DNA from: Neoactinobaculum massilliense
GTDB lineage: Bacteria; Actinomycetota; Actinomycetes; Actinomycetales; Actinomycetaceae
DNA length: 64,000 nt
Direction of reading: 5' to 3'
NCBI RefSeq assembly: GCF_900604955.1
Contig: NZ_UWPE01000001.1
Coordinates: 434,001-498,000 of the forward strand
Part shown: positions 1-64,000 of the stretch, one piece after another
Position numbering within the stretch: the stretch's first letter is position 1
Layout of the letters: the number at the start of each line of letters is the position of its first letter
The notes under the pieces: generated by a model
Databases searched by the model: none
The model's input: the letters and a program-made list of their open reading frames with translations, nothing else
What the model was told of the DNA's origin: nothing
Translations under genes and position numbers: made by a program

Positions 1-1
1 C

Positions 2-2590
2 TATGATTTGCAGTCTGATTGCGATGTGGCGAACACACCATTCTCCGACAACGATCACATCAACACCACGCACAACGGCTCCGCGTTTGGGCAGACGGAC
101 AACTACGGCCAGGCCACCTCCCTCGCCGGCGCGAATGCCTCCGATGGCAAGAACGGGTGCACCTACCCCCGCGAGGTCCCCACGCTGTTCAACCAGTTCG
201 ATGCGGCTGGCGTGAGCTGGAAGGGTTACGCGCAGGATCTGCGGAACATCCCGGGCCGTGAGGATGGTCCCGCCGGAGCTCCTGGCACCCTTGAGAACTC
301 CCCGTACACCAACCCGAAGAACATGCAACCGAGCGCCGCTGAGAAGGCCGCCGGCATCACGTCCTTCACGGGCGCCACCGCGGACGGCACCGACCAGTAC
401 GTGGCCAAGCACTATCCCTTCCCCTGGTTCGCTTCTATTACGGGTCAGGATGGCGGCGCGCTCACCACGCCGGTTGATGGCGGCACGGATGCCGATACCG
501 CCCACCATGCCAACCTGGCCGATCAGGACAACGGCCTGATCGCTGACCTCAACAAGCCGGCGGATGAGGTACCAGCATTCAACTGGATCACCCCGAACAA
601 CTGCTCTGATGCGCATGACGCCACCTGCAAGGGCAACAACATGTCCGGCCTGTTCGACGAGAACGGCAACCCGGACTACTCCCTCCCGCTGGACACGCCG
701 GCCAAGAACAACACCGGCGGGCTCTACGCCTCGGATCTATTCCTGCGCTACTACATTCCGCTCATTGAAAACTCCGCCGCCTTCAAGGATGGCGGACTCA
801 TTGACATCACCTTCGACGAGGCCAATCCGCCGTTTGTGAACATGTCCTTCAATAATGCGACGGATCAGACGGACGTGGCCAAGGCCGCTGCCTCCAACGA
901 GCTCTACCAGTACAAGCAGCAGAACGTGACGGATCTGGCCGATGGCTACAAGGACTATGCGGCGCACACCTTCCCGCAATCCTCTGATATGGCCAAGAAC
1001 TACATCGTTGCTGACCAGGCCGGCCAGAACATTAACGGCAAGAACGTCACCTGGGAGCCCACGGGCCCGAACTCCACCCTGGAGACGGACGCCAACGGCA
1101 ACCAGCTCTACCCGGGCCCTGGCGACAACGGGTACATCACCCGTCCGCCAGCCTGCGATGAAACCGGTGCGGATGGCTTCAACTGCGTGGAGGGTGCCAA
1201 GAATACCGGCTACTACGCAAGCGGTGCCAAGACCCTCAAGAATCTCAGCGTGCCGGCTGGTGCCTCGAGCATCACGGCGAGCGTGACCGTGGGTGACACG
1301 GGACGTGCCGTGACGGGCACGGGTATTCCGGATGGCACCTTTGTAGGCACCGTTACCAACGAGGGCCCGCATGCGCCGTCGTTCGATCAGGGCATGAACG
1401 CCTCCTTCACGCTGGTGGATAAGAACGGCAACCCCGTGAAGACCACCGCGGCGGTCACCGAAGTGACGCTCTCCGCCACAGGAATTCCCGGCCACCTGAA
1501 CGAGGGGGAGACCCCGAACGTCCTCTTTGACGCTCAGGATGCCACGCCCGGCGGTGGTCGCACCGGCTCCGTACTCATTTCCCCGCTCATCAAGCCAGGA
1601 ACCGTGTCCACCACGTACTACAACCACTACTCGTGGCTACGCACCATGGAGGACATCTTCCAGGTGTCAAACGGCACGGATAATACGCCGCTTGCGGCCG
1701 GCACCGTGTCCGGCGGCCTCGACGGCGAGGGTCATCTCGGTTTCGCCGCGCAAGCGGGCCTGGCGCCCTTCGGTACCGATGTGTTCACGAACGCCTCGAC
1801 TCCGACCGATCAGCCCACGAGTGAGCCCACTGGTACCCCGACCGATCAGCCCACGGGCAACCCGACGAGCAAACCGACCACCGGTAAGGGCAGCGCGGCC
1901 GTCAACCCCACGGGTAACCTCTTCGAGTTCTACGTGTCTGGCCGGCCTTCCGACGGCGTCAAACTAGTTCCCTTTGGCAAGGCGCTTGACGAGGGCTTTG
2001 CGGGTGACTGGAATGGTGACGGTACCGCTACCGCGGGGGTGCGGCGCGGAAATGTGTTCATGCTGAAGAATTCGCACCGGGGCGGTCAGGCGGACGTCAC
2101 CTTTGCTTATGGGCGCCCGGGTGACCAGGTGCTGGTTGGTGACTGGAACGGTGACGGTAAGGACACCATCGCGGTGCGCCGCGGCAACGTGGTGTATGCG
2201 AAGAATTCACTGTCCGGTGGCCAGGCGGACGTCACTTTCGCATACGGCAAGGTGAGTGACAAGGCTATCGCCGGTGACTTCAACGGCAATGGCAAGGACA
2301 CGGTGTCCGTGGTACGTGGCAACGTGATCCACGTGAAGAATGCGTTGGCCGGTGGCCAGGCAGACCGGCAGTTTGCCTACGGCCACAGCGGGGACAGGTT
2401 CCTCGCCGGTGACTGGAATGGTGACGGTAAGGATACGGTGTCGGTGGTGCGCGGCAACGTGCTCCACGTGAACAACGGTCTCAAGGCCGGCGCCGCTGAT
2501 TCCCGCATTACCTTCCCGCATCTGGGCAAGGCGGTTTTCAGCGGTGACTTCACTCGGTCAAGAGCCGATACGCTCGGCACACACAAGTAG
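2..2590 (+). CDS. Secreted phosphoesterase with C-terminal FG-GAP-like repeats (5' end outside window)
   Basis: The reading frame is open from the window edge, so the signal peptide and N-terminal active-site segment are not visible. The visible N-terminal part resembles the phosphoesterase family of bacterial phospholipase C and acid phosphatases (Pfam phosphoesterase type). Typical stretches are HHANLADQDNG, WITPNNCSDAHD and GLIDITFDEA, which supply metal- and phosphate-binding Asp, His and Asn residues. A Pro/Thr/Ser-rich linker (about 1797-1890) joins this to a C-terminal domain of regular Asp-rich repeats. There is no LPxTG sorting signal and the protein ends in THK, so it is probably released or held non-covalently at the wall. 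The substrate is unknown; a phosphomonoester or phospholipid is plausible. Confidence 0.8.
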   Translation, partial: YDLQSDCDVANTPFSDNDHINTTHNGSAFGQTDNYGQATSLAGANASDGKNGCTYPREVPTLFNQFDAAGVSWKGYAQDLRNIPGREDGPAGAPGTLENSPYTNPKNMQPSAAEKAAGITSFTGATADGTDQYVAKHYPFPWFASITGQDGGALTTPVDGGTDADTAHHANLADQDNGLIADLNKPADEVPAFNWITPNNCSDAHDATCKGNNMSGLFDENGNPDYSLPLDTPAKNNTGGLYASDLFLRYYIPLIENSAAFKDGGLIDITFDEANPPFVNMSFNNATDQTDVAKAAASNELYQYKQQNVTDLADGYKDYAAHTFPQSSDMAKNYIVADQAGQNINGKNVTWEPTGPNSTLETDANGNQLYPGPGDNGYITRPPACDETGADGFNCVEGAKNTGYYASGAKTLKNLSVPAGASSITASVTVGDTGRAVTGTGIPDGTFVGTVTNEGPHAPSFDQGMNASFTLVDKNGNPVKTTAAVTEVTLSATGIPGHLNEGETPNVLFDAQDATPGGGRTGSVLISPLIKPGTVSTTYYNHYSWLRTMEDIFQVSNGTDNTPLAAGTVSGGLDGEGHLGFAAQAGLAPFGTDVFTNASTPTDQPTSEPTGTPTDQPTGNPTSKPTTGKGSAAVNPTGNLFEFYVSGRPSDGVKLVPFGKALDEGFAGDWNGDGTATAGVRRGNVFMLKNSHRGGQADVTFAYGRPGDQVLVGDWNGDGKDTIAVRRGNVVYAKNSLSGGQADVTFAYGKVSDKAIAGDFNGNGKDTVSVVRGNVIHVKNALAGGQADRQFAYGHSGDRFLAGDWNGDGKDTVSVVRGNVLHVNNGLKAGAADSRITFPHLGKAVFSGDFTRSRADTLGTHK
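2003..2590 (+). repeat. Five in-frame 45-residue Asp-rich repeats within the phosphoesterase
   Basis: The calcium-loop-like motif G-D-[WF]-N-G-[DN]-G recurs with its GAC codon at 2006, 2141, 2276 and 2411. A degenerate fifth copy (GDFTRSRAD) is at 2546. The spacing is exactly 135 nt each time. Between loops the units share VRRGNV/VVRGNV and GGQAD-x-FAYG. The pattern looks like FG-GAP/VCBS-type beta-propeller or cell-surface binding repeats. The last unit has lost most of its acidic residues. Confidence 0.85.
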
Positions 2591-2648
2591 CAAGTAGCTG
2601 GTGAATCGGTGGGCCGGGGGCAACCTCGGCCCACCATGAAGGATCCCT

Positions 2649-3215
2649 ATGAAGTCACGTGTCTTTGCGATAATTGCGCTTCCCGTCCTACTCGCGGGAT
2701 GCGGGGGAGCGGGGCAGTCAGGAAATTCGGCTACCTCGCTTTCAGCGGCTGAACAGCTGGCAAGCCAGGGGGCGCCCAGCTATCTTCCATCCACCTCGCC
2801 GGCCTCGGCCACGTTGGATGGCTCGGCCAAAGAACCTGCGCTTACTATGCAGGGCCTCGCCGTACGCGTGAGGCTGGAAGGCAGCGACAGGCTCACCATG
2901 AAGGTGAGCGGCCCCTTCACCACCGTCACCGATGACCCGTCGGTGGAGGCGGCTGATTGTACATGGACGGTGGAGATTTCCGACGTTCACGGCACCATTC
3001 CACTGTCCACCGCCCAGTTCAATGTGCAGGATGCACGCGGCACCTATCACACGCTCTCCGCCGGCACGGGCGATATGCCCACGCGCATCACAGACGGGCA
3101 CACGGCAACGTTCAAGCTTCACGGTACCGTGCCCTCCGGTGACGGCATGCTGCGCTGGGCGCCGGACGGCACTCATGTGGTGGCGCTGTGGGACTACATT
3201 GGCGAGTTTGATTAG
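2649..3215 (+). CDS. Secreted lipoprotein, possible DUF4352/MPT63-like immunoglobulin fold
   Basis: The N-terminus MKSRVFAIIALPVLLAGC is a lipoprotein signal peptide with lipobox LAGC (lipidated Cys18), so the product should be anchored to the outer face of the membrane. A Ser/Ala-rich spacer follows. The C-terminal part, about residues 55-185, is predicted to be all-beta. Its phrase IPLSTAQFNVQDARGTYHTL resembles the shared strand pattern of DUF4352/MPT63-type extracytoplasmic domains, but this is a weak match by eye. An AAGGA ribosome-binding site precedes the ATG. It lies downstream of the phosphoesterase on the same strand, with about 58 nt between. No function can be assigned. Confidence 0.75.
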   Translation: MKSRVFAIIALPVLLAGCGGAGQSGNSATSLSAAEQLASQGAPSYLPSTSPASATLDGSAKEPALTMQGLAVRVRLEGSDRLTMKVSGPFTTVTDDPSVEAADCTWTVEISDVHGTIPLSTAQFNVQDARGTYHTLSAGTGDMPTRITDGHTATFKLHGTVPSGDGMLRWAPDGTHVVALWDYIGEFD

Positions 3216-3355
3216 CCGACGCCGGACCGGGTAGGTGGGACGGCGCCTTCCGGGGCACGCACCACGGAGGTGGCGGGCTACGCGCCCACCCGACGTCGTC
3301 GGTACCACGGAGCGGATACTCGGCACCTCCGCCGGGAGACGATAGGCTAGACAGT

Positions 3356-3679
3356 ATGCGCCCCGTACCTCGATCCCTCAGTACCGCCCTTACCGTTTAC
3401 TTTGCCCTCAACATGGTGGTGGGCTGGGTGACGGTCATTATGAAACAGAGTGCGGATCTCTATGTCACCATCGTCTTCGGCACGCTCGGCGTCATTCTGG
3501 CTACCTGGGCCTGGCGGCGTAGGCGACCGTGGATCTTTGCGGCCGGCATCCTCTTCGCGCTGCTATTCACGCCGTCACCGTTGGGCATGTGGCCAATGAC
3601 AATCGGCTTTGTCGGCTTCCTGGTGTGGGCTGTCTGGTACACGAAGTACTACATCGATACTCATGAAGGATTGATCTAA
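3356..3679 (+). CDS. Small integral membrane protein, unknown function
   Basis: A 107-residue protein with about four hydrophobic segments (near residues 8-27, 33-52, 57-75 and 80-97) and a short basic loop containing RRRRP. No catalytic motif is visible. Its stop codon overlaps the bcp start by one base (TAATG), so the two are almost certainly co-transcribed and translationally coupled. I do not recognise the family. Coupling to a peroxiredoxin gene hints at an envelope or redox context but does not prove it. Confidence 0.75.
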   Translation: MRPVPRSLSTALTVYFALNMVVGWVTVIMKQSADLYVTIVFGTLGVILATWAWRRRRPWIFAAGILFALLFTPSPLGMWPMTIGFVGFLVWAVWYTKYYIDTHEGLI

Positions 3680-4149
3680 TGAAACTGGCAGTTGGGGATA
3701 CGGCTCCGGAGTTCACGTTGGAGACCCTGGACGGGACGGTCACACTTTCGCGAGCGCTGGAGGAGTCCGAGCGTGGCGTGATCGTCTACTTCTACCCGAA
3801 AGCTCTGACGCCCGGTTGCACCACCGAGGCCTGTGATTTCCGCGATTCGGAGAACTCGCTGCGCGGAGCCGGGTACACGGTCATTGGGATTTCAGCGGAC
3901 CCGGTGGCCAAGCTGCAGAAATTCGTGGATAAGAATGCGCTCAACTTCCCACTCGCTTCAGATCCGGATCGCTCCGTGCACGAGGCCTATGGAGCCTACG
4001 GAGAGAAAATGAGCTTCGGACGCAAGGTGGTGGGCACAATCCGTTCCACCTTCGTGGTGGGCAAGGATGGCAAGATTCTTCAGGCGCAGTACGGGGTGCG
4101 AGCCTCCGGGCATGTGGCACGGCTGCGGCGCGAGCTGGGGATTGACTAG
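3679..4149 (+). CDS. bcp: Thioredoxin-dependent peroxiredoxin (Bcp/PrxQ type)
   Basis: A 156-residue AhpC/TSA-family peroxiredoxin, which reduces H2O2 and organic hydroperoxides using thioredoxin. The motif FYPKALTPGCTTEAC carries the peroxidatic Cys47 and, five residues on, the resolving Cys52, the arrangement of Bcp/PrxQ enzymes. The length fits the family (150-160 residues). The start overlaps the stop of the preceding membrane-protein gene. A thioredoxin gene that could serve as reductant partner lies elsewhere in the window, near 42.8 kb. Confidence 0.93.
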   Translation: MKLAVGDTAPEFTLETLDGTVTLSRALEESERGVIVYFYPKALTPGCTTEACDFRDSENSLRGAGYTVIGISADPVAKLQKFVDKNALNFPLASDPDRSVHEAYGAYGEKMSFGRKVVGTIRSTFVVGKDGKILQAQYGVRASGHVARLRRELGID

Positions 4150-4210
4150 CCGGTAGTGACGGAGCGCCTAGCGCGCAGCGCGAAGCCACGCGATACAATG
4201 TACGGGCTTC

Positions 4211-4295
4211 GCGCGAGTGGCGGAATTGGTAGACGCGCCAGATTTAGGTTCTGGTACCTCTCGGTGTGCGGGTTCAAGTCCCGCCTCGCGCACCA
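4211..4295 (+). tRNA. tRNA-Leu (anticodon UAG)
   Basis: Acceptor stem GCGCGAG pairs with CTCGCGC at 4285-4291. The anticodon stem CCAGA/TCTGG encloses loop TTTAGGT, giving anticodon TAG. There is a long class II variable arm and a T-loop GGTTCAAGTCC. The 3' CCA is encoded. Confidence 0.97.
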
Positions 4296-4334
4296 GTTTC
4301 TGTGCACCATCGGCTGGGTCAACTGCCCGGCCGA

Positions 4335-6119
4335 TTACTTTTTGGCGGCGTAGATTCGATCGACCACGTCCGCGAAATTCTTGAGCACAACCTCGCGGCG
4401 CACCTTCATGGACGGTGTCAGCATCCCGTTCTCCTCCGTGAAATCGCCGGGAAGCACCTCGAATTTACGAATCGATTCGGCTCGGGATACATGCGCATTT
4501 GCGCGGTCAATGCCGCGCTGAAGGGATGCGAGCACCGCCGGGTGAACGCGTGCCTCGGCGGTGCTCATTGGCGGGAGCTTATGCGCCCGCAGCCAGCCGG
4601 GCAGCAGCTGCGCATCAAGCGTGATAAGGGCAGCGATAAACGGCTTCCGGTCTCCAATCACCATGATTTGCGAGATGAGCGGGTGTGAGGCCAGCGCATC
4701 CTGGAGCACGTCCGGCGCTACGTTCTTTCCGCCGGCCGTCACAATGAGATGCTTCTTCCGGCCAATGATTTCCAATGCGCCGTTTTTATTCACGGAGCCG
4801 AGATCACCGCTGAGGAACCAGCCATCCTCAAATGCGGCCGCGGTAGCCTCCGCATTGTTGTGATAGCGGCGGAAGACGCCGGGGCCTTTAATCTGAATTT
4901 CGCCGTCCTCGGCAATACGAACCCGGGTGCCGGGGAATGTGCGGCCCAGATTGCCCGGCACGGCCTTACCCCAGTCCTGCACGGTGCCGGAGCCCAGCGT
5001 TTCGGTGAGGCCGTAGATCTCCGTCACCGGCATGCCGATCCCGCCATAGAAGTGGGAGAGGTCGTTTCCCAGGGGTGCGCCGGCGGAAATAATTCCGCTG
5101 ACCTTTCCACCCACGGCATAGCGGATCTTCGAGAGAACAAGGCGATCAGCCAGGCGCCGTTCAAGGCGGAACAGCGGTCCATGGAAGTGCTTCTGGCTGT
5201 TGCGCTCGGCCACGCTCGCCGCCCACTTGAAGATACGTCGCCCAAGTCCGGCGCCGGCCTTGGCCTCGGCCGCGTTGTATACCTTCTCCAGTACGCGCGG
5301 CACCACGACGAGCAGGGTGGGCTGGAACATGTGAAGATCGTGGGTGAGATTGTGGATATTGGGGGCAAAGGCCACCTGCGCGCTTCCACCAATGCAGATG
5401 AGCGTGATAATCCGCCCCATGACGTGCGCGAGGGGAAGGAACTGGAGCAGGCGGGTTTGAGGATTCATCACCAGTCGCGGTGACCATTCGCGCGCGCCAA
5501 GGCAAATATAGGTGAAATTACTGTGCGTGAGCTCTACGCCCTTCGGGCGTCCCGTGGTGCCGGAGGTGTACACGATCGAATACAGCGTGTCCCCGGAAAT
5601 GCCGCGTATCCGGGCGTCTAGATCGTCCTCCGTCACCGCGGTGGCGTGCGTCTCCACCTGCGAAAGTCCTTCGGCGTCGAGCATAACGATCACCTGGTCG
5701 GTGGCCTTGGAGCTAACCAGTTCACGCCGGTCCGCCGTATCAACAAACACGCCGCGTACGTTGGCGTCCTCAAGGATCCACTCCAGCTGGGAGGCCGAGT
5801 CCGTCTGGTAGATGGGCACAACTACGAGTCCGGAAAGCGCGCACGCCAGGTCGAGGAGGCACCACTCAAGCGACGTGGCGCCCATGATGCCAATGGCGTC
5901 CCCGCGCTGGAACCCCATACCTATGAGGCCGCGCGCGATCTTTCGAATGCGCGAATCTAAGTCACGCATGGTGAGCGGACGCCAGCCATCGCCGAGGGGC
6001 TCGGGCTCGTAGAGGACGGGCGAATTTGGTAGACGCTTGAGGCGATCGGCCAAAAGATCGGGCACGGTGACGATTCTCTTGGCATGGCGACGCATCTTGC
6101 GCGGCGTGACGTTCTTCAC
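4335..6119 (-). CDS. fadD: Long-chain fatty-acid-CoA ligase (AMP-forming)
   Basis: A 594-residue acyl-activating enzyme that forms acyl-AMP and then acyl-CoA, supplying lipid synthesis or beta-oxidation. The P-loop signature YTSGTTGRPKG is at residues 184-194. Later come the A5-type motif YGLTET, the hinge region around GDLG and the catalytic-lysine region near the C-terminus. It resembles the FadD15-type ligases of Actinobacteria. The start is GTG, chosen for the AAGGAG site seven bases upstream. It is transcribed divergently from the FAH-family gene, and the shared intergenic space carries two inverted repeats that may be operators. Confidence 0.9.
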   Translation of the reverse strand: MKNVTPRKMRRHAKRIVTVPDLLADRLKRLPNSPVLYEPEPLGDGWRPLTMRDLDSRIRKIARGLIGMGFQRGDAIGIMGATSLEWCLLDLACALSGLVVVPIYQTDSASQLEWILEDANVRGVFVDTADRRELVSSKATDQVIVMLDAEGLSQVETHATAVTEDDLDARIRGISGDTLYSIVYTSGTTGRPKGVELTHSNFTYICLGAREWSPRLVMNPQTRLLQFLPLAHVMGRIITLICIGGSAQVAFAPNIHNLTHDLHMFQPTLLVVVPRVLEKVYNAAEAKAGAGLGRRIFKWAASVAERNSQKHFHGPLFRLERRLADRLVLSKIRYAVGGKVSGIISAGAPLGNDLSHFYGGIGMPVTEIYGLTETLGSGTVQDWGKAVPGNLGRTFPGTRVRIAEDGEIQIKGPGVFRRYHNNAEATAAAFEDGWFLSGDLGSVNKNGALEIIGRKKHLIVTAGGKNVAPDVLQDALASHPLISQIMVIGDRKPFIAALITLDAQLLPGWLRAHKLPPMSTAEARVHPAVLASLQRGIDRANAHVSRAESIRKFEVLPGDFTEENGMLTPSMKVRREVVLKNFADVVDRIYAAKK

Positions 6120-6132
6120 GGCAGTTCTCCTT

Positions 6133-6161
6133 AGTTACGCTTCGGTAACTTATTGCATAAG
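6133..6161. promoter_or_regulatory. Two adjacent inverted repeats between fadD and the FAH gene
   Basis: AGTTAC-N6-GTAACT (6133-6150) is followed directly by CTTAT-N3-ATAAG (6149-6161), a few bases upstream of the fadD ribosome-binding site. TetR-family repressors of fatty-acid genes often use palindromes of this kind, but no regulator is encoded nearby. Operator function is inference. Confidence 0.4.
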
Positions 6162-6242
6162 CGTACGCCTTTAGCTTGGAAATGGCTGAATACGGGCATG
6201 GATGTGACCGCGGCAACCCCGTGGCTCACGTACCCTGGGGAC

Positions 6243-6980
6243 ATGAAGATTGCACGCCTCAGTTTGCAGCAGGGCCCGCGGTACGGGGTCTATGACGAAG
6301 TGAAGCACGACTACATTGTGTTGTCCGATGACCCAATGTTTGGGGATTCCACGCCAACCGGTCAGCGTATTCCGGCTACGGAGGCGAACCTGGTGGCGCC
6401 CATGCTGCCCCGCTCCAAGGTGATTGGTTTCGTGGGCTCGTACGCTAGTGATGCGCGCCTTGAGGATCTGGGCGTGTTCATCAAGCCCAACACGGCGGTA
6501 TCCGGCCCGAATGATCCGCTCGTTATTCCCGCCTGGGCGGACCAGGTATTTATTGAACCTGAGCTGGCCATCGTGATTGGCCGGCCGGTGAAAGACATTG
6601 CGCCAGATCGTGCGCATGAGGCCATTTTTGGTTTCACCCTCTCCAACGACGCCACCTCCACCGCGTCCGGTGCCCGCGCGAAAATGTGGGACACGAGCCT
6701 GCCGCTCGGTCCGATCATTGACACGGCGCTGGATACCTCAAGCCTGGACCTGGTTGCCAGCATCAATGGTGAGGAGGTAGGCCGCGCCTCCACCGCAACG
6801 CTCGCCTTTAGCCCTGAGGAACTGGTGGCCTACGCGTCCAGCCTGGCCACCCTGCTACCCGGCGACATCATCTCCACCGGCACCCCGTTGCGCAACTGCT
6901 TCGTGCACGCCGGGGACACCGCAGAGGTAAGCCTGGAGGGGATCGGCACGCTCACGAACCCCGTCTACAAGGCCGAGTAG
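6243..6980 (+). CDS. Fumarylacetoacetate hydrolase-family protein
   Basis: A 245-residue FAH-superfamily enzyme, a group of metal-dependent C-C hydrolases, decarboxylases or isomerases acting on beta-dicarbonyl acids. Seen: the acidic metal-ligand segment FIEPELAIVIG, the SNDAT core motif and LPLGP. Many actinobacterial homologues begin MKIAR and sit beside gltX, which supports the ATG at 6243 over an in-frame ATG at 6153. The ribosome-binding site is poor (GGGGA, very close to ATG). The exact substrate cannot be predicted. A MalY-like gene on the other strand separates it from gltX. Confidence 0.85.
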   Translation: MKIARLSLQQGPRYGVYDEVKHDYIVLSDDPMFGDSTPTGQRIPATEANLVAPMLPRSKVIGFVGSYASDARLEDLGVFIKPNTAVSGPNDPLVIPAWADQVFIEPELAIVIGRPVKDIAPDRAHEAIFGFTLSNDATSTASGARAKMWDTSLPLGPIIDTALDTSSLDLVASINGEEVGRASTATLAFSPEELVAYASSLATLLPGDIISTGTPLRNCFVHAGDTAEVSLEGIGTLTNPVYKAE

Positions 6981-7089
6981 TTTCACCGGACATCGGGCGC
7001 GTGCGGAGGCGGGCCCGGACGACGCCGCTAGCTCACGGCCTTAATCCGTAACGCGCGTCGCAGTCCGGTGGTACTCAAACCGGGCGCAA

Positions 7090-8247
7090 CTAGGCCACCG
7101 GAATGGCCGGAGAGTCCTGGCCACGCAGAGCTTTCTCAATGCGATCTAGCGCGTCATTGAGCACCGGTTGCGTGGTGGCGAAGATCATGCGGGCCGACTG
7201 CTCGTATCCCCGGCCAAAATTCTGGCCGGGGGAGAGGCTCACCTTCGCGTGCTCACGCAGATAATCCGCGGGGTGCTCCGCAAGCGCGCGGTTGGCAGCG
7301 CCGGAGAAGTCAAGCCAGGTGATATAGGTGGCCTCCACATGCGGTGCGGTAACACCCGGCCAGTGCGCCACGCGTTCCTCAATCATGCGGGCATTCTCGC
7401 GTAGGTTCGCCTGCACCTGTGCGATCCACCCCTCGCAGTCGCGGTAGGCCACCACACCCGCGCGCGCACCAACCAGCGCGCAGTCATTACCGATTCCGGC
7501 GCGGGCGGCGTCGTCCGGGTTGTGGAACACCACCTGTGCGCACTTGAGGCCCGCGATGTTCCAGCCTTTCGAGGCAGAGATCGCGGAAACCGTGCGGGCG
7601 CGCGTGGTAGGGGTGAGCGGGGCGAAGGGACAGAACGGGGCTGAAAGAGTCAGCGGGGCATGAATGTTGTCCTCGAACACGCGAGCGCCCGTCGCCTCAA
7701 TGAGTGTGGCGACCTCCTCCAGCTCCGTGCGCGTGAGGCTGCGGCCCACCGGATTCCACGGATTGCAGAGAATGAGGAGGCTGTCCTTCGTGAGGGCGGC
7801 GCGCAGGCCATCCAGATCCAGGTGCCACATGCCGACGTCGAAGAGGGAGGGCACCTCAACAATTGGGTGCCCATGCAGTGCGGGCAGACTAAGGAACGGG
7901 GCATAGGCCGGGGTTGGCACTACAACGGGCGCACCCGGTGCGAGGAATGTGTCAAGGGTGAGGGAGAGCGCGGAGAGCACATCCGGGAGCAGGCCGATGC
8001 GCTCTGTATCCGGAGCCGGGCCAAACTGTGCCAGGTAGCTTGCTGTGGCCTCCCGGAGTGCCGCGCCGTCCACCGCGGGGACGTAACCCAGGGTGCCCGC
8101 TTCGGCGTCGTGAATAAGACAGTCACGAATCTCAGGGGCCACCCCGTAATCCATCTCGGCCAAATGCATGCCGATCGTGCCCGGGAAGTCCGTCCACTTC
8201 TTGGAAGTGTTGCGAATAAGGCGGGAAACATCGAATTCATCGCGCAT
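7090..8247 (-). CDS. MalY/PatB-type pyridoxal-phosphate aminotransferase / cystathionine beta-lyase
   Basis: A 385-residue fold-type I PLP enzyme. The Schiff-base lysine lies in SASKGWNIAG, and ILCNPWNPVGR and EDNIHAPL match the MalY/PatB group, which cleaves cystathionine or related C-S compounds. The usual DEIH box reads DNIH here; the PLP-contacting Asp is kept. The ATG at 8247 gives the normal family N-terminus (MRDEFDVSRLI). An upstream start would run into the gltX gene. It is divergent from gltX with only 25 bp between the starts, so the two promoters must overlap. Confidence 0.85.
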   Translation of the reverse strand: MRDEFDVSRLIRNTSKKWTDFPGTIGMHLAEMDYGVAPEIRDCLIHDAEAGTLGYVPAVDGAALREATASYLAQFGPAPDTERIGLLPDVLSALSLTLDTFLAPGAPVVVPTPAYAPFLSLPALHGHPIVEVPSLFDVGMWHLDLDGLRAALTKDSLLILCNPWNPVGRSLTRTELEEVATLIEATGARVFEDNIHAPLTLSAPFCPFAPLTPTTRARTVSAISASKGWNIAGLKCAQVVFHNPDDAARAGIGNDCALVGARAGVVAYRDCEGWIAQVQANLRENARMIEERVAHWPGVTAPHVEATYITWLDFSGAANRALAEHPADYLREHAKVSLSPGQNFGRGYEQSARMIFATTQPVLNDALDRIEKALRGQDSPAIPVA

Positions 8248-8272
8248 GCCCTTAGGGTAGCCTGAAGCCACT

Positions 8273-9766
8273 ATGGCTATCACAACAGCAACGGGATCGG
8301 ATATTCGCGTTCGTTTCGCACCGTCCCCCACCGGTACCCCGCACGTGGGCATGGTTCGCACGTGCCTCTTCAACTACGCCTACGCCCGTCATACGGGCGG
8401 AACGTTCATTTTCCGCATCGAGGATACGGACGCGGCGCGCGACTCCGAGGAGTCCTACCACCAGATTCTGGACTCACTGCGCTGGCTTGGCCTCGACTGG
8501 GATGAGGGTATTGAAGTGGGCGGCCCCAACGGCCCCTACCGGCAGTCCGAGCGTATGGATATTTACAAGGACGTGGCAAAGAAGTTGCTGGAAGGCGGCT
8601 ATGCCTATGAGGCTTTCTCCACGCCGGAGGAGGTGGAGGCTCGCCACCGCGCCAAGGGTGAGGACCCCAAGCTGGGCTACGACAACTTCGATCGTGATCT
8701 CACCGAGGAACAAAAGGCCGCCTTCCGTGCTGAGGGGCGCAAGCCGGTGCTGCGCATGCGCATGCCGGATACGGATATCACCTTCCAGGACATGGTGCGC
8801 GGTGAAGTGACGTTCAAGGCGGGCAGCGTGCCGGACTACGTGATTGTTCGCGCCAACGGTGATCCGCTCTATACGCTCACCAACCCGGTAGACGATGCCC
8901 TCATGGAGGTGACGGACGTGCTGCGTGGAGAGGATCTGCTCTCCTCCACGCCGCGTCAGATTGTGCTTTACGCCGCGCTCCAGGAGCTGGGCATCGCCAA
9001 GTGGGAGCCGCGTTTCGCCCATCTGCCCTACGTGATGGGGGAGGGAAACAAGAAGCTCTCCAAGCGTGACCCGAAGTCGAACCTGCTGCTGCACCGCAAA
9101 CGCGGCATTATCCCCGAGGGCATGGATAACTACCTCGCCCTGCTTGGCTGGTCCTACGCGCCCACCGAGGACGTGTTCTCGTTGCAGCAGATGGTGGAGC
9201 GCTTTGATATCCACAACGTGAACGGCAACCCCGCGCGGTTCGACGACGCCAAGTGCGTGGCGATCAATGCGGAACATATTCGGCTCCTGGACGTTGCTGA
9301 TTTCACGGCGCGGTTGGTGCCCTACCTTGACGTGCTCGGGGTCGATTCGATTGATCAGCTCGCGCCGGAGGTGCGGGCCACGCTTGAGGCCGCTGCTCCG
9401 CTGGCGCAGTCCCGTATGAAGCTGCTGGGTGAGGCGCCCGCGCTACTCGGCTTCCTCTTCACCGACACCGTGGAGTACAACCCCAAGGCCGTGAAAAAGC
9501 TGAAGGATACGGCGCCGGACGTGCTGCGTGCGGCACGGGAGGTGCTGGCCGGGCTAGCGGACTTCACCGCCACCGCCATCAAGCCGGCCCTGGATGCCAA
9601 GCTGGTGGAGGAGATGGGTATCAAGCCGCGGCAGGCCTACGCGCCGCTATTCGTGGCTATGACCGGCACCAACGTGTCCATCCCGGTCATCGACTCCATC
9701 GCCATCCTGGGGAGGGAAAAGGCGTTGGCGCGGATCGACGCCGCACTGCGCATGCTTGAAAACTAG
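8273..9766 (+). CDS. gltX: Glutamate-tRNA ligase
   Basis: A 497-residue class I aminoacyl-tRNA synthetase that charges tRNA-Glu. In organisms without glutaminyl-tRNA synthetase it also misacylates tRNA-Gln for GatCAB. The HIGH signature appears as PHVG (23-26) within [12 protein letters not shown], and the KMSKS loop as KLSKR (261-265). tRNA-Gln and tRNA-Glu genes lie immediately downstream, behind their own promoter and after a strong terminator. No clear ribosome-binding site precedes the ATG, so translation may be leaderless or nearly so. Confidence 0.97.
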
Positions 9767-9776
9767 CGCGGCTACA

Positions 9777-9813
9777 AGTGGCGGCGGGCGAAGCTTGCCC
9801 GCCGCCACTTTTT
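9777..9813 (+). terminator. Rho-independent terminator of gltX
   Basis: A 12-14 bp stem (GTGGCGGCGGGC and its complement) with a 7-nt loop is followed by TTTTT just after the gltX stop. Confidence 0.9.
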
Positions 9814-9853
9814 ATCCGTACTACTGGCCTGCAATGGGGCGGGCAATGCATTC

Positions 9854-9875
9854 TCACACAGACCGTTCTGTGTGA
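9854..9875. promoter_or_regulatory. Perfect 9-bp inverted repeat upstream of the tRNA promoter
   Basis: TCACACAGA-CCGT-TCTGTGTGA is a perfect 22-bp interrupted palindrome with no following T-run. It lies about 23 bp before the -35 box of the tRNA-Gln/tRNA-Glu unit, so it is more likely a protein-binding site than a terminator. Confidence 0.45.
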
Positions 9876-9897
9876 CCTGATTCATGGGAACTGGCAT

Positions 9898-9926
9898 TTG
9901 AACTGTTGAGGGTGGATCTGTAAACT
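9898..9926 (+). promoter_or_regulatory. Probable sigma-70-type promoter of the tRNA-Gln/tRNA-Glu unit
   Basis: TTGAAC (-35) and TAAACT (-10) are separated by exactly 17 bp. The -10 box ends 35 bp before tRNA-Gln. Confidence 0.6.
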
Positions 9927-9961
9927 AGTACATCGTTGCTCCTCTGGAACAACAAGCCAAT

Positions 9962-10033
9962 TGGGGTATGGTGTAATTGGCAACACAGGTGATTCTGGTT
10001 CATCCGTTCTAGGTTCGAGTCCTGGTACCCCAG
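9962..10033 (+). tRNA. tRNA-Gln (anticodon CUG)
   Basis: Acceptor stem TGGGGTA pairs with TACCCCA. The anticodon arm GGTGA/TCATC encloses loop TTCTGGT (anticodon CTG). T-loop GGTTCGAGTCC is present. The discriminator base is G and CCA is not encoded. Confidence 0.95.
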
Positions 10034-10063
10034 CGGTGGAGTGATCCTCCGTCAATTGAATAA

Positions 10064-10136
10064 GCTCCGTTCGTCTAGCGGCCTAGGACATCGCCCTCTC
10101 ACGGCGGTAACGGCGGTTCAAATCCGCCACGGAGTA
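10064..10136 (+). tRNA. tRNA-Glu (anticodon CUC)
   Basis: Acceptor GCTCCGT pairs with ACGGAGT, with the G1-U72 wobble usual for tRNA-Glu. The anticodon loop CTCTCAC (anticodon CTC) sits between TCGCC and GGCGG. T-loop GGTTCAAATCC is present and CCA is not encoded. Confidence 0.96.
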
Positions 10137-10141
10137 CAGGG

Positions 10142-10175
10142 AAAGCGGCAGGCCTAAAGGTCTGCCGCTTTTTGT
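10142..10175 (+). terminator. Rho-independent terminator after tRNA-Glu
   Basis: AAAGCGGCAG and CTGCCGCTTT form a 10-bp stem around a 10-nt loop, followed by a T-run. It closes the tRNA unit before the convergent phosphofructokinase gene. Confidence 0.9.
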
Positions 10176-10240
10176 GTTTAGGCACCGACCGCCTCTCCCT
10201 GATCGCCCGGTGCTCAGGCGTTGCGGCCAGGGTGCCACTC

Positions 10241-12484
10241 TTACCTCTGATAAAGAGACAGCAGGGAAGGCTCAGCTGAGGTGTTTCGTGCCAGCGTATA
10301 GAGCAGATCCCGCAATCCCAGCCACCACTGACGGAGCGGAAGGCGGGTGGCCATGTCCATTTGCTCGTCGAAATGACGGATGGGGTAGGAACGGATATCG
10401 CCGTCCTGGGAGCCGATGTAGCGGGCATCACGCGTACCATCCCGGAATTGCCCCGTGAGGTCTGTGAGCGCTGCATCCACCAGGCGAATGGCTAGATCTC
10501 GATCGAACGGGCTCGGCTCTCCGCCCTGCTGTTGATGCCCAATCACCGCGGAGCGAGCATCAAACAGTCCGTGTCCCGCCTCCTCAAACAGGCGTGTAAT
10601 GAGGTCCGTGGTGAGGTTTTCGTTGGCCTGTTCATTCCGGATCACCAGATACAGGGAGCGCTTACCGCGGAAGGACGCAACCATCGAGGCGGCGTCGTCC
10701 GAGAGCTGAGCAAGTGACATGCCCGTCTCCTGCAGATACACCTGCTCCGCACCCGTGGAGATGCCCGAGAGCAGCGCCAGGAAGCCGCAATTCCGTCCCA
10801 TGGTTTCCACCACGAAGCAGCGGTTGGAAGCGGACGCACTCTCCTTCACGCGGTCGATCGCCTCCACGTTCGTGTTGAGAGCGGTATCCGCGCCGATGGA
10901 AAAGTCGTTGTTGGGCAGGTTGTTGTCGATGGAGGTGGGGATACACACCATGGGGATATTGAAGGCGGGGTAGTGGAGCCGCTCCTGGGCGAGGCTGAGG
11001 ATGCCCTCGTACCCCGCCAGACCGCCGATCATGATGAGGCCATCAATGCGGCGTTCTTCGAGGGTGCGCGCAATGCCGAATAGCTCGCCCGTATCCGGAA
11101 CCGTGCGGCGCGTGCCGAGCGCCGCACCGCCCGCGTTGCCCCACTTGTCGACGGAGCGCCAGGAGAGCGGCACAATGTCGCCGTCCACAAGACCGGGGAA
11201 ACCACCACGCACGCCCACCATTTCCAGGCCCAGAGCCTCGCCCAGTTGGACGGCGGTACGCGCGGCCGTATTCATGCCCGGCGCCAGCCCGCCCACATGG
11301 ACGATGGCCACGCGCCTGCGGCGGCGTGCGGGCGAATCCGTGAGCGGTGTAGAAAGCCGGTGGAACAGTTCCAACTTATGGGCGAAATGCGGGCCGCGGG
11401 CCGCCAGTGAGGCGGCGTAGTCGCCCCGCTCCAGGTGTGTACCCACGGCCTGTGTATTGGCCACGGCTTCGGCTAGCGGGAGGCGCACAATCTGCTCGGC
11501 GCGGGTGCCAAAAATATAGGAGTCATCGCCAGGGCCGGCCGCAAGTACCTCCAGGGTGGCCGTATGGCCCAGAGCGCTACTCATCCAGCGGTCATAGGCC
11601 GATGGTGTGCCCCCGCGCTGCACGTGGCCCAGCGCGGTGATGCGCGGCGCCTCACCCACCCTCTCGGCGATCGCCTGCTGAATACGGGCGGCCGTGAGCG
11701 GTGTGCCGTGACGATCCTGGCATCCCTCGGCCACGATGATAATGGAATCGCGCCGGCCGGCCGCATGGGCGGCGCGAATCTTGGCCACCACGGCGTCTTC
11801 CCAACCATCCTCCGGCGGAAGCTCGGGGATGAATACCTCATCCGCGGCGGATCCGAGTGCGGCGGTGAGGGCCAGGTAGCCGCAGCGACGTCCCATCACC
11901 TCAACGATGAAGGTGCGCTGGTGTGAGGCGGCCGTGGAGGCAATAGCGTCTGTCGCGTCCATGATGCGGTGCAGCGCCGAGTCAGTACCCACCGTCATCG
12001 AGGAGCCCACCAGATCGTTATCAATGGACCCCACAATTCCGGCGATGTGAAGGGACGGGTGCGCGGCGGCGTCGTCGGAAGAAATTGCGCCCTGCGCGAG
12101 CAAATCGGTGAGGTGATCGCGCCATTCACGGGCGAGTGTGTCCGCTCCGGTGAGAGAACCATCCCCGCCAACGACGACGAGACGGTCAATACCCCGGCGC
12201 ACCAGATTGAGTGCCGCACGCTGGCGGCCGGAGCGCTCACGGAATTCTGCCGAGCGGGCGGTACCGATGACGGTGCCGCCGCGGCCGAGGACCGACGAGA
12301 CGTCGGACCAGCCGGCCCGAACGATCGCGTCCCCGCCCTCCATGACGCCACGCCACCCCTCATGGATCGTGTAGGGAACGGCACCCGCGTGGAGGGAGGT
12401 GCGCACCACCGCGCGCACCACCGCATTCATGCCCGGGGCGTCCCCGCCCGAGGTGAGGACACCAATATTCAGTTGCTCACTCAT
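10241..12484 (-). CDS. Two-domain (tandem) 6-phosphofructokinase, eukaryote-like
   Basis: A 747-residue protein of two fused PFK domains (about 1-370 and 390-747). It should phosphorylate fructose 6-phosphate in glycolysis. The N-half keeps the catalytic set: GGDGS at 106-110, SIDND at 153-157 (catalytic Asp155), VEVMGRR at 194-200 and the substrate-site SHQRTF. The C-half has GGLAGYEG where GGDGS would be, and SIDNN at 518-522. This is the same division of labour as animal and fungal PFK1, where the N-half is catalytic and the C-half regulatory. Phrases such as TVGTDSALHRIMD and SIGADTALNT closely resemble the eukaryotic enzyme. ATP rather than pyrophosphate use is inferred from GGDGS. Confidence 0.93.
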   Translation of the reverse strand: MSEQLNIGVLTSGGDAPGMNAVVRAVVRTSLHAGAVPYTIHEGWRGVMEGGDAIVRAGWSDVSSVLGRGGTVIGTARSAEFRERSGRQRAALNLVRRGIDRLVVVGGDGSLTGADTLAREWRDHLTDLLAQGAISSDDAAAHPSLHIAGIVGSIDNDLVGSSMTVGTDSALHRIMDATDAIASTAASHQRTFIVEVMGRRCGYLALTAALGSAADEVFIPELPPEDGWEDAVVAKIRAAHAAGRRDSIIIVAEGCQDRHGTPLTAARIQQAIAERVGEAPRITALGHVQRGGTPSAYDRWMSSALGHTATLEVLAAGPGDDSYIFGTRAEQIVRLPLAEAVANTQAVGTHLERGDYAASLAARGPHFAHKLELFHRLSTPLTDSPARRRRRVAIVHVGGLAPGMNTAARTAVQLGEALGLEMVGVRGGFPGLVDGDIVPLSWRSVDKWGNAGGAALGTRRTVPDTGELFGIARTLEERRIDGLIMIGGLAGYEGILSLAQERLHYPAFNIPMVCIPTSIDNNLPNNDFSIGADTALNTNVEAIDRVKESASASNRCFVVETMGRNCGFLALLSGISTGAEQVYLQETGMSLAQLSDDAASMVASFRGKRSLYLVIRNEQANENLTTDLITRLFEEAGHGLFDARSAVIGHQQQGGEPSPFDRDLAIRLVDAALTDLTGQFRDGTRDARYIGSQDGDIRSYPIRHFDEQMDMATRLPLRQWWLGLRDLLYTLARNTSAEPSLLSLYQR

Positions 12485-12536
12485 ACCCTCACTCTATGTG
12501 ACTATCGCAACAGTGGGTGGGGTTCGCCGGCTACTT

Positions 12537-13091
12537 CTACGCTTCGTCGCGGCCGGGCAGCCAGGTGTTGTGCTTCTTGCCCCACTTATGCTCGCGGCGA
12601 TAGGCCTTGGCGGCGGCCAGTTCCCGCGGGGCGAGCCGGTCAATATAGAGGTGGCCGGTGAGGTGGTCGTACTCGTGCTGAAGAATGCGCGCGAACCAGC
12701 CGGTGGCGTTAATCTCGTAGTGCTTACCGGTCACATCCTGGGCGCGCAGGATGGCGTGAGGGGAGCGAGCTAGCGGGTAGTAGACGCCGGGGAAGGAGAG
12801 GCAACCCTCATCCTGCGGCTCATCACGAGTGGGGTCCACGGGCTCAATCCACAGCTCCGGATTGATTGCCGCGCCGCGCTCGGGGGCCTCGTCCTGGTCC
12901 GCGTATATCCACACGAAGAGTGATTTATTCACGCCCACCTGCGGGCCGGCTAGCCCGACGCCGGGGGCCGCGACCGTCGTGTCATACATGTCGTTGACAA
13001 GTTTCTCCAATTCCTTGTCAAACGTTGTAACAGGTTGGGTGGGTGTTGCCAGTACCGGATCACCCGTGATGTAGATAGGAAGAATTGCCAT
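12537..13091 (-). CDS. def: Peptide deformylase
   Basis: A 184-residue metalloenzyme that removes the formyl group from new polypeptides. All three family motifs are present: GVGLAGPQ (44-51), EGCLS with metal ligand Cys97 (95-99), and HEYDH with the two His ligands and catalytic Glu140 (139-143). It lies 52 bp upstream of pfk on the same strand and may be transcribed with it. Confidence 0.96.
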   Translation of the reverse strand: MAILPIYITGDPVLATPTQPVTTFDKELEKLVNDMYDTTVAAPGVGLAGPQVGVNKSLFVWIYADQDEAPERGAAINPELWIEPVDPTRDEPQDEGCLSFPGVYYPLARSPHAILRAQDVTGKHYEINATGWFARILQHEYDHLTGHLYIDRLAPRELAAAKAYRREHKWGKKHNTWLPGRDEA

Positions 13092-13250
13092 GGCGCCCAG
13101 TTTAGCCGCCGGGTGCGCGGGTGAGCCGCGGGTGTCTGCAGCCTGGCGAGCCAGCGGGGCGACGGCGCGCCATGGGCGGAGAGTAGTCCGTGGTACGACG
13201 CCGGGGTGACCGCCGTGGTGGGAGGCTTCTGGGTGTGATGGAATTGGGAC

Positions 13251-14453
13251 ATGCGAATTGCCCTCATCTCAGACTGTTTTGCGCCCCGACTGGGCGGGAT
13301 CGAAACGCAGGTGCAGGGCCTGGCTACCGTCTTAGCGGAACGCGGTCACGAGGTACTGGTGGTGACGGAAACGCCGGAGGGCAGTCTGGGACGCTCCCGC
13401 GGCGTCGTCGGCGGTGTACGAACATGGCGCCTGGCATCACCATTCCTCGGCAACGTACCCATTAATCCGCTCTCCGGTCCCGCGCTGGAGGACGCGATGC
13501 GCGGGGCGGACGTGGTGCACATTCACACCGGGGTGGTCTCGCCGTTTGCCTGGCACGCGGGGATGATTGCCGCGCGCCGAGGCATTCCGGCGGTGATGAC
13601 ATGGCACTGCGTCTTGGATCCGGGCGCGAGGATACTCCGGGCGAGTGGTTTCCCGGCGTGGCTGGCGCGTCACGGCGTGCAGCATAATGCGGTCTCCGCC
13701 ATGGCTGCGCGGCTGGTGCAGCGGGCCGTCGGTGAGGCGGGCGAGGTACGGGTGGTACACAACGGGGTGGATCTCAGTGCCTGGCGCGCGGTGGCGGAGG
13801 TGCGCCTGAACGGCGGCCCGGAAATGCGTACCAAGCCCGGTGGAGGGAAACAGGAGAGCGAGAATCAACCAGGGGATGGAAGGAATAGCCGGTCCCGTGT
13901 GGCACGGCCAATTCAGGTGGTTTCGGCCCGGCGTCTGGCGCCGCGGAAACGCAACCGTGCGCTCATTGAAACCGTGGCGCGGGCGCGGGCGCTATCCGGG
14001 GTTGACGCGCACCTCACCATCTTTGGCGACGGGCCGCTGCGATCATCGTTGCTCCGCCTAGCCGAGCGATGCGGGTGGGGATGGCTGGATCTTCCCGGCA
14101 GGCGCACGCCCGCGCAGTTGCGCACGGCCTACCGCACCGCGGATATCTACCTGTCCGTGTCCCGTAAAGAGGCCTTCGGCATTGCCACGCTTGAGGCGCG
14201 AGCCACGGGACTCCCGGTGGTGAGCCCGGCGGGCACAGGTTCCGATGATTTCATTGCCGACGGCGTGGATGGCCTACTGGGTGGGAGCGATGACGATGTG
14301 ACGCACCGGCTGGCGCAACTGCTGGAGGATGATGCGCTACGGGAGCGAATCGCCGCTCATAATGCGGCCGTGGCACCCAAGGAGGGTTGGCCGGTGATCG
14401 CCGCGCAAACGGAAGCCGAGTATGCGCGGGCAATCGCGGCGCAGCATAGGTAA
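13251..14453 (+). CDS. Glycosyltransferase family 4 (GT-B fold)
   Basis: A 400-residue retaining GT4-type glycosyltransferase. The N-terminal domain starts MRIALISDCFAPRLGGIE, with the glycine-rich loop, and the donor-binding C-terminal domain contains the E-x7-E motif in SRKEAFGIATLEARATGLP. PimB/PimC-like mannosyltransferases of actinobacterial phosphoinositide or lipoglycan synthesis are the closest analogues I can suggest. The acceptor is unknown. A hydrophilic segment near residues 185-220 (rich in Gly, Lys, Glu and Asn) looks like an insertion between the domains. It stands alone between def and the IclR gene. Confidence 0.85.
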   Translation: MRIALISDCFAPRLGGIETQVQGLATVLAERGHEVLVVTETPEGSLGRSRGVVGGVRTWRLASPFLGNVPINPLSGPALEDAMRGADVVHIHTGVVSPFAWHAGMIAARRGIPAVMTWHCVLDPGARILRASGFPAWLARHGVQHNAVSAMAARLVQRAVGEAGEVRVVHNGVDLSAWRAVAEVRLNGGPEMRTKPGGGKQESENQPGDGRNSRSRVARPIQVVSARRLAPRKRNRALIETVARARALSGVDAHLTIFGDGPLRSSLLRLAERCGWGWLDLPGRRTPAQLRTAYRTADIYLSVSRKEAFGIATLEARATGLPVVSPAGTGSDDFIADGVDGLLGGSDDDVTHRLAQLLEDDALRERIAAHNAAVAPKEGWPVIAAQTEAEYARAIAAQHR

Positions 14454-14515
14454 ATGAGGACGCTACCGGCGGCGGGCGTTACCGGTGGCGCATAGCAAGG
14501 CTAGATTGCGAGCCT

Positions 14516-15265
14516 CTACCGCTCCTCGTACCGGTCCGTGCCCTGCATGATCTCGGTGAGGCGCTTACCGGCAGCCACAACGGGCGGCGCATACTGGCGT
14601 CCCGGCTGCCGGCTCATTCGCTCCACCGGGCCGGAAATGGATACGGCGGCGATCACGCGCCCGTTCGGGCCGCGTACGGGCGCTGAGACGCTGGCCACCC
14701 CGGCTTCCCGTTCGCCGATGGACTGCGCCCACCCGCGGCGTCGTACCGCCGAGAGATTTGTGGCCGTGAAGGTGGCACCCTGTAGGCCGCGGTGCAGACG
14801 CTCGGGCTCCTCCCATGCGAGCAGCACCTGGGCGGAGGAGCCGGTACGCATGGAGAGAATGGCGCCCACGGGAATGGAATCGCGTAGCCCCATGGAGCGC
14901 TCGGCAACGGCCACGCACACGCGATCCTCGCCCTGGAGCCGGAACAGCTGTGCCGATTCACCCGTGTGATCGCGCAGCGCCGTAAGAATCGGCTTGGCAG
15001 CAACCAGGAGGCGGTCCTCACCGGCAGCGGCGGAAAGTTCGGCGAAGCGAGGTCCTAAAACAAACTGCCCCTGTACATCGCGTGCCACGAACCGGTGGTA
15101 AACAAGGGCCATCGCAAGCCGGTGGGCGGTGGGGCGAGCCAGGCCCGTGGTGGTGACCAGCTGTGCGAGTGACTGTGGTCCGGCTTCTAGTGCGTTGAGT
15201 ACCGCGGCGGCCTTGTCCAGTACTCCCACACCGCTTCCGCTTTTCGACTGATGTGACTGGTCCAT
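14516..15265 (-). CDS. IclR-family transcriptional regulator (NdgR/LtbR-like by position)
   Basis: A 249-residue regulator with an N-terminal winged helix-turn-helix (GPQSLAQLVTTTGLARPTAH) and a C-terminal IclR effector domain (about 85-245). It is divergent from murA. In many Actinobacteria an IclR regulator of leucine biosynthesis (NdgR/LtbR) sits upstream of leuCD with murA just beyond. Here leuCD are absent and the regulator directly faces murA. The start is set at MDQSHQSKSG because the upstream in-frame region would extend into the murA leader. The effector is unknown. Confidence 0.85.
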   Translation of the reverse strand: MDQSHQSKSGSGVGVLDKAAAVLNALEAGPQSLAQLVTTTGLARPTAHRLAMALVYHRFVARDVQGQFVLGPRFAELSAAAGEDRLLVAAKPILTALRDHTGESAQLFRLQGEDRVCVAVAERSMGLRDSIPVGAILSMRTGSSAQVLLAWEEPERLHRGLQGATFTATNLSAVRRRGWAQSIGEREAGVASVSAPVRGPNGRVIAAVSISGPVERMSRQPGRQYAPPVVAAGKRLTEIMQGTDRYEER

Positions 15266-15417
15266 ATTCTGATACTCCCATTCCAAAGCGTGGTCCGGCA
15301 ATGCCATAATACGGCGCGCCGAGGCGGTGTGCCTCACACGGGGAATACTGGGCGGGTACCGTGGGTTTTCTAAGGAGTTGCAGTGCGCCGTCCAGGCGCC
15401 CGTGCGGGAAGGACAAC

Positions 15418-16740
15418 ATGGTTTCACAGCTCAGAGTTACCGGTGGCACGCCACTCAACGGAGAAATCACCGTGCGCGGTGCTAAGAACTTCGTGTCGAA
15501 GGCCATGGTGGCCGCCCTGCTCAGCCAGGAGAAATCCGTGCTTCGCAATGTGCCAGATATTCGCGACGTGGCGGTGGTCACCGAACTGCTTCGCCTGCAT
15601 GGGGCGGACGTTGACTATGACGTACCCTCCGGCACCCTAGAAATCACCCCGGGTGATATTCATCTTCCGGACGATCCGGCGGATATGGACGCGGTGGCGG
15701 GTTCCTCGCGCATTCCCATTCTCTTTGCGGGCCCGCTCCTGCATACCTTGGGGGAGGCATTCATTCCGGATCTAGGTGGCTGCCACATCGGCAACCGGCC
15801 GGTGGACTTCCACATGCAGGTGCTTGAATCTTTCGGCGCCAAGCGAATTCAGGAGCCGTCGGGGATGCATTTGGTGGCGCCGCAGGGTCTCACGGCCAAG
15901 CCCGTGCGTCTGCCCTACCCGTCCGTGGGTGCAACGGAACAGACTCTTTTCACCGCCGTCATGGCGAACGGCATCACGGTGCTTGAAAACGCCGCCGTGG
16001 AGCCCGAGATCATGGATCTCATAGCCGTGCTCCAAAAGATGGGTGCGATGATCTCCGTGGACACGGATCGCACCATCCGTATTGAGGGCGTGGATGAACT
16101 TCACGGATACGCTCACACGGCCCTGCCGGACCGTATTGAAGCGGGTAGCTGGGCCTCGGCCGCGCTGGCCACGCACGGAGACATCTTCGTACGCGGCGCC
16201 CAGCAGGAACCCATGATGAGCTACCTGAACATTTACCGGAAGGTGGGCGGCCAGTTCGATGTCACGGATGAGGGTATTCGCTTCTGGCATCCGGGCGGGC
16301 AGCTGCGCTCGCTCGCGCTTGAAACTGATGTGCATCCGGGCTTCATGACCGATTGGCAGCAGCCACTGGTGGTAGCCCTCACGCAGGCAACGGGTATGAG
16401 CATCGTCCATGAGACCGTCTACGAGGACCGTTTCGGTTTCACCGAGGCTCTCCGTGACATGGGCGCGCACATCCAGATCTACAAGGAATGCCTTGGCGGC
16501 CACGAGTGCCGCTTCGGCCAGCGTAACTTCTACCACTCGGCCGTCATTCAGGGCCCCACCAAGCTCCATGCGGCGGATGTGTTCGTCCCAGACCTGCGCG
16601 GCGGTTTCTCGCACCTCATTGCGGCGCTCGCAGCTGAGGGCACCTCGGTGGTATCCGGCGTGTCCATCATTGATCGCGGCTATGAGAACTTCGTGGGGAA
16701 GTTGCGCGCCCTCAATGCGGACGTGGAGGCCCTGGACTAA
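15418..16740 (+). CDS. murA: UDP-N-acetylglucosamine 1-carboxyvinyltransferase
   Basis: A 440-residue enzyme for the first committed step of peptidoglycan precursor synthesis: transfer of enolpyruvate from PEP to UDP-GlcNAc. The substrate-binding GAKN (21-24) is present. The catalytic Cys122 sits in LGGCHIGNRPVD, not the Asp found in mycobacteria, so fosfomycin sensitivity is expected on that criterion alone. A GGAAGGA site five bases before this ATG favours it over upstream starts. ddl, the other precursor enzyme of the block, follows on the same strand after an inverted lipoprotein gene. Confidence 0.96.
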   Translation: MVSQLRVTGGTPLNGEITVRGAKNFVSKAMVAALLSQEKSVLRNVPDIRDVAVVTELLRLHGADVDYDVPSGTLEITPGDIHLPDDPADMDAVAGSSRIPILFAGPLLHTLGEAFIPDLGGCHIGNRPVDFHMQVLESFGAKRIQEPSGMHLVAPQGLTAKPVRLPYPSVGATEQTLFTAVMANGITVLENAAVEPEIMDLIAVLQKMGAMISVDTDRTIRIEGVDELHGYAHTALPDRIEAGSWASAALATHGDIFVRGAQQEPMMSYLNIYRKVGGQFDVTDEGIRFWHPGGQLRSLALETDVHPGFMTDWQQPLVVALTQATGMSIVHETVYEDRFGFTEALRDMGAHIQIYKECLGGHECRFGQRNFYHSAVIQGPTKLHAADVFVPDLRGGFSHLIAALAAEGTSVVSGVSIIDRGYENFVGKLRALNADVEALD

Positions 16741-16755
16741 GCGGAACTAATAGTC

Positions 16756-16827
16756 CGACGCCGTACCGGGCTAGTAGGTGCGCACACGGCGTCGTACGTA
16801 GGTTCGTAGCCGCGCAGCGACGCCGTG
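16756..16827. repeat. Alternating inverted repeats downstream of murA
   Basis: CGACGCCGT (16756-16764), ACGGCGTCG (16786-16794) and CGACGCCGT (16818-16826) form two mutually exclusive hairpins. The second, with a 10-bp stem, is followed after about ten bases by CTTTTT and may end murA transcription. The same motif recurs in other intergenic spaces. Confidence 0.6.
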
Positions 16828-16900
16828 ACTTGCCTTTTTACACGGCGCCGCGGCTGCGGGGGAGATCGGTCCCCTCAACCGGACGCCATGTACCGCTTAC

Positions 16901-17545
16901 CTAATCCGTGGCGATATCCACCACAAGCCGGGTGGGCGAGGTAAGCGTGAACACGCGGTAGGGCCGCTGCTTATCGACGCCGATCACCACCTGGTGCATG
17001 CCCTCAAAGGGGAGGGACACGTGGGCACCCTGGATTACGGTGGCGCCCCCGAGCCCGGCGGGGGCTACCTGCGCCTCGGTGGTGGCGTCCGTCGGGTAGG
17101 TGACACCACCGATGTTCAATTGGAGGAACGATTGCCCGCTCACTTTGAGTGGCTTACCTGACCCTTCCTCCACCGGGTCCGAGATATATGCGGCCGCATA
17201 GCTGAGGGCGTCCGTACCCCTGTACTGCACCACCAGGCGATCAAAGCCGCTATGGCGGGCGATGCGGGAGGACTCCACCAGGTTTGATCCATAGGCCTGA
17301 TGATTCGCGGACTGCTGATCCTGGAGAGAAAATGCCTGCCCGGAGCTTGTGGAACTCGTCGAGGCCGGGCTGGCCGGCACCGTGGTGACGGTCGCTGGGC
17401 TGACGGAATTCGTTGACGGTGCTGGAGTATCAACCGAGATGGCGGTACTCGCTGTCTCGCTCGCCGAATTCGCTGCTGTACCGCTGCAAGCGGTCAACGA
17501 CAGCATGCCGATGAGAAGCGCCACCGCGCCTGTGTTGTGCTTCAT
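16901..17545 (-). CDS. Lipoprotein with C-terminal AMIN-like domain
   Basis: A 214-residue exported protein with a signal peptide ending in lipobox LTAC (Cys20) and a long Ser/Thr/Pro-rich tether (to about residue 80). The C-terminal beta-rich domain reads HSGFDRLVVQYRGTD, SGQSFLQLNIG and RVFTLTSPTRLVVDI. This is the pattern of the actinobacterial AMIN-like domain, related to the peptidoglycan-targeting AMIN domain of amidases. It points toward murA and away from ddl on the opposite strand. A cell-wall role is plausible from the domain and position but unproven. Confidence 0.8.
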   Translation of the reverse strand: MKHNTGAVALLIGMLSLTACSGTAANSASETASTAISVDTPAPSTNSVSPATVTTVPASPASTSSTSSGQAFSLQDQQSANHQAYGSNLVESSRIARHSGFDRLVVQYRGTDALSYAAAYISDPVEEGSGKPLKVSGQSFLQLNIGGVTYPTDATTEAQVAPAGLGGATVIQGAHVSLPFEGMHQVVIGVDKQRPYRVFTLTSPTRLVVDIATD

Positions 17546-17669
17546 AGCTCCAGCCTACCGGCCTGAGGGGTGGGATTCTTCGCCGCGGCTAGGATGAGCG
17601 GGTCAGTGCGCTGCGTGGCGGGCATGCACCCGCCCGGTATATACAGGGTTACCCCTGGAAGGAGAAACG

Positions 17670-18758
17670 GTGGCAAAGACTCGGGTGGCACTCATCTACG
17701 GTGGAGTGTCGGGGGAGCGCGGGGTTTCTCGGCTCACGGCTGCGTCCGTCATGCGTGCGATGGACGCGGAGAAGTACGAGGCGGTGCCGGTGGCGATTGC
17801 GCCGGACGGCACCTGGGTGCCCGGTGAAACCACCCCGGAGGCGCTAGAGGCCGGTGGGGTGGAGCGAGAGATCGAGCCCGGTGCCACCACCGTGCGGGTG
17901 GGATTTGGTCGGGATCGCGGTCTATTTCTTATCTCCGACGGCGAGGTGACAAACCTCAATGTGGACGTGGCCTTCCCGCTGGTTCATGGTCCGTTCGGCG
18001 AGGACGGCACCATGCAGGGACTGCTGGAGATGGCCGGAATTCCCTATGTGGGGGATGGCGTATTTGCTTCCGCAGCCGGGATGGATAAGGCCTACATGAA
18101 GGTGGTACTGGAGGGTGCCGGCATTCCCGTGGCGCCCTACGTGGTGGCGGAGCCGCACCGGTGGAACCGCGACAGTGAGGGTGTACTCCAGGAGGCGACG
18201 AAGCTCCAGCTGCCGCTCTATGTCAAGCCGGCTCGCGCCGGTTCTTCCATCGGCATTTCGCGTGTGGCTGACTTTGCGGATTTGCGCCGCGCGGTCGAGG
18301 AAGCCCGAAAGGTTGACCCGAAGGTGCTCATTGAAGAAGGCATTAAGGGACGCGAGATTGAATGTGCGGTGCTGCAGGGGCGGGGAGACGCCTCTGCTCG
18401 TGCATCCGTGCTGGGGGAGATTGTGCTGGGCGTGCAGTGGTATGACTTCTCCACGAAGTATCTGGCCACCGAGGGCTTCCGCATGGCTGTACCGGCGGAC
18501 GTTCCAGCGGAAACGGCCGCCGACATGCGAGACATGGCGGTGCGTGTATTCGAGGCGTTCGGTTGCGAGGGCATGACCCGGGTTGATTTCTTTCTCGCCG
18601 ACGACGGACGCATTTTTGTCAATGAGCACAATACGGTGCCCGGATTTACGGCGGTGTCCATGTATCCGGTGCTCTGGGAGCATACCGGGCTGCCCTATTC
18701 AGCGCTTATCGATGAACTGATTGAACTTGCCCTGGCTAAGCCGGCGGGGGTCCACTAG
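17670..18758 (+). CDS. ddl: D-alanine-D-alanine ligase
   Basis: A 362-residue ATP-grasp enzyme that makes D-Ala-D-Ala for peptidoglycan. Visible are the N-terminal GGVSGERGVS substrate loop, the KPARAGSSIGIS ATP-grasp segment, EGIKGREIECAVL, and the C-terminal metal-binding FFLADDGRIFVNEHNTVPGFT. The start is GTG with a strong GGAAGGAG site five bases upstream. Length and order fit the long DdlA-type actinobacterial enzymes. Confidence 0.95.
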   Translation: MAKTRVALIYGGVSGERGVSRLTAASVMRAMDAEKYEAVPVAIAPDGTWVPGETTPEALEAGGVEREIEPGATTVRVGFGRDRGLFLISDGEVTNLNVDVAFPLVHGPFGEDGTMQGLLEMAGIPYVGDGVFASAAGMDKAYMKVVLEGAGIPVAPYVVAEPHRWNRDSEGVLQEATKLQLPLYVKPARAGSSIGISRVADFADLRRAVEEARKVDPKVLIEEGIKGREIECAVLQGRGDASARASVLGEIVLGVQWYDFSTKYLATEGFRMAVPADVPAETAADMRDMAVRVFEAFGCEGMTRVDFFLADDGRIFVNEHNTVPGFTAVSMYPVLWEHTGLPYSALIDELIELALAKPAGVH

Positions 18759-18913
18759 GGGCGGGCGCAAACCGTAGGCGGATGCCGGCGGGGAGCGGCG
18801 GCGTCGTACATGTGAAGACGCACACGCTGGGAATGTTTTGCCTCCCCCGTGCGCTCTATGGGTGGTTGCGCATTCAACTACAGCGCGACGCGGATTAGAC
18901 GAGAGAAGAATTC

Positions 18914-19486
18914 ATGAAGATTGCATACATGGTGGGCGGGCTGTCCAAGGAATCGCACAATCAGGGTCTCGGCAAGTTCATCGCCGCGAATCCGCCGGAA
19001 GGCGTGGAGTTCGTGGAGCTGAACATCCGTGATCTGCCGCTTTACAACCGTGACTTTGATGCGGACTACCCGCAGGTAGCGCGCGACCTCAAGAACGCCG
19101 TGGAGGATGCCGACGGGCTGCTCATTATCACCCCGGAGCACAATCGCATGTACTCCGCCGCGATCGCAAACGCCCTCGAGTGGCTTTCGCGTCCGTGGGG
19201 CAAGGCCTCCCTCAAGCGTAAGCCCGTCTACATCGCCGGTACGGCCATGGGCCCGATCGGCACCGCCGTTGCTCAGGCGCACCTTCGCGCCACCGTTGGC
19301 TTCCAGGACGCGCTTGTCATGAACCAGCCGGAGCTGTACCTGGACTACACGAAGTTCGGTATCAACGCTGACGGCACCGTGGACAATGAGTCCACGCAGG
19401 AGTTCATCAAGGGCGCCATGGCCACGTTCGCCGCGTTCATCACTGAGCACGGCAACAAGGACCAGCAGACCCGCTCGGAGATGTAG
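18914..19486 (+). CDS. NADPH-dependent FMN reductase / quinone reductase-like flavoprotein
   Basis: A 190-residue flavodoxin-like protein. The N-terminal phosphate-binding loop (VGGLSKESHNQGLGK) and TPEHNRMYSAAIANALEWL match the ChrR/YieF/azoreductase group, which binds FMN and uses NAD(P)H to reduce quinones, flavins or metals. Its usual role is protection against redox-cycling compounds. It forms its own unit, with a terminator directly downstream. The usual tyrosine of TPEYN is histidine here. Confidence 0.85.
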   Translation: MKIAYMVGGLSKESHNQGLGKFIAANPPEGVEFVELNIRDLPLYNRDFDADYPQVARDLKNAVEDADGLLIITPEHNRMYSAAIANALEWLSRPWGKASLKRKPVYIAGTAMGPIGTAVAQAHLRATVGFQDALVMNQPELYLDYTKFGINADGTVDNESTQEFIKGAMATFAAFITEHGNKDQQTRSEM

Positions 19487-19511
19487 TTCGCGCGCATCCG
19501 CCGAATCTTTG

Positions 19512-19538
19512 ACCGCAGCCTTCGGGCTGCGGTTTTTT
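19512..19538 (+). terminator. Rho-independent terminator of the FMN reductase gene
   Basis: CCGCAGCC-TTCG-GGCTGCGG followed by TTTTTT: a stable 8-bp stem with a UUCG tetraloop. Confidence 0.95.
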
Positions 19539-19613
19539 ATGCCTCGTAGAGGGATACGGTGGTGCATTGGGGCGGGGCGAGGCGCAATCGGATTCTTCGA
19601 GGACGGCTGTAAC

Positions 19614-19701
19614 GTGTGCTCTCGCTCGCGCGGGTCCGGCATCCTGCGCGTACACCACTACCTTGTCCACTTTTGTGTGCTCTCGCTCGCGCGGGTACGG
19701 C
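19614..19701 (+). repeat. 27-bp direct repeat, two copies 61 bp apart, upstream of thiL
   Basis: Both copies begin GTGTGCTCTCGCTCGCGCGG and run 27 bp (19614-19640 and 19675-19701), differing at one base. The space between them is unrelated. The second copy ends about 23 bp before the preferred thiL start, so the pair lies in the presumed promoter/leader. Confidence 0.8.
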
Positions 19702-19724
19702 GTGAGATGATGGAGGGCGTGCTT

Positions 19725-20738
19725 GTGCGTGAAATGTCCGAGGATGAAATTCTTTCCTGTGTGGTGCCATTGCTGCCGTGCGGGCGGCATACAACGGTGC
19801 CGAATGGTGATGATTCGGCGGTGCTGGACACCCCGGACGGGCGCGTCACCGTGTCCACGGACATGCTGGTGGAAGGTATTCACTTCCGGCGGGACTGGTC
19901 CAGCGGCGAGGATGTGGGCTGGCGTGCAGCGATGCAGAATATCGCCGACGCCGTGGCAATGGGTGCCGCGCCCGTCAGCCTGGTGGTTTCCTTTGAGCTG
20001 CCGGGCGACCTCCCCGTCGAATGGGTGGAGGGGTTGGCGCGGGGCATTGCGGCGGCGTGCAGATCCTGCGGTTGCGGGGTAGACGGCGGCGATCTGGTGG
20101 CCGGGCGTGCGGTGGCCATTGGCGTCACGATCCTCGGGGACCTTGAGGGGCGGGTGCCGCTGCAGCGCTCTGGCGCTCAACCCGGGCAGCCTCTCATTCA
20201 CGCCGGTGTGCTCGGTCACTCCATGGCCGGCCTCGAGCTGCTGCAGCGGGGCTTTGCGCCCGCAGCCGGCTTCCCGGATGCCGAGACCGTGTTCATCGAT
20301 GATTTTCGCCGGCCTAAGCCCCCGGTTGCCGCGGCGCTGCGTGCGGCCGCCGAAGGGCGTATCGCCTCATTCATGGACGTGTCCGACGGGCTAGTGCGGG
20401 ATTGCACGCGGCTGGCCAAAGCCAGCGGTGTATGGATCGATATTGATACGGATCTACTTCACGACGACGCCCAGGCGCTCATTGAACCCGCACGTCACCT
20501 CGGCATGAGTGATCCTTGGGGTTGGGCGTACCGAACCGTGCTGAGCGGGGGAGAGGATCATGGGTTCCTCGGTACGCTCGACGTGCCGGCCGAACGCGCC
20601 TGGGGGCCTGGACGCGGCCAGCTTCCGGACGGATTCCGCCGCATTGGCATTGTGCGGGATCGCGTGGCGGGTGGGAGAGTCACGCTCGATGGGCACGACG
20701 CCGTGGGCTTGGGTGGCTGGGATCACTTCGCGCGGTAG
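19725..20738 (+). CDS. thiL: Thiamine-monophosphate kinase
   Basis: A 337-residue AIRS-family kinase that converts TMP to the cofactor TPP. Signature segments are GDDSAVL, DMLVEGIHFRRDW, VDGGDLVAG and MDVSDGLVRDC, the Mg-ATP and TMP binding aspartates. A GGAGGG site seven bases upstream supports the GTG at 19725. ATGs at 19707 and 19710 are in frame but lack a proper site. The gene falls at its usual actinobacterial position between ddl and rpmB/recG. Confidence 0.9.
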   Translation: MREMSEDEILSCVVPLLPCGRHTTVPNGDDSAVLDTPDGRVTVSTDMLVEGIHFRRDWSSGEDVGWRAAMQNIADAVAMGAAPVSLVVSFELPGDLPVEWVEGLARGIAAACRSCGCGVDGGDLVAGRAVAIGVTILGDLEGRVPLQRSGAQPGQPLIHAGVLGHSMAGLELLQRGFAPAAGFPDAETVFIDDFRRPKPPVAAALRAAAEGRIASFMDVSDGLVRDCTRLAKASGVWIDIDTDLLHDDAQALIEPARHLGMSDPWGWAYRTVLSGGEDHGFLGTLDVPAERAWGPGRGQLPDGFRRIGIVRDRVAGGRVTLDGHDAVGLGGWDHFAR

Positions 20739-20807
20739 TGCTGGGTTCGTGCGGTAATAGCGGGCCCGCTTCCGTGCATGTCGCGCTAGAGTTTCCGCCC
20801 TTTTCTG

Positions 20808-20876
20808 GTTTGAAGGCCTTTAGTGTTGTTGTCGGGGTGCTAATACACCTTCAAAGTGCATTAAAGGCCTTTAAAG
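20808..20876. repeat. AT-rich island with repeated AAGGCCTTTA, including a 14-bp perfect palindrome
   Basis: TTAAAGGCCTTTAA (20861-20874) is perfectly self-complementary, and a second AAGGCCTTTA starts at 20813. The segment is markedly AT-richer than its surroundings and lies between the convergent ends of thiL and rpmB. No ORF or T-run is associated, and its role is unknown. Confidence 0.6.
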
Positions 20877-20925
20877 CGTGGACGAGCGAATGAACGGGAG
20901 AGAGGGCAGCCCGGGTTTGGCGCAC

Positions 20926-20956
20926 AAAAAGGGCGCGCCCGAAGGCGCGCCCTTTT
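20926..20956 (-). terminator. Rho-independent terminator of rpmB
   Basis: Read on the minus strand: GGGCGCGCC, loop TTCG, then GGCGCGCCC and TTTTT, starting about 12 bases past the rpmB stop. The run of A before the stem would also serve the opposite direction. Confidence 0.93.
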
Positions 20957-20967
20957 CATATTAAAAG

Positions 20968-21165
20968 TTACGCAACAGCGCGACGCTGCACCTTGCCAGC
21001 CTTGAGGCAGGACGTGCAAACGTTGAGACGCTTGGGCGCACCATTCACGGTGGTACGCACATGCTGGATATTCGGATTCCAGCGGCGGTTCGTGCGGCGG
21101 TGGGAGTGAGAGACGCTCTTCCCGAAGCTCGGACGCTTGCCGCAGATGTCACACACAGAGGCCAC
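20968..21165 (-). CDS. rpmB: 50S ribosomal protein L28 (zinc-ribbon form)
   Basis: A 65-residue L28. It opens [20 protein letters not shown] and carries CDIC plus CTSC, so this is the zinc-binding (C+) version. It has its own terminator and is divergent from recG. In many relatives rpmB and recG point the same way with a DAK-domain gene between; here rpmB is inverted and that gene is absent. Confidence 0.96.
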
Positions 21166-21397
21166 GGTTTACTCCTTCTAAGCTTTCCCTCGCCCGGACT
21201 TCCCGGCGAGCAACCCTGCGATTCTAGCGCGGTCAAGTGAAGATGCGCCACCCATGGCGGGTGGTGTTCGGCACGCTGGCATAACCGGCCCGGCCCGTGC
21301 GCCCGCCACGTGTCGGAGCGGGCGGCTAGGATCCGTGCAGAGGAGGTTAGGGACAACTGCGCTTGGTGCGCCGCTGTTGGGCCGGAAGGAGGCGCAT

Positions 21398-23617
21398 ATG
21401 GATGCCGTTGCGAGTGATGCGTGGACGGCGCGAACCACCCCACTTGCGCACCTCTTGGGTAAACGGACAGCGGCGCAGCTGGAACGCCTGGGCCTCCATA
21501 CGGCGGAGGATCTGGCGCTTGATTTCCCATTCCGCTACACGCGTCGCGGTGAGCTTATGCCCATCGCCGGTGTGCGCGAAGGCGAAGCGGTAACAGTGGT
21601 GGCGCGCGTGCTGGATGCCAGTATGCGCCCCATGCATCAGCGCCGTGGCTTCATCCTGAATGTGTCCGTCACGGACGGAACCCAAGCGCTTGAACTGACA
21701 TTTTTCGGTAGAAATCCGCGGCCTCTCAAATTCCACGAATCACGCCTTCAGCCGGGCGTCATAGCCACGTTTTCTGGCACCGTGGGCTCCTATCGCGGTG
21801 AACTTCAGCTTACCCACCCCGATTACGAGCTGGTGGAGGAGCCCGGCGCTGTGGATGCGGAGCGTCTGGCCCAGCCGATAGGTATCTACCACGGCACGGA
21901 AAAGCTGCCTTCCTGGAAAGTCGCGAAGGCGGTGGCCACCGTGCTGCCTACGCTCTCAGCGCAGGATTTCCCGGATCCGCTCCCTGCCACGTATCGGGCG
22001 GATCACGAACTTCCCGAGCTATTTGAGGCGATCTGTACACTTCACCGGCCGGAGTCAGATGAGGCCTGGCAGCGGGCACAGCGCCGATTCAAGCATGAAG
22101 AAGCCTTCGTACTGCAGGCCGCCCTGGCCACCCGAGCGGAACAGGTGAAAGCGAGGGCCGCCACCGCGTTCCCGGTTCACCCGGGCGGATTGGTTGATCG
22201 GTTCGATGCCGCCCTTCCGTTCACCCTCACGGCCGGTCAGCGCAGGGTGGGTGCAGAGATCAGTGATGACCTCGCCTCGACCCGTCCTATGCAGCGGCTC
22301 CTGCAGGGGGATGTGGGTTCCGGTAAAACGGTGGTGGCCCTGCGCGCCATGCTTCAGGTGCTGGACGGTGGGGGCCAGGCTGCCCTGCTGGCGCCCACGG
22401 AGGTGCTGGCTTACCAGCATCTGGACACGATTCGCAAGCTGCTCGGCCCGCTCGAATGGGGCGCAGGTCCGGATGGGGTGCGGGTAGAAATCCTGACGGG
22501 ATCACTCGCCGCTTCCCAGCGTCGCACCACGCTCGCGCACTTGGCCGGCGGGACGCCCGCGATCGTCGTCGGCACACACGCACTTCTCTCCGACGCCGTT
22601 CAACTCCCCTACCTTGGGCTCGCCGTTATTGATGAGCAACATCGCTTCGGCGTGGATCAACGCGCCCAATTTTCCCGCGGCGCCCACACGCTTGTCATGA
22701 CGGCCACGCCCATCCCGCGCACCATCGCCATGAGCGCATTTGGTGATCTCGACGTGTCCACGCTCACGGAACTGCCGGCCGGCCGCACCGGGGTCACCAC
22801 CACGATCGTGCCCGCCTTCAAGCGTGCCTGGATGGACCGGGTATGGGAGCGCGCGGCGGAGGAGGTGCGCGGAGGTAGCCGCGTGTTCGTCGTGTGCCCG
22901 CGGATTAGCGATGACCGGGGCTCGGAACAGGGGAGCAGTACTCTGGTGGGTGACGCCGCGTCTGATTCCGCTAGCGGCGTGTTGTTCGACGACGCCGATG
23001 CCGCGTCTCTTGCGTCCGTTGAGGGGGTGTCAGGCTTCCTGCGCACGCTCCCCGCATTGGCTGGGATCGGTGTTGGTGTGCTGCACGGCCGCATGTCTGC
23101 CGAGGAGAAGACCGCGCAGATGGAGCGATTTGTGAGCGGCGTTGAACCCGTGCTCGTCTCCACCACGGTGATTGAAGTGGGAGTGGACGTGCCGGATGCC
23201 ACGCTCATGGTGATTATGGATGCAGATTTCTTCGGCCTCTCCCAGCTCCACCAGCTGCGCGGTCGGATTGGACGCGGGGTGAAACCGGGGCTCTGCCTGG
23301 CGGTGACTCGTTCGGCCGCCTCCACCCTGGCCGGTCAGCGTCTCGCGGCCTTCGCGGCCACGGCGGACGGATTCAAGCTGGCGGAGAAGGACCTGGAGTT
23401 GCGCAGTGAGGGAGACGTGCTGGGTAGCAGTCAATCCGGCACCGGCTCCCACCTGCATTTTCTCTCCGTCCGAAAAGACGAAGAAATCATTGCAACGGCG
23501 CGGGAAGCCGCCCGGACGCTGGTTGGGGAAGATCCTGCCCTCGTCTCCCAGCCCGCGCTGGCGGAGGCCGTGGCGCGCCTGGATACTGAACGCGCTGAGT
23601 ATATGGAGAAGGACTAA
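21398..23617 (+). CDS. recG: ATP-dependent DNA helicase RecG
   Basis: A 739-residue superfamily 2 helicase that reverses stalled forks and migrates Holliday junctions. It has an N-terminal OB-fold wedge domain, Walker A GDVGSGKT (304-311), Walker B-like DEQH (412-415), motif III TATPIPRT, and motif VI QLRGRIGRG. The start has an excellent GGAAGGAGG site; upstream in-frame ATGs do not. The stop overlaps rsmD by one base, beginning a tightly packed cluster recG-rsmD-coaD-sepIVA. Confidence 0.96.
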   Translation: MDAVASDAWTARTTPLAHLLGKRTAAQLERLGLHTAEDLALDFPFRYTRRGELMPIAGVREGEAVTVVARVLDASMRPMHQRRGFILNVSVTDGTQALELTFFGRNPRPLKFHESRLQPGVIATFSGTVGSYRGELQLTHPDYELVEEPGAVDAERLAQPIGIYHGTEKLPSWKVAKAVATVLPTLSAQDFPDPLPATYRADHELPELFEAICTLHRPESDEAWQRAQRRFKHEEAFVLQAALATRAEQVKARAATAFPVHPGGLVDRFDAALPFTLTAGQRRVGAEISDDLASTRPMQRLLQGDVGSGKTVVALRAMLQVLDGGGQAALLAPTEVLAYQHLDTIRKLLGPLEWGAGPDGVRVEILTGSLAASQRRTTLAHLAGGTPAIVVGTHALLSDAVQLPYLGLAVIDEQHRFGVDQRAQFSRGAHTLVMTATPIPRTIAMSAFGDLDVSTLTELPAGRTGVTTTIVPAFKRAWMDRVWERAAEEVRGGSRVFVVCPRISDDRGSEQGSSTLVGDAASDSASGVLFDDADAASLASVEGVSGFLRTLPALAGIGVGVLHGRMSAEEKTAQMERFVSGVEPVLVSTTVIEVGVDVPDATLMVIMDADFFGLSQLHQLRGRIGRGVKPGLCLAVTRSAASTLAGQRLAAFAATADGFKLAEKDLELRSEGDVLGSSQSGTGSHLHFLSVRKDEEIIATAREAARTLVGEDPALVSQPALAEAVARLDTERAEYMEKD

Positions 23618-24174
23618 TGACCAGAATTGTGGCCGGTAGCGCCAAGGGTGTCACCCTGCGGGTACCCAGGTCCGGAACTCGGCCCACCTCGGAGAAAGTG
23701 CGCGAAGCGCTGGTGGGTTCCCTCGAGCACCGGGGCTATATCTCAGGATGCCGGGTGGCTGACCTATTTGCCGGCTCGGGAGCGGTGGCACTCGAGGCCA
23801 AAAGTCGGGGCGCTGCCGCCGTGGTGGCCGTGGAGGCCGCGCGCCAAGCCGCGGATGTGATTCATGCCAACGCTCGCGCAACGGGCCTGGATATTGCCAT
23901 TAGGCGCGAAAAGGCAGAGACCTGGGCGGCCGGATACAGCGGGGCGGCCTTCGATCTCATCTTCCTCGACCCGCCCTACGCCTATCCCGAGGCTAAGCTC
24001 GCCGCCCTACTCGCCGCTCTGGGCGAGCACCTCGAGGCCGATGGCGCCGTCGTCGTCGAACGGGATTCGCATTCCCCCGAACCCACCTGGCCCACTGGAT
24101 GGGAGCTACTGGACGCCCGCAGTTTCGGGGATACACGCGTGTGGACGGCGCGACCGGATAGGGTGGAGGCATGA
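23617..24174 (+). CDS. rsmD: 16S rRNA (guanine(966)-N2)-methyltransferase
   Basis: A 185-residue SAM-dependent methyltransferase acting on G966 of 16S rRNA during 30S assembly. Seen: the SAM-binding DLFAGSGAVALEAKSRG and the catalytic FLDPPY. The start overlaps the recG stop (TAATG), and the end overlaps coaD by four bases, so translation is coupled on both sides. Confidence 0.95.
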   Translation: MTRIVAGSAKGVTLRVPRSGTRPTSEKVREALVGSLEHRGYISGCRVADLFAGSGAVALEAKSRGAAAVVAVEAARQAADVIHANARATGLDIAIRREKAETWAAGYSGAAFDLIFLDPPYAYPEAKLAALLAALGEHLEADGAVVVERDSHSPEPTWPTGWELLDARSFGDTRVWTARPDRVEA

Positions 24175-24644
24175 CAATTGCCGTGTGCCCGGGCTCGTTT
24201 GACCCGGTAACCTATGGCCACCTCGACGTATTTGCGCGCGCGGCCAAAATGTTTGACCAGGTGATCGCGCTGGTGGGTGTTAACGCATCCAAGCAGGCTC
24301 TGTTTAGTGCTGAGGAACGGGTGCGGCTCATCACCGAATGTTTACCCGAAGGCAGTAACGTGCGGGCGGACGCCACGGACGGCCTGGTAGTGGACTACTG
24401 CGTGAATGTGGGTGCCACCGCCATCGTTAAGGGGCTGCGCGGCGGCGCGGACCTGGCCGATGAGCGCTCCATGGCCCTCCTCAACCGGGAACTCACGGGC
24501 ATTGACACCGTCTTTGTGCTGGGGGATGCGAGGCTGGAACACGTGGCCTCCTCCCTGGTCAAGGATGTGGCCCGTCACGGTGGCAATATTGATTCATTCG
24601 TTCCTCCCGCCGTGGCGCGGGCGCTAAAGAAGGAGTTCCAGTGA
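24171..24644 (+). CDS. coaD: Phosphopantetheine adenylyltransferase
   Basis: A 157-residue nucleotidyltransferase making dephospho-CoA from 4'-phosphopantetheine and ATP. The N-terminal PGSFDPVTYGHLD includes the TxGH motif. GLRGGADLADE and SSLVKDVARHGG fit the family. It overlaps rsmD by an ATGA and the following gene by a GTGA. Confidence 0.97.
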   Translation: MTIAVCPGSFDPVTYGHLDVFARAAKMFDQVIALVGVNASKQALFSAEERVRLITECLPEGSNVRADATDGLVVDYCVNVGATAIVKGLRGGADLADERSMALLNRELTGIDTVFVLGDARLEHVASSLVKDVARHGGNIDSFVPPAVARALKKEFQ

Positions 24645-25225
24645 GTGAGAACGCCAACATTGATTCCGTGGTGGACATTCTGGACCAGATCATTGATCTG
24701 GTGAGTAACGCGCGCGGCGTACCCATGTCCGCCTCCGTGATTGTCAATAAGTCGGAGTTATTGGACCTGGCGCAGGCGGCCCGGGACCAGGTACCCGCGC
24801 AGGTGGTGCGGGCTGACGGCGTGCTTGCCTCCCTTGACAAGGTGCGGGGTGAGGCGGAGGCGAACGCCGCTGAGATTCGGAGTAATGCGCAGGCGGAGGC
24901 CGAACGAATTGTGGCCGAGGCGCGTGCGCGTGCGGGGCGGCTGACCTCGGCGGACGCCATTACGGTGGCCGCTCGCTCCGAAGCACAGCGCATCACCGAT
25001 GAAGCGAAGGGACAGGCGGAGGCGCTGCGTGCCGGAGCGGACAAGTATGCGGATGATACGCTGGCGGATCTTGAGGTGCGAGTAAGCGCGCTGGGCCGGG
25101 ACATCACGGACCTTGATCGGAAGGTATGGACCCATGTGGATGCCGCCCTTCACCAGATCACGTCGGGCCGCGACGTGTTGGCCGGGCGTGGACAGGAGGA
25201 GCCCGACGAGGAGCCGGCACAGTAG
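24641..25225 (+). CDS. DivIVA-like coiled-coil protein (SepIVA-like)
   Basis: A 194-residue protein with an N-terminal globular start (SVVDILDQIIDLVSNARGVPMS) and a long coiled coil rich in Ala/Glu/Arg (about 65-165). In mycobacteria the gene next to coaD encodes SepIVA, a DivIVA-domain protein for septation and intracellular membrane organisation. Position and composition match that protein. The GTG start overlaps the coaD stop. The acidic C-terminal tail is probably disordered. Confidence 0.75.
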   Translation: MSENANIDSVVDILDQIIDLVSNARGVPMSASVIVNKSELLDLAQAARDQVPAQVVRADGVLASLDKVRGEAEANAAEIRSNAQAEAERIVAEARARAGRLTSADAITVAARSEAQRITDEAKGQAEALRAGADKYADDTLADLEVRVSALGRDITDLDRKVWTHVDAALHQITSGRDVLAGRGQEEPDEEPAQ

Positions 25226-25400
25226 CGTGCACCGTCACCCGCGGGTCACTATCGGTGGACCGGCCGGCAGGCATTATGATGGGCCGGCTGTATTGCGGTG
25301 GCCGATCGGTTGAACCCGAACAGGACGCTAATCCGGCGGCGTAGTAGTGCCGGAGCAAAAACTTACGGCGGGGCGCGGCCTCGGCCGGAAAGGGGAGCAC

Positions 25401-25958
25401 ATGGAACAGCTCACCGTGACACTTGTGGATCTGCCACGCGCAGACGGTAGCAGGAAGCACGTGGATATTGATGCGCCGGCGCCCGCGAACCTGGGGGCCG
25501 AGCTTATCGGCGTTCCGGAGGGCACGTCCATGCACGTGGTAGCCGATCTGGTTGCCGTGGAGGGCGGCGTATATGTGACCGGCACCGTGGAAGCCACCGT
25601 AGAGGGGCAGTGCTCGCGCTGTCTGCGTGAGATTCGCGAGGACGTGGTGCGGGAGATTTCGGATCTCGCGTACTATCCCGCGCACCGGGAAAAGCTCATT
25701 GCTCAGGGCGATGACGACGCCGAGGATCACGCGGTCATCTCGGGCGAGGAACTGGATTTGGAGCCCATTATTCGCGATGCCGTGGTGCTCGGCCTCCCGT
25801 TCCGGCCGCTGTGCCGCCCCGATTGCGCGGGACTGTGCCCCGTGTGTGGGGAGCGCCTTGATGATCTTCCGGCGGACCACCACCATGATGTGACGCCACT
25901 ACAATCAGACATTCTGGACCAGCTGGAGGCCCAGCTTCGGGAGGATACAGATGAGTGA
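25401..25958 (+). CDS. yceD: YceD/DUF177 family protein
   Basis: A 185-residue DUF177 protein. Its family is linked to 23S rRNA and L32 accumulation in other organisms. The central CSRCLREI segment and a C-terminal CRPDCAGLCPVCGERL cysteine cluster (probable zinc site) are diagnostic. A GGGGAG site supports ATG 25401 over the upstream in-frame GTG at 25347. In most Actinobacteria rpmF (L32) follows; here rnc begins eight bases before this gene ends, so rpmF is missing from its normal slot. Confidence 0.9.
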   Translation: MEQLTVTLVDLPRADGSRKHVDIDAPAPANLGAELIGVPEGTSMHVVADLVAVEGGVYVTGTVEATVEGQCSRCLREIREDVVREISDLAYYPAHREKLIAQGDDDAEDHAVISGEELDLEPIIRDAVVLGLPFRPLCRPDCAGLCPVCGERLDDLPADHHHDVTPLQSDILDQLEAQLREDTDE

Positions 25959-26700
25959 TCGCGAACTACTGGAACGCTGGGGCGCGGAGATTTCCCACCC
26001 GCTACTGCGGCGCGCCCTGACGCACCGGTCTTTCGCCTATGAACACGATGAGCCGCATAACGAGCGCTTGGAATTTCTTGGAGATTCCGTGCTAGGACTC
26101 ATCATTGCGGAGAAAGTATTCCGGGAATTCCCGCACGCCACCGAGGGTGATATGTCCCGGATGAAAACCTACGCGGTGTCGGAGAAGGCACTCGCGGATG
26201 TGGCGCGAGCGCTTGACCTGGGGCCGTTTATCCGGCTGGGTAAAGGGGAAAAGCAGAGCGGCGGGGACAGGAAAGATTCAATCCTCTCCGACACCGTCGA
26301 ATCGCTCATAGCGGCCACCTACCTGGAGAACGGCATGGAGGTGGCGCGCCGCGTTGTGGATCGGCTCCTCAACCAGAAGATCCAGGACGCCTCCGTGCTG
26401 GGGCCGAACCTCGATTGGCAGACATCCTTTGAAGAGCGGGCTCACGCCAGGGGCATGGAGGGCACGCTCGAATTCGACATCACCTCCCGGGGACCGGATC
26501 ATGCCCGCGTGTTCACCGCCGTGGCGCACATGGGTGGCCGCACGTGGGGTAGCGGTGAGGGCACCTCGCAGAAGCATGCGCGTCACAAGGCGGCGGAAGC
26601 TTCGTTCCGGCTCATTGCGGCCGAGGACGCCGCCGCAGTCGAGGATGCCGCCGCGGGGAAGGATGCACCGGCTACGGACGGTCAGCACGGAGGCGACTAG
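25951..26700 (+). CDS. rnc: Ribonuclease III
   Basis: A 249-residue dsRNA endonuclease for rRNA processing. The nuclease signature NERLEFLGDSVLG holds Glu41 and Asp45. Asp114 and Glu117 in SDTVESLIAATYLE complete the metal site. The C-terminal dsRNA-binding domain ends with KHARHKAAEASF. A short Ala/Asp-rich tail extends beyond the usual end. It overlaps yceD, and mutM begins on the next base after the stop. Confidence 0.97.
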   Translation: MSDRELLERWGAEISHPLLRRALTHRSFAYEHDEPHNERLEFLGDSVLGLIIAEKVFREFPHATEGDMSRMKTYAVSEKALADVARALDLGPFIRLGKGEKQSGGDRKDSILSDTVESLIAATYLENGMEVARRVVDRLLNQKIQDASVLGPNLDWQTSFEERAHARGMEGTLEFDITSRGPDHARVFTAVAHMGGRTWGSGEGTSQKHARHKAAEASFRLIAAEDAAAVEDAAAGKDAPATDGQHGGD

Positions 26701-27573
26701 GTGCCTGAACTACCCGAGGTCGAGTCGGTGCGTCGCGGATTGGCGCATCACCTGGCCGGCCGCCGCATCACGGATGTACGCACCATGGGCTCTCGCGTGA
26801 TTCGGCATTCGCCGGCCGGGCTGGGGGAGTTTATCGGGCAACGGGTAACCGACGTGGTACGCCGCGGCAAGTTCCTCTGGGTTACCTTCGGTGGCGCGCG
26901 GACACTGGTGGCGCATCTCGGCATGTCCGGGCAGTTCCGCCTGGATGGTGGCGATTTTCGTCACACTCGCGCCGAATTCACGCTCGATGATCACGTCCGC
27001 CTTTTCTTCGTGGATCAGCGCACGTTCGGATATCTCGCGGCCGACACCCTGATACCCACCCCGGATGGAGCACCGGGAGGCGCCGGGACACACCTGGCCG
27101 CGGTGCCTGCGCGCGTGGCGCATATTGCCCGAGATCCACTGGATCCCGCCTTCGACGTCGTCCCGTTTGCGGTGAGTATCCGGGCCTCGCGGTCCACGAT
27201 TAAGCAGCTCCTGCTGGATCAGAAGCGGGTAAGCGGCGTGGGGAACATCTATGCGGATGAGGCACTGTGGCACGCCCAGCTCAACCCGCACCAGCGCGGG
27301 CGGACCCTTCAAGAGGCAGAGGCGTATCGGCTGGTGGAGGCGCTGCGGGATGTGCTCGGTGCGGCGCTCAAGGCCGGAGGCACCTCCTTCGACGAGCTCT
27401 ACGTCAATGTGAACGGTGAATCCGGCTATTTCGCCCGAAGCTTACGGGCCTACGGGCGTGCGGGCCTGCCGTGCCAGCGCTGCGGAAACTTAATGCGGCG
27501 GGACGTGATAGGTGGACGCTCAGCCACGTACTGTAGGGCGTGTCAACCATTACGACGTCGGGTGGGCCAGTAG
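26701..27573 (+). CDS. mutM: Formamidopyrimidine-DNA glycosylase
   Basis: A 290-residue base-excision repair enzyme removing 8-oxoguanine and Fapy lesions. After Met removal the catalytic Pro2-Glu3 start PELPEVESVRRGL. The C-terminal zinc finger is complete (CQRCG and CRACQ). The start is GTG immediately after the rnc stop. The following response regulator starts 44 bases past the mutM stop. Confidence 0.97.
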   Translation: MPELPEVESVRRGLAHHLAGRRITDVRTMGSRVIRHSPAGLGEFIGQRVTDVVRRGKFLWVTFGGARTLVAHLGMSGQFRLDGGDFRHTRAEFTLDDHVRLFFVDQRTFGYLAADTLIPTPDGAPGGAGTHLAAVPARVAHIARDPLDPAFDVVPFAVSIRASRSTIKQLLLDQKRVSGVGNIYADEALWHAQLNPHQRGRTLQEAEAYRLVEALRDVLGAALKAGGTSFDELYVNVNGESGYFARSLRAYGRAGLPCQRCGNLMRRDVIGGRSATYCRACQPLRRRVGQ

Positions 27574-27617
27574 CGGGGCTCTCCTGGTACTATGAAGCGC
27601 GTTTGGGAGGGGCGATT

Positions 27618-28253
27618 TTGAGCATTCGTGTGATGATCATTGATGATCATGAAGTAGTCCGGCGTGGGATCGCGGAGGTTATCGATCGCGCCGATGATCT
27701 TGAAGTGGTGGCGGAAGCCGGCACGGTGAAGGAGGCCGTGGCGCGCGGACAGTTAATGAAGCCGGATGTGGCGCTGGTGGACCTGCGCCTACCGGACGGA
27801 ACGGGCCTGGACGTGATCGAGCGCTTCAAGGCACTGTCGCCGGACACCAAGGCAATTGTGTTGACGTCCTTTAACGACGACGATGCGCTCGCGGAGTCCC
27901 TTGAAGCCGGGGCTCGGGCATACATGCTGAAGTCGGTGCGCGGCGCGGACATTGTGGACAACATCCGGGCCGTTGCCGAGGGACGCGTACTCCTTGATGA
28001 GAAGATGGTGGCCCGGCGGCGCGCCGAGTCCAATGACCCGACCGCGGATCTCACCCCCGCGGAGCGGAAGGTTCTGGATCTCATCGGGGATGGCCTATCG
28101 AACCGGGAGATCGGGGAGAGGCTGGGCGTGGCGGAGAAAACCGTCAAGAATCACATCACATCCCTGCTGGCCAAGATGGGCTTCCAGCGGCGTACACAGG
28201 TGGCCGCGTGGGTGGCTGCTCAGCGTGCTTCCGGGTGGCGATCGGTTCAGTAG
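27618..28253 (+). CDS. DosR/DevR-like response regulator (NarL/LuxR family)
   Basis: A 211-residue two-component regulator with an N-terminal receiver (Asp9/Asp10 acidic pocket, phospho-acceptor Asp55 in VDLRLPDG, Lys105) and a C-terminal LuxR HTH (about 145-205). The opening IIDDHEVVRRG and recognition helix VAEKTVKNHITSLLAKMG closely resemble mycobacterial DosR. The base-contacting Lys-x2-Lys-Asn (Lys174, Lys177, Asn178 here) is kept. The TTG start is chosen for the GGGAGGGG site five bases upstream. It is convergent with the GAF-domain kinase, the obvious cognate sensor. A perfect DosR-type box lies upstream of cydA. Confidence 0.88.
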   Translation: MSIRVMIIDDHEVVRRGIAEVIDRADDLEVVAEAGTVKEAVARGQLMKPDVALVDLRLPDGTGLDVIERFKALSPDTKAIVLTSFNDDDALAESLEAGARAYMLKSVRGADIVDNIRAVAEGRVLLDEKMVARRRAESNDPTADLTPAERKVLDLIGDGLSNREIGERLGVAEKTVKNHITSLLAKMGFQRRTQVAAWVAAQRASGWRSVQ

Positions 28254-28260
28254 TGGTGCT

Positions 28261-28296
28261 GGGGCCGGCCGCTCTGTGAATGGTTTGACCGGCCCC
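28261..28296. terminator. GC-rich hairpin between the convergent regulator and kinase genes
   Basis: GGGGCCGG and CCGGCCCC form an 8-bp stem around a 20-nt loop in the 49-bp space between the two stops. There is no T-run on either side; it is probably a shared weak terminator. Confidence 0.5.
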
Positions 28297-28302
28297 GGTA
28301 AC

Positions 28303-29874
28303 CTACGCGATACCCGCGGTCCAGCGGATCGATGTGCCATGCCCGTGTTCACCGGGCGAAATCGAGAAGGAACCACGATGACGCCGTGCGCGAGCGGCTA
28401 GATTAGACAGCCCGGAGCGGCGGCCCACCTCGGTGATGCCTTTTCCGTTATCCGTGATAATGATTTCCGCGTGCGAGTCCTCAATGGTGATGGTGACGGA
28501 GACGGCGGTGGCATGTGCATGCCGGGCCACATTCGAGAGGCCTTCCCGCACCACCGCTACGATGTCATCAGCGAGATCACTGCCCACCGTGTCATCCAGG
28601 TGTGTTCCGGTATCCGGTCCCACGGGTTCACCCTGCAGGGTCATGGTGACCGACGGTTCGAAGCCCATGGACATGGTGGCCGTGGTGTACTCGTGGCTGA
28701 GACGCCGCATCAGCGGCACGGTGGCGCTGGGATCACGAAGCGAGTAGATAATCTGGCGGATCTGCGTAACCGACTCATTGATAGAACTAATGGCGCTATC
28801 TAGCCCGGCCACCACAGATCCGGGCACTGCCCGTTGCGCTGCCAGATCCTCGCGGGTAGCTGCCAACTGCATGCCCGAGGCGAATAGCTGCTGGATGGCA
28901 AAATCATGGAGATCGCGCGAAATCTTAGCACGATCCTCAATCTGCGCGGCCGTCGCCTCCGTTTGGCGGGCGCCCGCCAGCGCCAATGCGAGTGTGGCCT
29001 GCTTCGCCACACTTTCGGCCATCGCGAGATTGGCCAAATCATATTCAGGCCGGCCCTGAGCCCGTACCAGGAGGATCATGCCGCGTGATTCTCCGCGCGC
29101 CGCGAGAGGCACGGCCATGGCGGGGCCAAAGTGGCGCAGGGGCTCGGGTACGTCCTCGTTGTTCTTGAGGGAAGCCTCAATGGAGCCGGTGCCGTCCCGT
29201 GCCATGGTGCGCAAAGAGGTGTCCGGCGGGAATGGAAGCCCCAGTAGCGACGCGGTATCCGCGCCATCGGCAAATTCGCTCAACCACATCTCTCCAAGGG
29301 AGGGAAGCACAATAATCGCTACCTCGGATTGGGAGACACGGCGCATCTCCTTGGCAATGAGCTGGAAGGCATCCTCCTCTTCCGAGCCTTCCAGCAGGGC
29401 CGTTGTGATGGCGCGACTAGCGGCGATCCATTGGGCGCGAGAATTAGATTCGGCATAGAGCCGGGCATTTTCCATCGCGATGGCCGCAGCTTTTCCTACC
29501 ACGGTGAGCGCGGCGACGTCGTCGTCCGTGAAGGGCTGCGTGCGCGTTAGAGCTAGGGTGGCGAAGGATGGTCCGTGATAGGTGAGCGCAATTGACACCA
29601 CTCGGTACTCATCCGCCAGTGCAGCGCCCTCCAGGGGCGGAACGAAATGGTCCTTCAGCCGGCCCTGAGTGGTGTGGAGCGCGCCGCCACCCGCGTACAT
29701 GAATTGAGCTGGTCTGCCTCGGGAATCAAGCAGGGCGATACCGGCTGTATCCGCGTCTGTCAGCGTCAGGGCAGCATCCAGTAGCGCCTGATAGACGGCC
29801 TGCGTGTCGAGACGAGATGTGAGGTCAAGGACACGGGACAGGACGGTGGTGAGACGTTCAGCATTTTCCTTCAT
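28303..29874 (-). CDS. GAF-domain sensor histidine kinase (DosS/DevS-like)
   Basis: A 523-residue soluble kinase: two GAF domains (about 20-140 and 160-305), a HisKA_3 dimerisation domain with phospho-acceptor His323 in ISRDLHDFAIQQLF, and a HATPase domain (EGLSNVARHAH, TDNGKGI, GLSNLAAR). There are no membrane segments and no cysteines. The first GAF contains His67, His76 and His100; in mycobacterial DosS/DosT this domain binds heme through a histidine, but I cannot tell whether one of these does so here. The ATG overlaps the cydC stop by four bases, so the kinase is translated together with the cytochrome bd assembly exporter. Confidence 0.88.
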   Translation of the reverse strand: MKENAERLTTVLSRVLDLTSRLDTQAVYQALLDAALTLTDADTAGIALLDSRGRPAQFMYAGGGALHTTQGRLKDHFVPPLEGAALADEYRVVSIALTYHGPSFATLALTRTQPFTDDDVAALTVVGKAAAIAMENARLYAESNSRAQWIAASRAITTALLEGSEEEDAFQLIAKEMRRVSQSEVAIIVLPSLGEMWLSEFADGADTASLLGLPFPPDTSLRTMARDGTGSIEASLKNNEDVPEPLRHFGPAMAVPLAARGESRGMILLVRAQGRPEYDLANLAMAESVAKQATLALALAGARQTEATAAQIEDRAKISRDLHDFAIQQLFASGMQLAATREDLAAQRAVPGSVVAGLDSAISSINESVTQIRQIIYSLRDPSATVPLMRRLSHEYTTATMSMGFEPSVTMTLQGEPVGPDTGTHLDDTVGSDLADDIVAVVREGLSNVARHAHATAVSVTITIEDSHAEIIITDNGKGITEVGRRSGLSNLAARARRHRGSFSISPGEHGHGTSIRWTAGIA

Positions 29875-31730
29875 AGCAACTCTTGTCCCGCGGACCAGGC
29901 GTAGGCCTCGTCGCGTGCGAGTAGTTCGGCGTGTGTGCCATGATCCCGGATCCGCGTGCCCGTATCGGTGCGTTCCAGCAGAATCACCTCGTCTGCCACA
30001 TCCAATGAGGAGAGGCGGTGAGTGGCGAGTATAACCGTGCGTCCGCGACCTTCACGTTTGCCAGCTAGCAGCAGGTCCCGAATGAGACGATCCGCGGTTT
30101 CACCATCGAGATGCTCACCGGGCTCATCGAGGAGAAGGAATTCGGCGGGGGAGGCAAGGGCGCGCGCCAACAGCAGACGGCGCCGCTCGCCACCGGAGAT
30201 CGTGGCGCCTTCCTCTCCAAGCATTGTATGGACGCCATCGGGAAGCTCAGATAGCCAGGTGCCCAGACCTACCTGTACTAGGTAGGTGACGGCCTCGCGT
30301 TCAGTGACATCCGGCCGCGCGGCGCGCAGGTTTTCCAACACGGTAGTTTGGAAAATATGTGCGTCCTCGGCCGTGAGCGAGAGCGTACGCGATACGTCGG
30401 CGCGGGACAGTGCGGCAATTGTGCGGCCATCGAGTGTCACACTACCGCTGACCGGGTGCAGCATGCCGGCGAGCGTATAGAGGAGAGTGGATTTACCCAC
30501 GCCGGAGCGGCCAACGATGGCCACCGTTTTCCCGCGTTCAAACGTGAAATCGAAGGGGCCGCCCACCGGTGGGTAGCCCGGCCAGCCGATCCTGGCGTCC
30601 CGTGCAAGCAGGCCGGCGCGGGTGGCTGGTGCCGCCGTGGTGGGCGTGGCGGCGGCCGGGGCTGAAGGAGTCGCCGGCCGGGCAGGCGTGGCGGGCTCGG
30701 TGAGCACGAACGACTCGGTGAGTGCGGACGGCGTGACGGGGTCGGCCCCCTCCGGGGTGGCCGAATCGAGCAGTTCCATAATGCGGGATGCCGCCTTGGC
30801 GCTGTGCACCAACTGGATGGCGCCCTCGGGGAGCTGCTCAATGGCCTCATAGGCGGCTAGTGGGGTGAGCACGCAGACGGCCAGTTCGGTGGCGGCCAGG
30901 GTACCGCCGGCGAACTGAAGTACGCCAATAAGAATGGCAGCCGCTACTGAAATACCCATGCATATCGTCTGCAGGGCCTTGGCGGCGGCCTGCGGGCGGG
31001 CGGCCGCGTCACGGTGCCTGAAAATACGTGACTCGGTCGCGGCAAGCGCATCTTCCATCCGGCCGAGATACCCGGAAACACGCAGTTCCGAGGGCGAATC
31101 CAGCATGGTGAGGGCGTGGGCGGATACCTCCGCTAGATCCTCCACCTGTGCCTCTTCAGCAATCCGTGCGCCCTTGGCCGCCAGCATGGGGCCAACCACG
31201 CCGGAGCAAATCAGGCAGGCGGCCAGGATCAGCCCGATGAGTGGAGAGAGCGCGCCCACGATAACGCAGGAAACCAGGGATACAACGATGGCCACGAACG
31301 CTGGCTGAATCGCTTTGACCACCACGTCACCAACGGCGTCCACGTCGCGTCCCGTGCGGTCTAGGAGGTCGCCGCGGGACAGTGCGGACACGCTATCCGT
31401 GGAGGAATTTGCCAGTGTTTCATACACATGCGTGCGCAGGTGGGACATGCCGTAAAGTGCAACGCGGTGCGAGGAGAGCCGATTGATGTACCGGAGGACG
31501 GCTTTTGATACGCCGAGGGCGCGCACAGCGGTGGTGGCCACGGATAGTTGCAGCACGGGTGGCATCTGGGAGGCGCGTGTAATGAGCCAAGCGGATACGG
31601 CGGAGAGTCCGACGGCGGACGAGAGTCCAGCTGATCCAGCCGCCACGGACCAGGCGAATCCGGCCTTATCCACATCGAGTGCGTCAATGGAGCGCTTGAG
31701 TGCGGTGCGCTCGGAGCGTGGAAGAATCAT
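29871..31730 (-). CDS. cydC: CydC subunit of the CydDC thiol exporter
   Basis: A 619-residue ABC half-transporter: N-terminal six-helix membrane domain and C-terminal ATPase with Walker A GRSGVGKSTLL, signature ISGGERRR and Walker B FLLLDEPGEHLD. With CydD it exports glutathione/cysteine and is needed to assemble cytochrome bd. A Pro/Ala/Thr-rich linker (nucleotides about 30612-30710) is inserted between the membrane and ATPase domains. The start overlaps the cydD stop by one base and the end overlaps the kinase gene by four. Confidence 0.93.
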   Translation of the reverse strand: MILPRSERTALKRSIDALDVDKAGFAWSVAAGSAGLSSAVGLSAVSAWLITRASQMPPVLQLSVATTAVRALGVSKAVLRYINRLSSHRVALYGMSHLRTHVYETLANSSTDSVSALSRGDLLDRTGRDVDAVGDVVVKAIQPAFVAIVVSLVSCVIVGALSPLIGLILAACLICSGVVGPMLAAKGARIAEEAQVEDLAEVSAHALTMLDSPSELRVSGYLGRMEDALAATESRIFRHRDAAARPQAAAKALQTICMGISVAAAILIGVLQFAGGTLAATELAVCVLTPLAAYEAIEQLPEGAIQLVHSAKAASRIMELLDSATPEGADPVTPSALTESFVLTEPATPARPATPSAPAAATPTTAAPATRAGLLARDARIGWPGYPPVGGPFDFTFERGKTVAIVGRSGVGKSTLLYTLAGMLHPVSGSVTLDGRTIAALSRADVSRTLSLTAEDAHIFQTTVLENLRAARPDVTEREAVTYLVQVGLGTWLSELPDGVHTMLGEEGATISGGERRRLLLARALASPAEFLLLDEPGEHLDGETADRLIRDLLLAGKREGRGRTVILATHRLSSLDVADEVILLERTDTGTRIRDHGTHAELLARDEAYAWSAGQELL

Positions 31731-33400
31731 TAGACCTCCGTTTCAGCGGGCTGGGCAACGGGAGCGGCCGTCACGTCCACCACGTTGTCCGCGATGGCGA
31801 TGAGCGCGGCACGGTGCGCGATGACCAGCACCGTTCTGCCCTGGGCCCGGAGCTGTTCAACGGCACGCACCACGTGTGCTTCGGACGCAGCATCCAAATG
31901 CGCGGACGGTTCGTCGAGGATGACGAACCGCCTGTCAGAAAGAAGAGCGCGCGTGAGCGCGAGGCGTTGCCGCTGACCTACAGAGAGTCCGACGCCGCCC
32001 TGCCCCACGCGCGCATTCCAGCGTTCGGGCAGGGCATCGAGGACCTCGGTGAATCCGGTCAGTGAGGCGGCATCCTCGGCAGCCTCGGTAACGATGCCGC
32101 CCTCTACCACGTTGTCCGCCACGGTACCAGGAACGATTGCCGGGCGTTGCGGGATCCAGGCCATTTGCGCCCAGAGGGAGGAACGGGCAATGGATCCGAG
32201 GGGTAATCCTCCCACGATTACCGCGCCACCGGTGGGATCCACAAAACGCTCGAGAACGGCGGCGGTGGTGGATTTACCGGCGCCCGAGGGACCGCGCAGT
32301 GCGGTGATTTGGCCGGGAGTGATAGTGACGGTGAGGTGAGCGGGGGCAATGGTGTCGCGGCCGGGCGCGCGCACGGTGAGGTCCTCGATGCGGATAGTGG
32401 CCGAGGCGAGATCCGGCGCATCCATGGTGCCATCCGCCACCAGGTCATCCTGCTCCAGCACAGCAAAGGCCGCATTGGATGCGGCCACACCGTTGGCCGA
32501 GGCATGGAACTGCGTCCCAACCTCTCGGATAGGGTTAAACACTTCCGGGGTGAGCATGATGATGGCGAGCCCCACGAACAGGCCCATATGTCCGCTCACC
32601 ATGCGCAGTCCCACCTCCACCGCCACGATGGCTGTTGACAGCGTGGTAAGGAATTCGAGTACGCCGCCGGAGAGGAAGGCTACATAGAGCGTCTGCATGG
32701 TTTTGCTGGCGTAGTCATCACCGAGTTGGCGCACGCGCCGCGCGGGCCCCTTCTCACGGCCGAGCGCCTTGAGTGTGGCGAGCCCGCCGAGCAGGTCGAG
32801 GAGCTGCTGGCCGAGCCGCTGCATGGAGGCCAGGCGTTCCGCGGAGAAAGATTCGGTGAGCCGGCCGATGAGCACCATGAACAGTGGAACGAGCGGAATA
32901 CACACGATAATCGCGACGGCGGACACCCAGTCCATGCAGAGAATGACGATGAGACACAGCGGGGTAGCCGTGACGGAGAGGATTAACTGGGGGAGGAATT
33001 TAACGAAATACGTTTCGAGATCATCCAGGCCTGAGGTCACCAGTGACACGGTGGACGTGGTGTTTCCGCCTCCTAGCCACCGTTCGCCAAGATCACCCGC
33101 GCGTTTCACGACGGCGGCGCGCAGCCTGGCAATAGTACGCAAGGCAGCGCGGTGTCCGAGCGACTCACGGCAATAGATAAGGAGTGAGCGCACGAGGAAA
33201 ACGGTCAGGGTGAGGATGCCAAATAATGCGCCGTGCTGCCAGGGCTGATCGCCGTCAATAACCGGGCTGATGGCCCATGCAATGAGGATGCACTGGGCGA
33301 TAATCAGCGCCGTCTCCAGCATGCCGCTGCCGGCAAGAATGCGCACATAGCGGCGGGTATCCGCCCCGAATTTTAACAGGCGGGGATCCAGAGGTTTCAC
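31730..33400 (-). CDS. cydD: CydD subunit of the CydDC thiol exporter
   Basis: A 556-residue ABC half-transporter paired with CydC. Six hydrophobic segments precede an ATPase with GPSGAGKSTTA, LSVGQRQRLALTRAL and FVILDEPSAHLD. The start is GTG with AAAGGAG upstream. A terminator hairpin lies between cydB and this gene, so cydD, cydC and the kinase may have their own promoter or be expressed at a lower, read-through level compared with cydAB. Confidence 0.93.
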   Translation of the reverse strand: MKPLDPRLLKFGADTRRYVRILAGSGMLETALIIAQCILIAWAISPVIDGDQPWQHGALFGILTLTVFLVRSLLIYCRESLGHRAALRTIARLRAAVVKRAGDLGERWLGGGNTTSTVSLVTSGLDDLETYFVKFLPQLILSVTATPLCLIVILCMDWVSAVAIIVCIPLVPLFMVLIGRLTESFSAERLASMQRLGQQLLDLLGGLATLKALGREKGPARRVRQLGDDYASKTMQTLYVAFLSGGVLEFLTTLSTAIVAVEVGLRMVSGHMGLFVGLAIIMLTPEVFNPIREVGTQFHASANGVAASNAAFAVLEQDDLVADGTMDAPDLASATIRIEDLTVRAPGRDTIAPAHLTVTITPGQITALRGPSGAGKSTTAAVLERFVDPTGGAVIVGGLPLGSIARSSLWAQMAWIPQRPAIVPGTVADNVVEGGIVTEAAEDAASLTGFTEVLDALPERWNARVGQGGVGLSVGQRQRLALTRALLSDRRFVILDEPSAHLDAASEAHVVRAVEQLRAQGRTVLVIAHRAALIAIADNVVDVTAAPVAQPAETEV

Positions 33401-33480
33401 CGTTCTCCTTTCGCTCTCGCTATCCTACTGGGCCGCTCCGACGACGACGTGACATCCAGCAGTACCGCGTTCGGGCATAA

Positions 33481-33510
33481 AAATGCGGGCGGCCACAGCC
33501 GCCCGCATTT
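33481..33510 (-). terminator. Intrinsic terminator between cydB and cydD
   Basis: On the minus strand: AAATGCGGGCGGC-TGTG-GCCGCCCGCATTT followed by more T. The 13-bp perfect stem lies eight bases past the cydB stop and would separate cydAB from cydDC-kinase. Confidence 0.9.
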
Positions 33511-33517
33511 AATAACG

Positions 33518-34648
33518 CTAGCTGAGCTCGAACTGGCGCACCTTCTTCGGTTCGAGTCCAACGGGCTCAACCGGGATGGTGGCAGGATCGATCCGCTTGC
33601 GGAATACCGAATACGCCCAGATCGTGTAGGCGAGCACGATCGGCACGAAGATCACCGTGGCGATCGTCATGACGCCCTGGGTGGGCCGGCTGGCGGCCGC
33701 CTGAGCAATCGTCTGGGAATAGGCCGGATCAATAGAGGATTTCATCGTGTACGGAGCCATGGAGATGAAGATGAACACCACGGCCATGGCGATTGCCGCG
33801 AAGTGCGCGGCAAAGGCCTTAATTTCCTGCCCCTTGAAGATCCACAGATCAGCGAGGAGGAGGGAAACCGCGGCCAGCGCCAGCGGGAGCAGCGCCCAGG
33901 CGGAGCCGGAGTAGGCGAAGAACGCCCACAGGGCCCACACGGCCGTTAGAACGGTGGCAATCGGCGCCCACACGCGGGCCAGCTTGGTGGCGCGCTCCTG
34001 AAGTTCACCGCTGGTCTTAATGGCCACAAACAGCGCGCCGTGCGAGGCGAACAGGGACATCGTCACCAGGCCGGCCAGAATGGTGAACGGGGTAAGCAGA
34101 GACCAGAAGCCACCGGTGAGGTAGTGCTGGTTATCCGCGAGAGCCTGCCACGTCACATCGGAGGCCGGCAGGGCGTGGAAGGCGCCCTCGGCGTCGTACT
34201 GACCCACTTCGATACGCATGCCCTGCACCAGGTTTCCGAAGGCAACGCCCCACAGGATGGAGACGATCCACGCCGAGCCGGTGTGCAACTTGTCCCAGGT
34301 GCGACGCCACGTGGTTGTCCGAATCGTCTTGCGCCATTCGAGTGCGCAAATGCGGATGATCAGGCACAGCAGAATGAGAATGAGGGCGATGTACATGCCG
34401 GAGAACATGGTGGCGTACCACTCGGGGAAAGCCGCAAAGGTGGCACCGCCTGCCGTCAGGAGCCACACCTCGTTGCCGTCCCAGTGCGGGCCGATGGCGT
34501 TGAGAGTGGCGCGCCGTTCGCGCTCATTGCGCGGGAGCGAATTGAGGTGCATGCCCACGCCGAAATCGAAGCCCTCAAGGGTGAGGTATCCGATCCAGAG
34601 CACGCAGATAAGAATGAACCAGAGGGTATTGAGTCCTGTTTGTTCCAT
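33518..34648 (-). CDS. cydB: Cytochrome bd ubiquinol/menaquinol oxidase subunit II
   Basis: A 376-residue membrane protein with about nine transmembrane helices. The opening LWFILICVLWIGYLTLEGFDFG and the GNEVWLLTAGGATFAAFP segment are typical CydB. It stabilises the heme-bearing CydA in the quinol:O2 oxidoreductase. An AGGAGG site precedes the ATG, and nine bases separate it from cydA. Confidence 0.96.
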   Translation of the reverse strand: MEQTGLNTLWFILICVLWIGYLTLEGFDFGVGMHLNSLPRNERERRATLNAIGPHWDGNEVWLLTAGGATFAAFPEWYATMFSGMYIALILILLCLIIRICALEWRKTIRTTTWRRTWDKLHTGSAWIVSILWGVAFGNLVQGMRIEVGQYDAEGAFHALPASDVTWQALADNQHYLTGGFWSLLTPFTILAGLVTMSLFASHGALFVAIKTSGELQERATKLARVWAPIATVLTAVWALWAFFAYSGSAWALLPLALAAVSLLLADLWIFKGQEIKAFAAHFAAIAMAVVFIFISMAPYTMKSSIDPAYSQTIAQAAASRPTQGVMTIATVIFVPIVLAYTIWAYSVFRKRIDPATIPVEPVGLEPKKVRQFELS

Positions 34649-34657
34649 GACTGCCTC

Positions 34658-36160
34658 CTAGTACACGAATTCCGGCGTGGCTGCCGAATCATATTCGACA
34701 ACCTTCTTGCGGGTATTGATGCCCTCACGCGTGTAGCGCGCCAGGAGCCAGATCCAGACGATGCCGAGTGCCGTGTACAGCACGGTGAAGGCGGTGAGCG
34801 AGAACGCCACCGAGCCAGCACCCACCGAGTGGGATACACCCATGTTGGTCATGAGGAACACGCCGTCCAGTTCGCTCGGGTATACGACCCAGGGCTGACG
34901 GCCGATCTCCGTCATAATCCAGCCCGCGGAGTTAGCAATGAATGGCAGTGGCACCATCCACAGCCAGAACACGCCCCAGCCATGGGACCGGATCAAACGG
35001 TCACCGCGCAGGGCGATGAGGCCCACGAGCGTGATAAGGAAGCCCAGCATGCCCACGCCCACCATGACGCGGAAGCCCCAATAGACAGGCATCATGCTCG
35101 GACGGAAGTCTGCGTTGGCATAGGTGTCCGCGTACTTCTGCTGCAACTCGCTGTTCACCTGGGAGAGCTGCTGGACTCGGTCGCGCACCTGCTGGTTCGC
35201 GTCGTCGATGGAGATAAGCGTGGACTCAGGCCCGGAGAAGTGGTTCGTCATCATGAAGGACTCAAGGCCATCCCAGGGCAGGTAGACGGACTTCGGATTC
35301 TCGCAGTCGCTGGAGAACATCATGAGCGAGAGACGAGCGCTGTCCTCGGTGGTGCACACGCCCATCATGGCCGAGGCCTTGGTGGGCTGAATCTCGCCAA
35401 GGTGCTGGCCCATAAGGTGGCCGGAGCCGATGGCGAAGATGGAGGCAATGAGGCCGAACCACAGGCCCACGCGGGTGGCGGGCTTCCAGTATTCGCGTGC
35501 CTCGGTTTCGCTGCCGGTGAGCTTGATTGAGCGCTGCATCCACCAGATGCCGAAGCCTGCGACCAGGATGCCAGCCAGCATGAGGGAGGCGGCAATGGTG
35601 TGTACGAACGTGAGCTGCCACGTGGTGCCGAATAGCTTGAGGAAGCCGCTCATACCGTCCAGCTCAGCGCGGCCGGTCTCCATATTAATAACGGCGCCCT
35701 GCGGATCCTGCATAAAGGAATTTGCGGCCAGGATGAATGCGGCGGAGAAGAACGTGCCAAAGGCAAATAGCCAGATCGTGGCATTGTGTACCTTCGCGGA
35801 GAGCCGCCCGCGGCCGAAGATCCATAGGCCGAGGAACGTGGACTCGAGGAAGAAGGCGAGTAGCGCTTCAAAGGCCAGCGGTGCGCCGAAGATGTCGCCG
35901 ACAAAGCGGGAGTACTCGGACCAGTTGAGGCCGAACTGGAATTCCTGCACAATTCCCGTGGCTACACCCAGCGCGAAATTAATGAGCAGAATCTTGCCGA
36001 AGAAATCGGTAATACGCTGCCACTTGGGGTCACCCGACTTGCGGGCTTTGGTTTGCATTGTTGCGACGATGAATGCAAGTCCGATAGTCAGCGGTACCTG
36101 TAGCCAGTGGTACACAGTTGTGACACCGAATTGCCATCGCGCGAGGGTGAGGGCGTCCAC
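34658..36160 (-). CDS. cydA: Cytochrome bd oxidase subunit I
   Basis: A 500-residue integral membrane subunit holding hemes b558, b595 and d, and the quinol site. The axial His18 lies in VYHWLQVPLTIG, and the conserved GRQPW is present, as are GSGHLMGQH and the periplasmic Q-loop region. The GTG at 36160 follows AAAGGTG and gives the standard N-terminus MDALTLARWQFG. Cytochrome bd supports respiration at very low oxygen. The upstream region holds a hairpin and, farther away, a DosR-type palindrome. Confidence 0.96.
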   Translation of the reverse strand: MDALTLARWQFGVTTVYHWLQVPLTIGLAFIVATMQTKARKSGDPKWQRITDFFGKILLINFALGVATGIVQEFQFGLNWSEYSRFVGDIFGAPLAFEALLAFFLESTFLGLWIFGRGRLSAKVHNATIWLFAFGTFFSAAFILAANSFMQDPQGAVINMETGRAELDGMSGFLKLFGTTWQLTFVHTIAASLMLAGILVAGFGIWWMQRSIKLTGSETEAREYWKPATRVGLWFGLIASIFAIGSGHLMGQHLGEIQPTKASAMMGVCTTEDSARLSLMMFSSDCENPKSVYLPWDGLESFMMTNHFSGPESTLISIDDANQQVRDRVQQLSQVNSELQQKYADTYANADFRPSMMPVYWGFRVMVGVGMLGFLITLVGLIALRGDRLIRSHGWGVFWLWMVPLPFIANSAGWIMTEIGRQPWVVYPSELDGVFLMTNMGVSHSVGAGSVAFSLTAFTVLYTALGIVWIWLLARYTREGINTRKKVVEYDSAATPEFVY

Positions 36161-36191
36161 CTTGTCACCTTTCGATTGGATTGCCTTATGA

Positions 36192-36213
36192 CAGCTCACG
36201 ACGGGGTGAGCTG
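36192..36213. promoter_or_regulatory. 8-bp perfect inverted repeat in the cydA leader
   Basis: CAGCTCAC-GACGGG-GTGAGCTG lies 32-53 bases upstream of the cydA start. It is either a leader-RNA hairpin or an operator; no T-run follows on the cydA side. Confidence 0.45.
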
Positions 36214-36361
36214 ATTCCGTGGAAGTCCAATATGGGCCCGCGGAGTCATATGAATCTTACAAGCTCTCACCTGATTTGGACTGATAAGAAGCCCTTTTGA
36301 TTTCGTGGCGAGTAATAGAAATGCCGCGTTTGCGACGCCGTGTCGCACCGGTGGCTTTAGT

Positions 36362-36381
36362 CCCGGGACTAAAGTCCCTCG
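36362..36381. promoter_or_regulatory. DosR/DevR-type binding box upstream of cydA
   Basis: GGGACTAAAGTCCC (36365-36378) matches the 14-bp core of the published mycobacterial DosR consensus (GGGACT-WW-AGTCCC) at every position. The left side extends into CTTTAGTCCCGGGACTAAAG, a perfect 20-bp palindrome, giving three half-sites in a row. The outer TT/AA positions of the 20-bp consensus are not kept. It lies about 205 bp before cydA and about the same distance before the divergent rne gene. Confidence 0.72.
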
Positions 36382-36582
36382 TTGGTGCACGCCATGGTGA
36401 GGCGTGCCGTTGCGGGGCAGAGGTGGGTTGGTCCGTGTAGACTCTTCCTAGGTTTCGGGCTGGTCCGCATCTGCCCGAGCGTGCGCCCTCTTCTGCGCAC
36501 GAAGAAAGCTTTTGCGTGGTGTACACGCGTTCGGCGCGGTGGCCGGGGATGCGGCCGGACAGCGTGCCAGGGAAGTGAATAT

Positions 36583-38850
36583 ATGTCAGAGTCAGTGGAA
36601 ACACCCGCGTTCGCGGTTAATCTCTCCGCGCCGCTGTTCCAGGAACCAGATCTCGCAAATGCGATTTATGTACCGGCGGCGGAGCCGGAACCGGTGGAGG
36701 AACCTGAGGCACGTGAGGACCGGCCGCGTCGGCGTCGTGAAGAACGGCGAGAGGAAGCCGAGGAAGATAGTTCGCATACGCGGGAGGTAAAGCGTACGCG
36801 TCGGCGGCGCGTCTTGACGGAAGAGCCGGCATCGGACGAAGTGTTGGCCCCCAAGGGGTCCACGCGGCTTGCTGCCAAGCGTCAGCGGCGTCGTGCCGGC
36901 CGGCAGGCGGAACGGAGCCAACACGCGGTGACCGAGAGCGAATACATCGCCCGGCATGAGGTCATTAAACGTGAAATGCTGGTCCGCGAAAAGGACGGCC
37001 TCAACCAGATTGCCGTACTTGAAGATGACGTGCTGGTGGAGCACTACGTTGCTAAGCGCACGGAAGTGTCCATGGTGGGAAATATTTATCTGGGTCGCGT
37101 GCAGAATGTACTGCCGTCCATGGAGGCCGCGTTCGTCGATATTGGCGCACGCCGCAATGCGGTGCTCTACGCCGGTGAGGTGAATTGGGAAGCGGCCGGC
37201 GTGTCCCGGAAAAATCGGCGCATTGAGAATGCGCTAAAGAGCGGGGACCCGGTACTGGTGCAGGTGACCAAGGATCCCATCGGCCATAAGGGTGCCCGGC
37301 TCACGGCGCAGATTACCCTGGCGGGACGTCATTTGGTGCTGGTGCCGGGGCGTAAATCCACCGGCATTTCACGCAAGCTTCTGGAGAAGGAACGGCGCCG
37401 TCTCAAGACCATCCTCAAAGAGGTGCTGCCTGAGGATCAGGGCGCGATTGTGCGCACGGCCGCGGAGGGGGCCACTCGCGAACAACTCGAAGAGGACGTC
37501 AACCGGCTCGTGGCCACCTGGAACACCATCCAGGAGAAGGCGAAGAATGGTAAGGCGGCGCCCGTGTGTCTGCGTGCGGAACCGGAACTCGCCGTACGTG
37601 TGGTGCGTGACGTGTTCAATGAGGATTTCGATTCGCTCCAGGTGCAGGGAGAGGAAACCTGGACCACTATTTCGGAGTACGTGAAGGAGATGTCTCCGGA
37701 GCTTGCGGACCGCGTAAGCAAGTGGACGGGTACGGGTGATATTTTCACCGAGCGCCGGGTGGACGAGCAACTCGCGAAAGCATTCGACCGGAAGGTGTGG
37801 CTCCCCAGCGGTGGCACGCTCATTATCGATCGCACTGAGGCGATGACGGTGATTGACGTGAACACCGGTAAGTTCACGGGCAGTGGCGGGTCGCTTGAGG
37901 AGACGGTCACCAAGAATAATTTGGAGGCTGCCGAGGAGATTGTGCGCCAGCTGCGCCTGCGGGATATTGGCGGCATCGTGGTGGTGGACTTCATCGACAT
38001 GGTGCTGGAGCAGAATCGCGATCTGGTCCACCGGCGTCTGCTCGAGTGCCTGGCGCGGGATCGCACGCGTCACCAGGTGTCCGAGGTGACTTCGCTCGGT
38101 CTTATTCAGATGACCCGCAAGCGTGTGGGGCAGGGGCTGGTCGAGGCGTTCTCCACCACCTGCGAGGCCTGCGATGGACGTGGCTACATCATTCACGATC
38201 ATCCGGTGGAGCGTGACGAAGGACGCCACAAGCGCACTCGCAAGAGCGCGCGCGAGGAAAAGCAGCGTGATGCTACCCGTGCGGCGATGAATTCCATTGC
38301 GGCTGCCACACACGCGGAGGATGAGGAAAAGCCTGCGGAGGAAAAAACGGCGACGTCCTCGACGCCTGCGGATTCCCATGCTTCCGAGGTAAAGGACTCG
38401 GCGGCGTCGGCGGGCGAGACTCACTCCGGGTTGAAGGACCAGCCCACCTCGAAGAATTCGGGGGAGCCGGACGCGAAGAATGCGCGTGGTGAAGCTGAAG
38501 GTGCCGACGCCGAAGCCCCGGCAGCTAAGAAGCCGGCTAGGAAGCGGGGAACGGAGAAGTCCAGCGCCAAGAAGACGGGTAAGCGCTCGGTTCGTAAGGC
38601 TGGCCGCGGCGCCAAAGAGCCTGTTGCTGAGACGGGTACGGATGAGAATTCGGATGGTAAGGCTTCGACGTCGCGGCGTCGCGGGCATCGCGCCGTCGTA
38701 TTTTCTGGCACCGTGACCCCGAAGTCGAGCGGCGGGCAACGCATTACCGTCACTACCGCAGCACCGAGCGCGGGAGTGAAGGCCGTGAAGACCTCCGGTA
38801 AGGCCCGGCGGGCGGTTTCTTCGCGAGGCGTCATCTCAACCGCGCGGTAG
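36583..38850 (+). CDS. rne: Ribonuclease E/G
   Basis: A 755-residue endoribonuclease for mRNA turnover and rRNA/tRNA maturation. The N-terminal extension (about 1-120) is acidic/basic and disordered. Next come an S1-like segment VGNIYLGRVQNVLPSMEAAF and the catalytic core, whose DNase I-like domain contains IDRTEAMTVIDVNTG and IVVVDFIDM (metal-binding aspartates). The zinc link is CEACDGRG. The C-terminal 200 residues are Lys/Ala/Glu-rich with no fold. ATG 36583 (GGGAAG upstream) is preferred over upstream in-frame starts. Confidence 0.95.
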   Translation: MSESVETPAFAVNLSAPLFQEPDLANAIYVPAAEPEPVEEPEAREDRPRRRREERREEAEEDSSHTREVKRTRRRRVLTEEPASDEVLAPKGSTRLAAKRQRRRAGRQAERSQHAVTESEYIARHEVIKREMLVREKDGLNQIAVLEDDVLVEHYVAKRTEVSMVGNIYLGRVQNVLPSMEAAFVDIGARRNAVLYAGEVNWEAAGVSRKNRRIENALKSGDPVLVQVTKDPIGHKGARLTAQITLAGRHLVLVPGRKSTGISRKLLEKERRRLKTILKEVLPEDQGAIVRTAAEGATREQLEEDVNRLVATWNTIQEKAKNGKAAPVCLRAEPELAVRVVRDVFNEDFDSLQVQGEETWTTISEYVKEMSPELADRVSKWTGTGDIFTERRVDEQLAKAFDRKVWLPSGGTLIIDRTEAMTVIDVNTGKFTGSGGSLEETVTKNNLEAAEEIVRQLRLRDIGGIVVVDFIDMVLEQNRDLVHRRLLECLARDRTRHQVSEVTSLGLIQMTRKRVGQGLVEAFSTTCEACDGRGYIIHDHPVERDEGRHKRTRKSAREEKQRDATRAAMNSIAAATHAEDEEKPAEEKTATSSTPADSHASEVKDSAASAGETHSGLKDQPTSKNSGEPDAKNARGEAEGADAEAPAAKKPARKRGTEKSSAKKTGKRSVRKAGRGAKEPVAETGTDENSDGKASTSRRRGHRAVVFSGTVTPKSSGGQRITVTTAAPSAGVKAVKTSGKARRAVSSRGVISTAR

Positions 38851-38853
38851 GGG

Positions 38854-38886
38854 TGAGCGGCGCCCGACGCACCGGGGCGCCGCTCA
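38854..38886 (+). terminator. GC-rich hairpin after rne (no U-tract)
   Basis: TGAGCGGCGCCC and GGGCGCCGCTCA form a 12-bp perfect stem with a 9-nt loop just past the stop. It is followed by a mixed sequence, not Ts. Confidence 0.65.
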
Positions 38887-39062
38887 TGTGGATGTCGTGC
38901 GGTCCGAGCCATGTGGATGCCCGCTGCGAGCCGGCGCAGTGTGCAACGCCACCCATTTCAGGCGGCTGTAACGGGTGGCGAGAGTGGGCCGTGATCGGTA
39001 ATATGGAATGCCGGTGCCCGGTTTTTATAGGGCTTTCAATCTCTCAATGCAACAGGAGCAGA

Positions 39063-39356
39063 ATGTACGCGATCGTTAAGGCGGGTGGCCGTCAGGAAAA
39101 GGTATCCGTCGGGTCCATCGTGGTCATGGATAAGGTGGCGGGCGAAGCCGGGGATACGGTGGAACTTGAGCCCATCATGCTCGTGGATGGCGAAACGGTC
39201 ACTACTCACACGGACGCCAAGGTGACGGCGGAGATCATCGGGCCGGAGAAGGGGCCGAAGATCAACATCGTTAAGTTCAAGAACAAGACGGGTTACCGCA
39301 AGCGCATGGGTCATCGCGAACAGCTGACCCGCGTCAAGATCACCGAAATCAAGTAG
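39063..39356 (+). CDS. rplU: 50S ribosomal protein L21
   Basis: A 97-residue L21, starting [18 protein letters not shown] and ending in [16 protein letters not shown], both typical. An AGGAG site precedes the ATG. It forms the universal rplU-rpmA pair, 32 bp apart, ahead of obg. Confidence 0.97.
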
Positions 39357-39388
39357 CGCCCTGCGCACAAGTTAAAGAAGGTTTTGAG

Positions 39389-39661
39389 ATGGCACATAAG
39401 AAGGGTGGAAGCTCCACCAGCAACGGCCGCGACTCAAATGCCCAGCACCTGGGCGTCAAGCGTTACGGCGGTCAGTTCGTGAAGGCCGGCGAAATCCTGG
39501 TGCGCCAGCGCGGCACCAAGTTCCACCCGGGCCGTAACGTGGGCCGCGGCAGCGATGACACGCTGTTCGCCCGTGAAACCGGCACGGTGAAGTTCGTGAT
39601 GCGCCGCGACCATAAGACGGTCGACGTGCTTCCGGTTGAGCCGGTAGCCGCGGAAGCCTAG
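39389..39661 (+). CDS. rpmA: 50S ribosomal protein L27
   Basis: A 90-residue L27 beginning [20 protein letters not shown] with the conserved [17 protein letters not shown]27 sits at the peptidyl-transferase centre. There is no N-terminal extension needing protease processing. A terminator follows, so obg depends on read-through or its own promoter. Confidence 0.98.
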
Positions 39662-39677
39662 TCGGCTCCAGCATCGA

Positions 39678-39710
39678 GGGTGGTGGGCATGTGCCTACCA
39701 CCCTTTTATT
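39678..39710 (+). terminator. Rho-independent terminator after rpmA
   Basis: GGGTGGTGGGC-ATGT-GCCTACCACCC forms an 11-bp stem (one G-T pair), followed by TTTTATT. Confidence 0.92.
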
Positions 39711-39759
39711 ATGTGCACTACCGGGCGGCGCCAGCCCGGCAAGAACAACAAGGAGAACA

Positions 39760-41274
39760 ATGGCCAGCTTTATCGATCACGTGACGCTTCACCTGGCGGC
39801 CGGCAACGGCGGCAACGGGGTGGCGTCGGTTAAGCGCGAGAAGTACAAGCCTCTGGGCGGCCCGGATGGCGCCAACGGGGGCAACGGCGGATCCATTATT
39901 TTGGAGGTGGATCAGCAGGTTTCCTCCCTGCTAGACCTCCACTTCCAGCCCCATCAGAAGGCAGCCAACGGCGAGCCGGGCGGTGGCGATTTCCAGCGGG
40001 GAAAGAATGGACCGGACCTTATTCTCAAGGTGCCCTCGGGTACGGTGGTAAAAACGCCGGCGGGTGAGCCGCTGGCGGACCTGGTGGTGCCCGGCGATCA
40101 ATTCGTCGCCGCCCGGGGCGGAGCCGGCGGGTTGGGTAATGCGGCACTTGCCACGCAGAAGCGCAAGGCCCCGGGGTTTGCGCTACTGGGTGAGCCGGGG
40201 CAGGAGGTCGACGTCGTCCTGGAGCTCAAGCTGGTGGCGGACGTGGCACTGGTGGGCTTCCCCTCGGCCGGTAAGTCCTCGCTCGTCTCGGTACTGTCTG
40301 CGGCCAAGCCAAAGATTGCGGACTATCCATTTACCACCCTCGTTCCAAACCTCGGTGTTGTCATGGCGGGGGATTCGCGCTTTACGATCGCGGATGTGCC
40401 GGGGCTCATCCCGGGTGCCTCCGAGGGTAAGGGACTTGGGCTCGAGTTTCTCCGTCATATCGAGCGTTGCTCCGTCATTGTGCACGTCATTGACTGTGCC
40501 ACCCTCGAGCCCGGCCGGGATCCGAAATCCGATATGGAGGCGCTGGAAGCCGAGTTGGCCAGCTACGCGGACCGCGTCCAAGCGACCCCCGGTCTCCCGC
40601 CGCTCATGGAACGCCCCCGGGTGGTGGTGCTCAACAAGATGGACGTCCCCGAAGCGCGGGAACTGGCGGACATGGTGACGGAGTCCTTCGTGGGGATGCC
40701 CGTGGTGAAGGTGTCCACTGCGACACACGAGGGCCTTGACTCGCTCAAGTACCTGCTGGCGGAGATTGTTTCGGCTGCTCACGCGGCCATGCCGGCCCCG
40801 GAGCCCGGCCATGTGGTGCTGCATCCGGCCGCGCAGGATACGGGTGGCTTCACCGTGAAGCGCGCACATCATGATGGCCAGGATTTCTGGCAGGTGCGTG
40901 GGCGCAAGCCTGAGCGCTGGGTGCTGCAGACCGATTTCAATAATGACGAAGCGGTGGGCTATCTGGCGGACCGACTCGCCACGCTGGGTATTGAGGACCG
41001 CCTGGTGAAGCAGGGTGCGAAGGCCGGTGACATGGTGGTGATTGGCCCGGCGGATGGTGGTTTCGTATTCGACTGGGAGCCGAACGTTGGCTCGGCGGCC
41101 GAGGTGCTGGGCGCCCGTGGTGAAGATGAGCGTCTGCGTGGTGAAGCGCGCCGGACCAACCAGGAGCGCCGCGTCCAGTACAAGGAGATGATGGATGCGA
41201 AGGCGCGCGCCCGGGAGAATCTCGCACGCGAGCGAGAGGCGGGCATCTGGACGGATCCGGGGGAGTCGGACTAG
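39760..41274 (+). CDS. obg: GTPase Obg/CgtA
   Basis: A 504-residue GTPase for 50S assembly and stress signalling. The glycine-rich Obg fold (about 1-160) begins [19 protein letters not shown]. The G domain has G1 GFPSAGKSS (166-174), G3 DVPGLIPGA and G4 NKMD. A C-terminal OCT domain (about 370-450) is followed by a charged tail, as usual in Actinobacteria. The AAGGAG site fixes the start. In many relatives proB and proA follow directly; here they lie 8 kb away. Confidence 0.97.
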
Positions 41275-41292
41275 TAGCCGTGCGTCGGTGAT

Positions 41293-41316
41293 GGGCGGTG
41301 CGGGGCAGCACCGCCC
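41293..41316 (+). terminator. GC-rich hairpin after obg (no U-tract)
   Basis: GGGCGGTGC-GGGGCA-GCACCGCCC: a 9-bp perfect stem about 20 bases past the stop, not followed by a T-run. Confidence 0.6.
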
Positions 41317-41661
41317 GGCGTCGCCGTTGGTTTTACCGCAGCCATTGACTTGGACGCTGACAGAAGGTCCGGTAGTGGATGGTGCGGACCGGGAATATAC
41401 TGGCCGCGATGCCTCAAGCACGTAAGAGTGAAGTTTTGCACGGACATGTCTGAAGACTTGCTGAATGTGCTTACGGAGCCGTAACTTAGTTCTGTCTCGT
41501 CACGAGCGAGATATTCCTGCACAGAGTGCTGAGTGGATTGGCTGAGCAGCATCAAGGGTGACACCCACCCGGATACTTGAAAGCCTTTCGTTTTCGGTTG
41601 CCTTCGCCACCATAGAAGGGACCCGATGGCCACACGGTGCTCCGCTGTGAATGTGTGAATA
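41317..41661 (+). other. 345-bp non-coding stretch upstream of the luciferase-like gene
   Basis: No convincing ORF or RNA gene is visible here. It holds a 14-bp interrupted palindrome TTACGG-AG-CCGTAA (41471-41484) and a second potential hairpin, TCAAG...CTTGA (about 41551-41580), with GGGTG/CACCC inside. I compared it by eye with TPP, SAM, FMN, cobalamin and T-box consensus elements and found no match. A long structured leader or a promoter with operators remains possible. Confidence 0.4.
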
Positions 41662-42585
41662 ATGTCTGTACAGCTCTCCACGCAACCGGCGTCCCGGTGC
41701 GCAACGCGTGCTGCCGCCTACTTTGGTGTTGATCTATCCGTGCTGGGTGCCCATGATGATGGGTGCCCGGAGCCAGGCGCGGATCGGGATCCCATGGCCT
41801 ATGCGAAGGTCCATGAGATCGCTAGCTGCGCCGCCGCCTCCGCCCAGGGTGGCCTTGATTTTATTGCTTTGAGTGCGGATTTCCGGCTGCGCGCAGCGGC
41901 ATTTGCCGGATCCGGGCACTCCGATGCCGCGGAATTCGGTACGCGTCTGCTTGGCGGCGGATACGCGGGTGGCGCGTCCGTGGGTGTCGATGCCACCCCC
42001 GAGGCAATTCAGGGTGCCGCATATAAGCTTGCGGGTATGGCCCACGGTGTGGTGGCCCTGGAGATCCGCGTTGATCGCTTTACGAAGCTGGATCAGTTGG
42101 TGGACGCTATCGCCTACGCCCACGCGCACGCGGTAGCCATTACGGCATGCGTTCACGCCGACGAATTTTTCACGCTCAACGTTCCCAAGCTCACGGCGCT
42201 GGTGGATGTGATTCGTCTGCGCACGACAGACCAGCGGCGCGCACGCGAAGTGTGCGCGGAGGTGCATGCGGCGGCCGGCGAACGGACGGTGCGGGTGCTG
42301 CTAGAAGTGGGCGTTACGATTTCCGCCACGCGTCGCTCCGCTATTGAACGTGCCCGGCTCATCGAGTCCATGACGGGCCAGCGTCCCTTCTCCACTCAGA
42401 TTGCGTGCGTAGGTACCGTATACGACGCCGCAGACACGGCCGAGCGCCTCGTAGGTAACGGTTGCGCGGATGGCATCGTGTTCCTTCCGGCGTCTGTACA
42501 GACGGATTTGGCTTCGCTCATCCGTGGCGTGCTTCCGCTGCTGCGGGCGCGAGCAGCCCTCGAAGATGAGGATGCGCAGGCGTAG
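41662..42585 (+). CDS. Shortened luciferase-like (LLM class) flavin monooxygenase homologue
   Basis: A 307-residue protein. Its N-terminal region (YFGVDLSVLGAH, then SAQGGLDFIALSADF) and C-terminal region (CADGIVFLPASVQTDLASLI) match the two ends of actinobacterial LLM flavin-dependent oxidoreductases. These are usually near 380 residues and fold as a TIM barrel with FMN. The middle block that normally follows the first beta strands (typically containing RIGL-V-T and the HTEPFHV-type segment) is reduced or missing. Catalysis is therefore doubtful, and it may be an accessory or decaying protein. No ribosome-binding site is evident before the ATG. Confidence 0.62.
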   Translation: MSVQLSTQPASRCATRAAAYFGVDLSVLGAHDDGCPEPGADRDPMAYAKVHEIASCAAASAQGGLDFIALSADFRLRAAAFAGSGHSDAAEFGTRLLGGGYAGGASVGVDATPEAIQGAAYKLAGMAHGVVALEIRVDRFTKLDQLVDAIAYAHAHAVAITACVHADEFFTLNVPKLTALVDVIRLRTTDQRRAREVCAEVHAAAGERTVRVLLEVGVTISATRRSAIERARLIESMTGQRPFSTQIACVGTVYDAADTAERLVGNGCADGIVFLPASVQTDLASLIRGVLPLLRARAALEDEDAQA

Positions 42586-42603
42586 CGCTGCAGTTTATGA
42601 ATG

Positions 42604-42623
42604 GGGCGCCCCGCGGGGCGCCC
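42604..42623. terminator. 20-bp GC palindrome between convergent LLM-like gene and trxA
   Basis: GGGCGCCCCGCGGGGCGCCC is perfectly self-complementary and is followed on the plus side by AAAATTTT. It lies between two convergent stops and probably serves both as terminator. Confidence 0.7.
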
Positions 42624-42645
42624 AAAATTTTCCGCAGGAGTGGTT

Positions 42646-43020
42646 TTACTCTGCGGCCGCCGCCTTCTCCTGCTCAGCGATTTTGGCGCGCACCTCGTCC
42701 ATATCCAACGCCTGCACCTGATCGATGAGATCCTCTAGTTTGGATCCGGACAGGGCCCCAGCCTGCGAGAACACACGAATGCCGTCGCGGAACACCATGA
42801 GCGTGGGGATGGCCTGAATCTTGAAGGCCGCCGCCAGATCCTGGTTTGCATCCGTATCTACCTTGCCGAAGGTAATATCCGCGTGCTTTTCCGAGGCCTT
42901 GGCGTAGATGGGACCGAATGCGCGGCACGGACCACACCAGGATGCCCAGAAGTCCAGGAGCACGGTGCCGTCTTTTACGATGTCGTTAAAATTCTGCGAG
43001 GTGACCTCGGTGGTTGCCAT
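42646..43020 (-). CDS. trxA: Thioredoxin
   Basis: A 124-residue thioredoxin with the active site WCGPC (Cys29, Cys32) and cis-Pro motif IPTLMVF. It reduces protein disulfides and peroxiredoxins such as the Bcp in this window. A helical Ala/Glu-rich C-terminal extension of about 15 residues follows the normal fold. The ATG at 43020 follows GAAAGGAA. nadD is divergent, about 100 bp away. Confidence 0.96.
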
Positions 43021-43121
43021 GGTGGCATTCCTTTCTTCGGAGTTCGTCAATGGCCCAACGTTCGGCCAAGCGGGTATATTCCGGGGATGCGCGCTGCACC
43101 GGCACGCAGGGAGGAGCTGCC

Positions 43122-43751
43122 ATGGTGGCGGAAGAAAATCTGCAGATTCCATTTGAGGGCAAGCGTCGCCGTCGGCGTATCGGAGTTATGGGCGGCACGT
43201 TTGACCCGATCCACCATGGGCATCTGGTGGCGGCCTCTGAGGTGCAGTATGAGTTCGATCTTGATGAGGTGGTGTTCGTACCCACCGGCAGGCCCGCATT
43301 CAAGATTAGGACGCAGGTGACGGCAGCGGAGCACCGGTATCTCATGAGTGTGATTGCCACGGCGTCGAACTCAAAGTTCACGGTGTCCCGCGTGGACATT
43401 GAACGCCCGGGTGTGACATACACAATCGATACGCTCCGTGACCTTCACCGGCTCTACCCGGATGCTGACCTGTATTTCATTACGGGTGCGGATGCGCTCG
43501 CCGAGATCCTCAAGTGGAAGGACACGGAGGAACTATGGAAATTGGCCACCTTTGTGGGCGTAACGCGGCCCGGACACCGGCTGGATGCGTCCGGATTGCC
43601 ACGCGGCGTGGTGCGGCTGGTGGAGGTGCCGGCACTGGCCATTTCTTCGACTGATATCCGGCAGCGCGTGCATGAGGGTAAGCCCATTTGGTACCTGGTG
43701 CCGGACGGGGTGGCCCAGCACATTCGCAAGTACAATCTTTATCAGGATTAG
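43122..43751 (+). CDS. nadD: Nicotinate-nucleotide adenylyltransferase
   Basis: A 209-residue nucleotidyltransferase that makes NaAD from NaMN and ATP for NAD synthesis. [11 protein letters not shown] (24-34) is the H-x-G-H site and [10 protein letters not shown] is the C-terminal ATP motif. A GGGAGGAG site supports ATG 43122. A basic stretch GKRRRRRI precedes the fold. It leads the cluster nadD-(membrane protein)-rsfS-phosphatase. Confidence 0.95.
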
Positions 43752-43792
43752 AGCGGGTAGGCTGAGAGGCCGTAACTGATGAGGAGGTCCAC

Positions 43793-44632
43793 ATGCCTGA
43801 GGAACCGCGGCTTACTCGGCGGCAAATGCGGGAGCAAGGTTTACTGAAGGCGCTACCCAGTGACGCCCATACCATTTCCCCGGTGCAGCGCCTCTCCGAA
43901 ACCCAGGAGATTCACCTGGATCGTCCCTCGCGTCGAGATATGCGCAAATTGCGGGAGGCGCGGGAGGCGAGTGCTGAGGCCGGTTCCGCGGCGCTTAACA
44001 CGGGCAACGATGCACACGGATTGTCCGGCGACGCCGGTAGCGCAGCCCCGCAGGCGCGCGTTTCGGTGTTTGAGCGCTTTGAGGAATCGAAGCCAACGGT
44101 TAATCGTCCGGCGGCCGGAACAAATACGGCGCCAGAGGCTGACCGCGCGGCGCAGGGCGGTACCGGGGATCTTTCCGCGGCGGGCACCCACACCCAGGCT
44201 TCGGCGGGCGCCGCGCCGGCGGAACCCGCGCAAGCTAATAACGTGTCACAAAGTAGCGAGGCCTCCCTCTCGGATCGCCTACGGCTCCGTTTCCAGCAGG
44301 GCGGGCCCGTCCCGGCCGTTGATGCCGCCGCGCCCACCACGAAGGTGCCGGCGCAGGTACCGGAGGCCGCGACGTCGTCGGAAGATACGGCGGCACAACA
44401 GGTGGCCGAGATCCGTAACCGTGCCGAAGCGGATGAGGGCAAGCCGGTGCCCCAGGAGAGCAAGCGGAAGGGGCCGCACTGGCTGGTCACGGTGCTGTTC
44501 CTACTGATCGCGGTCCTGATCGGGGTGCTCATTGGGCTGGTGGCCAAGCAGCTGTTCTTCGCGGGCGCGGCGGATGATGCGCCGCTCACAATTTTGGCGA
44601 ATGCTTATGGTGGTGGCTGGCATATCGGCTAG
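43793..44632 (+). CDS. Single-pass membrane protein with long disordered cytoplasmic region
   Basis: A 279-residue protein of unknown function. The N-terminal 220 residues are Ala/Pro/Thr/Glu/Gln-rich with no recognisable domain, starting with a basic helix-like segment (RLTRRQMREQGLLKAL). One hydrophobic helix near residues 228-252 (WLVTVLFLLIAVLIGVLIGL) anchors it, leaving a short outer tail. Its place between nadD and rsfS is shared by similar poorly conserved proteins in other Actinobacteria. A GAGGAGG site precedes the ATG. Confidence 0.75.
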   Translation: MPEEPRLTRRQMREQGLLKALPSDAHTISPVQRLSETQEIHLDRPSRRDMRKLREAREASAEAGSAALNTGNDAHGLSGDAGSAAPQARVSVFERFEESKPTVNRPAAGTNTAPEADRAAQGGTGDLSAAGTHTQASAGAAPAEPAQANNVSQSSEASLSDRLRLRFQQGGPVPAVDAAAPTTKVPAQVPEAATSSEDTAAQQVAEIRNRAEADEGKPVPQESKRKGPHWLVTVLFLLIAVLIGVLIGLVAKQLFFAGAADDAPLTILANAYGGGWHIG

Positions 44633-44654
44633 CCCCGCATTGATGGGAGATTGC

Positions 44655-45098
44655 GTGGAAGCATCTATTCGAGCACAGAAGTTAGCCCAGGCGGCAGCGG
44701 AGGCTGGAGCCGACGTAAAGGCCACCTCGATCGTGGCATTGGACGTTTCGGAGCGGTTCGCCATTTCGGACGTGTTTGTTGTCATCTCCGGCAGCACGGA
44801 GCGGCAGGTGCGCGCGATAGTGCGCGAGGTTGATGAGCGAGTACGCGCGGCGGGCGGGAAGGAACTTCGCCGTGAAGGTCTCGACGCGGATCCGCGCTGG
44901 GTGGTCATGGATTTTGGTGAGATCATCGTTCACGTGCAGCGCGATGAAGATCACAACGAGTACGCTCTCGCGAAGCTGTGGGGTGATTGTCCGCGGCTCG
45001 CATTGGTGCTTCCGGGGTACGACGCCGACGGGGAGGCGCTCGATGCGCCGGAGCCCGAGCCGGCACCCGCGTGGTACCAGTGCTTTGCGATGAATTAA
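44655..45098 (+). CDS. rsfS: Ribosomal silencing factor RsfS
   Basis: A 147-residue RsfS/Iojap protein. It binds L14 on the 50S subunit and blocks subunit joining when nutrients are short. Diagnostic segments are ISDVFVVISGSTERQV and WVVMDFGEIIVHV. The GTG start is selected for the GGGAGA site four bases upstream; ATG 44643 is in frame but overlaps that site. A C-terminal Pro/Glu-rich extension goes beyond the fold. Confidence 0.93.
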   Translation: MEASIRAQKLAQAAAEAGADVKATSIVALDVSERFAISDVFVVISGSTERQVRAIVREVDERVRAAGGKELRREGLDADPRWVVMDFGEIIVHVQRDEDHNEYALAKLWGDCPRLALVLPGYDADGEALDAPEPEPAPAWYQCFAMN

Positions 45099-45107
45099 GG
45101 AGACGGT

Positions 45108-45755
45108 GTGGGCGCGGATTCTATTCTGCTATGGCGGCACGGACTAACGGATTTCAATGCCCAGGGGCGGATTCAAGGATCCTCGGATATACCGCTCAAC
45201 GAGGTGGGGCACGGACAGGCGCGGCTGGTGGCGCCGCACATCGCGGCGATCAAGCCCGGGCGGATCATCTGTTCGCCGCTTATTCGTGCCCGGCAGACGG
45301 CTGCGGAGGTCACCCGGCTGGTGGGGGTGGACGCGGACGTAGATCCGCGGCTCACGGAACGTAATTTCGGGGAGTGGGAGGGATTGACGCGCGAGGAGAT
45401 AGCGGCGCGAGACCCCGAACAGTCCGCCGTGTGGAGGGCTGGCGGGCAGCCGGAGGGTGTGGGCGTAGAAACCAAGCAGTCGGTCGGTGCCCGCGTGGTG
45501 GCGGCGATTGAGGAGGTATCCGGCCAGATGAATGGCGGGCGTCTGCTCGTGGTGGCTCACGGTGCGGCAATTGCGTGCGGATTGGCCGTGCTTATGGAGA
45601 CGGACGCCGAGTGGAACGGGCTCGGCGGACTGGAGAACTGTCACTGGGCCTACGTGTCCCGGCAGGATAACCGGACGCCACGCTGGCGTCTGGAGGGATA
45701 CAACCGGTGGATGGCGAAGGCGACGGATCCGGTGCGCAACCTCGAGGTGGACTAG
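45108..45755 (+). CDS. Histidine phosphatase superfamily protein (phosphoglycerate mutase-like)
   Basis: A 215-residue phosphatase with the phospho-acceptor motif LLWRHG (His11) near the N-terminus, a second catalytic His in VVAHGAAI, and acid residues in TERNFGEWEG. It starts GTG with AAGGAG upstream, nine bases after rsfS, the normal actinobacterial neighbour. Homologues are often called phosphoglycerate mutase, but the cofactor-dependent mutase features are absent. A small-molecule phosphatase (for example glucosyl-3-phosphoglycerate phosphatase-like) is more likely. Confidence 0.88.
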   Translation: MGADSILLWRHGLTDFNAQGRIQGSSDIPLNEVGHGQARLVAPHIAAIKPGRIICSPLIRARQTAAEVTRLVGVDADVDPRLTERNFGEWEGLTREEIAARDPEQSAVWRAGGQPEGVGVETKQSVGARVVAAIEEVSGQMNGGRLLVVAHGAAIACGLAVLMETDAEWNGLGGLENCHWAYVSRQDNRTPRWRLEGYNRWMAKATDPVRNLEVD

Positions 45756-45847
45756 AGGCGCCGGCGTTCATCATCTGGGTGGCGCACGTCACGCAATTCC
45801 TATTTGCCTCGGTGGAAGGTGGACGAGTAAAGTAGTTCAAGTCGCCC

Positions 45848-45920
45848 GGGGCTATGGCGCAGTTGGTAGCGCGCTTCCATGGCATGGAAGAGGTCGGGGG
45901 TTCGAATCCCCCTAGCTCCA
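45848..45920 (+). tRNA. tRNA-Ala (anticodon GGC)
   Basis: Acceptor GGGGCTA pairs with TAGCTCC (one G-T). The anticodon arm CTTCC-ATGGCAT-GGAAG gives anticodon GGC. T-loop GGTTCGAATCC is present. CCA is not encoded. Confidence 0.97.
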
Positions 45921-45925
45921 CTTTT

Positions 45926-45953
45926 TATCCCGCCTTTGGGCGGGATATTTTTG
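45926..45953 (+). terminator. Rho-independent terminator of tRNA-Ala
   Basis: TATCCCGCC-TTTG-GGCGGGATA: a 9-bp stem followed by TTTTTT. Confidence 0.95.
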
Positions 45954-45988
45954 TATCTGCGGCTCTACGCCGATGCGAGGAGGACGGT

Positions 45989-47329
45989 GTGAGCCGTACA
46001 CGGGACCTAACCAGGGGAGAGCCGTTACCGCTCATCGTGCGCTTCTCCTGGCCTCTGGTCCTGTCCGCTTTCTTCCAGCAGCTCTACAGCTTCGTGGATA
46101 GCGTGATCGTCGGCCGTTTTGTGGGTGTTGACGCGCTCGCCTCCGTCAATCTGGTGTACCCGATCGTGTTCATTCTTCTCGGCCTCACCATGGGTTCCGC
46201 GCTGGGCTTCTGCGTGCCCTACGCGCAGGCGGTGGGGGCGAAGGACCACGCATCGGCGTCTCGGTACTTCTGGAACGGGCTCTACGCGGTGGTAGCGCTT
46301 AGCCTGCTACCAGCCGCACTCGCATTCCCGGCGGCCACGCCACTGCTGCGGCTTATCCACATGCCCGCCTCGCTGCTCTCCGCGGCGGCCAGTTACCTCA
46401 CCATCATCCTGCTGGGTCAGGTGACGGTTATCGCCTACAATTTCGCGGCCGGCATCATTCGTGCTCACGGCAACTCACGCCGGCCCTTCCACTTCTTGCT
46501 GCTGGGATGCGCCGTCAACCTGGTGGCGGACCTGCTGTTCATTGTGGGATTCGGCTGGGGTGTAGCCGGCGCCGCGTGGGCGACGGTCATAGGTCAGGCA
46601 GTCTCCGCCGTGTGTGCCTTTGCCTATCTACGCAGGATGCGCGTCATCGCCACGGTGGATACAAGCGGGAGCCTGCGTACCCTCAACGGGCCTGTCATCC
46701 GGCGGCTGGGCACCGTTGGCCTACCCATGGGTCTCGAACTCGCCGTCAACGGTATCGGCTCGCTTATTCTGCAGGCCTGCGTTAACACTATGGGTGCCGC
46801 CGTGGTGGCGGCGGTGGCGGCCGCGGAGAAGATTCGCTCCCTCATCACCCTGCCCATGGAAAATCTGGGCGCGGCAATGTCCACATATACGGCGCAGAAC
46901 ATTGGCGCGGGGCGGATTGATCGCGTGCGCGGCGGCATCCGGGCAGCTCTCACCATTCTCATCGCCTATTGCATCACGGCATTTGGACTGGTGCTTGTGT
47001 TACGCGGTCCGCTGGTGGACCTCCTCCTGGGTCCCGCGGTGCCCGAGATTTCCACATTCGCCGAGCGCTACCTCATTGTCGTTGCCGTCTTCTTCACCCT
47101 GCATGCCCTGCTCCAGGTGTTCCGCGGCGTTGTGCAGGGGATGGGCTACGGTATGCCCGCGCTGGCCTCGGGTGTCTTGGAGATCCTGGGCCGCGTGGTT
47201 GGCGGTGGGTTGGCCGTCTACTGTGCCAGCTATACGCTCGTGTGCCTCGCGAATCCGCTGGCGTGGGCTCTTGCCGCCGCGTACTGCATCATTCTTACTG
47301 TTCACCAGGTCCGGTGTATGGAGCGGTAG
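45989..47329 (+). CDS. MATE-family multidrug/solute exporter
   Basis: A 446-residue transporter with about twelve membrane helices in two repeated halves, as in MATE (NorM/DinF) Na+ or H+ antiporters. PLIVRFSWPLVLSAFFQQLYSFVDSVIVGRF is the characteristic first helix pair, and GLPMGLELAVNGIGSL opens the second half. The GTG start, with GAGGAGGAC upstream, avoids overlap with tRNA-Ala. Substrates cannot be predicted. Confidence 0.9.
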   Translation: MSRTRDLTRGEPLPLIVRFSWPLVLSAFFQQLYSFVDSVIVGRFVGVDALASVNLVYPIVFILLGLTMGSALGFCVPYAQAVGAKDHASASRYFWNGLYAVVALSLLPAALAFPAATPLLRLIHMPASLLSAAASYLTIILLGQVTVIAYNFAAGIIRAHGNSRRPFHFLLLGCAVNLVADLLFIVGFGWGVAGAAWATVIGQAVSAVCAFAYLRRMRVIATVDTSGSLRTLNGPVIRRLGTVGLPMGLELAVNGIGSLILQACVNTMGAAVVAAVAAAEKIRSLITLPMENLGAAMSTYTAQNIGAGRIDRVRGGIRAALTILIAYCITAFGLVLVLRGPLVDLLLGPAVPEISTFAERYLIVVAVFFTLHALLQVFRGVVQGMGYGMPALASGVLEILGRVVGGGLAVYCASYTLVCLANPLAWALAAAYCIILTVHQVRCMER

Positions 47330-47538
47330 TGCGTCCGACGGGTGTCGTTGGCGGTGCGGCTCCGACTAGACGACGCCACGACTACGCGCCCGGTACGACG
47401 TCGGCGTAGCGCGTGGCCAAACGGCTTTCCTACGGGAGCCGCGCGGCGACGCGGTCGATTTGCGCGGTCTGGAACGAAACGCGAGGGCGGGCGCCCACAG
47501 CGACGTCGTGAGGCTCCCCGGCTCCCGGGCAGTAAAAA
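47330..47538. other. 209-bp convergent intergenic region with repeated GACGCCG/GACGTCG motifs
   Basis: No gene is seen between the MATE exporter and the permease. It contains GGTACGACGTCGGCG (from 47392), CGACGCCACGACTACG (from 47371) and a CTACGC...GCGTAG hairpin (47382-47409). These are variants of the motif found in other intergenic spaces. Confidence 0.5.
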
Positions 47539-48936
47539 CTAGGCGTCCACCTCACCGTGGTGCTTGCGGATGCTCCACGTGATACCGAGCAGGACGAACC
47601 AGAGGGGCGTCAGGCACACCGGCAGGCGGGTGGCCGGGAAGTAAATGAGCACGCCAATGATGAAGACAATGAAAGCGATCCCCAACCAGGGGGTCCAGCT
47701 GGCGCCGTGGAGCTTGAACTCAGCGGCGGCGTGCTCGGCCGGATGCTGATGCACAAATCGAATGTAGCTGACCAGGATGAGCCCCCAGATAAACAGAATC
47801 AGGGTGGTGGCCACGGAGGAGATGAGCTCGAAGCCCTGGAGTACCGAGCCGCCCAGGAACAGGATCGGAATAAAGAGCAGCACCAGCAGACCAATGAGGA
47901 GAAGCGCCCGGCGAGGCACGTGATGCTCGGACAGGCCGCCGAACACCCGGTGCGCCTGCCCCGATTTTGCCAGCCCGTACATCATGCGGGAGGAGGAGAA
48001 AATACCCGAATTCGTGGAGGACGCTGCGGAGGTAAGTACCACGAAGTTCATGATCGAGGCGGCGGCACCCAGGCCCACCATGGAGAACAGGGACACGAAG
48101 GGGGACTGTGCCGGGTCAATCGCGTTCCACGGCGTGATGGCCATAATGACGCTGAGCGCACCCACATAGAAAATGGCGATGCGCATGGGTACCCGGTTAA
48201 TAGCGCGGGGAATGGTTCGCTTCGGATCCTGCGTTTCGGCTGCCGTGGTGCCGATAAGCTCGGTACCGATGAACGAATAAATGGCCATGGAGAAGGCGGC
48301 CAGGAAACCACGCGAACCGGTGGGGAAGAAGCCACCGTGATCCCACAGGTGGGAGAACGATGACACCTCGCCGGTGGGACCCCGGAACCCGCTGATGACC
48401 ATGGCCACGCCCACCAGGATGAGAGCCACAATTGCGCCAATCTTGATGAGGGCAAACCAGAACTCGACGTCGCCGAAGAGTTTCACCGCGAACAGATTGA
48501 TCATGACCAGCGCGCCCAGCAGCGCCACCGTACAGATCGCGGAGATCACCATGCTGTGGATCCAGAAATTGAAGTATCCCGTCACCACGATCATGTCCCC
48601 GATCGCGATGACCACCCAGAGGAACCAGTATGTCCAGCCCGTCACGTAGCCGGCCCAGGGGCCGATGAGATCATGCGCGAAATCCTGGAAGGACTTGTAT
48701 TTGAGGTTGTAGATGAGGATCTCACCCATGGCGCGCATGATGAGGAACAGCATGAAGCCCAGGATTACGTACACCAGCAAAATGGAGGGCCCCGCCTGTG
48801 AAATGGTGGAGCCCGATCCCATAAATAGACCGGTGCCAATGGCGCCGCCTAGAGCAATGAGCTGAATATTGCGGTTTGATAAGCCGCGCTGCAGCCGTGG
48901 GCCCTGGCGGTGCTGTGTTCCCTTCTGACGTGCCAT
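47539..48936 (-). CDS. Amino-acid permease (APC superfamily, CycA/GabP-like)
   Basis: A 465-residue transporter with twelve helices. The N-terminal LQRGLSNRNIQLIALGGAIG is the hallmark of the amino-acid transporter (AAT) family, which includes D-serine/D-alanine/glycine, GABA and proline permeases. GTAAETQDPKRTIPRAIN is typical of helix 6-7. CycA-like D-Ala/Gly uptake is the best guess, but specificity is open. The start at MARQKG is chosen because upstream frames run into proB. It is divergent from proB, with about 118 bp between. Confidence 0.88.
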   Translation of the reverse strand: MARQKGTQHRQGPRLQRGLSNRNIQLIALGGAIGTGLFMGSGSTISQAGPSILLVYVILGFMLFLIMRAMGEILIYNLKYKSFQDFAHDLIGPWAGYVTGWTYWFLWVVIAIGDMIVVTGYFNFWIHSMVISAICTVALLGALVMINLFAVKLFGDVEFWFALIKIGAIVALILVGVAMVISGFRGPTGEVSSFSHLWDHGGFFPTGSRGFLAAFSMAIYSFIGTELIGTTAAETQDPKRTIPRAINRVPMRIAIFYVGALSVIMAITPWNAIDPAQSPFVSLFSMVGLGAAASIMNFVVLTSAASSTNSGIFSSSRMMYGLAKSGQAHRVFGGLSEHHVPRRALLLIGLLVLLFIPILFLGGSVLQGFELISSVATTLILFIWGLILVSYIRFVHQHPAEHAAAEFKLHGASWTPWLGIAFIVFIIGVLIYFPATRLPVCLTPLWFVLLGITWSIRKHHGEVDA

Positions 48937-49054
48937 GGTAACTAATAATAAGTGAGAGAAAGGCGCTGTAAGTGGCTGATGGTTCACGCGCAGCCGCTGT
49001 AGTGGTGGAGCGCTCAGCACGCAATAATACTGCCTGGACTTTGAGGAGGCAGAT

Positions 49055-50182
49055 ATGCGGCAGGGAACGGATCCCAGAGTGCGCATCCGGCAGGCACGCC
49101 GACTGGTGGTGAAGGTGGGCAGTTCCTCGCTGACCACTCATGGCCGCATTGATCCGGTCAAACTGGATCGCGTGGTTAACGCGGTGGCCGCGCGTTTGGA
49201 GCGAGGGACCCGCGTTGTGCTGGTGTCATCCGGGGCGGTGGCCGCCGGCCTTGGGCCGCTTGGTATGACGCGGCGCCCTCGTTCCCTCTCCTCTCTTCAG
49301 GCGGCAGCCTCAGTGGGCCAGGGGCAGTTGATCGCCCAGTACGCGGAGCGATTCGGCGCCCGCGGCACACTGGTTGGGCAGGTGCTCCTCACCGTCGGGG
49401 ATCTTTCGCGTATTGATTCCTACCAGAATGCCTCCCGTACACTCGAGCGCCTTCTTGCTCTCGGTGCGCTCGCGATCGTCAATGAGAATGACACGGTAGC
49501 CACCCAGGAAATACGGTTTGGGGATAACGATCAGCTGGCCGCGCAGGTGGCGGGCCTGGTGGCCGCGGATGCGCTGGTGCTGCTTTCGGATGTGGACGCC
49601 CTCTACACGGCTCCGCCCTCGCAGCCCGGTGCGAAACGTATTGACCGGGTGGACGACGTCGAGGCGCTCTCCGTGGTGACGGACGGTCCCGGAAGCGGGG
49701 TGGGAACCGGCGGCATGGTGACGAAGCTGCATGCGGCACGGATCGCCGCCGAAATGGGTATTCCCACGCTACTTGCCGCCTCAAGCGAGGCCGCCGAGGC
49801 CCTCGGTGGTGCGGCGGGCGGCACCGTGTTTGCCGCCCGGGCGAGCCGGCGGCCGCGCCGCCTTGCCTGGCTTGAGAACACGCCGAAAACAAGCGGTGTG
49901 ATTCAGGTGGATGCGGGCGCCGTGCGCGCTTTGACGCAGGCGCGGGCGTCATTGCTGGCAGTGGGCGTCACGGCCGTATCCGGTCACTTTCATGCCGGCG
50001 ACGCCGTCACGGTCACGGGGCCCAACGGAACCGAGGTGGCGCGCGGTATTCCGAACTATTCGGCCGCGCAGGTGGAGGCGATGAAGGGGCTGTCCACCGG
50101 CGAGCTTATTCGTCGGCTCGGCGCAGATTTCGCCCGCGAAGTTATTCACGCGGACGTTATTGTGCCGCCACCGGTGGCCTGA
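49055..50182 (+). CDS. proB: Glutamate 5-kinase with C-terminal PUA domain
   Basis: A 375-residue first enzyme of proline synthesis. The kinase domain begins RLVVKVGSSSLTTHGR, with SSGAVAAGLGPLG, NENDTVATQEIRFGDND and GTGGMVTKLHAA. The PUA domain occupies about 280-370. GAGGAGG precedes the ATG. proA lies about 90 bp downstream on the same strand. Confidence 0.96.
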   Translation: MRQGTDPRVRIRQARRLVVKVGSSSLTTHGRIDPVKLDRVVNAVAARLERGTRVVLVSSGAVAAGLGPLGMTRRPRSLSSLQAAASVGQGQLIAQYAERFGARGTLVGQVLLTVGDLSRIDSYQNASRTLERLLALGALAIVNENDTVATQEIRFGDNDQLAAQVAGLVAADALVLLSDVDALYTAPPSQPGAKRIDRVDDVEALSVVTDGPGSGVGTGGMVTKLHAARIAAEMGIPTLLAASSEAAEALGGAAGGTVFAARASRRPRRLAWLENTPKTSGVIQVDAGAVRALTQARASLLAVGVTAVSGHFHAGDAVTVTGPNGTEVARGIPNYSAAQVEAMKGLSTGELIRRLGADFAREVIHADVIVPPPVA

Positions 50183-50268
50183 GACACCCGGGTGGGCGTG
50201 AGATTCCGCGGCCAGCGGGCGTGAGACCGGGAACTGACGCGTCAGGCTCCCGTGATTATCATGCGGCC

Positions 50269-51528
50269 ATGATCACTGAATCTGCCCAGCGGGCGCGTAC
50301 GGCCGCCCGGATCCTGGCGCTGGCTGGCGCATCCCAGAAGAACACGGCACTTGAATGCATGGCCCGCGCGCTGGATACCCACCGCGGCGATATTCTTGCC
50401 GCCAATGCGGAGGATGTAGCACGTGCTCGCGAGGCCGGTACGCCGGATGCCATTGTGGACCGGCTGACGCTGACTGATCAGCGTATTGACGGTATGGCGG
50501 CCGGCCTACGTACGGTGGCCGGCCTTCCCGATCCTGTTGGTGAGGTGGAGCGCGGCTGGACGGCGGCCGGCGGCGTGCGCATCACCCAGGTGCGGGTGCC
50601 CATGGGCGTGATCGGCATGATTTACGAAGCGCGTCCCAACGTGACCGCGGATGCGGCCGGCATCTGCCTGAAGGCGGGTAATGCGGTGCTACTTCGCGGC
50701 AGTTCCTCGGCGCTCACCTCGAATCGGGCGATTGCTGCTGCATTGCGCAGTGGTCTGGAGGAGGCCGGATTGCCGGCGGACGGCGTCGTCCTACTGGAGG
50801 GTGGACATGAGATCGTTGCCGAGATGATGCACGCCCGCGGTCTCATTGACCTGCTCATTCCGCGTGGGGGCGCAGGCCTGATCTCCCGGGTGGTGGAGGG
50901 GGCAACGGTGCCCGTTATTGAGACGGGTCTGGGTAATTGCCACCTGTTCATTGACGCCTCCGCGCAGCCCGAGATGGCCGTGAAGATTGCGCTTAATGCA
51001 AAGGCACAGCGCCCCTCCGTGTGCAATGCGATTGAAACAATCCTGGTGCATCGGGACTGCGTGGAGGAGATGCTTCCGGCTCTCCTCGGGGCTCTGCTCG
51101 GCGCCGGGGTCACCATCCACGGTGACGACGCCGTCCTGGCCGCCGCGGACAAGAGTGGCGCACCGAGTGGGACGGTAGTAGCGGCCACGGCGGAGGATTG
51201 GAGCCGCGAATATCTCTCTCTCGATGTGGCCATGCGTGTTGTTGATTCCTTCGACGCTGCCGTCACCCACATTCAGCGCTATTCCACCGGTCACTCGGAA
51301 ACGATTGTCACGGAGAGTAGGGCAAGTGCGGAGGCATTCACCCGGCAGATTGATGCCGCTGCGGTGCTGGTGAATGCGTCCTCCCGGTTTGTAGACGGTG
51401 GCGAATTTGGCTTCGGTGCCGAAATCGGTATTTCTACGCAGAAGCTCCATGCCCGCGGGCCGATGGCCGTGCGCGAAATGACCACCACCAAGTACGTGGT
51501 GAGCGGGGACGGACAGGTCCGCGCGTAG
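50269..51528 (+). CDS. proA: Glutamate-5-semialdehyde dehydrogenase (gamma-glutamyl phosphate reductase)
   Basis: A 419-residue ALDH-superfamily enzyme reducing glutamyl phosphate for proline synthesis. The catalytic Cys252 is in RPSVCNAIETI; IYEARPNVTADAAG and GLGNCHLFID are family segments. The ATG at 50269 gives the usual N-terminus, but no Shine-Dalgarno sequence is visible within 15 bases. It may rely on coupling or a leaderless transcript. Confidence 0.95.
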   Translation: MITESAQRARTAARILALAGASQKNTALECMARALDTHRGDILAANAEDVARAREAGTPDAIVDRLTLTDQRIDGMAAGLRTVAGLPDPVGEVERGWTAAGGVRITQVRVPMGVIGMIYEARPNVTADAAGICLKAGNAVLLRGSSSALTSNRAIAAALRSGLEEAGLPADGVVLLEGGHEIVAEMMHARGLIDLLIPRGGAGLISRVVEGATVPVIETGLGNCHLFIDASAQPEMAVKIALNAKAQRPSVCNAIETILVHRDCVEEMLPALLGALLGAGVTIHGDDAVLAAADKSGAPSGTVVAATAEDWSREYLSLDVAMRVVDSFDAAVTHIQRYSTGHSETIVTESRASAEAFTRQIDAAAVLVNASSRFVDGGEFGFGAEIGISTQKLHARGPMAVREMTTTKYVVSGDGQVRA

Positions 51529-51646
51529 GTCCGGCTGCGCCGGCCGGGGCAAAGGTGCCCGGGCCGGCGTTACCACAACGGCGTCGTCCATCTCACCAGG
51601 TGGACACGTATGAACCCCGTACACCAGCGATGTATACGCTTATCCC

Positions 51647-51685
51647 ATGATGGAAATCCTCTGGAACGGTCGATGGTGGCGCTAA
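51647..51685 (+). CDS. trpL: trp leader peptide (three Trp codons)
   Basis: The 12-codon ORF MMEILWNGRWWR has Trp codons at 6, 10 and 11, an extreme excess. It sits upstream of trpD and inside a hairpin, the arrangement of transcription or translation attenuators. There is no Shine-Dalgarno sequence. A possible -10 box TACGCT (51635-51640) ends six bases before the first ATG, so the transcript could be leaderless, beginning with AUG. Confidence 0.75.
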   Translation: MMEILWNGRWWR

Positions 51686-51714
51686 CGCGCCCCATCCGTT
51701 AGTAACCCCAGAGG
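51658..51714 (+). promoter_or_regulatory. Long trp leader hairpin occluding a ribosome-binding site
   Basis: CCTCTGG (51658-51664) pairs with CCAGAGG (51708-51714), AACGG with CCGTT, ATGG with CCAT, and GGCGC-TAAC-GCGCC closes the top. The 5' arm contains all the Trp codons of the leader peptide. The 3' arm covers the AGAGGAG ribosome-binding site of the next small ORF. There is no T-run, so this looks like control of translation (or of a downstream RNA fold), not a simple terminator. Confidence 0.7.
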
Positions 51715-51722
51715 AGAACCCC

Positions 51723-51785
51723 ATGCTCGCAGCGAGCACTCTATTCATTCACGCCATTCGATGGCGTAGCCATACCCAGCAGTAG
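51723..51785 (+). CDS. Second small leader ORF upstream of trpD
   Basis: A 20-codon ORF (MLAASTLFIHAIRWRSHTQQ) with an excellent AGAGGAG site that is sequestered by the preceding hairpin. It has one Trp codon. Its opening faintly recalls actinomycete trp leader peptides (M-[LF]-A-x-S), which normally carry three consecutive Trp. It may be an intermediate of the control circuit or a decayed leader. It ends 80 bases before trpD. Confidence 0.5.
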   Translation: MLAASTLFIHAIRWRSHTQQ

Positions 51786-51790
51786 CCGAT

Positions 51791-51843
51791 GAGGGCCGCG
51801 GTTTGCGTCCGGCAGCCACGAGAGGGCCGCGGTATAGGCATAG
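51791..51843 (+). repeat. 12-bp direct repeat before trpD
   Basis: GAGGGCCGCGGT occurs at 51791-51802 and 51832-51843. Each copy contains the self-complementary CCGCGG, so the copies could pair with each other in the RNA. Confidence 0.6.
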
Positions 51844-51865
51844 GCACAATGAATAGAGGATAATT

Positions 51866-52918
51866 ATGACTGCAGCACCCATCACCCATGACGCGATTAT
51901 GAAGCTGGTGGACAAAGGAGACCTCAGCTACAACGAGGCCTACGGCGTTATGGACGAGATCATGAGCGGTGCCACCACGCCCACCCAAAACGCCGCCTAT
52001 CTGGCCGCGCTTTCCACAAAGAATGCGCGTGCAGAAACCACCGAAGAAATCGCCGGATCCGCCCAGGCCATGCGGGACCACGCCGAACACGTGGAGGCGC
52101 CCTACCCGGTGCTGGAAATAGTAGGGACCGGCGGGGACCGCGCCAACTCATTCAATATCTCCACCACCGCCATGTTCGTGATTGCGGCCGGCGGTGTGAA
52201 GGTAGCCAAACACGGGAACCGCGCGGCCTCATCAAAATCTGGAACCGCGGACTGCCTCGAGGCGCTGGGTGCCTCGCTTGATCTCGACGGCGCCACGTGC
52301 CTGCGAGTGCTGGATCGGGTGGGGGTGTGCTTTATGTTCGCCCAGAAGTTTCACCCGGCCATGAAGTATGTGGGTGGGATTCGCAAGGAATTGGGCGTGC
52401 GCACCGTGTTCAATATTCTCGGCCCGCTCACAAACCCCATGCATCCCGAAATGTTCGTCATGGGTGTGTATGACGCCTACCTGGTGGATCTCTTGGCTCC
52501 CGTTCTGGCGGACCTGGGTGTCAAGCGCGGCCTTGTGGTTTACGGGCAGGATCGCCTTGACGAAATCTCCGCCTCCGCCCCAACGTCCATAGCGGAGGTT
52601 AACAATGGCACCTTCACGCACTTTGAGATTACGCCGGAGCAGGTGGGGCTCGCCCGGGGAACCAAGGAAGCCATCGTGGGCGGTAGGCCGGAGGAGAACG
52701 CGCGCATACTTCGCGGCATCCTGGACGGCAGTATTCGGGATACACGCCGAGACATCGTGCTACTCAACGCGGCCGCTGGCCTCTACCTGGGCGGGAAGGC
52801 GGAGAGCCTGGCCGAGGGCGTGAGGCTCGCGGGCGAACTCATTGACTCCGGCCAACCCCTGGAATTGGTGGGCCGGTTCGTGGCGGAGACGAATCGGGTA
52901 GCGGAGACGGGTCGATGA
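51866..52918 (+). CDS. trpD: Anthranilate phosphoribosyltransferase
   Basis: A 350-residue enzyme joining PRPP to anthranilate. Signature motifs: [19 protein letters not shown] (PRPP/Mg), [21 protein letters not shown] and [14 protein letters not shown]. An AGAGGA site precedes the ATG. It is the first enzyme gene of the operon; anthranilate synthase genes (trpE, trpG) are not present upstream or anywhere else in the window. Confidence 0.97.
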
Positions 52919-53700
52919 GCATCCTCGATACGATCGCGAACTCGAACCGGCGCCTAGTAGCCGAGCAGAAGAGAACACGCCCGTTGAAGGAGGTGCAGGA
53001 GGCGGCCGTGGCGACACTGGGACATCAGATGGATTTTCCGTTTGAGAAGGCTCTGCGCGGCGACGGTGTTTCCCTCATCGCCGAGTGCAAAAAGGCGTCC
53101 CCTTCCCGCGGCCTCATCGCCCCGAATTATCCCTACGTGAGCATTGCGCGCTCCTATGAGGTGGCCGGCGCCGCGGCGATCTCGTGCCTGACCGAGCCGC
53201 GCTGGTTCCATGGAAGCATCGTCCATCTCCGTGACATCGCGGCCGCGGTGCGAATCCCCGTGCTCCGGAAAGATTTTGTGGTGGATCCCTACCAGATCTA
53301 CGAAGCGCGTGAAGCCGGCGCCGCGGCCGTACTGCTCATCTGTGCCATTCTCGAGGAAGCGCAGCTACGCGAATTCATGCTGCTGGCACGCTCACTCGGG
53401 CTCTCCGCGCTGGTGGAGGCGCACGGCGCCGAGGAGATCGCCACCGCGTTACGATGCGGGGCCCAGATTATTGGCGTCAATAACCGGGACCTGCGAGATT
53501 TCAGTGTGAATCCCCATCACGCGGCGCGGTTGCACGAGCTGGTACCGCCCGGGGTTATTTTCGTGGCGGAATCGGGGATTCACACGGGCGAGGATGTGGC
53601 TGCGTTGATGCGCGACGGCGTCGACGCCGTGCTGGTCGGGGAGGCCCTCATGACCGCGCCCGACCGGACCGCCACGATACGCGAACTGCTCGGGCGGTGA
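52915..53700 (+). CDS. trpC: Indole-3-glycerol phosphate synthase
   Basis: A 261-residue TIM-barrel enzyme that ring-closes CdRP. Seen: [15 protein letters not shown] (catalytic Lys), [33 protein letters not shown] and VAESGI. The ATGA overlap with trpD indicates coupled translation. Confidence 0.97.
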
Positions 53701-53703
53701 GAC

Positions 53704-54351
53704 ATGACGCTGGTAAAACTATGCGGACTGCGCACCCTCGCGGACATCGACGCCGCGAACCGTGCCGCGCCGGATTTCGTGGGATTCAATTTCGTACCCA
53801 CCTCTACGCGGTGCATTGATCCGGACCGTGCGGCCACATTGCGGCGCGCACTCGACCCCGCCATCCAGGCGGTAGGCGTATTCCGTGACGCACCCGCTGA
53901 GGCAATCGTCGCGCTCGCGGACACCAACGTTATTCAGGTGATCCAGCTTCACGGCAACGAAACCGAGGAGCAGATCAGCCGTCTCCAGCGGGCGGCCGCA
54001 TGCCCGGTGTGGCGCGCATTCCGCGTGCGAGGGGAAGCCGACGTGACAGCGGCGAACCGCTCGGGCGCGGATCTGGTGCTCCTCGACTCGGGCGGCGGTA
54101 CGGGCCACACCTTCAATTGGGAGCTGCTTGCGGGTGTGCAGCGCCCGTACGTCCTGGCGGGCGGGCTCACCCCGGAGAACGTGGGGAAAGCAGTAGTGAT
54201 GCTACGGCCATACGGGGTGGATACGGCCTCGGGCATAGAGACGAATGGACAGGGCGATCCGGCGAAAATGGCCGCATTCACCCTATCTGTACGTGAGGCA
54301 CAACCGACGCGGGCGGCGCACCAAGCCGTGCCGGCGTCGGCAGAAAAGTAA
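53704..54351 (+). CDS. trpF: Phosphoribosylanthranilate isomerase
   Basis: A 215-residue TIM-barrel isomerase converting PRA to CdRP. Catalytic Cys7 lies in KLCGLR, with FVPTSTRCI, the QLHG segment, and [14 protein letters not shown] holding the catalytic Asp. Many Actinobacteria lack trpF and use the dual-function PriA; a dedicated, separate trpF inside the operon is therefore noteworthy. Three bases separate it from trpC. Confidence 0.94.
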
Positions 54352-54361
54352 AGGATTAATC

Positions 54362-55564
54362 ATGACAACTACTAACACAGCGAGCCGGGGACGATTTGGT
54401 CCCTACGGTGGCCAGTACATGCCGGAAACGCTCATGAATGCGGTTATTGAACTGGAGCGCGCCTACAACCACTATCGGACGGATCCAGAATTCCAGCGGG
54501 AGCTGGCGCAGCTGCTGAAAAACTATGCGGGGCGGCCCTCACTGCTCTACTTCGCGGAAAACATGACGAAGGATCTGGGCGGCGCCAAGATTTACCTCAA
54601 GCGGGAGGATCTCAACCATACCGGTGCGCACAAAATAAATAACGCGCTCGGGCAGGCGCTGCTGGCAAAAAAGATGGGCAAAACGCGGCTCATCGCAGAA
54701 ACGGGTGCCGGCCAGCACGGGGTAGCCACGGCCACGGTCGCGGCGCTACTGGGTATGGAATGCGTGGTGTTCATGGGGCGCAAGGACACTGAGCGCCAGG
54801 CGCTCAACGTGTATCGGATGCGACTGCTCGGTGCTCGGGTGGTGGCCGTTGACTCGGGCACGGGGACGCTTAAGGATGCGGTCAACGAGGCCATGCGTGA
54901 ATGGACGCGGCGGATTGATGACACGCACTACTGCATCGGTTCGGCCATGGGACCGCATCCTTTCCCGACCATTGTGCGAGATTTCCAGGCCGTGATTTCG
55001 GCTGAAACAAAGCAGCAGCTGCAGGAGGCCGAGCAGACGCTTCCGGATTACGTCATCGCGTGCGTGGGTGGTGGCTCCAACGCTATCGGCTCCTTCTACA
55101 ACTTCATTGGGGACCCTACCGTCAAGCTGGTGGGCGCCGAGGGGGCGGGGCACGGCGTGGAGGCTCCTGACACCGCCGCGACCGTGAGTGCCGGGCGCGT
55201 GGGGATTTTCCACGCCATGAAGTCCTACTTCAACCAGGATAAAGATGGCCAGATTAAACCGGTCTACTCGATTTCGGCGGGGCTGGATTATCCGGGCGTT
55301 GGCCCTGAACACGCCTACCTGCACGATATCGGGCGTGCCACCTACGTTCCGATCACAGATGAGGAAGCGGTAGACGCCTTCGAGTACCTCTCGCGTATCG
55401 AGGGGATCATTCCGGCCATCGAGTCCTCACACGCGGTGGCCTACGCGATGAAACTCGCGCCAACACTCAGTAAAGACAAGATCGTGGTGGTCACGCTCTC
55501 GGGCCGCGGCGACAAGGACGTGGCGGCTATTGCCCGCTACCGTGGGGAGGATCTGCATGACTAG
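54362..55564 (+). CDS. trpB: Tryptophan synthase beta chain
   Basis: A 400-residue PLP enzyme condensing indole with serine. The Schiff-base Lys91 is in [29 protein letters not shown] and the phosphate loop [10 protein letters not shown] are present. The sequence style ([37 protein letters not shown]) is that of standard TrpB1. AAAGGA precedes the ATG, and the last eight bases overlap trpA. Confidence 0.97.
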
Positions 55565-56354
55565 CTATCTCGCGCAGGGGCCCGCGCGAATTCGTGACGC
55601 GTTCGCGGCCCGCAAGGTTTTTATCCCCTACGTGGTGGCCGGGGATCCGGACCTGGACACCACGGCCGAAGTGATTCGGGCAGCCGTGCGCGGGGGAGCC
55701 GACGCCGTGGAGATCGGCATTCCGTTCTCGGACCCAACGGCGGAGGGGCCGGTCATCACAGCGGCCACGCAGCGCTCCCTCGCTCACGGCACCACAACGG
55801 CCGATGCATTCACTCTCGTGGAGGAGTTACGCAAGGACGTGACTGTCCCGTTCTTCTTCATGACCTACGCGGCCGTGGTGTTTGCGCGCGGTTCGGAGCA
55901 GTTCATTCGACGCTGCGCCGAGGTGGGCGTGGACGGTCTCATCATTCCTGACATTCCATTGGAGGAGCGCGGCGAATTCGCACCGTACTGCGAGAAGTAC
56001 GGCGTGGCCCTGGTGCCGCTGGTGGCGCCCACCTCCGGCGCCCGAACGGCCGCCATCGCGCGGGCTGCTACCGGGTTCGTCTATGTGGTGAGCTCGCTGG
56101 GCGTGACAGGCATGCGGTCCTCCATCACCACGGACGTGCAGCGCCTCTCGGACGCTATCCACGCCGCCGCGGATATTCCCTGCGCCATCGGGTTCGGAAT
56201 TTCGACGCCGGAGCAGGCAGCCGAGATGGCGGCCCACGCCGACGGGGTGATTGTTGGCAGCGCGATCGTCAACCTGGTAGCTGAGCGCGGGAAGGAGGCT
56301 CCGGCTGCGGTCGAGGAATTTGTCGGTGCAATGACGGCCGCAATCCGGGGATGA
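55557..56354 (+). CDS. trpA: Tryptophan synthase alpha chain
   Basis: A 265-residue TIM barrel that splits indole-3-glycerol phosphate and passes indole to TrpB. The catalytic Glu52 (E. coli Glu49) lies in [10 protein letters not shown]. The second acid, Asp60 in E. coli (ADGP), is Glu63 here (TAEGP), a conservative change seen in part of the family. GVTGMRS and the phosphate-binding GFGIS and VGSAIV are normal. It is coupled to trpB by an eight-base overlap and ends the operon before a strong hairpin. Confidence 0.96.
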
Positions 56355-56358
56355 CACG

Positions 56359-56398
56359 CGGAGCGGTGACCGGTGCCTGTGCCTCGGTCACCGCTCCG
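56359..56398 (+). terminator. 14-bp GC-rich hairpin after trpA (no U-tract)
   Basis: CGGAGCGGTGACCG pairs perfectly with CGGTCACCGCTCCG around a 12-nt loop, just past the trpA stop. TGATGG, not Ts, follows. Confidence 0.7.
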
Positions 56399-56444
56399 TG
56401 ATGGCGGTGGCCCAGTCTGTTCGTCCCCGTTAGTCCCTTGACAC

Positions 56445-56511
56445 GTGGGGCGCATCTTGGCGAAGCGCCCCACGCCGGGTAGTGTTACTTACAACGAGCC
56501 GTGTGGCTCGT
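56445..56511. promoter_or_regulatory. Two inverted repeats upstream of the aldehyde dehydrogenase
   Basis: GTGGGGCGC-N11-GCGCCCCAC (56445-56473) and ACGAGCC-GTGT-GGCTCGT (56494-56511) lie in the promoter region. A perfect TTGACA (56438-56443) overlaps the left edge, but no -10 box is found at normal spacing. The second repeat ends 23 bases before the start codon and could be an operator or leader hairpin. Confidence 0.45.
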
Positions 56512-56534
56512 GTCACAATCACAAGGGAGTGATA

Positions 56535-57929
56535 ATGGCTTACGCAACAACAAATCCGTACACGGGCAAAGTGGAGAAGACATTCCCCACTGCTTCGGCC
56601 ACTGAGGTGGATGCGGCCATCGCCAAGGCCCACGGAGCCTTCCTCGAGTGGAAGGAACTACCATTCGAGGAGCGCGCTGAGGTACTGCACAGGGCTGCGC
56701 AGATTCTTGCCGAGAACAAGCGCGCCTACGCGGAGATCGTTACCCGCGAAATGGGCAAACTGGTGGCTGAGGCCGAGGCGGAAATAGATATCTGCGTGGG
56801 GATGCTCGAGTACTACGTTAAGCGGGGTGCGGACGAAATGGCGCCGCACTTCGTCAAGGCGGGCGGACTCGGTGACACCGACGTCATGGTGGTCAACGAA
56901 CCCATGGGTGTTATCTATGCCGTCGAACCCTGGAACTTCCCCTACTACCAGGTAATCCGCATCTGCGCGCCACAGTTCACCGCCGGCAACGCAATTCTGC
57001 TCAAGCACGCCAGCATCGTGCCGCAGAGCGCGCTGGCCATGGAGGACCTATTTGCCAAGGCCGGTGCGCCGGAGGGGCTGCTTACCGCGGTGTTTGCCGG
57101 GCACGAGGCGACGGCCCAGGTGCTTGCGGATCCGCGTGTGCGCGGCGTGGCGCTCACCGGTTCCGAGGGAGCGGGCGCCGCCGTCGCGGCCGAGGCGGGC
57201 CGTAATCTCAAGAAGTCCACCCTCGAACTGGGCGGCGCGGATGCCTACGTGGTGCTGGAGGATGCGGACCTGGATAAGGCTGTCCAGTGGGCGGTCATCG
57301 GCCGCAACTGGAACGCTGGGCAGGTGTGTGTCTCCTCCAAGCGCATTATCGTGGCCGATGCACTCTACGATGATTTCGTGGCCAAGTACCGTGCTCGGGC
57401 CAGGCAGAACCTGGTGGCAGGCGATCCGATGGATTCGGCTACCACCCTCGCGCCGCTCTCCTCGCAGGACGCGGTGGATCAGCTCACCCGTCAGGTGGAA
57501 CATGCCAAGGAAGAGGGCGCCACGGTGGAGGAGATCGGGATTGAGCTGCCAGACCAGGGTACGTTCTTCCAGCCGATGATCATCACGGATATTCCCGAGG
57601 GCTCGGACACGCGGCATACGGAGTTCTTCGGCCCGGTGGCGCAGTTCTACCGGGCGAAGGATGAAGAGGATGCGATCCGCATTGCCAATGACACGCCGTT
57701 TGGGTTAGGTGGCTCCGTGTTCTCCCGGGACATTCACCACGCGCAGGCGGTGGCCCGCCGCATCGATACCGGCATGGTCTATATCAACCAGCCCACCGGC
57801 GTGAAGGCGGAGATTCCGTTTGGTGGTACCAAGCGTTCCGGGTATGGTCGCGAGCTCACCGAACTGGGCCTTAAGGAATTTGTCAACCAGAAGGTGGTGG
57901 CGGTCCGCGACATTGACGGCGAATTCTGA
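56535..57929 (+). CDS. Aldehyde dehydrogenase, succinate-semialdehyde dehydrogenase-like
   Basis: A 464-residue NAD(P)-dependent ALDH. The catalytic Cys265 is in NAGQVCVSSKRI, with STLELGGADAYVVLEDADL and EPWNFPYYQVIR (Rossmann fold). It resembles GabD/Sad-type succinate-semialdehyde dehydrogenases closely enough for that provisional call, but related aldehydes are possible. AAGGGAG precedes the ATG. It is followed convergently by a KDG transporter, so a link to sugar-acid aldehydes is also conceivable. Confidence 0.85.
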   Translation: MAYATTNPYTGKVEKTFPTASATEVDAAIAKAHGAFLEWKELPFEERAEVLHRAAQILAENKRAYAEIVTREMGKLVAEAEAEIDICVGMLEYYVKRGADEMAPHFVKAGGLGDTDVMVVNEPMGVIYAVEPWNFPYYQVIRICAPQFTAGNAILLKHASIVPQSALAMEDLFAKAGAPEGLLTAVFAGHEATAQVLADPRVRGVALTGSEGAGAAVAAEAGRNLKKSTLELGGADAYVVLEDADLDKAVQWAVIGRNWNAGQVCVSSKRIIVADALYDDFVAKYRARARQNLVAGDPMDSATTLAPLSSQDAVDQLTRQVEHAKEEGATVEEIGIELPDQGTFFQPMIITDIPEGSDTRHTEFFGPVAQFYRAKDEEDAIRIANDTPFGLGGSVFSRDIHHAQAVARRIDTGMVYINQPTGVKAEIPFGGTKRSGYGRELTELGLKEFVNQKVVAVRDIDGEF

Positions 57930-58060
57930 CGCGGCCTCAGGTGTCAGCATGGTTGGTCTGCGCGACGTCGTCCTGGACGACGCCACTGTGGTCGTAGCTG
58001 CGCCGTTGTGTAGTCCGCGTGGCACTTGACGACGCTGCTGTGCGCGCGTTGAAACGCGGT

Positions 58061-58100
58061 GTGGTACGGGCCGCCCTTCTGGGTGGGCGGCCCGTACCAC
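58061..58100. terminator. 16-bp perfect hairpin between convergent aldehyde dehydrogenase and kdgT
   Basis: GTGGTACGGGCCGCCC and its exact complement surround an 8-nt loop. There is no good T-run on either side. It probably terminates both converging transcripts. Confidence 0.75.
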
Positions 58101-58103
58101 GCT

Positions 58104-59111
58104 TTAGTGCGTGGCGGTGGCCGGTTCTCGCGTAGTTAGGCCGAAGTGCTTTGCAGCCCACGCCGTGATGATCGGCGTGAGGAATGCGGTGACGATGGCG
58201 GCGGCTGCCACCTGTGCGGTGGCGGTGGCCAGCACGGCCCCGCCGTACTTGGCTGTATCGACCGTGGCCATGGCCGCAGGTGTCGCCACGTTTGCGCCGG
58301 CGCAACTTGAAATTGCGGCGCCCGCAACGCCGCTACCTCCGGTAAGGCGATCGACAGGAATCGTGACTAGTGCACCGATTACTGAGCAAATCACGCCGAG
58401 AAGAATTCCGGGCAGGCCCGCCTTTATCAGCTGCGAAAGATTCATGGTGGAGCCCATCGCGAAGAACGTGAGAATGATGATGGGCGTGAGGGCGCCGGCG
58501 AACATCTTTCGGAGCGTGGGGAAACAGTTACCCAGCACAATGCCTACGATGATCGGCAGCACGGCACCGAGCAGGCTCCACCCGATTGGGGCCTCGCCTG
58601 CCGCGCCGAGGGCAATCATGGTAACGGGTGGGCCCACCACCAGGGTAGTGATGGCCACGGCGCCGCGCTCCACCTCTGTGCCGTAGGTACCCATAAGTCC
58701 GGCGTACATTGCATTGTTCGCACCCGAGCAGGTCGCCAGAATGGCCATGGCCGAGAGACCGAACAGGTTGTCATTGAGCCAGAACAGCACGATCAGAGCG
58801 AGCGCGACACAAAAGACCACCTTCGTGATAATGAGGATTGCACCCCGGAGCGCTGCTTTCGGGGCGGATTTGAAGGAGATCGTTGTGCCCACAATGACCA
58901 GGAAGGCGCCTACAAGGGCGCCGGTTCCTTCGGTGGTCATGGACGTGGTGAAACTGCCAATGGCGAAAACCTGTGGGAAGAGCGTATTAATGAGGCAGCC
59001 CAGCAGCAGCGGGATAAGAATGGTGGCTCCGGGGATTTTCCCGAGTCGCGTGAAGAAGCCTTCGTGAGATTTTGCCGGCGGTGTATCTGGCGTGGCGGCA
59101 CCTCGTGCCAT
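58104..59111 (-). CDS. kdgT: 2-keto-3-deoxygluconate permease (KdgT family)
   Basis: A 335-residue membrane transporter with about ten helices. The opening LGKIPGATILIPLLLGCLINTLFP and CSGANNAMYAGLMGTYG match KdgT proton symporters for 2-keto-3-deoxygluconate and related hexuronate products. MARGAATP is used as the start because the usual family N-terminus begins close to there; MQYLII, 12 codons upstream, is an alternative and neither has a strong ribosome-binding site. It lies 74 bp behind the SDR gene on the same strand, and both are probably one operon. Confidence 0.88.
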   Translation of the reverse strand: MARGAATPDTPPAKSHEGFFTRLGKIPGATILIPLLLGCLINTLFPQVFAIGSFTTSMTTEGTGALVGAFLVIVGTTISFKSAPKAALRGAILIITKVVFCVALALIVLFWLNDNLFGLSAMAILATCSGANNAMYAGLMGTYGTEVERGAVAITTLVVGPPVTMIALGAAGEAPIGWSLLGAVLPIIVGIVLGNCFPTLRKMFAGALTPIIILTFFAMGSTMNLSQLIKAGLPGILLGVICSVIGALVTIPVDRLTGGSGVAGAAISSCAGANVATPAAMATVDTAKYGGAVLATATAQVAAAAIVTAFLTPIITAWAAKHFGLTTREPATATH

Positions 59112-59185
59112 GAGTTCTCGATTCGTTGAAATGATGAGGTATTGCATGGGGTGCCGAGCCCGCAAGCCCGGCACCAAAAACTTGT

Positions 59186-59941
59186 CTAGCCATCCATGAC
59201 GATGCCGCCGTCACAGTCACCGATCTCGCCGGTGACGAAGCTGGCGGCGTCGGACGCGAAGAAAAGCACCATCTGCGCCGGCTCGGAAGGTTGTGCAGCG
59301 CGCCCGAGCGGGATCATCGCGATTACCTTGTCGTGCTTGGTCTTATCCTCGTTGAGCGCCGTGGTCATCTGAGTGAGCGTGAATGAGGGGCATACGGCGT
59401 TGCAGGCGATGCCGTACTTTCCGCCTTCCTTTGCCACTGCTTTGGTGAGGCCGTTGACGCCTGCCTTAGACGAGGCGTATGCGGCGGTCCCAAGTAGCCC
59501 ACCGCCAATCTTGCCCGCAACGGAAGAGACGTTGACGATGCGTCCACCGCCGATCTTCTTCAAATGGGGGAATAGCGCGCTACACATGGTGAATGTGCCG
59601 TTGAGATTGATAGTGATGGTCCGGGACCACTCGGCGTCGTCAATCTCCTCGAAAGGCTTCGCAGAGATAACACCCGCAACGTTGATGAGGGTGTTGGTCT
59701 CGGGATGATCCACGAGGATCTGCGTAACTGTTGCGCGGGCCTCATTGGGTGTCCCGATATCGAGGTGATAGTAGGAATTACCTTTTCCTAGCGTCTTGAC
59801 AAAGGCCTCGCCCTTGGCGTCATCGATATCGGTCACGATCACGTGACCGCCGCCTGCGACGATGCCGCGCGCTATTTCGGAGCCGATCCCGCCGCTTCCT
59901 CCTGTCACGATGGCGGTTTTCCCGGTGAAATCAAAAACCAT
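59186..59941 (-). CDS. Short-chain dehydrogenase, possible KduD-type (KDG/DKII) oxidoreductase
   Basis: A 251-residue classical SDR. The NAD(P) loop is TGGSGGIGSEIA (starting near residue 12), NVAG follows, and the active site is S in VNVSSVAG plus Y-A-S-S-K. Fusion-free length and FG-like start fit the FabG/KduD group. Proximity to a KDG permease and a KDG-type kinase suggests conversion of 2,5-diketo-3-deoxygluconate to KDG, but this is context inference; 3-ketoacyl reductase is the alternative. GAAAGGAAAG precedes the ATG. Confidence 0.82.
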   Translation of the reverse strand: MVFDFTGKTAIVTGGSGGIGSEIARGIVAGGGHVIVTDIDDAKGEAFVKTLGKGNSYYHLDIGTPNEARATVTQILVDHPETNTLINVAGVISAKPFEEIDDAEWSRTITINLNGTFTMCSALFPHLKKIGGGRIVNVSSVAGKIGGGLLGTAAYASSKAGVNGLTKAVAKEGGKYGIACNAVCPSFTLTQMTTALNEDKTKHDKVIAMIPLGRAAQPSEPAQMVLFFASDAASFVTGEIGDCDGGIVMDG

Positions 59942-59961
59942 GATTTCTTTCCTTTCTTGGG

Positions 59962-59974
59962 TTTCGATTCGAAA
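59962..59974. promoter_or_regulatory. 13-bp palindrome in the SDR leader
   Basis: TTTCGA-T-TCGAAA is perfect and lies 21-33 bases upstream of the SDR start codon. It is a candidate operator or leader hairpin. Confidence 0.4.
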
Positions 59975-60164
59975 GTATCCGGAGGTTTTCGCGGAGCACG
60001 ATGTCAAAGGTCCTCTGAAATATTGGTCCGGGATCGGAGGAAGGGCGCCGGTGCGAGATGAAGACTATGGGCAAATCGTTGCCAGTAGCGGCATTTGCGG
60101 AAGAAACGCATGCTGATCCGAATGCGTAACCTATGTTAATGAAATGGAAGGATGTCCGGGTTGC

Positions 60165-60180
60165 CACATCTTGAGATGTG
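60165..60180. promoter_or_regulatory. 16-bp palindrome in the divergent SDR / RclA-like region
   Basis: CACATCT-TG-AGATGTG is perfect. It lies between the divergent SDR and flavoprotein genes, where a regulator of both units would bind. No regulator gene is adjacent. Confidence 0.45.
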
Positions 60181-60295
60181 TTCATCATCTGGACGGGTGG
60201 GCTGCGCTTGACGTGGCTCTCGGAATTCTCCTGCGGCTCACCGCGTTCGAGGAGTGGCTAAGAGCGGTGAGGTGCCGCGCAGGAATGGAGATGCT

Positions 60296-61624
60296 ATGGA
60301 TCTGGATGTACTGGTGATCGGATTCGGTAAGGCGGGCAAGACGCTCGCCATGAAGCGCGGCGCGGCTGGCGACCGTGTGGCTATCGTGGAGCAGTCTCCT
60401 GCCATGTACGGTGGCACGTGCATCAATATCGCCTGCGTTCCCACGAAGCGTTTGCTCACCGAAGCGCTGCGAGGTACCGATTGGGTCACGGCGCGTGAAG
60501 GCCGCAATGCCTTCATCGATAAGCTCAACGCCGTCAATAAGAAAATGGCACTGGACAAGAACGTGGCGGTGATTGATGGCCACGCTGAATTCACCGGCCC
60601 ACACTCTGTCCGCGTGACCGGCGGCACCGATACGCTCGACATCACTGCTTCCACCATCATCATCAATACCGGCGCACTGCCCAACAAGTTGGATGTGCCC
60701 GGCGCGGATGCTGCGTTTGTCTATGACTCCACCACCATCCAGCAGGTGAAAGCCGCACCGCAGAACCTTGTGATCGTGGGTGGCGGCCCAATCGGCCTCG
60801 AATTTGCCACCATGTTTAACGGTTTCGGGTCCCATGTCACGGTGCTTGATGCGGGGGAGCAGCTGCTGCCTCGGTACGGCGCCGACATCCGCACCGGCGT
60901 GGAGGAGGAGCTGGCGCGGGTTGGAATCACGGTGGTTCACGGTGCGCGGGTGAAAGCCATTGAGGAAGGCGCCGTGCGGTATTTGGTTGCGGGTGCGGAG
61001 CACACTGTCCCGGCAACGGCCGTACTGGCGGCCATCGGGCGTCATCCGGCTACAGATGGTCTAGGCCTTGAGGCGGCAGGCATCAAGGTCACTGAGCGTG
61101 GCGCGATTGCGGTGGATGAGCACATGCGCACGAACGTGGAGGGCGTGTACGCGGCAGGCGACGTGACGGGGCATGCCCAGTTCACCTACGCCTCCTACGA
61201 CGACTTCCGTATCATCCGCTCGGATCGATGGGGCGAGGGTACGCGCACCGCCTCTGGCCGGCTCCTTCCGGTCACCACCTTCATTAATCCGCCGCTGGCC
61301 TCCGTGGGGATGAATGAGGAGGAGGCGCGCGAGGAAGCTGAGGAAAAGGGATACGAGCTCAAGGTGGCAGCCGCGGATGTGGCCGCCATGGCCATTGTAC
61401 CGCGCCCGAAGATCCTCGGGATGCCGCAGGGCCGCGCAAAGATCCTTGTCGATGCAACGCATGATCGCATTCTCGGGGCCACCCTGTGGATGACGGATGC
61501 ACAGGAACTGATCAATACTGTCGCGCTGGCCATGCGTGAGGGCGTGCCGGCCAGTCACCTGGGATCCGGGATCTATACGCACCCGGCGTCATCTGAGGTA
61601 TTCAACGCGCTCCTAGAAAACTAA
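60296..61624 (+). CDS. RclA-like pyridine nucleotide-disulfide oxidoreductase
   Basis: A 442-residue FAD flavoprotein of the dihydrolipoamide dehydrogenase/mercuric reductase/RclA group. It has an N-terminal FAD loop (VIGFGKAGKT), redox-active C-x4-C at Cys42 and Cys47 in GGTCINIACVPTK, an NAD(P) loop VGGGPIGLE, a second FAD segment YAAGDVTG and a dimerisation domain ending THPASSEVFN. GGTCINIxCxPTK resembles RclA, which protects against hypochlorous acid and binds copper. No dihydrolipoyl complex genes are nearby, which speaks against Lpd. AGGAATGGAG precedes the ATG. Confidence 0.85.
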   Translation: MDLDVLVIGFGKAGKTLAMKRGAAGDRVAIVEQSPAMYGGTCINIACVPTKRLLTEALRGTDWVTAREGRNAFIDKLNAVNKKMALDKNVAVIDGHAEFTGPHSVRVTGGTDTLDITASTIIINTGALPNKLDVPGADAAFVYDSTTIQQVKAAPQNLVIVGGGPIGLEFATMFNGFGSHVTVLDAGEQLLPRYGADIRTGVEEELARVGITVVHGARVKAIEEGAVRYLVAGAEHTVPATAVLAAIGRHPATDGLGLEAAGIKVTERGAIAVDEHMRTNVEGVYAAGDVTGHAQFTYASYDDFRIIRSDRWGEGTRTASGRLLPVTTFINPPLASVGMNEEEAREEAEEKGYELKVAAADVAAMAIVPRPKILGMPQGRAKILVDATHDRILGATLWMTDAQELINTVALAMREGVPASHLGSGIYTHPASSEVFNALLEN

Positions 61625-61629
61625 CCGGG

Positions 61630-61656
61630 ACGGGGGACGAGTAGCTCGTCCCCCGT
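61630..61656 (+). terminator. 12-bp GC-rich hairpin after the flavoprotein gene (no U-tract)
   Basis: ACGGGGGACGAG-TAG-CTCGTCCCCCGT begins six bases past the stop. GATG follows, not a T-run. Confidence 0.7.
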
Positions 61657-61739
61657 GATGTCCCTCCAACGAAAACGCGATGAGACTGGTGCCGTGCCGC
61701 GTCGGCGTCGTACCGGACCATGCTCGAACTGGACGGTGG

Positions 61740-62681
61740 TTACCGCTCCACGTTGTCACCGAATTCGTCGTAGGAATCGATCTGGTAGCGGAAGGGCAGG
61801 CCCTCCCAATCGCCCATTTGGGAAATCGCGAAGGCGGCGGTGAGGTGAGCGCGGCCGAGACGTTCAAACGTGTCCAGTCCGTCCAGCGTGCCGGACAGAT
61901 AACCGGATACGAAGGCGTCGCCGGCACCAATCGGATCCACCACCTGCACATGGTAGGAGGCGCGCTCGGTCACGCCGGAGGTGGCGTACACGCGGGCCTG
62001 CTTGGAACCCTTGACCACCACCTCCCGCACGCCGGAATCCAGCAGAACACGGGCGGCGTCGGCGGGATCCGAAGCGTCCGTGAGAATAGTGAGCTCATCG
62101 CGTCCGCCGAACACGATTGTGGCGCGGTCAGCCAACGAACGAAGCGTCGCCTTCGCACGCTGAGGATCCCACAGAGAACTGCGATAGTTAATGTCGAAGG
62201 AAATGGGCAGGCCCGCTTTACGGGCACAATCCACGCCGTCGTCAATAGCGGCCGCTGCTTCTTCGGAAAGCGCGGACGTAATGCCGGAAATATGAACAAT
62301 CCGCGGTTCATCCTCCGCGATGGCGGTTTCCACCGAGGAGCGGTGGATATGGGAGCCGGCGGAGCTGACACGGTGGTAATCGACGACACGGCGTCCCAAC
62401 CCGCCCGGATGGGTGACCAGTAGTCCGGTGGGGCGGTGATCTGAGCGGCTTACATGCTTGATATCAACGCCCTCCGCGCGCAGTCCGCGCACAATTGCGT
62501 CGCCAAATGCATCTTTACCCAGGCTGCCAATCCAGGCGGCGCTGTGTCCCAGCCGCGACACGCCGATGGCCACGTTGGACTCTGCGCCGCCGAACGATAC
62601 TTCGGCGTGCACGCCAGGCACCACCGCACTGGAGAGCCGTACGGACCCCATCGACTCGCCAATCGCCACAATATCCGTCAT
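61740..62681 (-). CDS. kdgK: PfkB-family sugar kinase, probable 2-keto-3-deoxygluconate kinase
   Basis: A 313-residue ribokinase-fold kinase. The N-terminal FGGAESNVAIGVSRLG is signature 1, and the C-terminal VDPIGAGDAFVSGYLSG is signature 2, with catalytic Asp in GAGD. Start IVAIGESMGSVR and length match KdgK. Close association with KdgT supports phosphorylation of KDG to KDPG, which an aldolase not present here would split. A GGGAGCAGGA site precedes the ATG. It is convergent with the flavoprotein gene. Confidence 0.82.
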   Translation of the reverse strand: MTDIVAIGESMGSVRLSSAVVPGVHAEVSFGGAESNVAIGVSRLGHSAAWIGSLGKDAFGDAIVRGLRAEGVDIKHVSRSDHRPTGLLVTHPGGLGRRVVDYHRVSSAGSHIHRSSVETAIAEDEPRIVHISGITSALSEEAAAAIDDGVDCARKAGLPISFDINYRSSLWDPQRAKATLRSLADRATIVFGGRDELTILTDASDPADAARVLLDSGVREVVVKGSKQARVYATSGVTERASYHVQVVDPIGAGDAFVSGYLSGTLDGLDTFERLGRAHLTAAFAISQMGDWEGLPFRYQIDSYDEFGDNVER

Positions 62682-62785
62682 TCCTGCTCCCTTTCCTGCG
62701 GCCGCTCGCCGCGCCCCTCCAACCTTACGCGACACCTGCCGGAGCAGGCTTCGATGGGCGGCGCAGTTCTCATTCCGGACGTGCT

Positions 62786-62822
62786 CCGGGCCGATCCGTA
62801 CACATGGCGCGGATCGGCCCGG
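62786..62822 (-). terminator. 13-bp GC-rich hairpin after pyrG (no U-tract)
   Basis: CCGGGCCGATCCG pairs exactly with CGGATCGGCCCGG around an 11-nt loop, 14 bases past the pyrG stop in the direction of transcription. Confidence 0.7.
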
Positions 62823-62836
62823 TGACGAGTGCTGCG

Positions 62837-64000
62837 CTAATCCGCTTGGCCGTTTGCCTGGCGCTTTGCCGCGTGATCAATGGCCGCACGAACAAGTCCA
62901 CGGAATAGGGGATTGGGGCGGGTAGGCCGCGAGGTGAACTCGGGGTGAGCCTGCGTAGCGATGAAGTAGGGATGAAGGGAACGATCCATCTCCACGTACT
63001 CGACCAGTTTGCCGTCCGGGCTGGTGCCGGACACCTGCAGCCCCACCTTCGCGAGCTGCTCGCGGTAGGCCTGGTTCACCTCGAAACGATGACGATGCCG
63101 CTCAGAGGCCTCACGTTTCCCATACAGCTCCGCCGCTAGAGAGCCCTCCGCCAGCACCGCCGGGTAGGCGCCCAGCCGCATGGTGCCGCCAAGATCGCCC
63201 TCGCCGGATACAATCTGTTTCTGCTCATCCATGGTGGCCACCACGGGGTCGGGTGTACCGGCGTCGAACTCCGTGGAATTAGCCTGCGTCAAGCCCAACA
63301 GGTTTCGGGCCGCTTCAATGACCATGACTTGGAGCCCGAGGCAGATCCCGAGGGTGGGCAGACGATGAATACGCGCAAACTGGACCGCGCCAATCTTTCC
63401 CTCGATACCGCGGATACCAAAGCCGCCCGGAACTACGATTCCGTCCACTCCGGCCAGCGCCTCAGCTGCGCCCTCCAGCGTGGCGCAGCGGTCTGCGGCC
63501 ACCCACCGGATACGAGTGCGCACGTGTTCGCCGAAGCCGCCGGCCCGGATAGCTTCCCCCACGGAGAGATAGGCGTCATGCAGATCCACGTACTTGCCAA
63601 CCAGTGCGATCTCCACCTCACCGTTTGGGTTCTCTACGCGGTCCAGCAGACGCTTCCACTGGGAAAGATCCGCCTCGCCGGGATCCAAGCTGAGCGTGCG
63701 CACAACGAATTCGTCCAGTCCCTGCGCATGCAGGACCATGGGGACCTTATAGATCGAATCCGCGTCTGGGCACTCCACCACATGGTCCACACCGGTCATG
63801 AGGGAGATCTTTTCCTTCATGGAGGCGGGAATACTCATCTCGGCCCGGCACACGAGCGCGTCGGGCGTGATGCCGATGGAGCGCAGCGCTGCCACAGAAT
63901 GCTGGGTGGGCTTGGTCTTCAGTTCTCCGGCGGAGCGGAGATAGGGCACCAGAGACACGTGAACGAACGCCACGTTTCCGCGTCCGAGCCGGGCACGCAC
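62837..64000 (-). CDS. pyrG: CTP synthase, C-terminal part (5' end outside window)
   Basis: The visible 387 residues include the end of the amidoligase domain ([27 protein letters not shown]) and the whole class I glutaminase domain: nucleophile Cys in LGICLGLQ and the His-Pro-Glu triad in [10 protein letters not shown]. The enzyme makes CTP from UTP, glutamine and ATP. The frame runs through the right edge of the window, so the start and the ATP-binding N-terminus are not seen. The length of what is visible is normal. Confidence 0.97.

Follow-up and report, generated by a model that had tools for sequence, protein, structure and literature searches.

The arrangement of this locus, in which a DosR/DosS-like two-component pair lies against the cytochrome bd genes, raises the question of whether the pair governs the oxidase and, if so, which signal it would relay. 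The window, a stretch of 64,000 nucleotides, comes from an Actinomycetaceae genome of 1.87 Mb, and Pfam and NCBIfam searches returned the genes that the first-pass annotation had named, a convergent response regulator and kinase together with cydABDC. The regulator gene (27618..28253, forward strand, assuming the TTG at 27618 as start codon) encodes a receiver (REC) domain followed by a GerE/LuxR-type HTH. Facing it on the reverse strand are the gene of a DosS-like histidine kinase (28303..29874) and, upstream of this, those for the two subunits of the thiol reductant ABC exporter, cydC (29871..31730; TIGR02868, 3e-155) and cydD (31730..33400; TIGR02857, 1e-162), for cytochrome bd subunit II, cydB (33518..34648; PF02322 and TIGR00203), and for subunit I, cydA (34658..36199, with the true start probably at about 36160; PF01654). 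On the forward strand, rne follows from 36382, or more likely from the ATG at 36583. The start codon of the kinase gene overlaps the cydC stop codon (ATGA), a detail absent from the first-pass annotation, and we therefore take the kinase gene to close the cyd operon. The regulator gene is preceded by mutM and rnc, with a gap of 45 bp (stretch 26701-28253), and mutM is found near the regulator gene in 48 of 80 relatives; the regulator may thus be expressed from a housekeeping operon with mutM and rnc.

This layout is shared across the family. Among 151 Actinomycetaceae genomes from 36 genera, 150 encode CydA, 149 the kinase and 148 the regulator. The kinase gene and cydA lie on one strand in all 80 of the fetched loci, and the regulator gene opposes the kinase gene in all 67 of those that include it within the fetched stretch. 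The nearest named kinases are those of Ancrocorticia, Actinobaculum and Actinotignum.

Among all PDB sequences, the best solved relative of the regulator is DevR/DosR of Mycobacterium tuberculosis (3c3w, 1.6e-50), which at 174.8 bits stands ahead of the next sequence at 127, so that over its full length the protein is closest to DosR. DosR contacts DNA bases through Lys179, Lys182 and Asn183 (PMC4082495), and all three are present in the window regulator within AEKTVKNH, bearing out the K-T-V-K-N pattern first reported from the sequence. This recognition helix is identical in 67 of 67 relatives, and identity over the regulator is 65–81% in nearly all of the family genomes that have it (148/151).

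A matching DNA site lies in the gap between cydA and rne. The perfect palindrome GGGACTAAAGTCCC, proposed as the binding site of the regulator, occupies positions 36365-36378, about 205 bp from the likely start of cydA, as originally noted, and also about 205 bp from the likely start of rne. It is abutted by an imperfect copy, GTGGCTTTAGTCCC (36351..36364), with which it makes up the 20-bp perfect palindrome CTTTAGTCCCGGGACTAAAG. The exact sequence GGGACTNNAGTCCC occurs once in the window genome, where about 0.1 occurrences are expected (4^-12). A de novo search covering every gapped inverted repeat within 500 bp upstream of cydA at 81 loci ranked GGGAC-N4-GTCCC first, present at 26 loci and in none of the shuffled sequences, in which the best word reached 4. 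The relaxed form RGGAC-N4-GTCCY was found exactly at 37 of the 81 loci, vs 0.2 after dinucleotide shuffling and 0 in comparison segments taken elsewhere from these loci. Loss of the palindrome from relatives had been named beforehand as a result that would speak against the proposal; a counterpart is kept upstream of cydA at most loci (54/81 with at most one mismatch, vs 5.2 after dinucleotide shuffling and 3.1 in the comparison segments) and missing in some genera, the 27 loci without it belonging mostly to genomes that retain the regulator. The four central bases follow the pattern NWWN, with 72 of 74 central letters being A or T, in agreement with the mycobacterial consensus TTSGGGACTWWAGTCCCSAA, given as that exact string in PMC2275270. 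Conservation of GGGAC-NWWN-GTCCC at the target gene places the system with DosR/DevR, with binding itself predicted. The distance between site and cydA is 77-130 bp in many genera and 180-300 bp in others, including the genus of the window. Two points that speak against the proposal are that the distance here exceeds that in many relatives and that no sigma-70-like promoter was recognised. Several relatives have a pair of palindromes ahead of cydA, separated by 69 bp in the Actinotignum type and by 20 bp in other cases, an arrangement that could permit paired binding. No match to the cydA/rne gap was found among plasmids.

Lying midway between cydA and rne, the palindrome could also serve rne, which the first-pass annotation had suggested as a second target, or it could be the site of another regulator (Rex or CRP/GlxR) or an RNA hairpin, the match to DosR being coincidental. 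We consider this highly improbable. The site is present at 12 of the 19 loci at which rne does not adjoin cydA and at 41 of the 61 at which it does, and because it accompanies cydA in either case, cydA is the likelier target and rne is not favoured. What is conserved in the element is a gapped palindrome around an A/T centre, with flanks that vary freely, and its exact copy is single in the genome. A Rex box upstream of cydA was sought and found neither in the window nor as an enriched element in the family; for CRP/GlxR, the window contained no box, and in the family two-mismatch matches were only mildly commoner than in shuffled sequences (24 vs 10). The connection of the regulator to cyd is, as a prediction from sequence, well supported, because the gene layout is conserved, the recognition helix identical and the site conserved.

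The sensory side of the system differs from what had been proposed. The kinase was described as a double-GAF protein, which holds loosely: domain searches gave a GAF-like domain without a heme ligand, followed by GAF, HisKA_3 and HATPase_c. Pfam recognises one of the two GAF domains (residues 165-297), the first being GAF-like, shortened and seen by fold prediction only. With this proviso, the protein has the order GAF-GAF-HisKA_3-HATPase and a DevS-like ATPase domain. In DosS, His149 binds the heme and Tyr171 discriminates between gases (PMC4082495). When the window kinase was aligned with those of 80 relatives, an equivalent of His149 was found in 47 of the 81 proteins and one of Tyr171 in 57. 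The window kinase has neither: its first GAF domain is shorter, the segment with the proximal His is absent and the distal Tyr position holds Ala. Eight Actinobaculum/Actinotignum-type kinases likewise lack the His, whereas most relatives have a first GAF domain of the DosS/DosT kind with both residues and retain the heme motif HPxMxxFLGVP...GRLYL. A model of the kinase from Ancrocorticia resembles solved GAF-A structures of DosS (2w3d; TM score of up to 0.82, about 40% identity), and no DosS structure was among the top 50 structural matches of the window kinase model.

Since the His and Tyr equivalents are both missing, the window kinase offers no support for gas sensing through a DosS-type heme; this mode of sensing is likely for many of the relatives but unlikely for the window organism. 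The reading first put forward, that an intact DosS-like heme sensor of O2, NO or CO acts here through DosR-like binding at cydA, has in its favour the gene order, the site and the heme motif kept by most relatives, but besides the altered pocket it has to contend with the result that no second DosS-type kinase was found in the genome at E<=1e-10, the window kinase being the sole match to itself, and we regard it as quite unlikely. What stands of that reading is a DosRS-type pair tied to cytochrome bd by gene order and site; what does not is heme sensing in this organism.

In a tree built from kinase columns outside the first GAF domain, the state of the heme His changes seven times, at least four of them on supported branches. 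We infer that the absence of heme residues reflects loss rather than the original state, because the heme-bearing relatives match DosS and heme motifs also occur in cyd-adjacent kinases outside the family. Site and heme His co-occur (raw p=0.002, and p=2e-5 without the window clade), a correlation that is not demonstrable after correction for kinship, the independent pairs being few. The repeated changes on supported branches, the long branch of the window kinase and the presence of two further HisKA_3 kinases in the genome (three in all) are compatible with another explanation, namely that the kinase is here a decaying, heme-less relic and that the regulator receives its input from another kinase or from acetyl phosphate. 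This is unlikely, given the conserved kinase core, with its H-box region and ATP-binding motifs, the conserved second GAF domain, the open reading frame and the unchanged place of the gene in the operon.

It is a single dedicated circuit that we consider probable: regulator, kinase and palindrome would form a DosRS-type system for cydABDC throughout the Actinomycetaceae, with a heme pocket that would have decayed in the window lineage. The kinase, as product of the last gene of the operon, would phosphorylate the convergently encoded regulator, and the phosphorylated regulator would bind GGGAC-NWWN-GTCCC in front of cydA and alter, most likely raise, transcription of the genes for the bd oxidase, for the exporter that serves its assembly and for the kinase. 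As the kinase gene belongs to the operon so controlled, the circuit would include feedback. For most relatives, the predicted input of the kinase is O2, NO, CO or redox state, perceived via a DosS-type heme in the first GAF domain; in the window lineage, in which this pocket appears to have decayed with the kinase core, regulator and DNA site intact, the signal would instead enter through the second GAF domain or be a different ligand, or else the kinase would act by default.

The extent of the regulon appears to vary. Across 21 genomes, the exact pattern RGGACNWWNGTCCY was found 137 times, vs 30 for the reversed pattern, with two sites in the window genome and 1 to 22 in each of the 20 relatives. 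The DosRS dormancy regulon of M. tuberculosis comprises about 50 target genes, and the two sites of the window genome do not amount to a regulon of many targets. In relatives, sites precede genes for pyruvate formate-lyase, arginine deiminase and lipoamide dehydrogenase, as well as for cytochrome oxidase subunit II, superoxide dismutase (SOD), a NapC/NrfH cytochrome and further proteins, although these are single sites assigned by simple ORF calling, and some of the about 30 annotated neighbours are unrelated or have no assignment. The gene set fits oxygen or redox control, and the occurrence of the same palindrome before fermentation and respiration genes hints at a wider oxygen regulon in the relatives. 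Sites with at most one mismatch were found at 5 of 22 pyruvate formate-lyase matches, vs 0.4 expected; as a conserved second target this gene was set aside, the window genome's own copy having no site. A second, divergent pyruvate-formate-lyase-like protein is encoded in the window genome at C2:1018774-1020903 in a 900-residue frame. Two other sites in this genome were not counted as targets: AGGACAAATGTCCT (C2:535758), 169 bp upstream of an ORF resembling solute-binding proteins, and GGGACTGGTGTCCC (C2:597455), inside a long ORF. With only two RGGACNWWNGTCCY sites in the genome and none at its pyruvate formate-lyase gene, cyd may be the main target here.

By the same sequence signatures, the predicted circuit reaches beyond the Actinomycetaceae into further families of its class. 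Outside the family, 10 loci contain regulator, kinase and cyd genes together, and 7 of these have the site when one mismatch is allowed, four being exact. At six Streptomyces-type cyd loci that have the kinase and no adjacent regulator, a Rex box, ATGTGAACGCGTTCACAA, precedes cydA. These Streptomyces-type loci end in a DosS-like kinase gene, and the heme motif is present in five of the six.

The closest known counterpart is the DosR/DosS-DosT (DevRS) system of M. tuberculosis, which shares the regulator family, the helix KTVKN, the site GGGAC-TWWA-GTCCC and a tandem-GAF kinase with HisKA_3, the DosS heme His and Tyr being kept in relatives of the window kinase. It differs in that the predicted target here is cydABDC, that the kinase gene lies inside this operon and that the heme residues are missing from the window kinase. 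In Corynebacterium glutamicum, the response regulator HrrA of the HrrSA system belongs to the LuxR family. HrrA binds DNA upstream of cydABDC and determines which terminal oxidase takes priority; HrrSA is, however, a heme-responsive system with >200 targets (PMC7337898). OsdKR of Streptomyces coelicolor has a DevR homologue with an overlapping regulon and a similar palindrome, but its consensus is AGGGCCGATCGGCCCT, its genes lie outside the cyd operon judging by gene numbers, and cyd genes are unmentioned in PMC5069765. Mycobacterial cydAB has been reported under the control of SenX3/RegX3, CRP and PrrAB rather than DosR (PMC7719681, PMC6898941), and in M. smegmatis it is cytochrome bd rather than DosR that contributes to CO tolerance (PMC8125079). 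In the open-licence literature searched, we met with no account of a DosR-type circuit within a cyd operon.

A broader proposal, toward which we lean slightly less than away from it, is that a cyd-specialised DosRS branch is the standard oxygen-to-oxidase switch of the Actinomycetaceae and of part of the class, in which heme would have been shed repeatedly and the output kept, kinases with and without heme driving the same promoter. If true, this would offer a natural series showing how a gas sensor is re-purposed, and pairing kinases that have heme with kinases that lack it at a single promoter would permit a test of how a signal input changes when the output is kept. The circuit would also set the tuberculosis dormancy switch in a broader context, and it would give the host-associated Actinomycetaceae, whose oxygen regulation is undescribed in the literature searched, a concrete circuit for their high-affinity oxidase.
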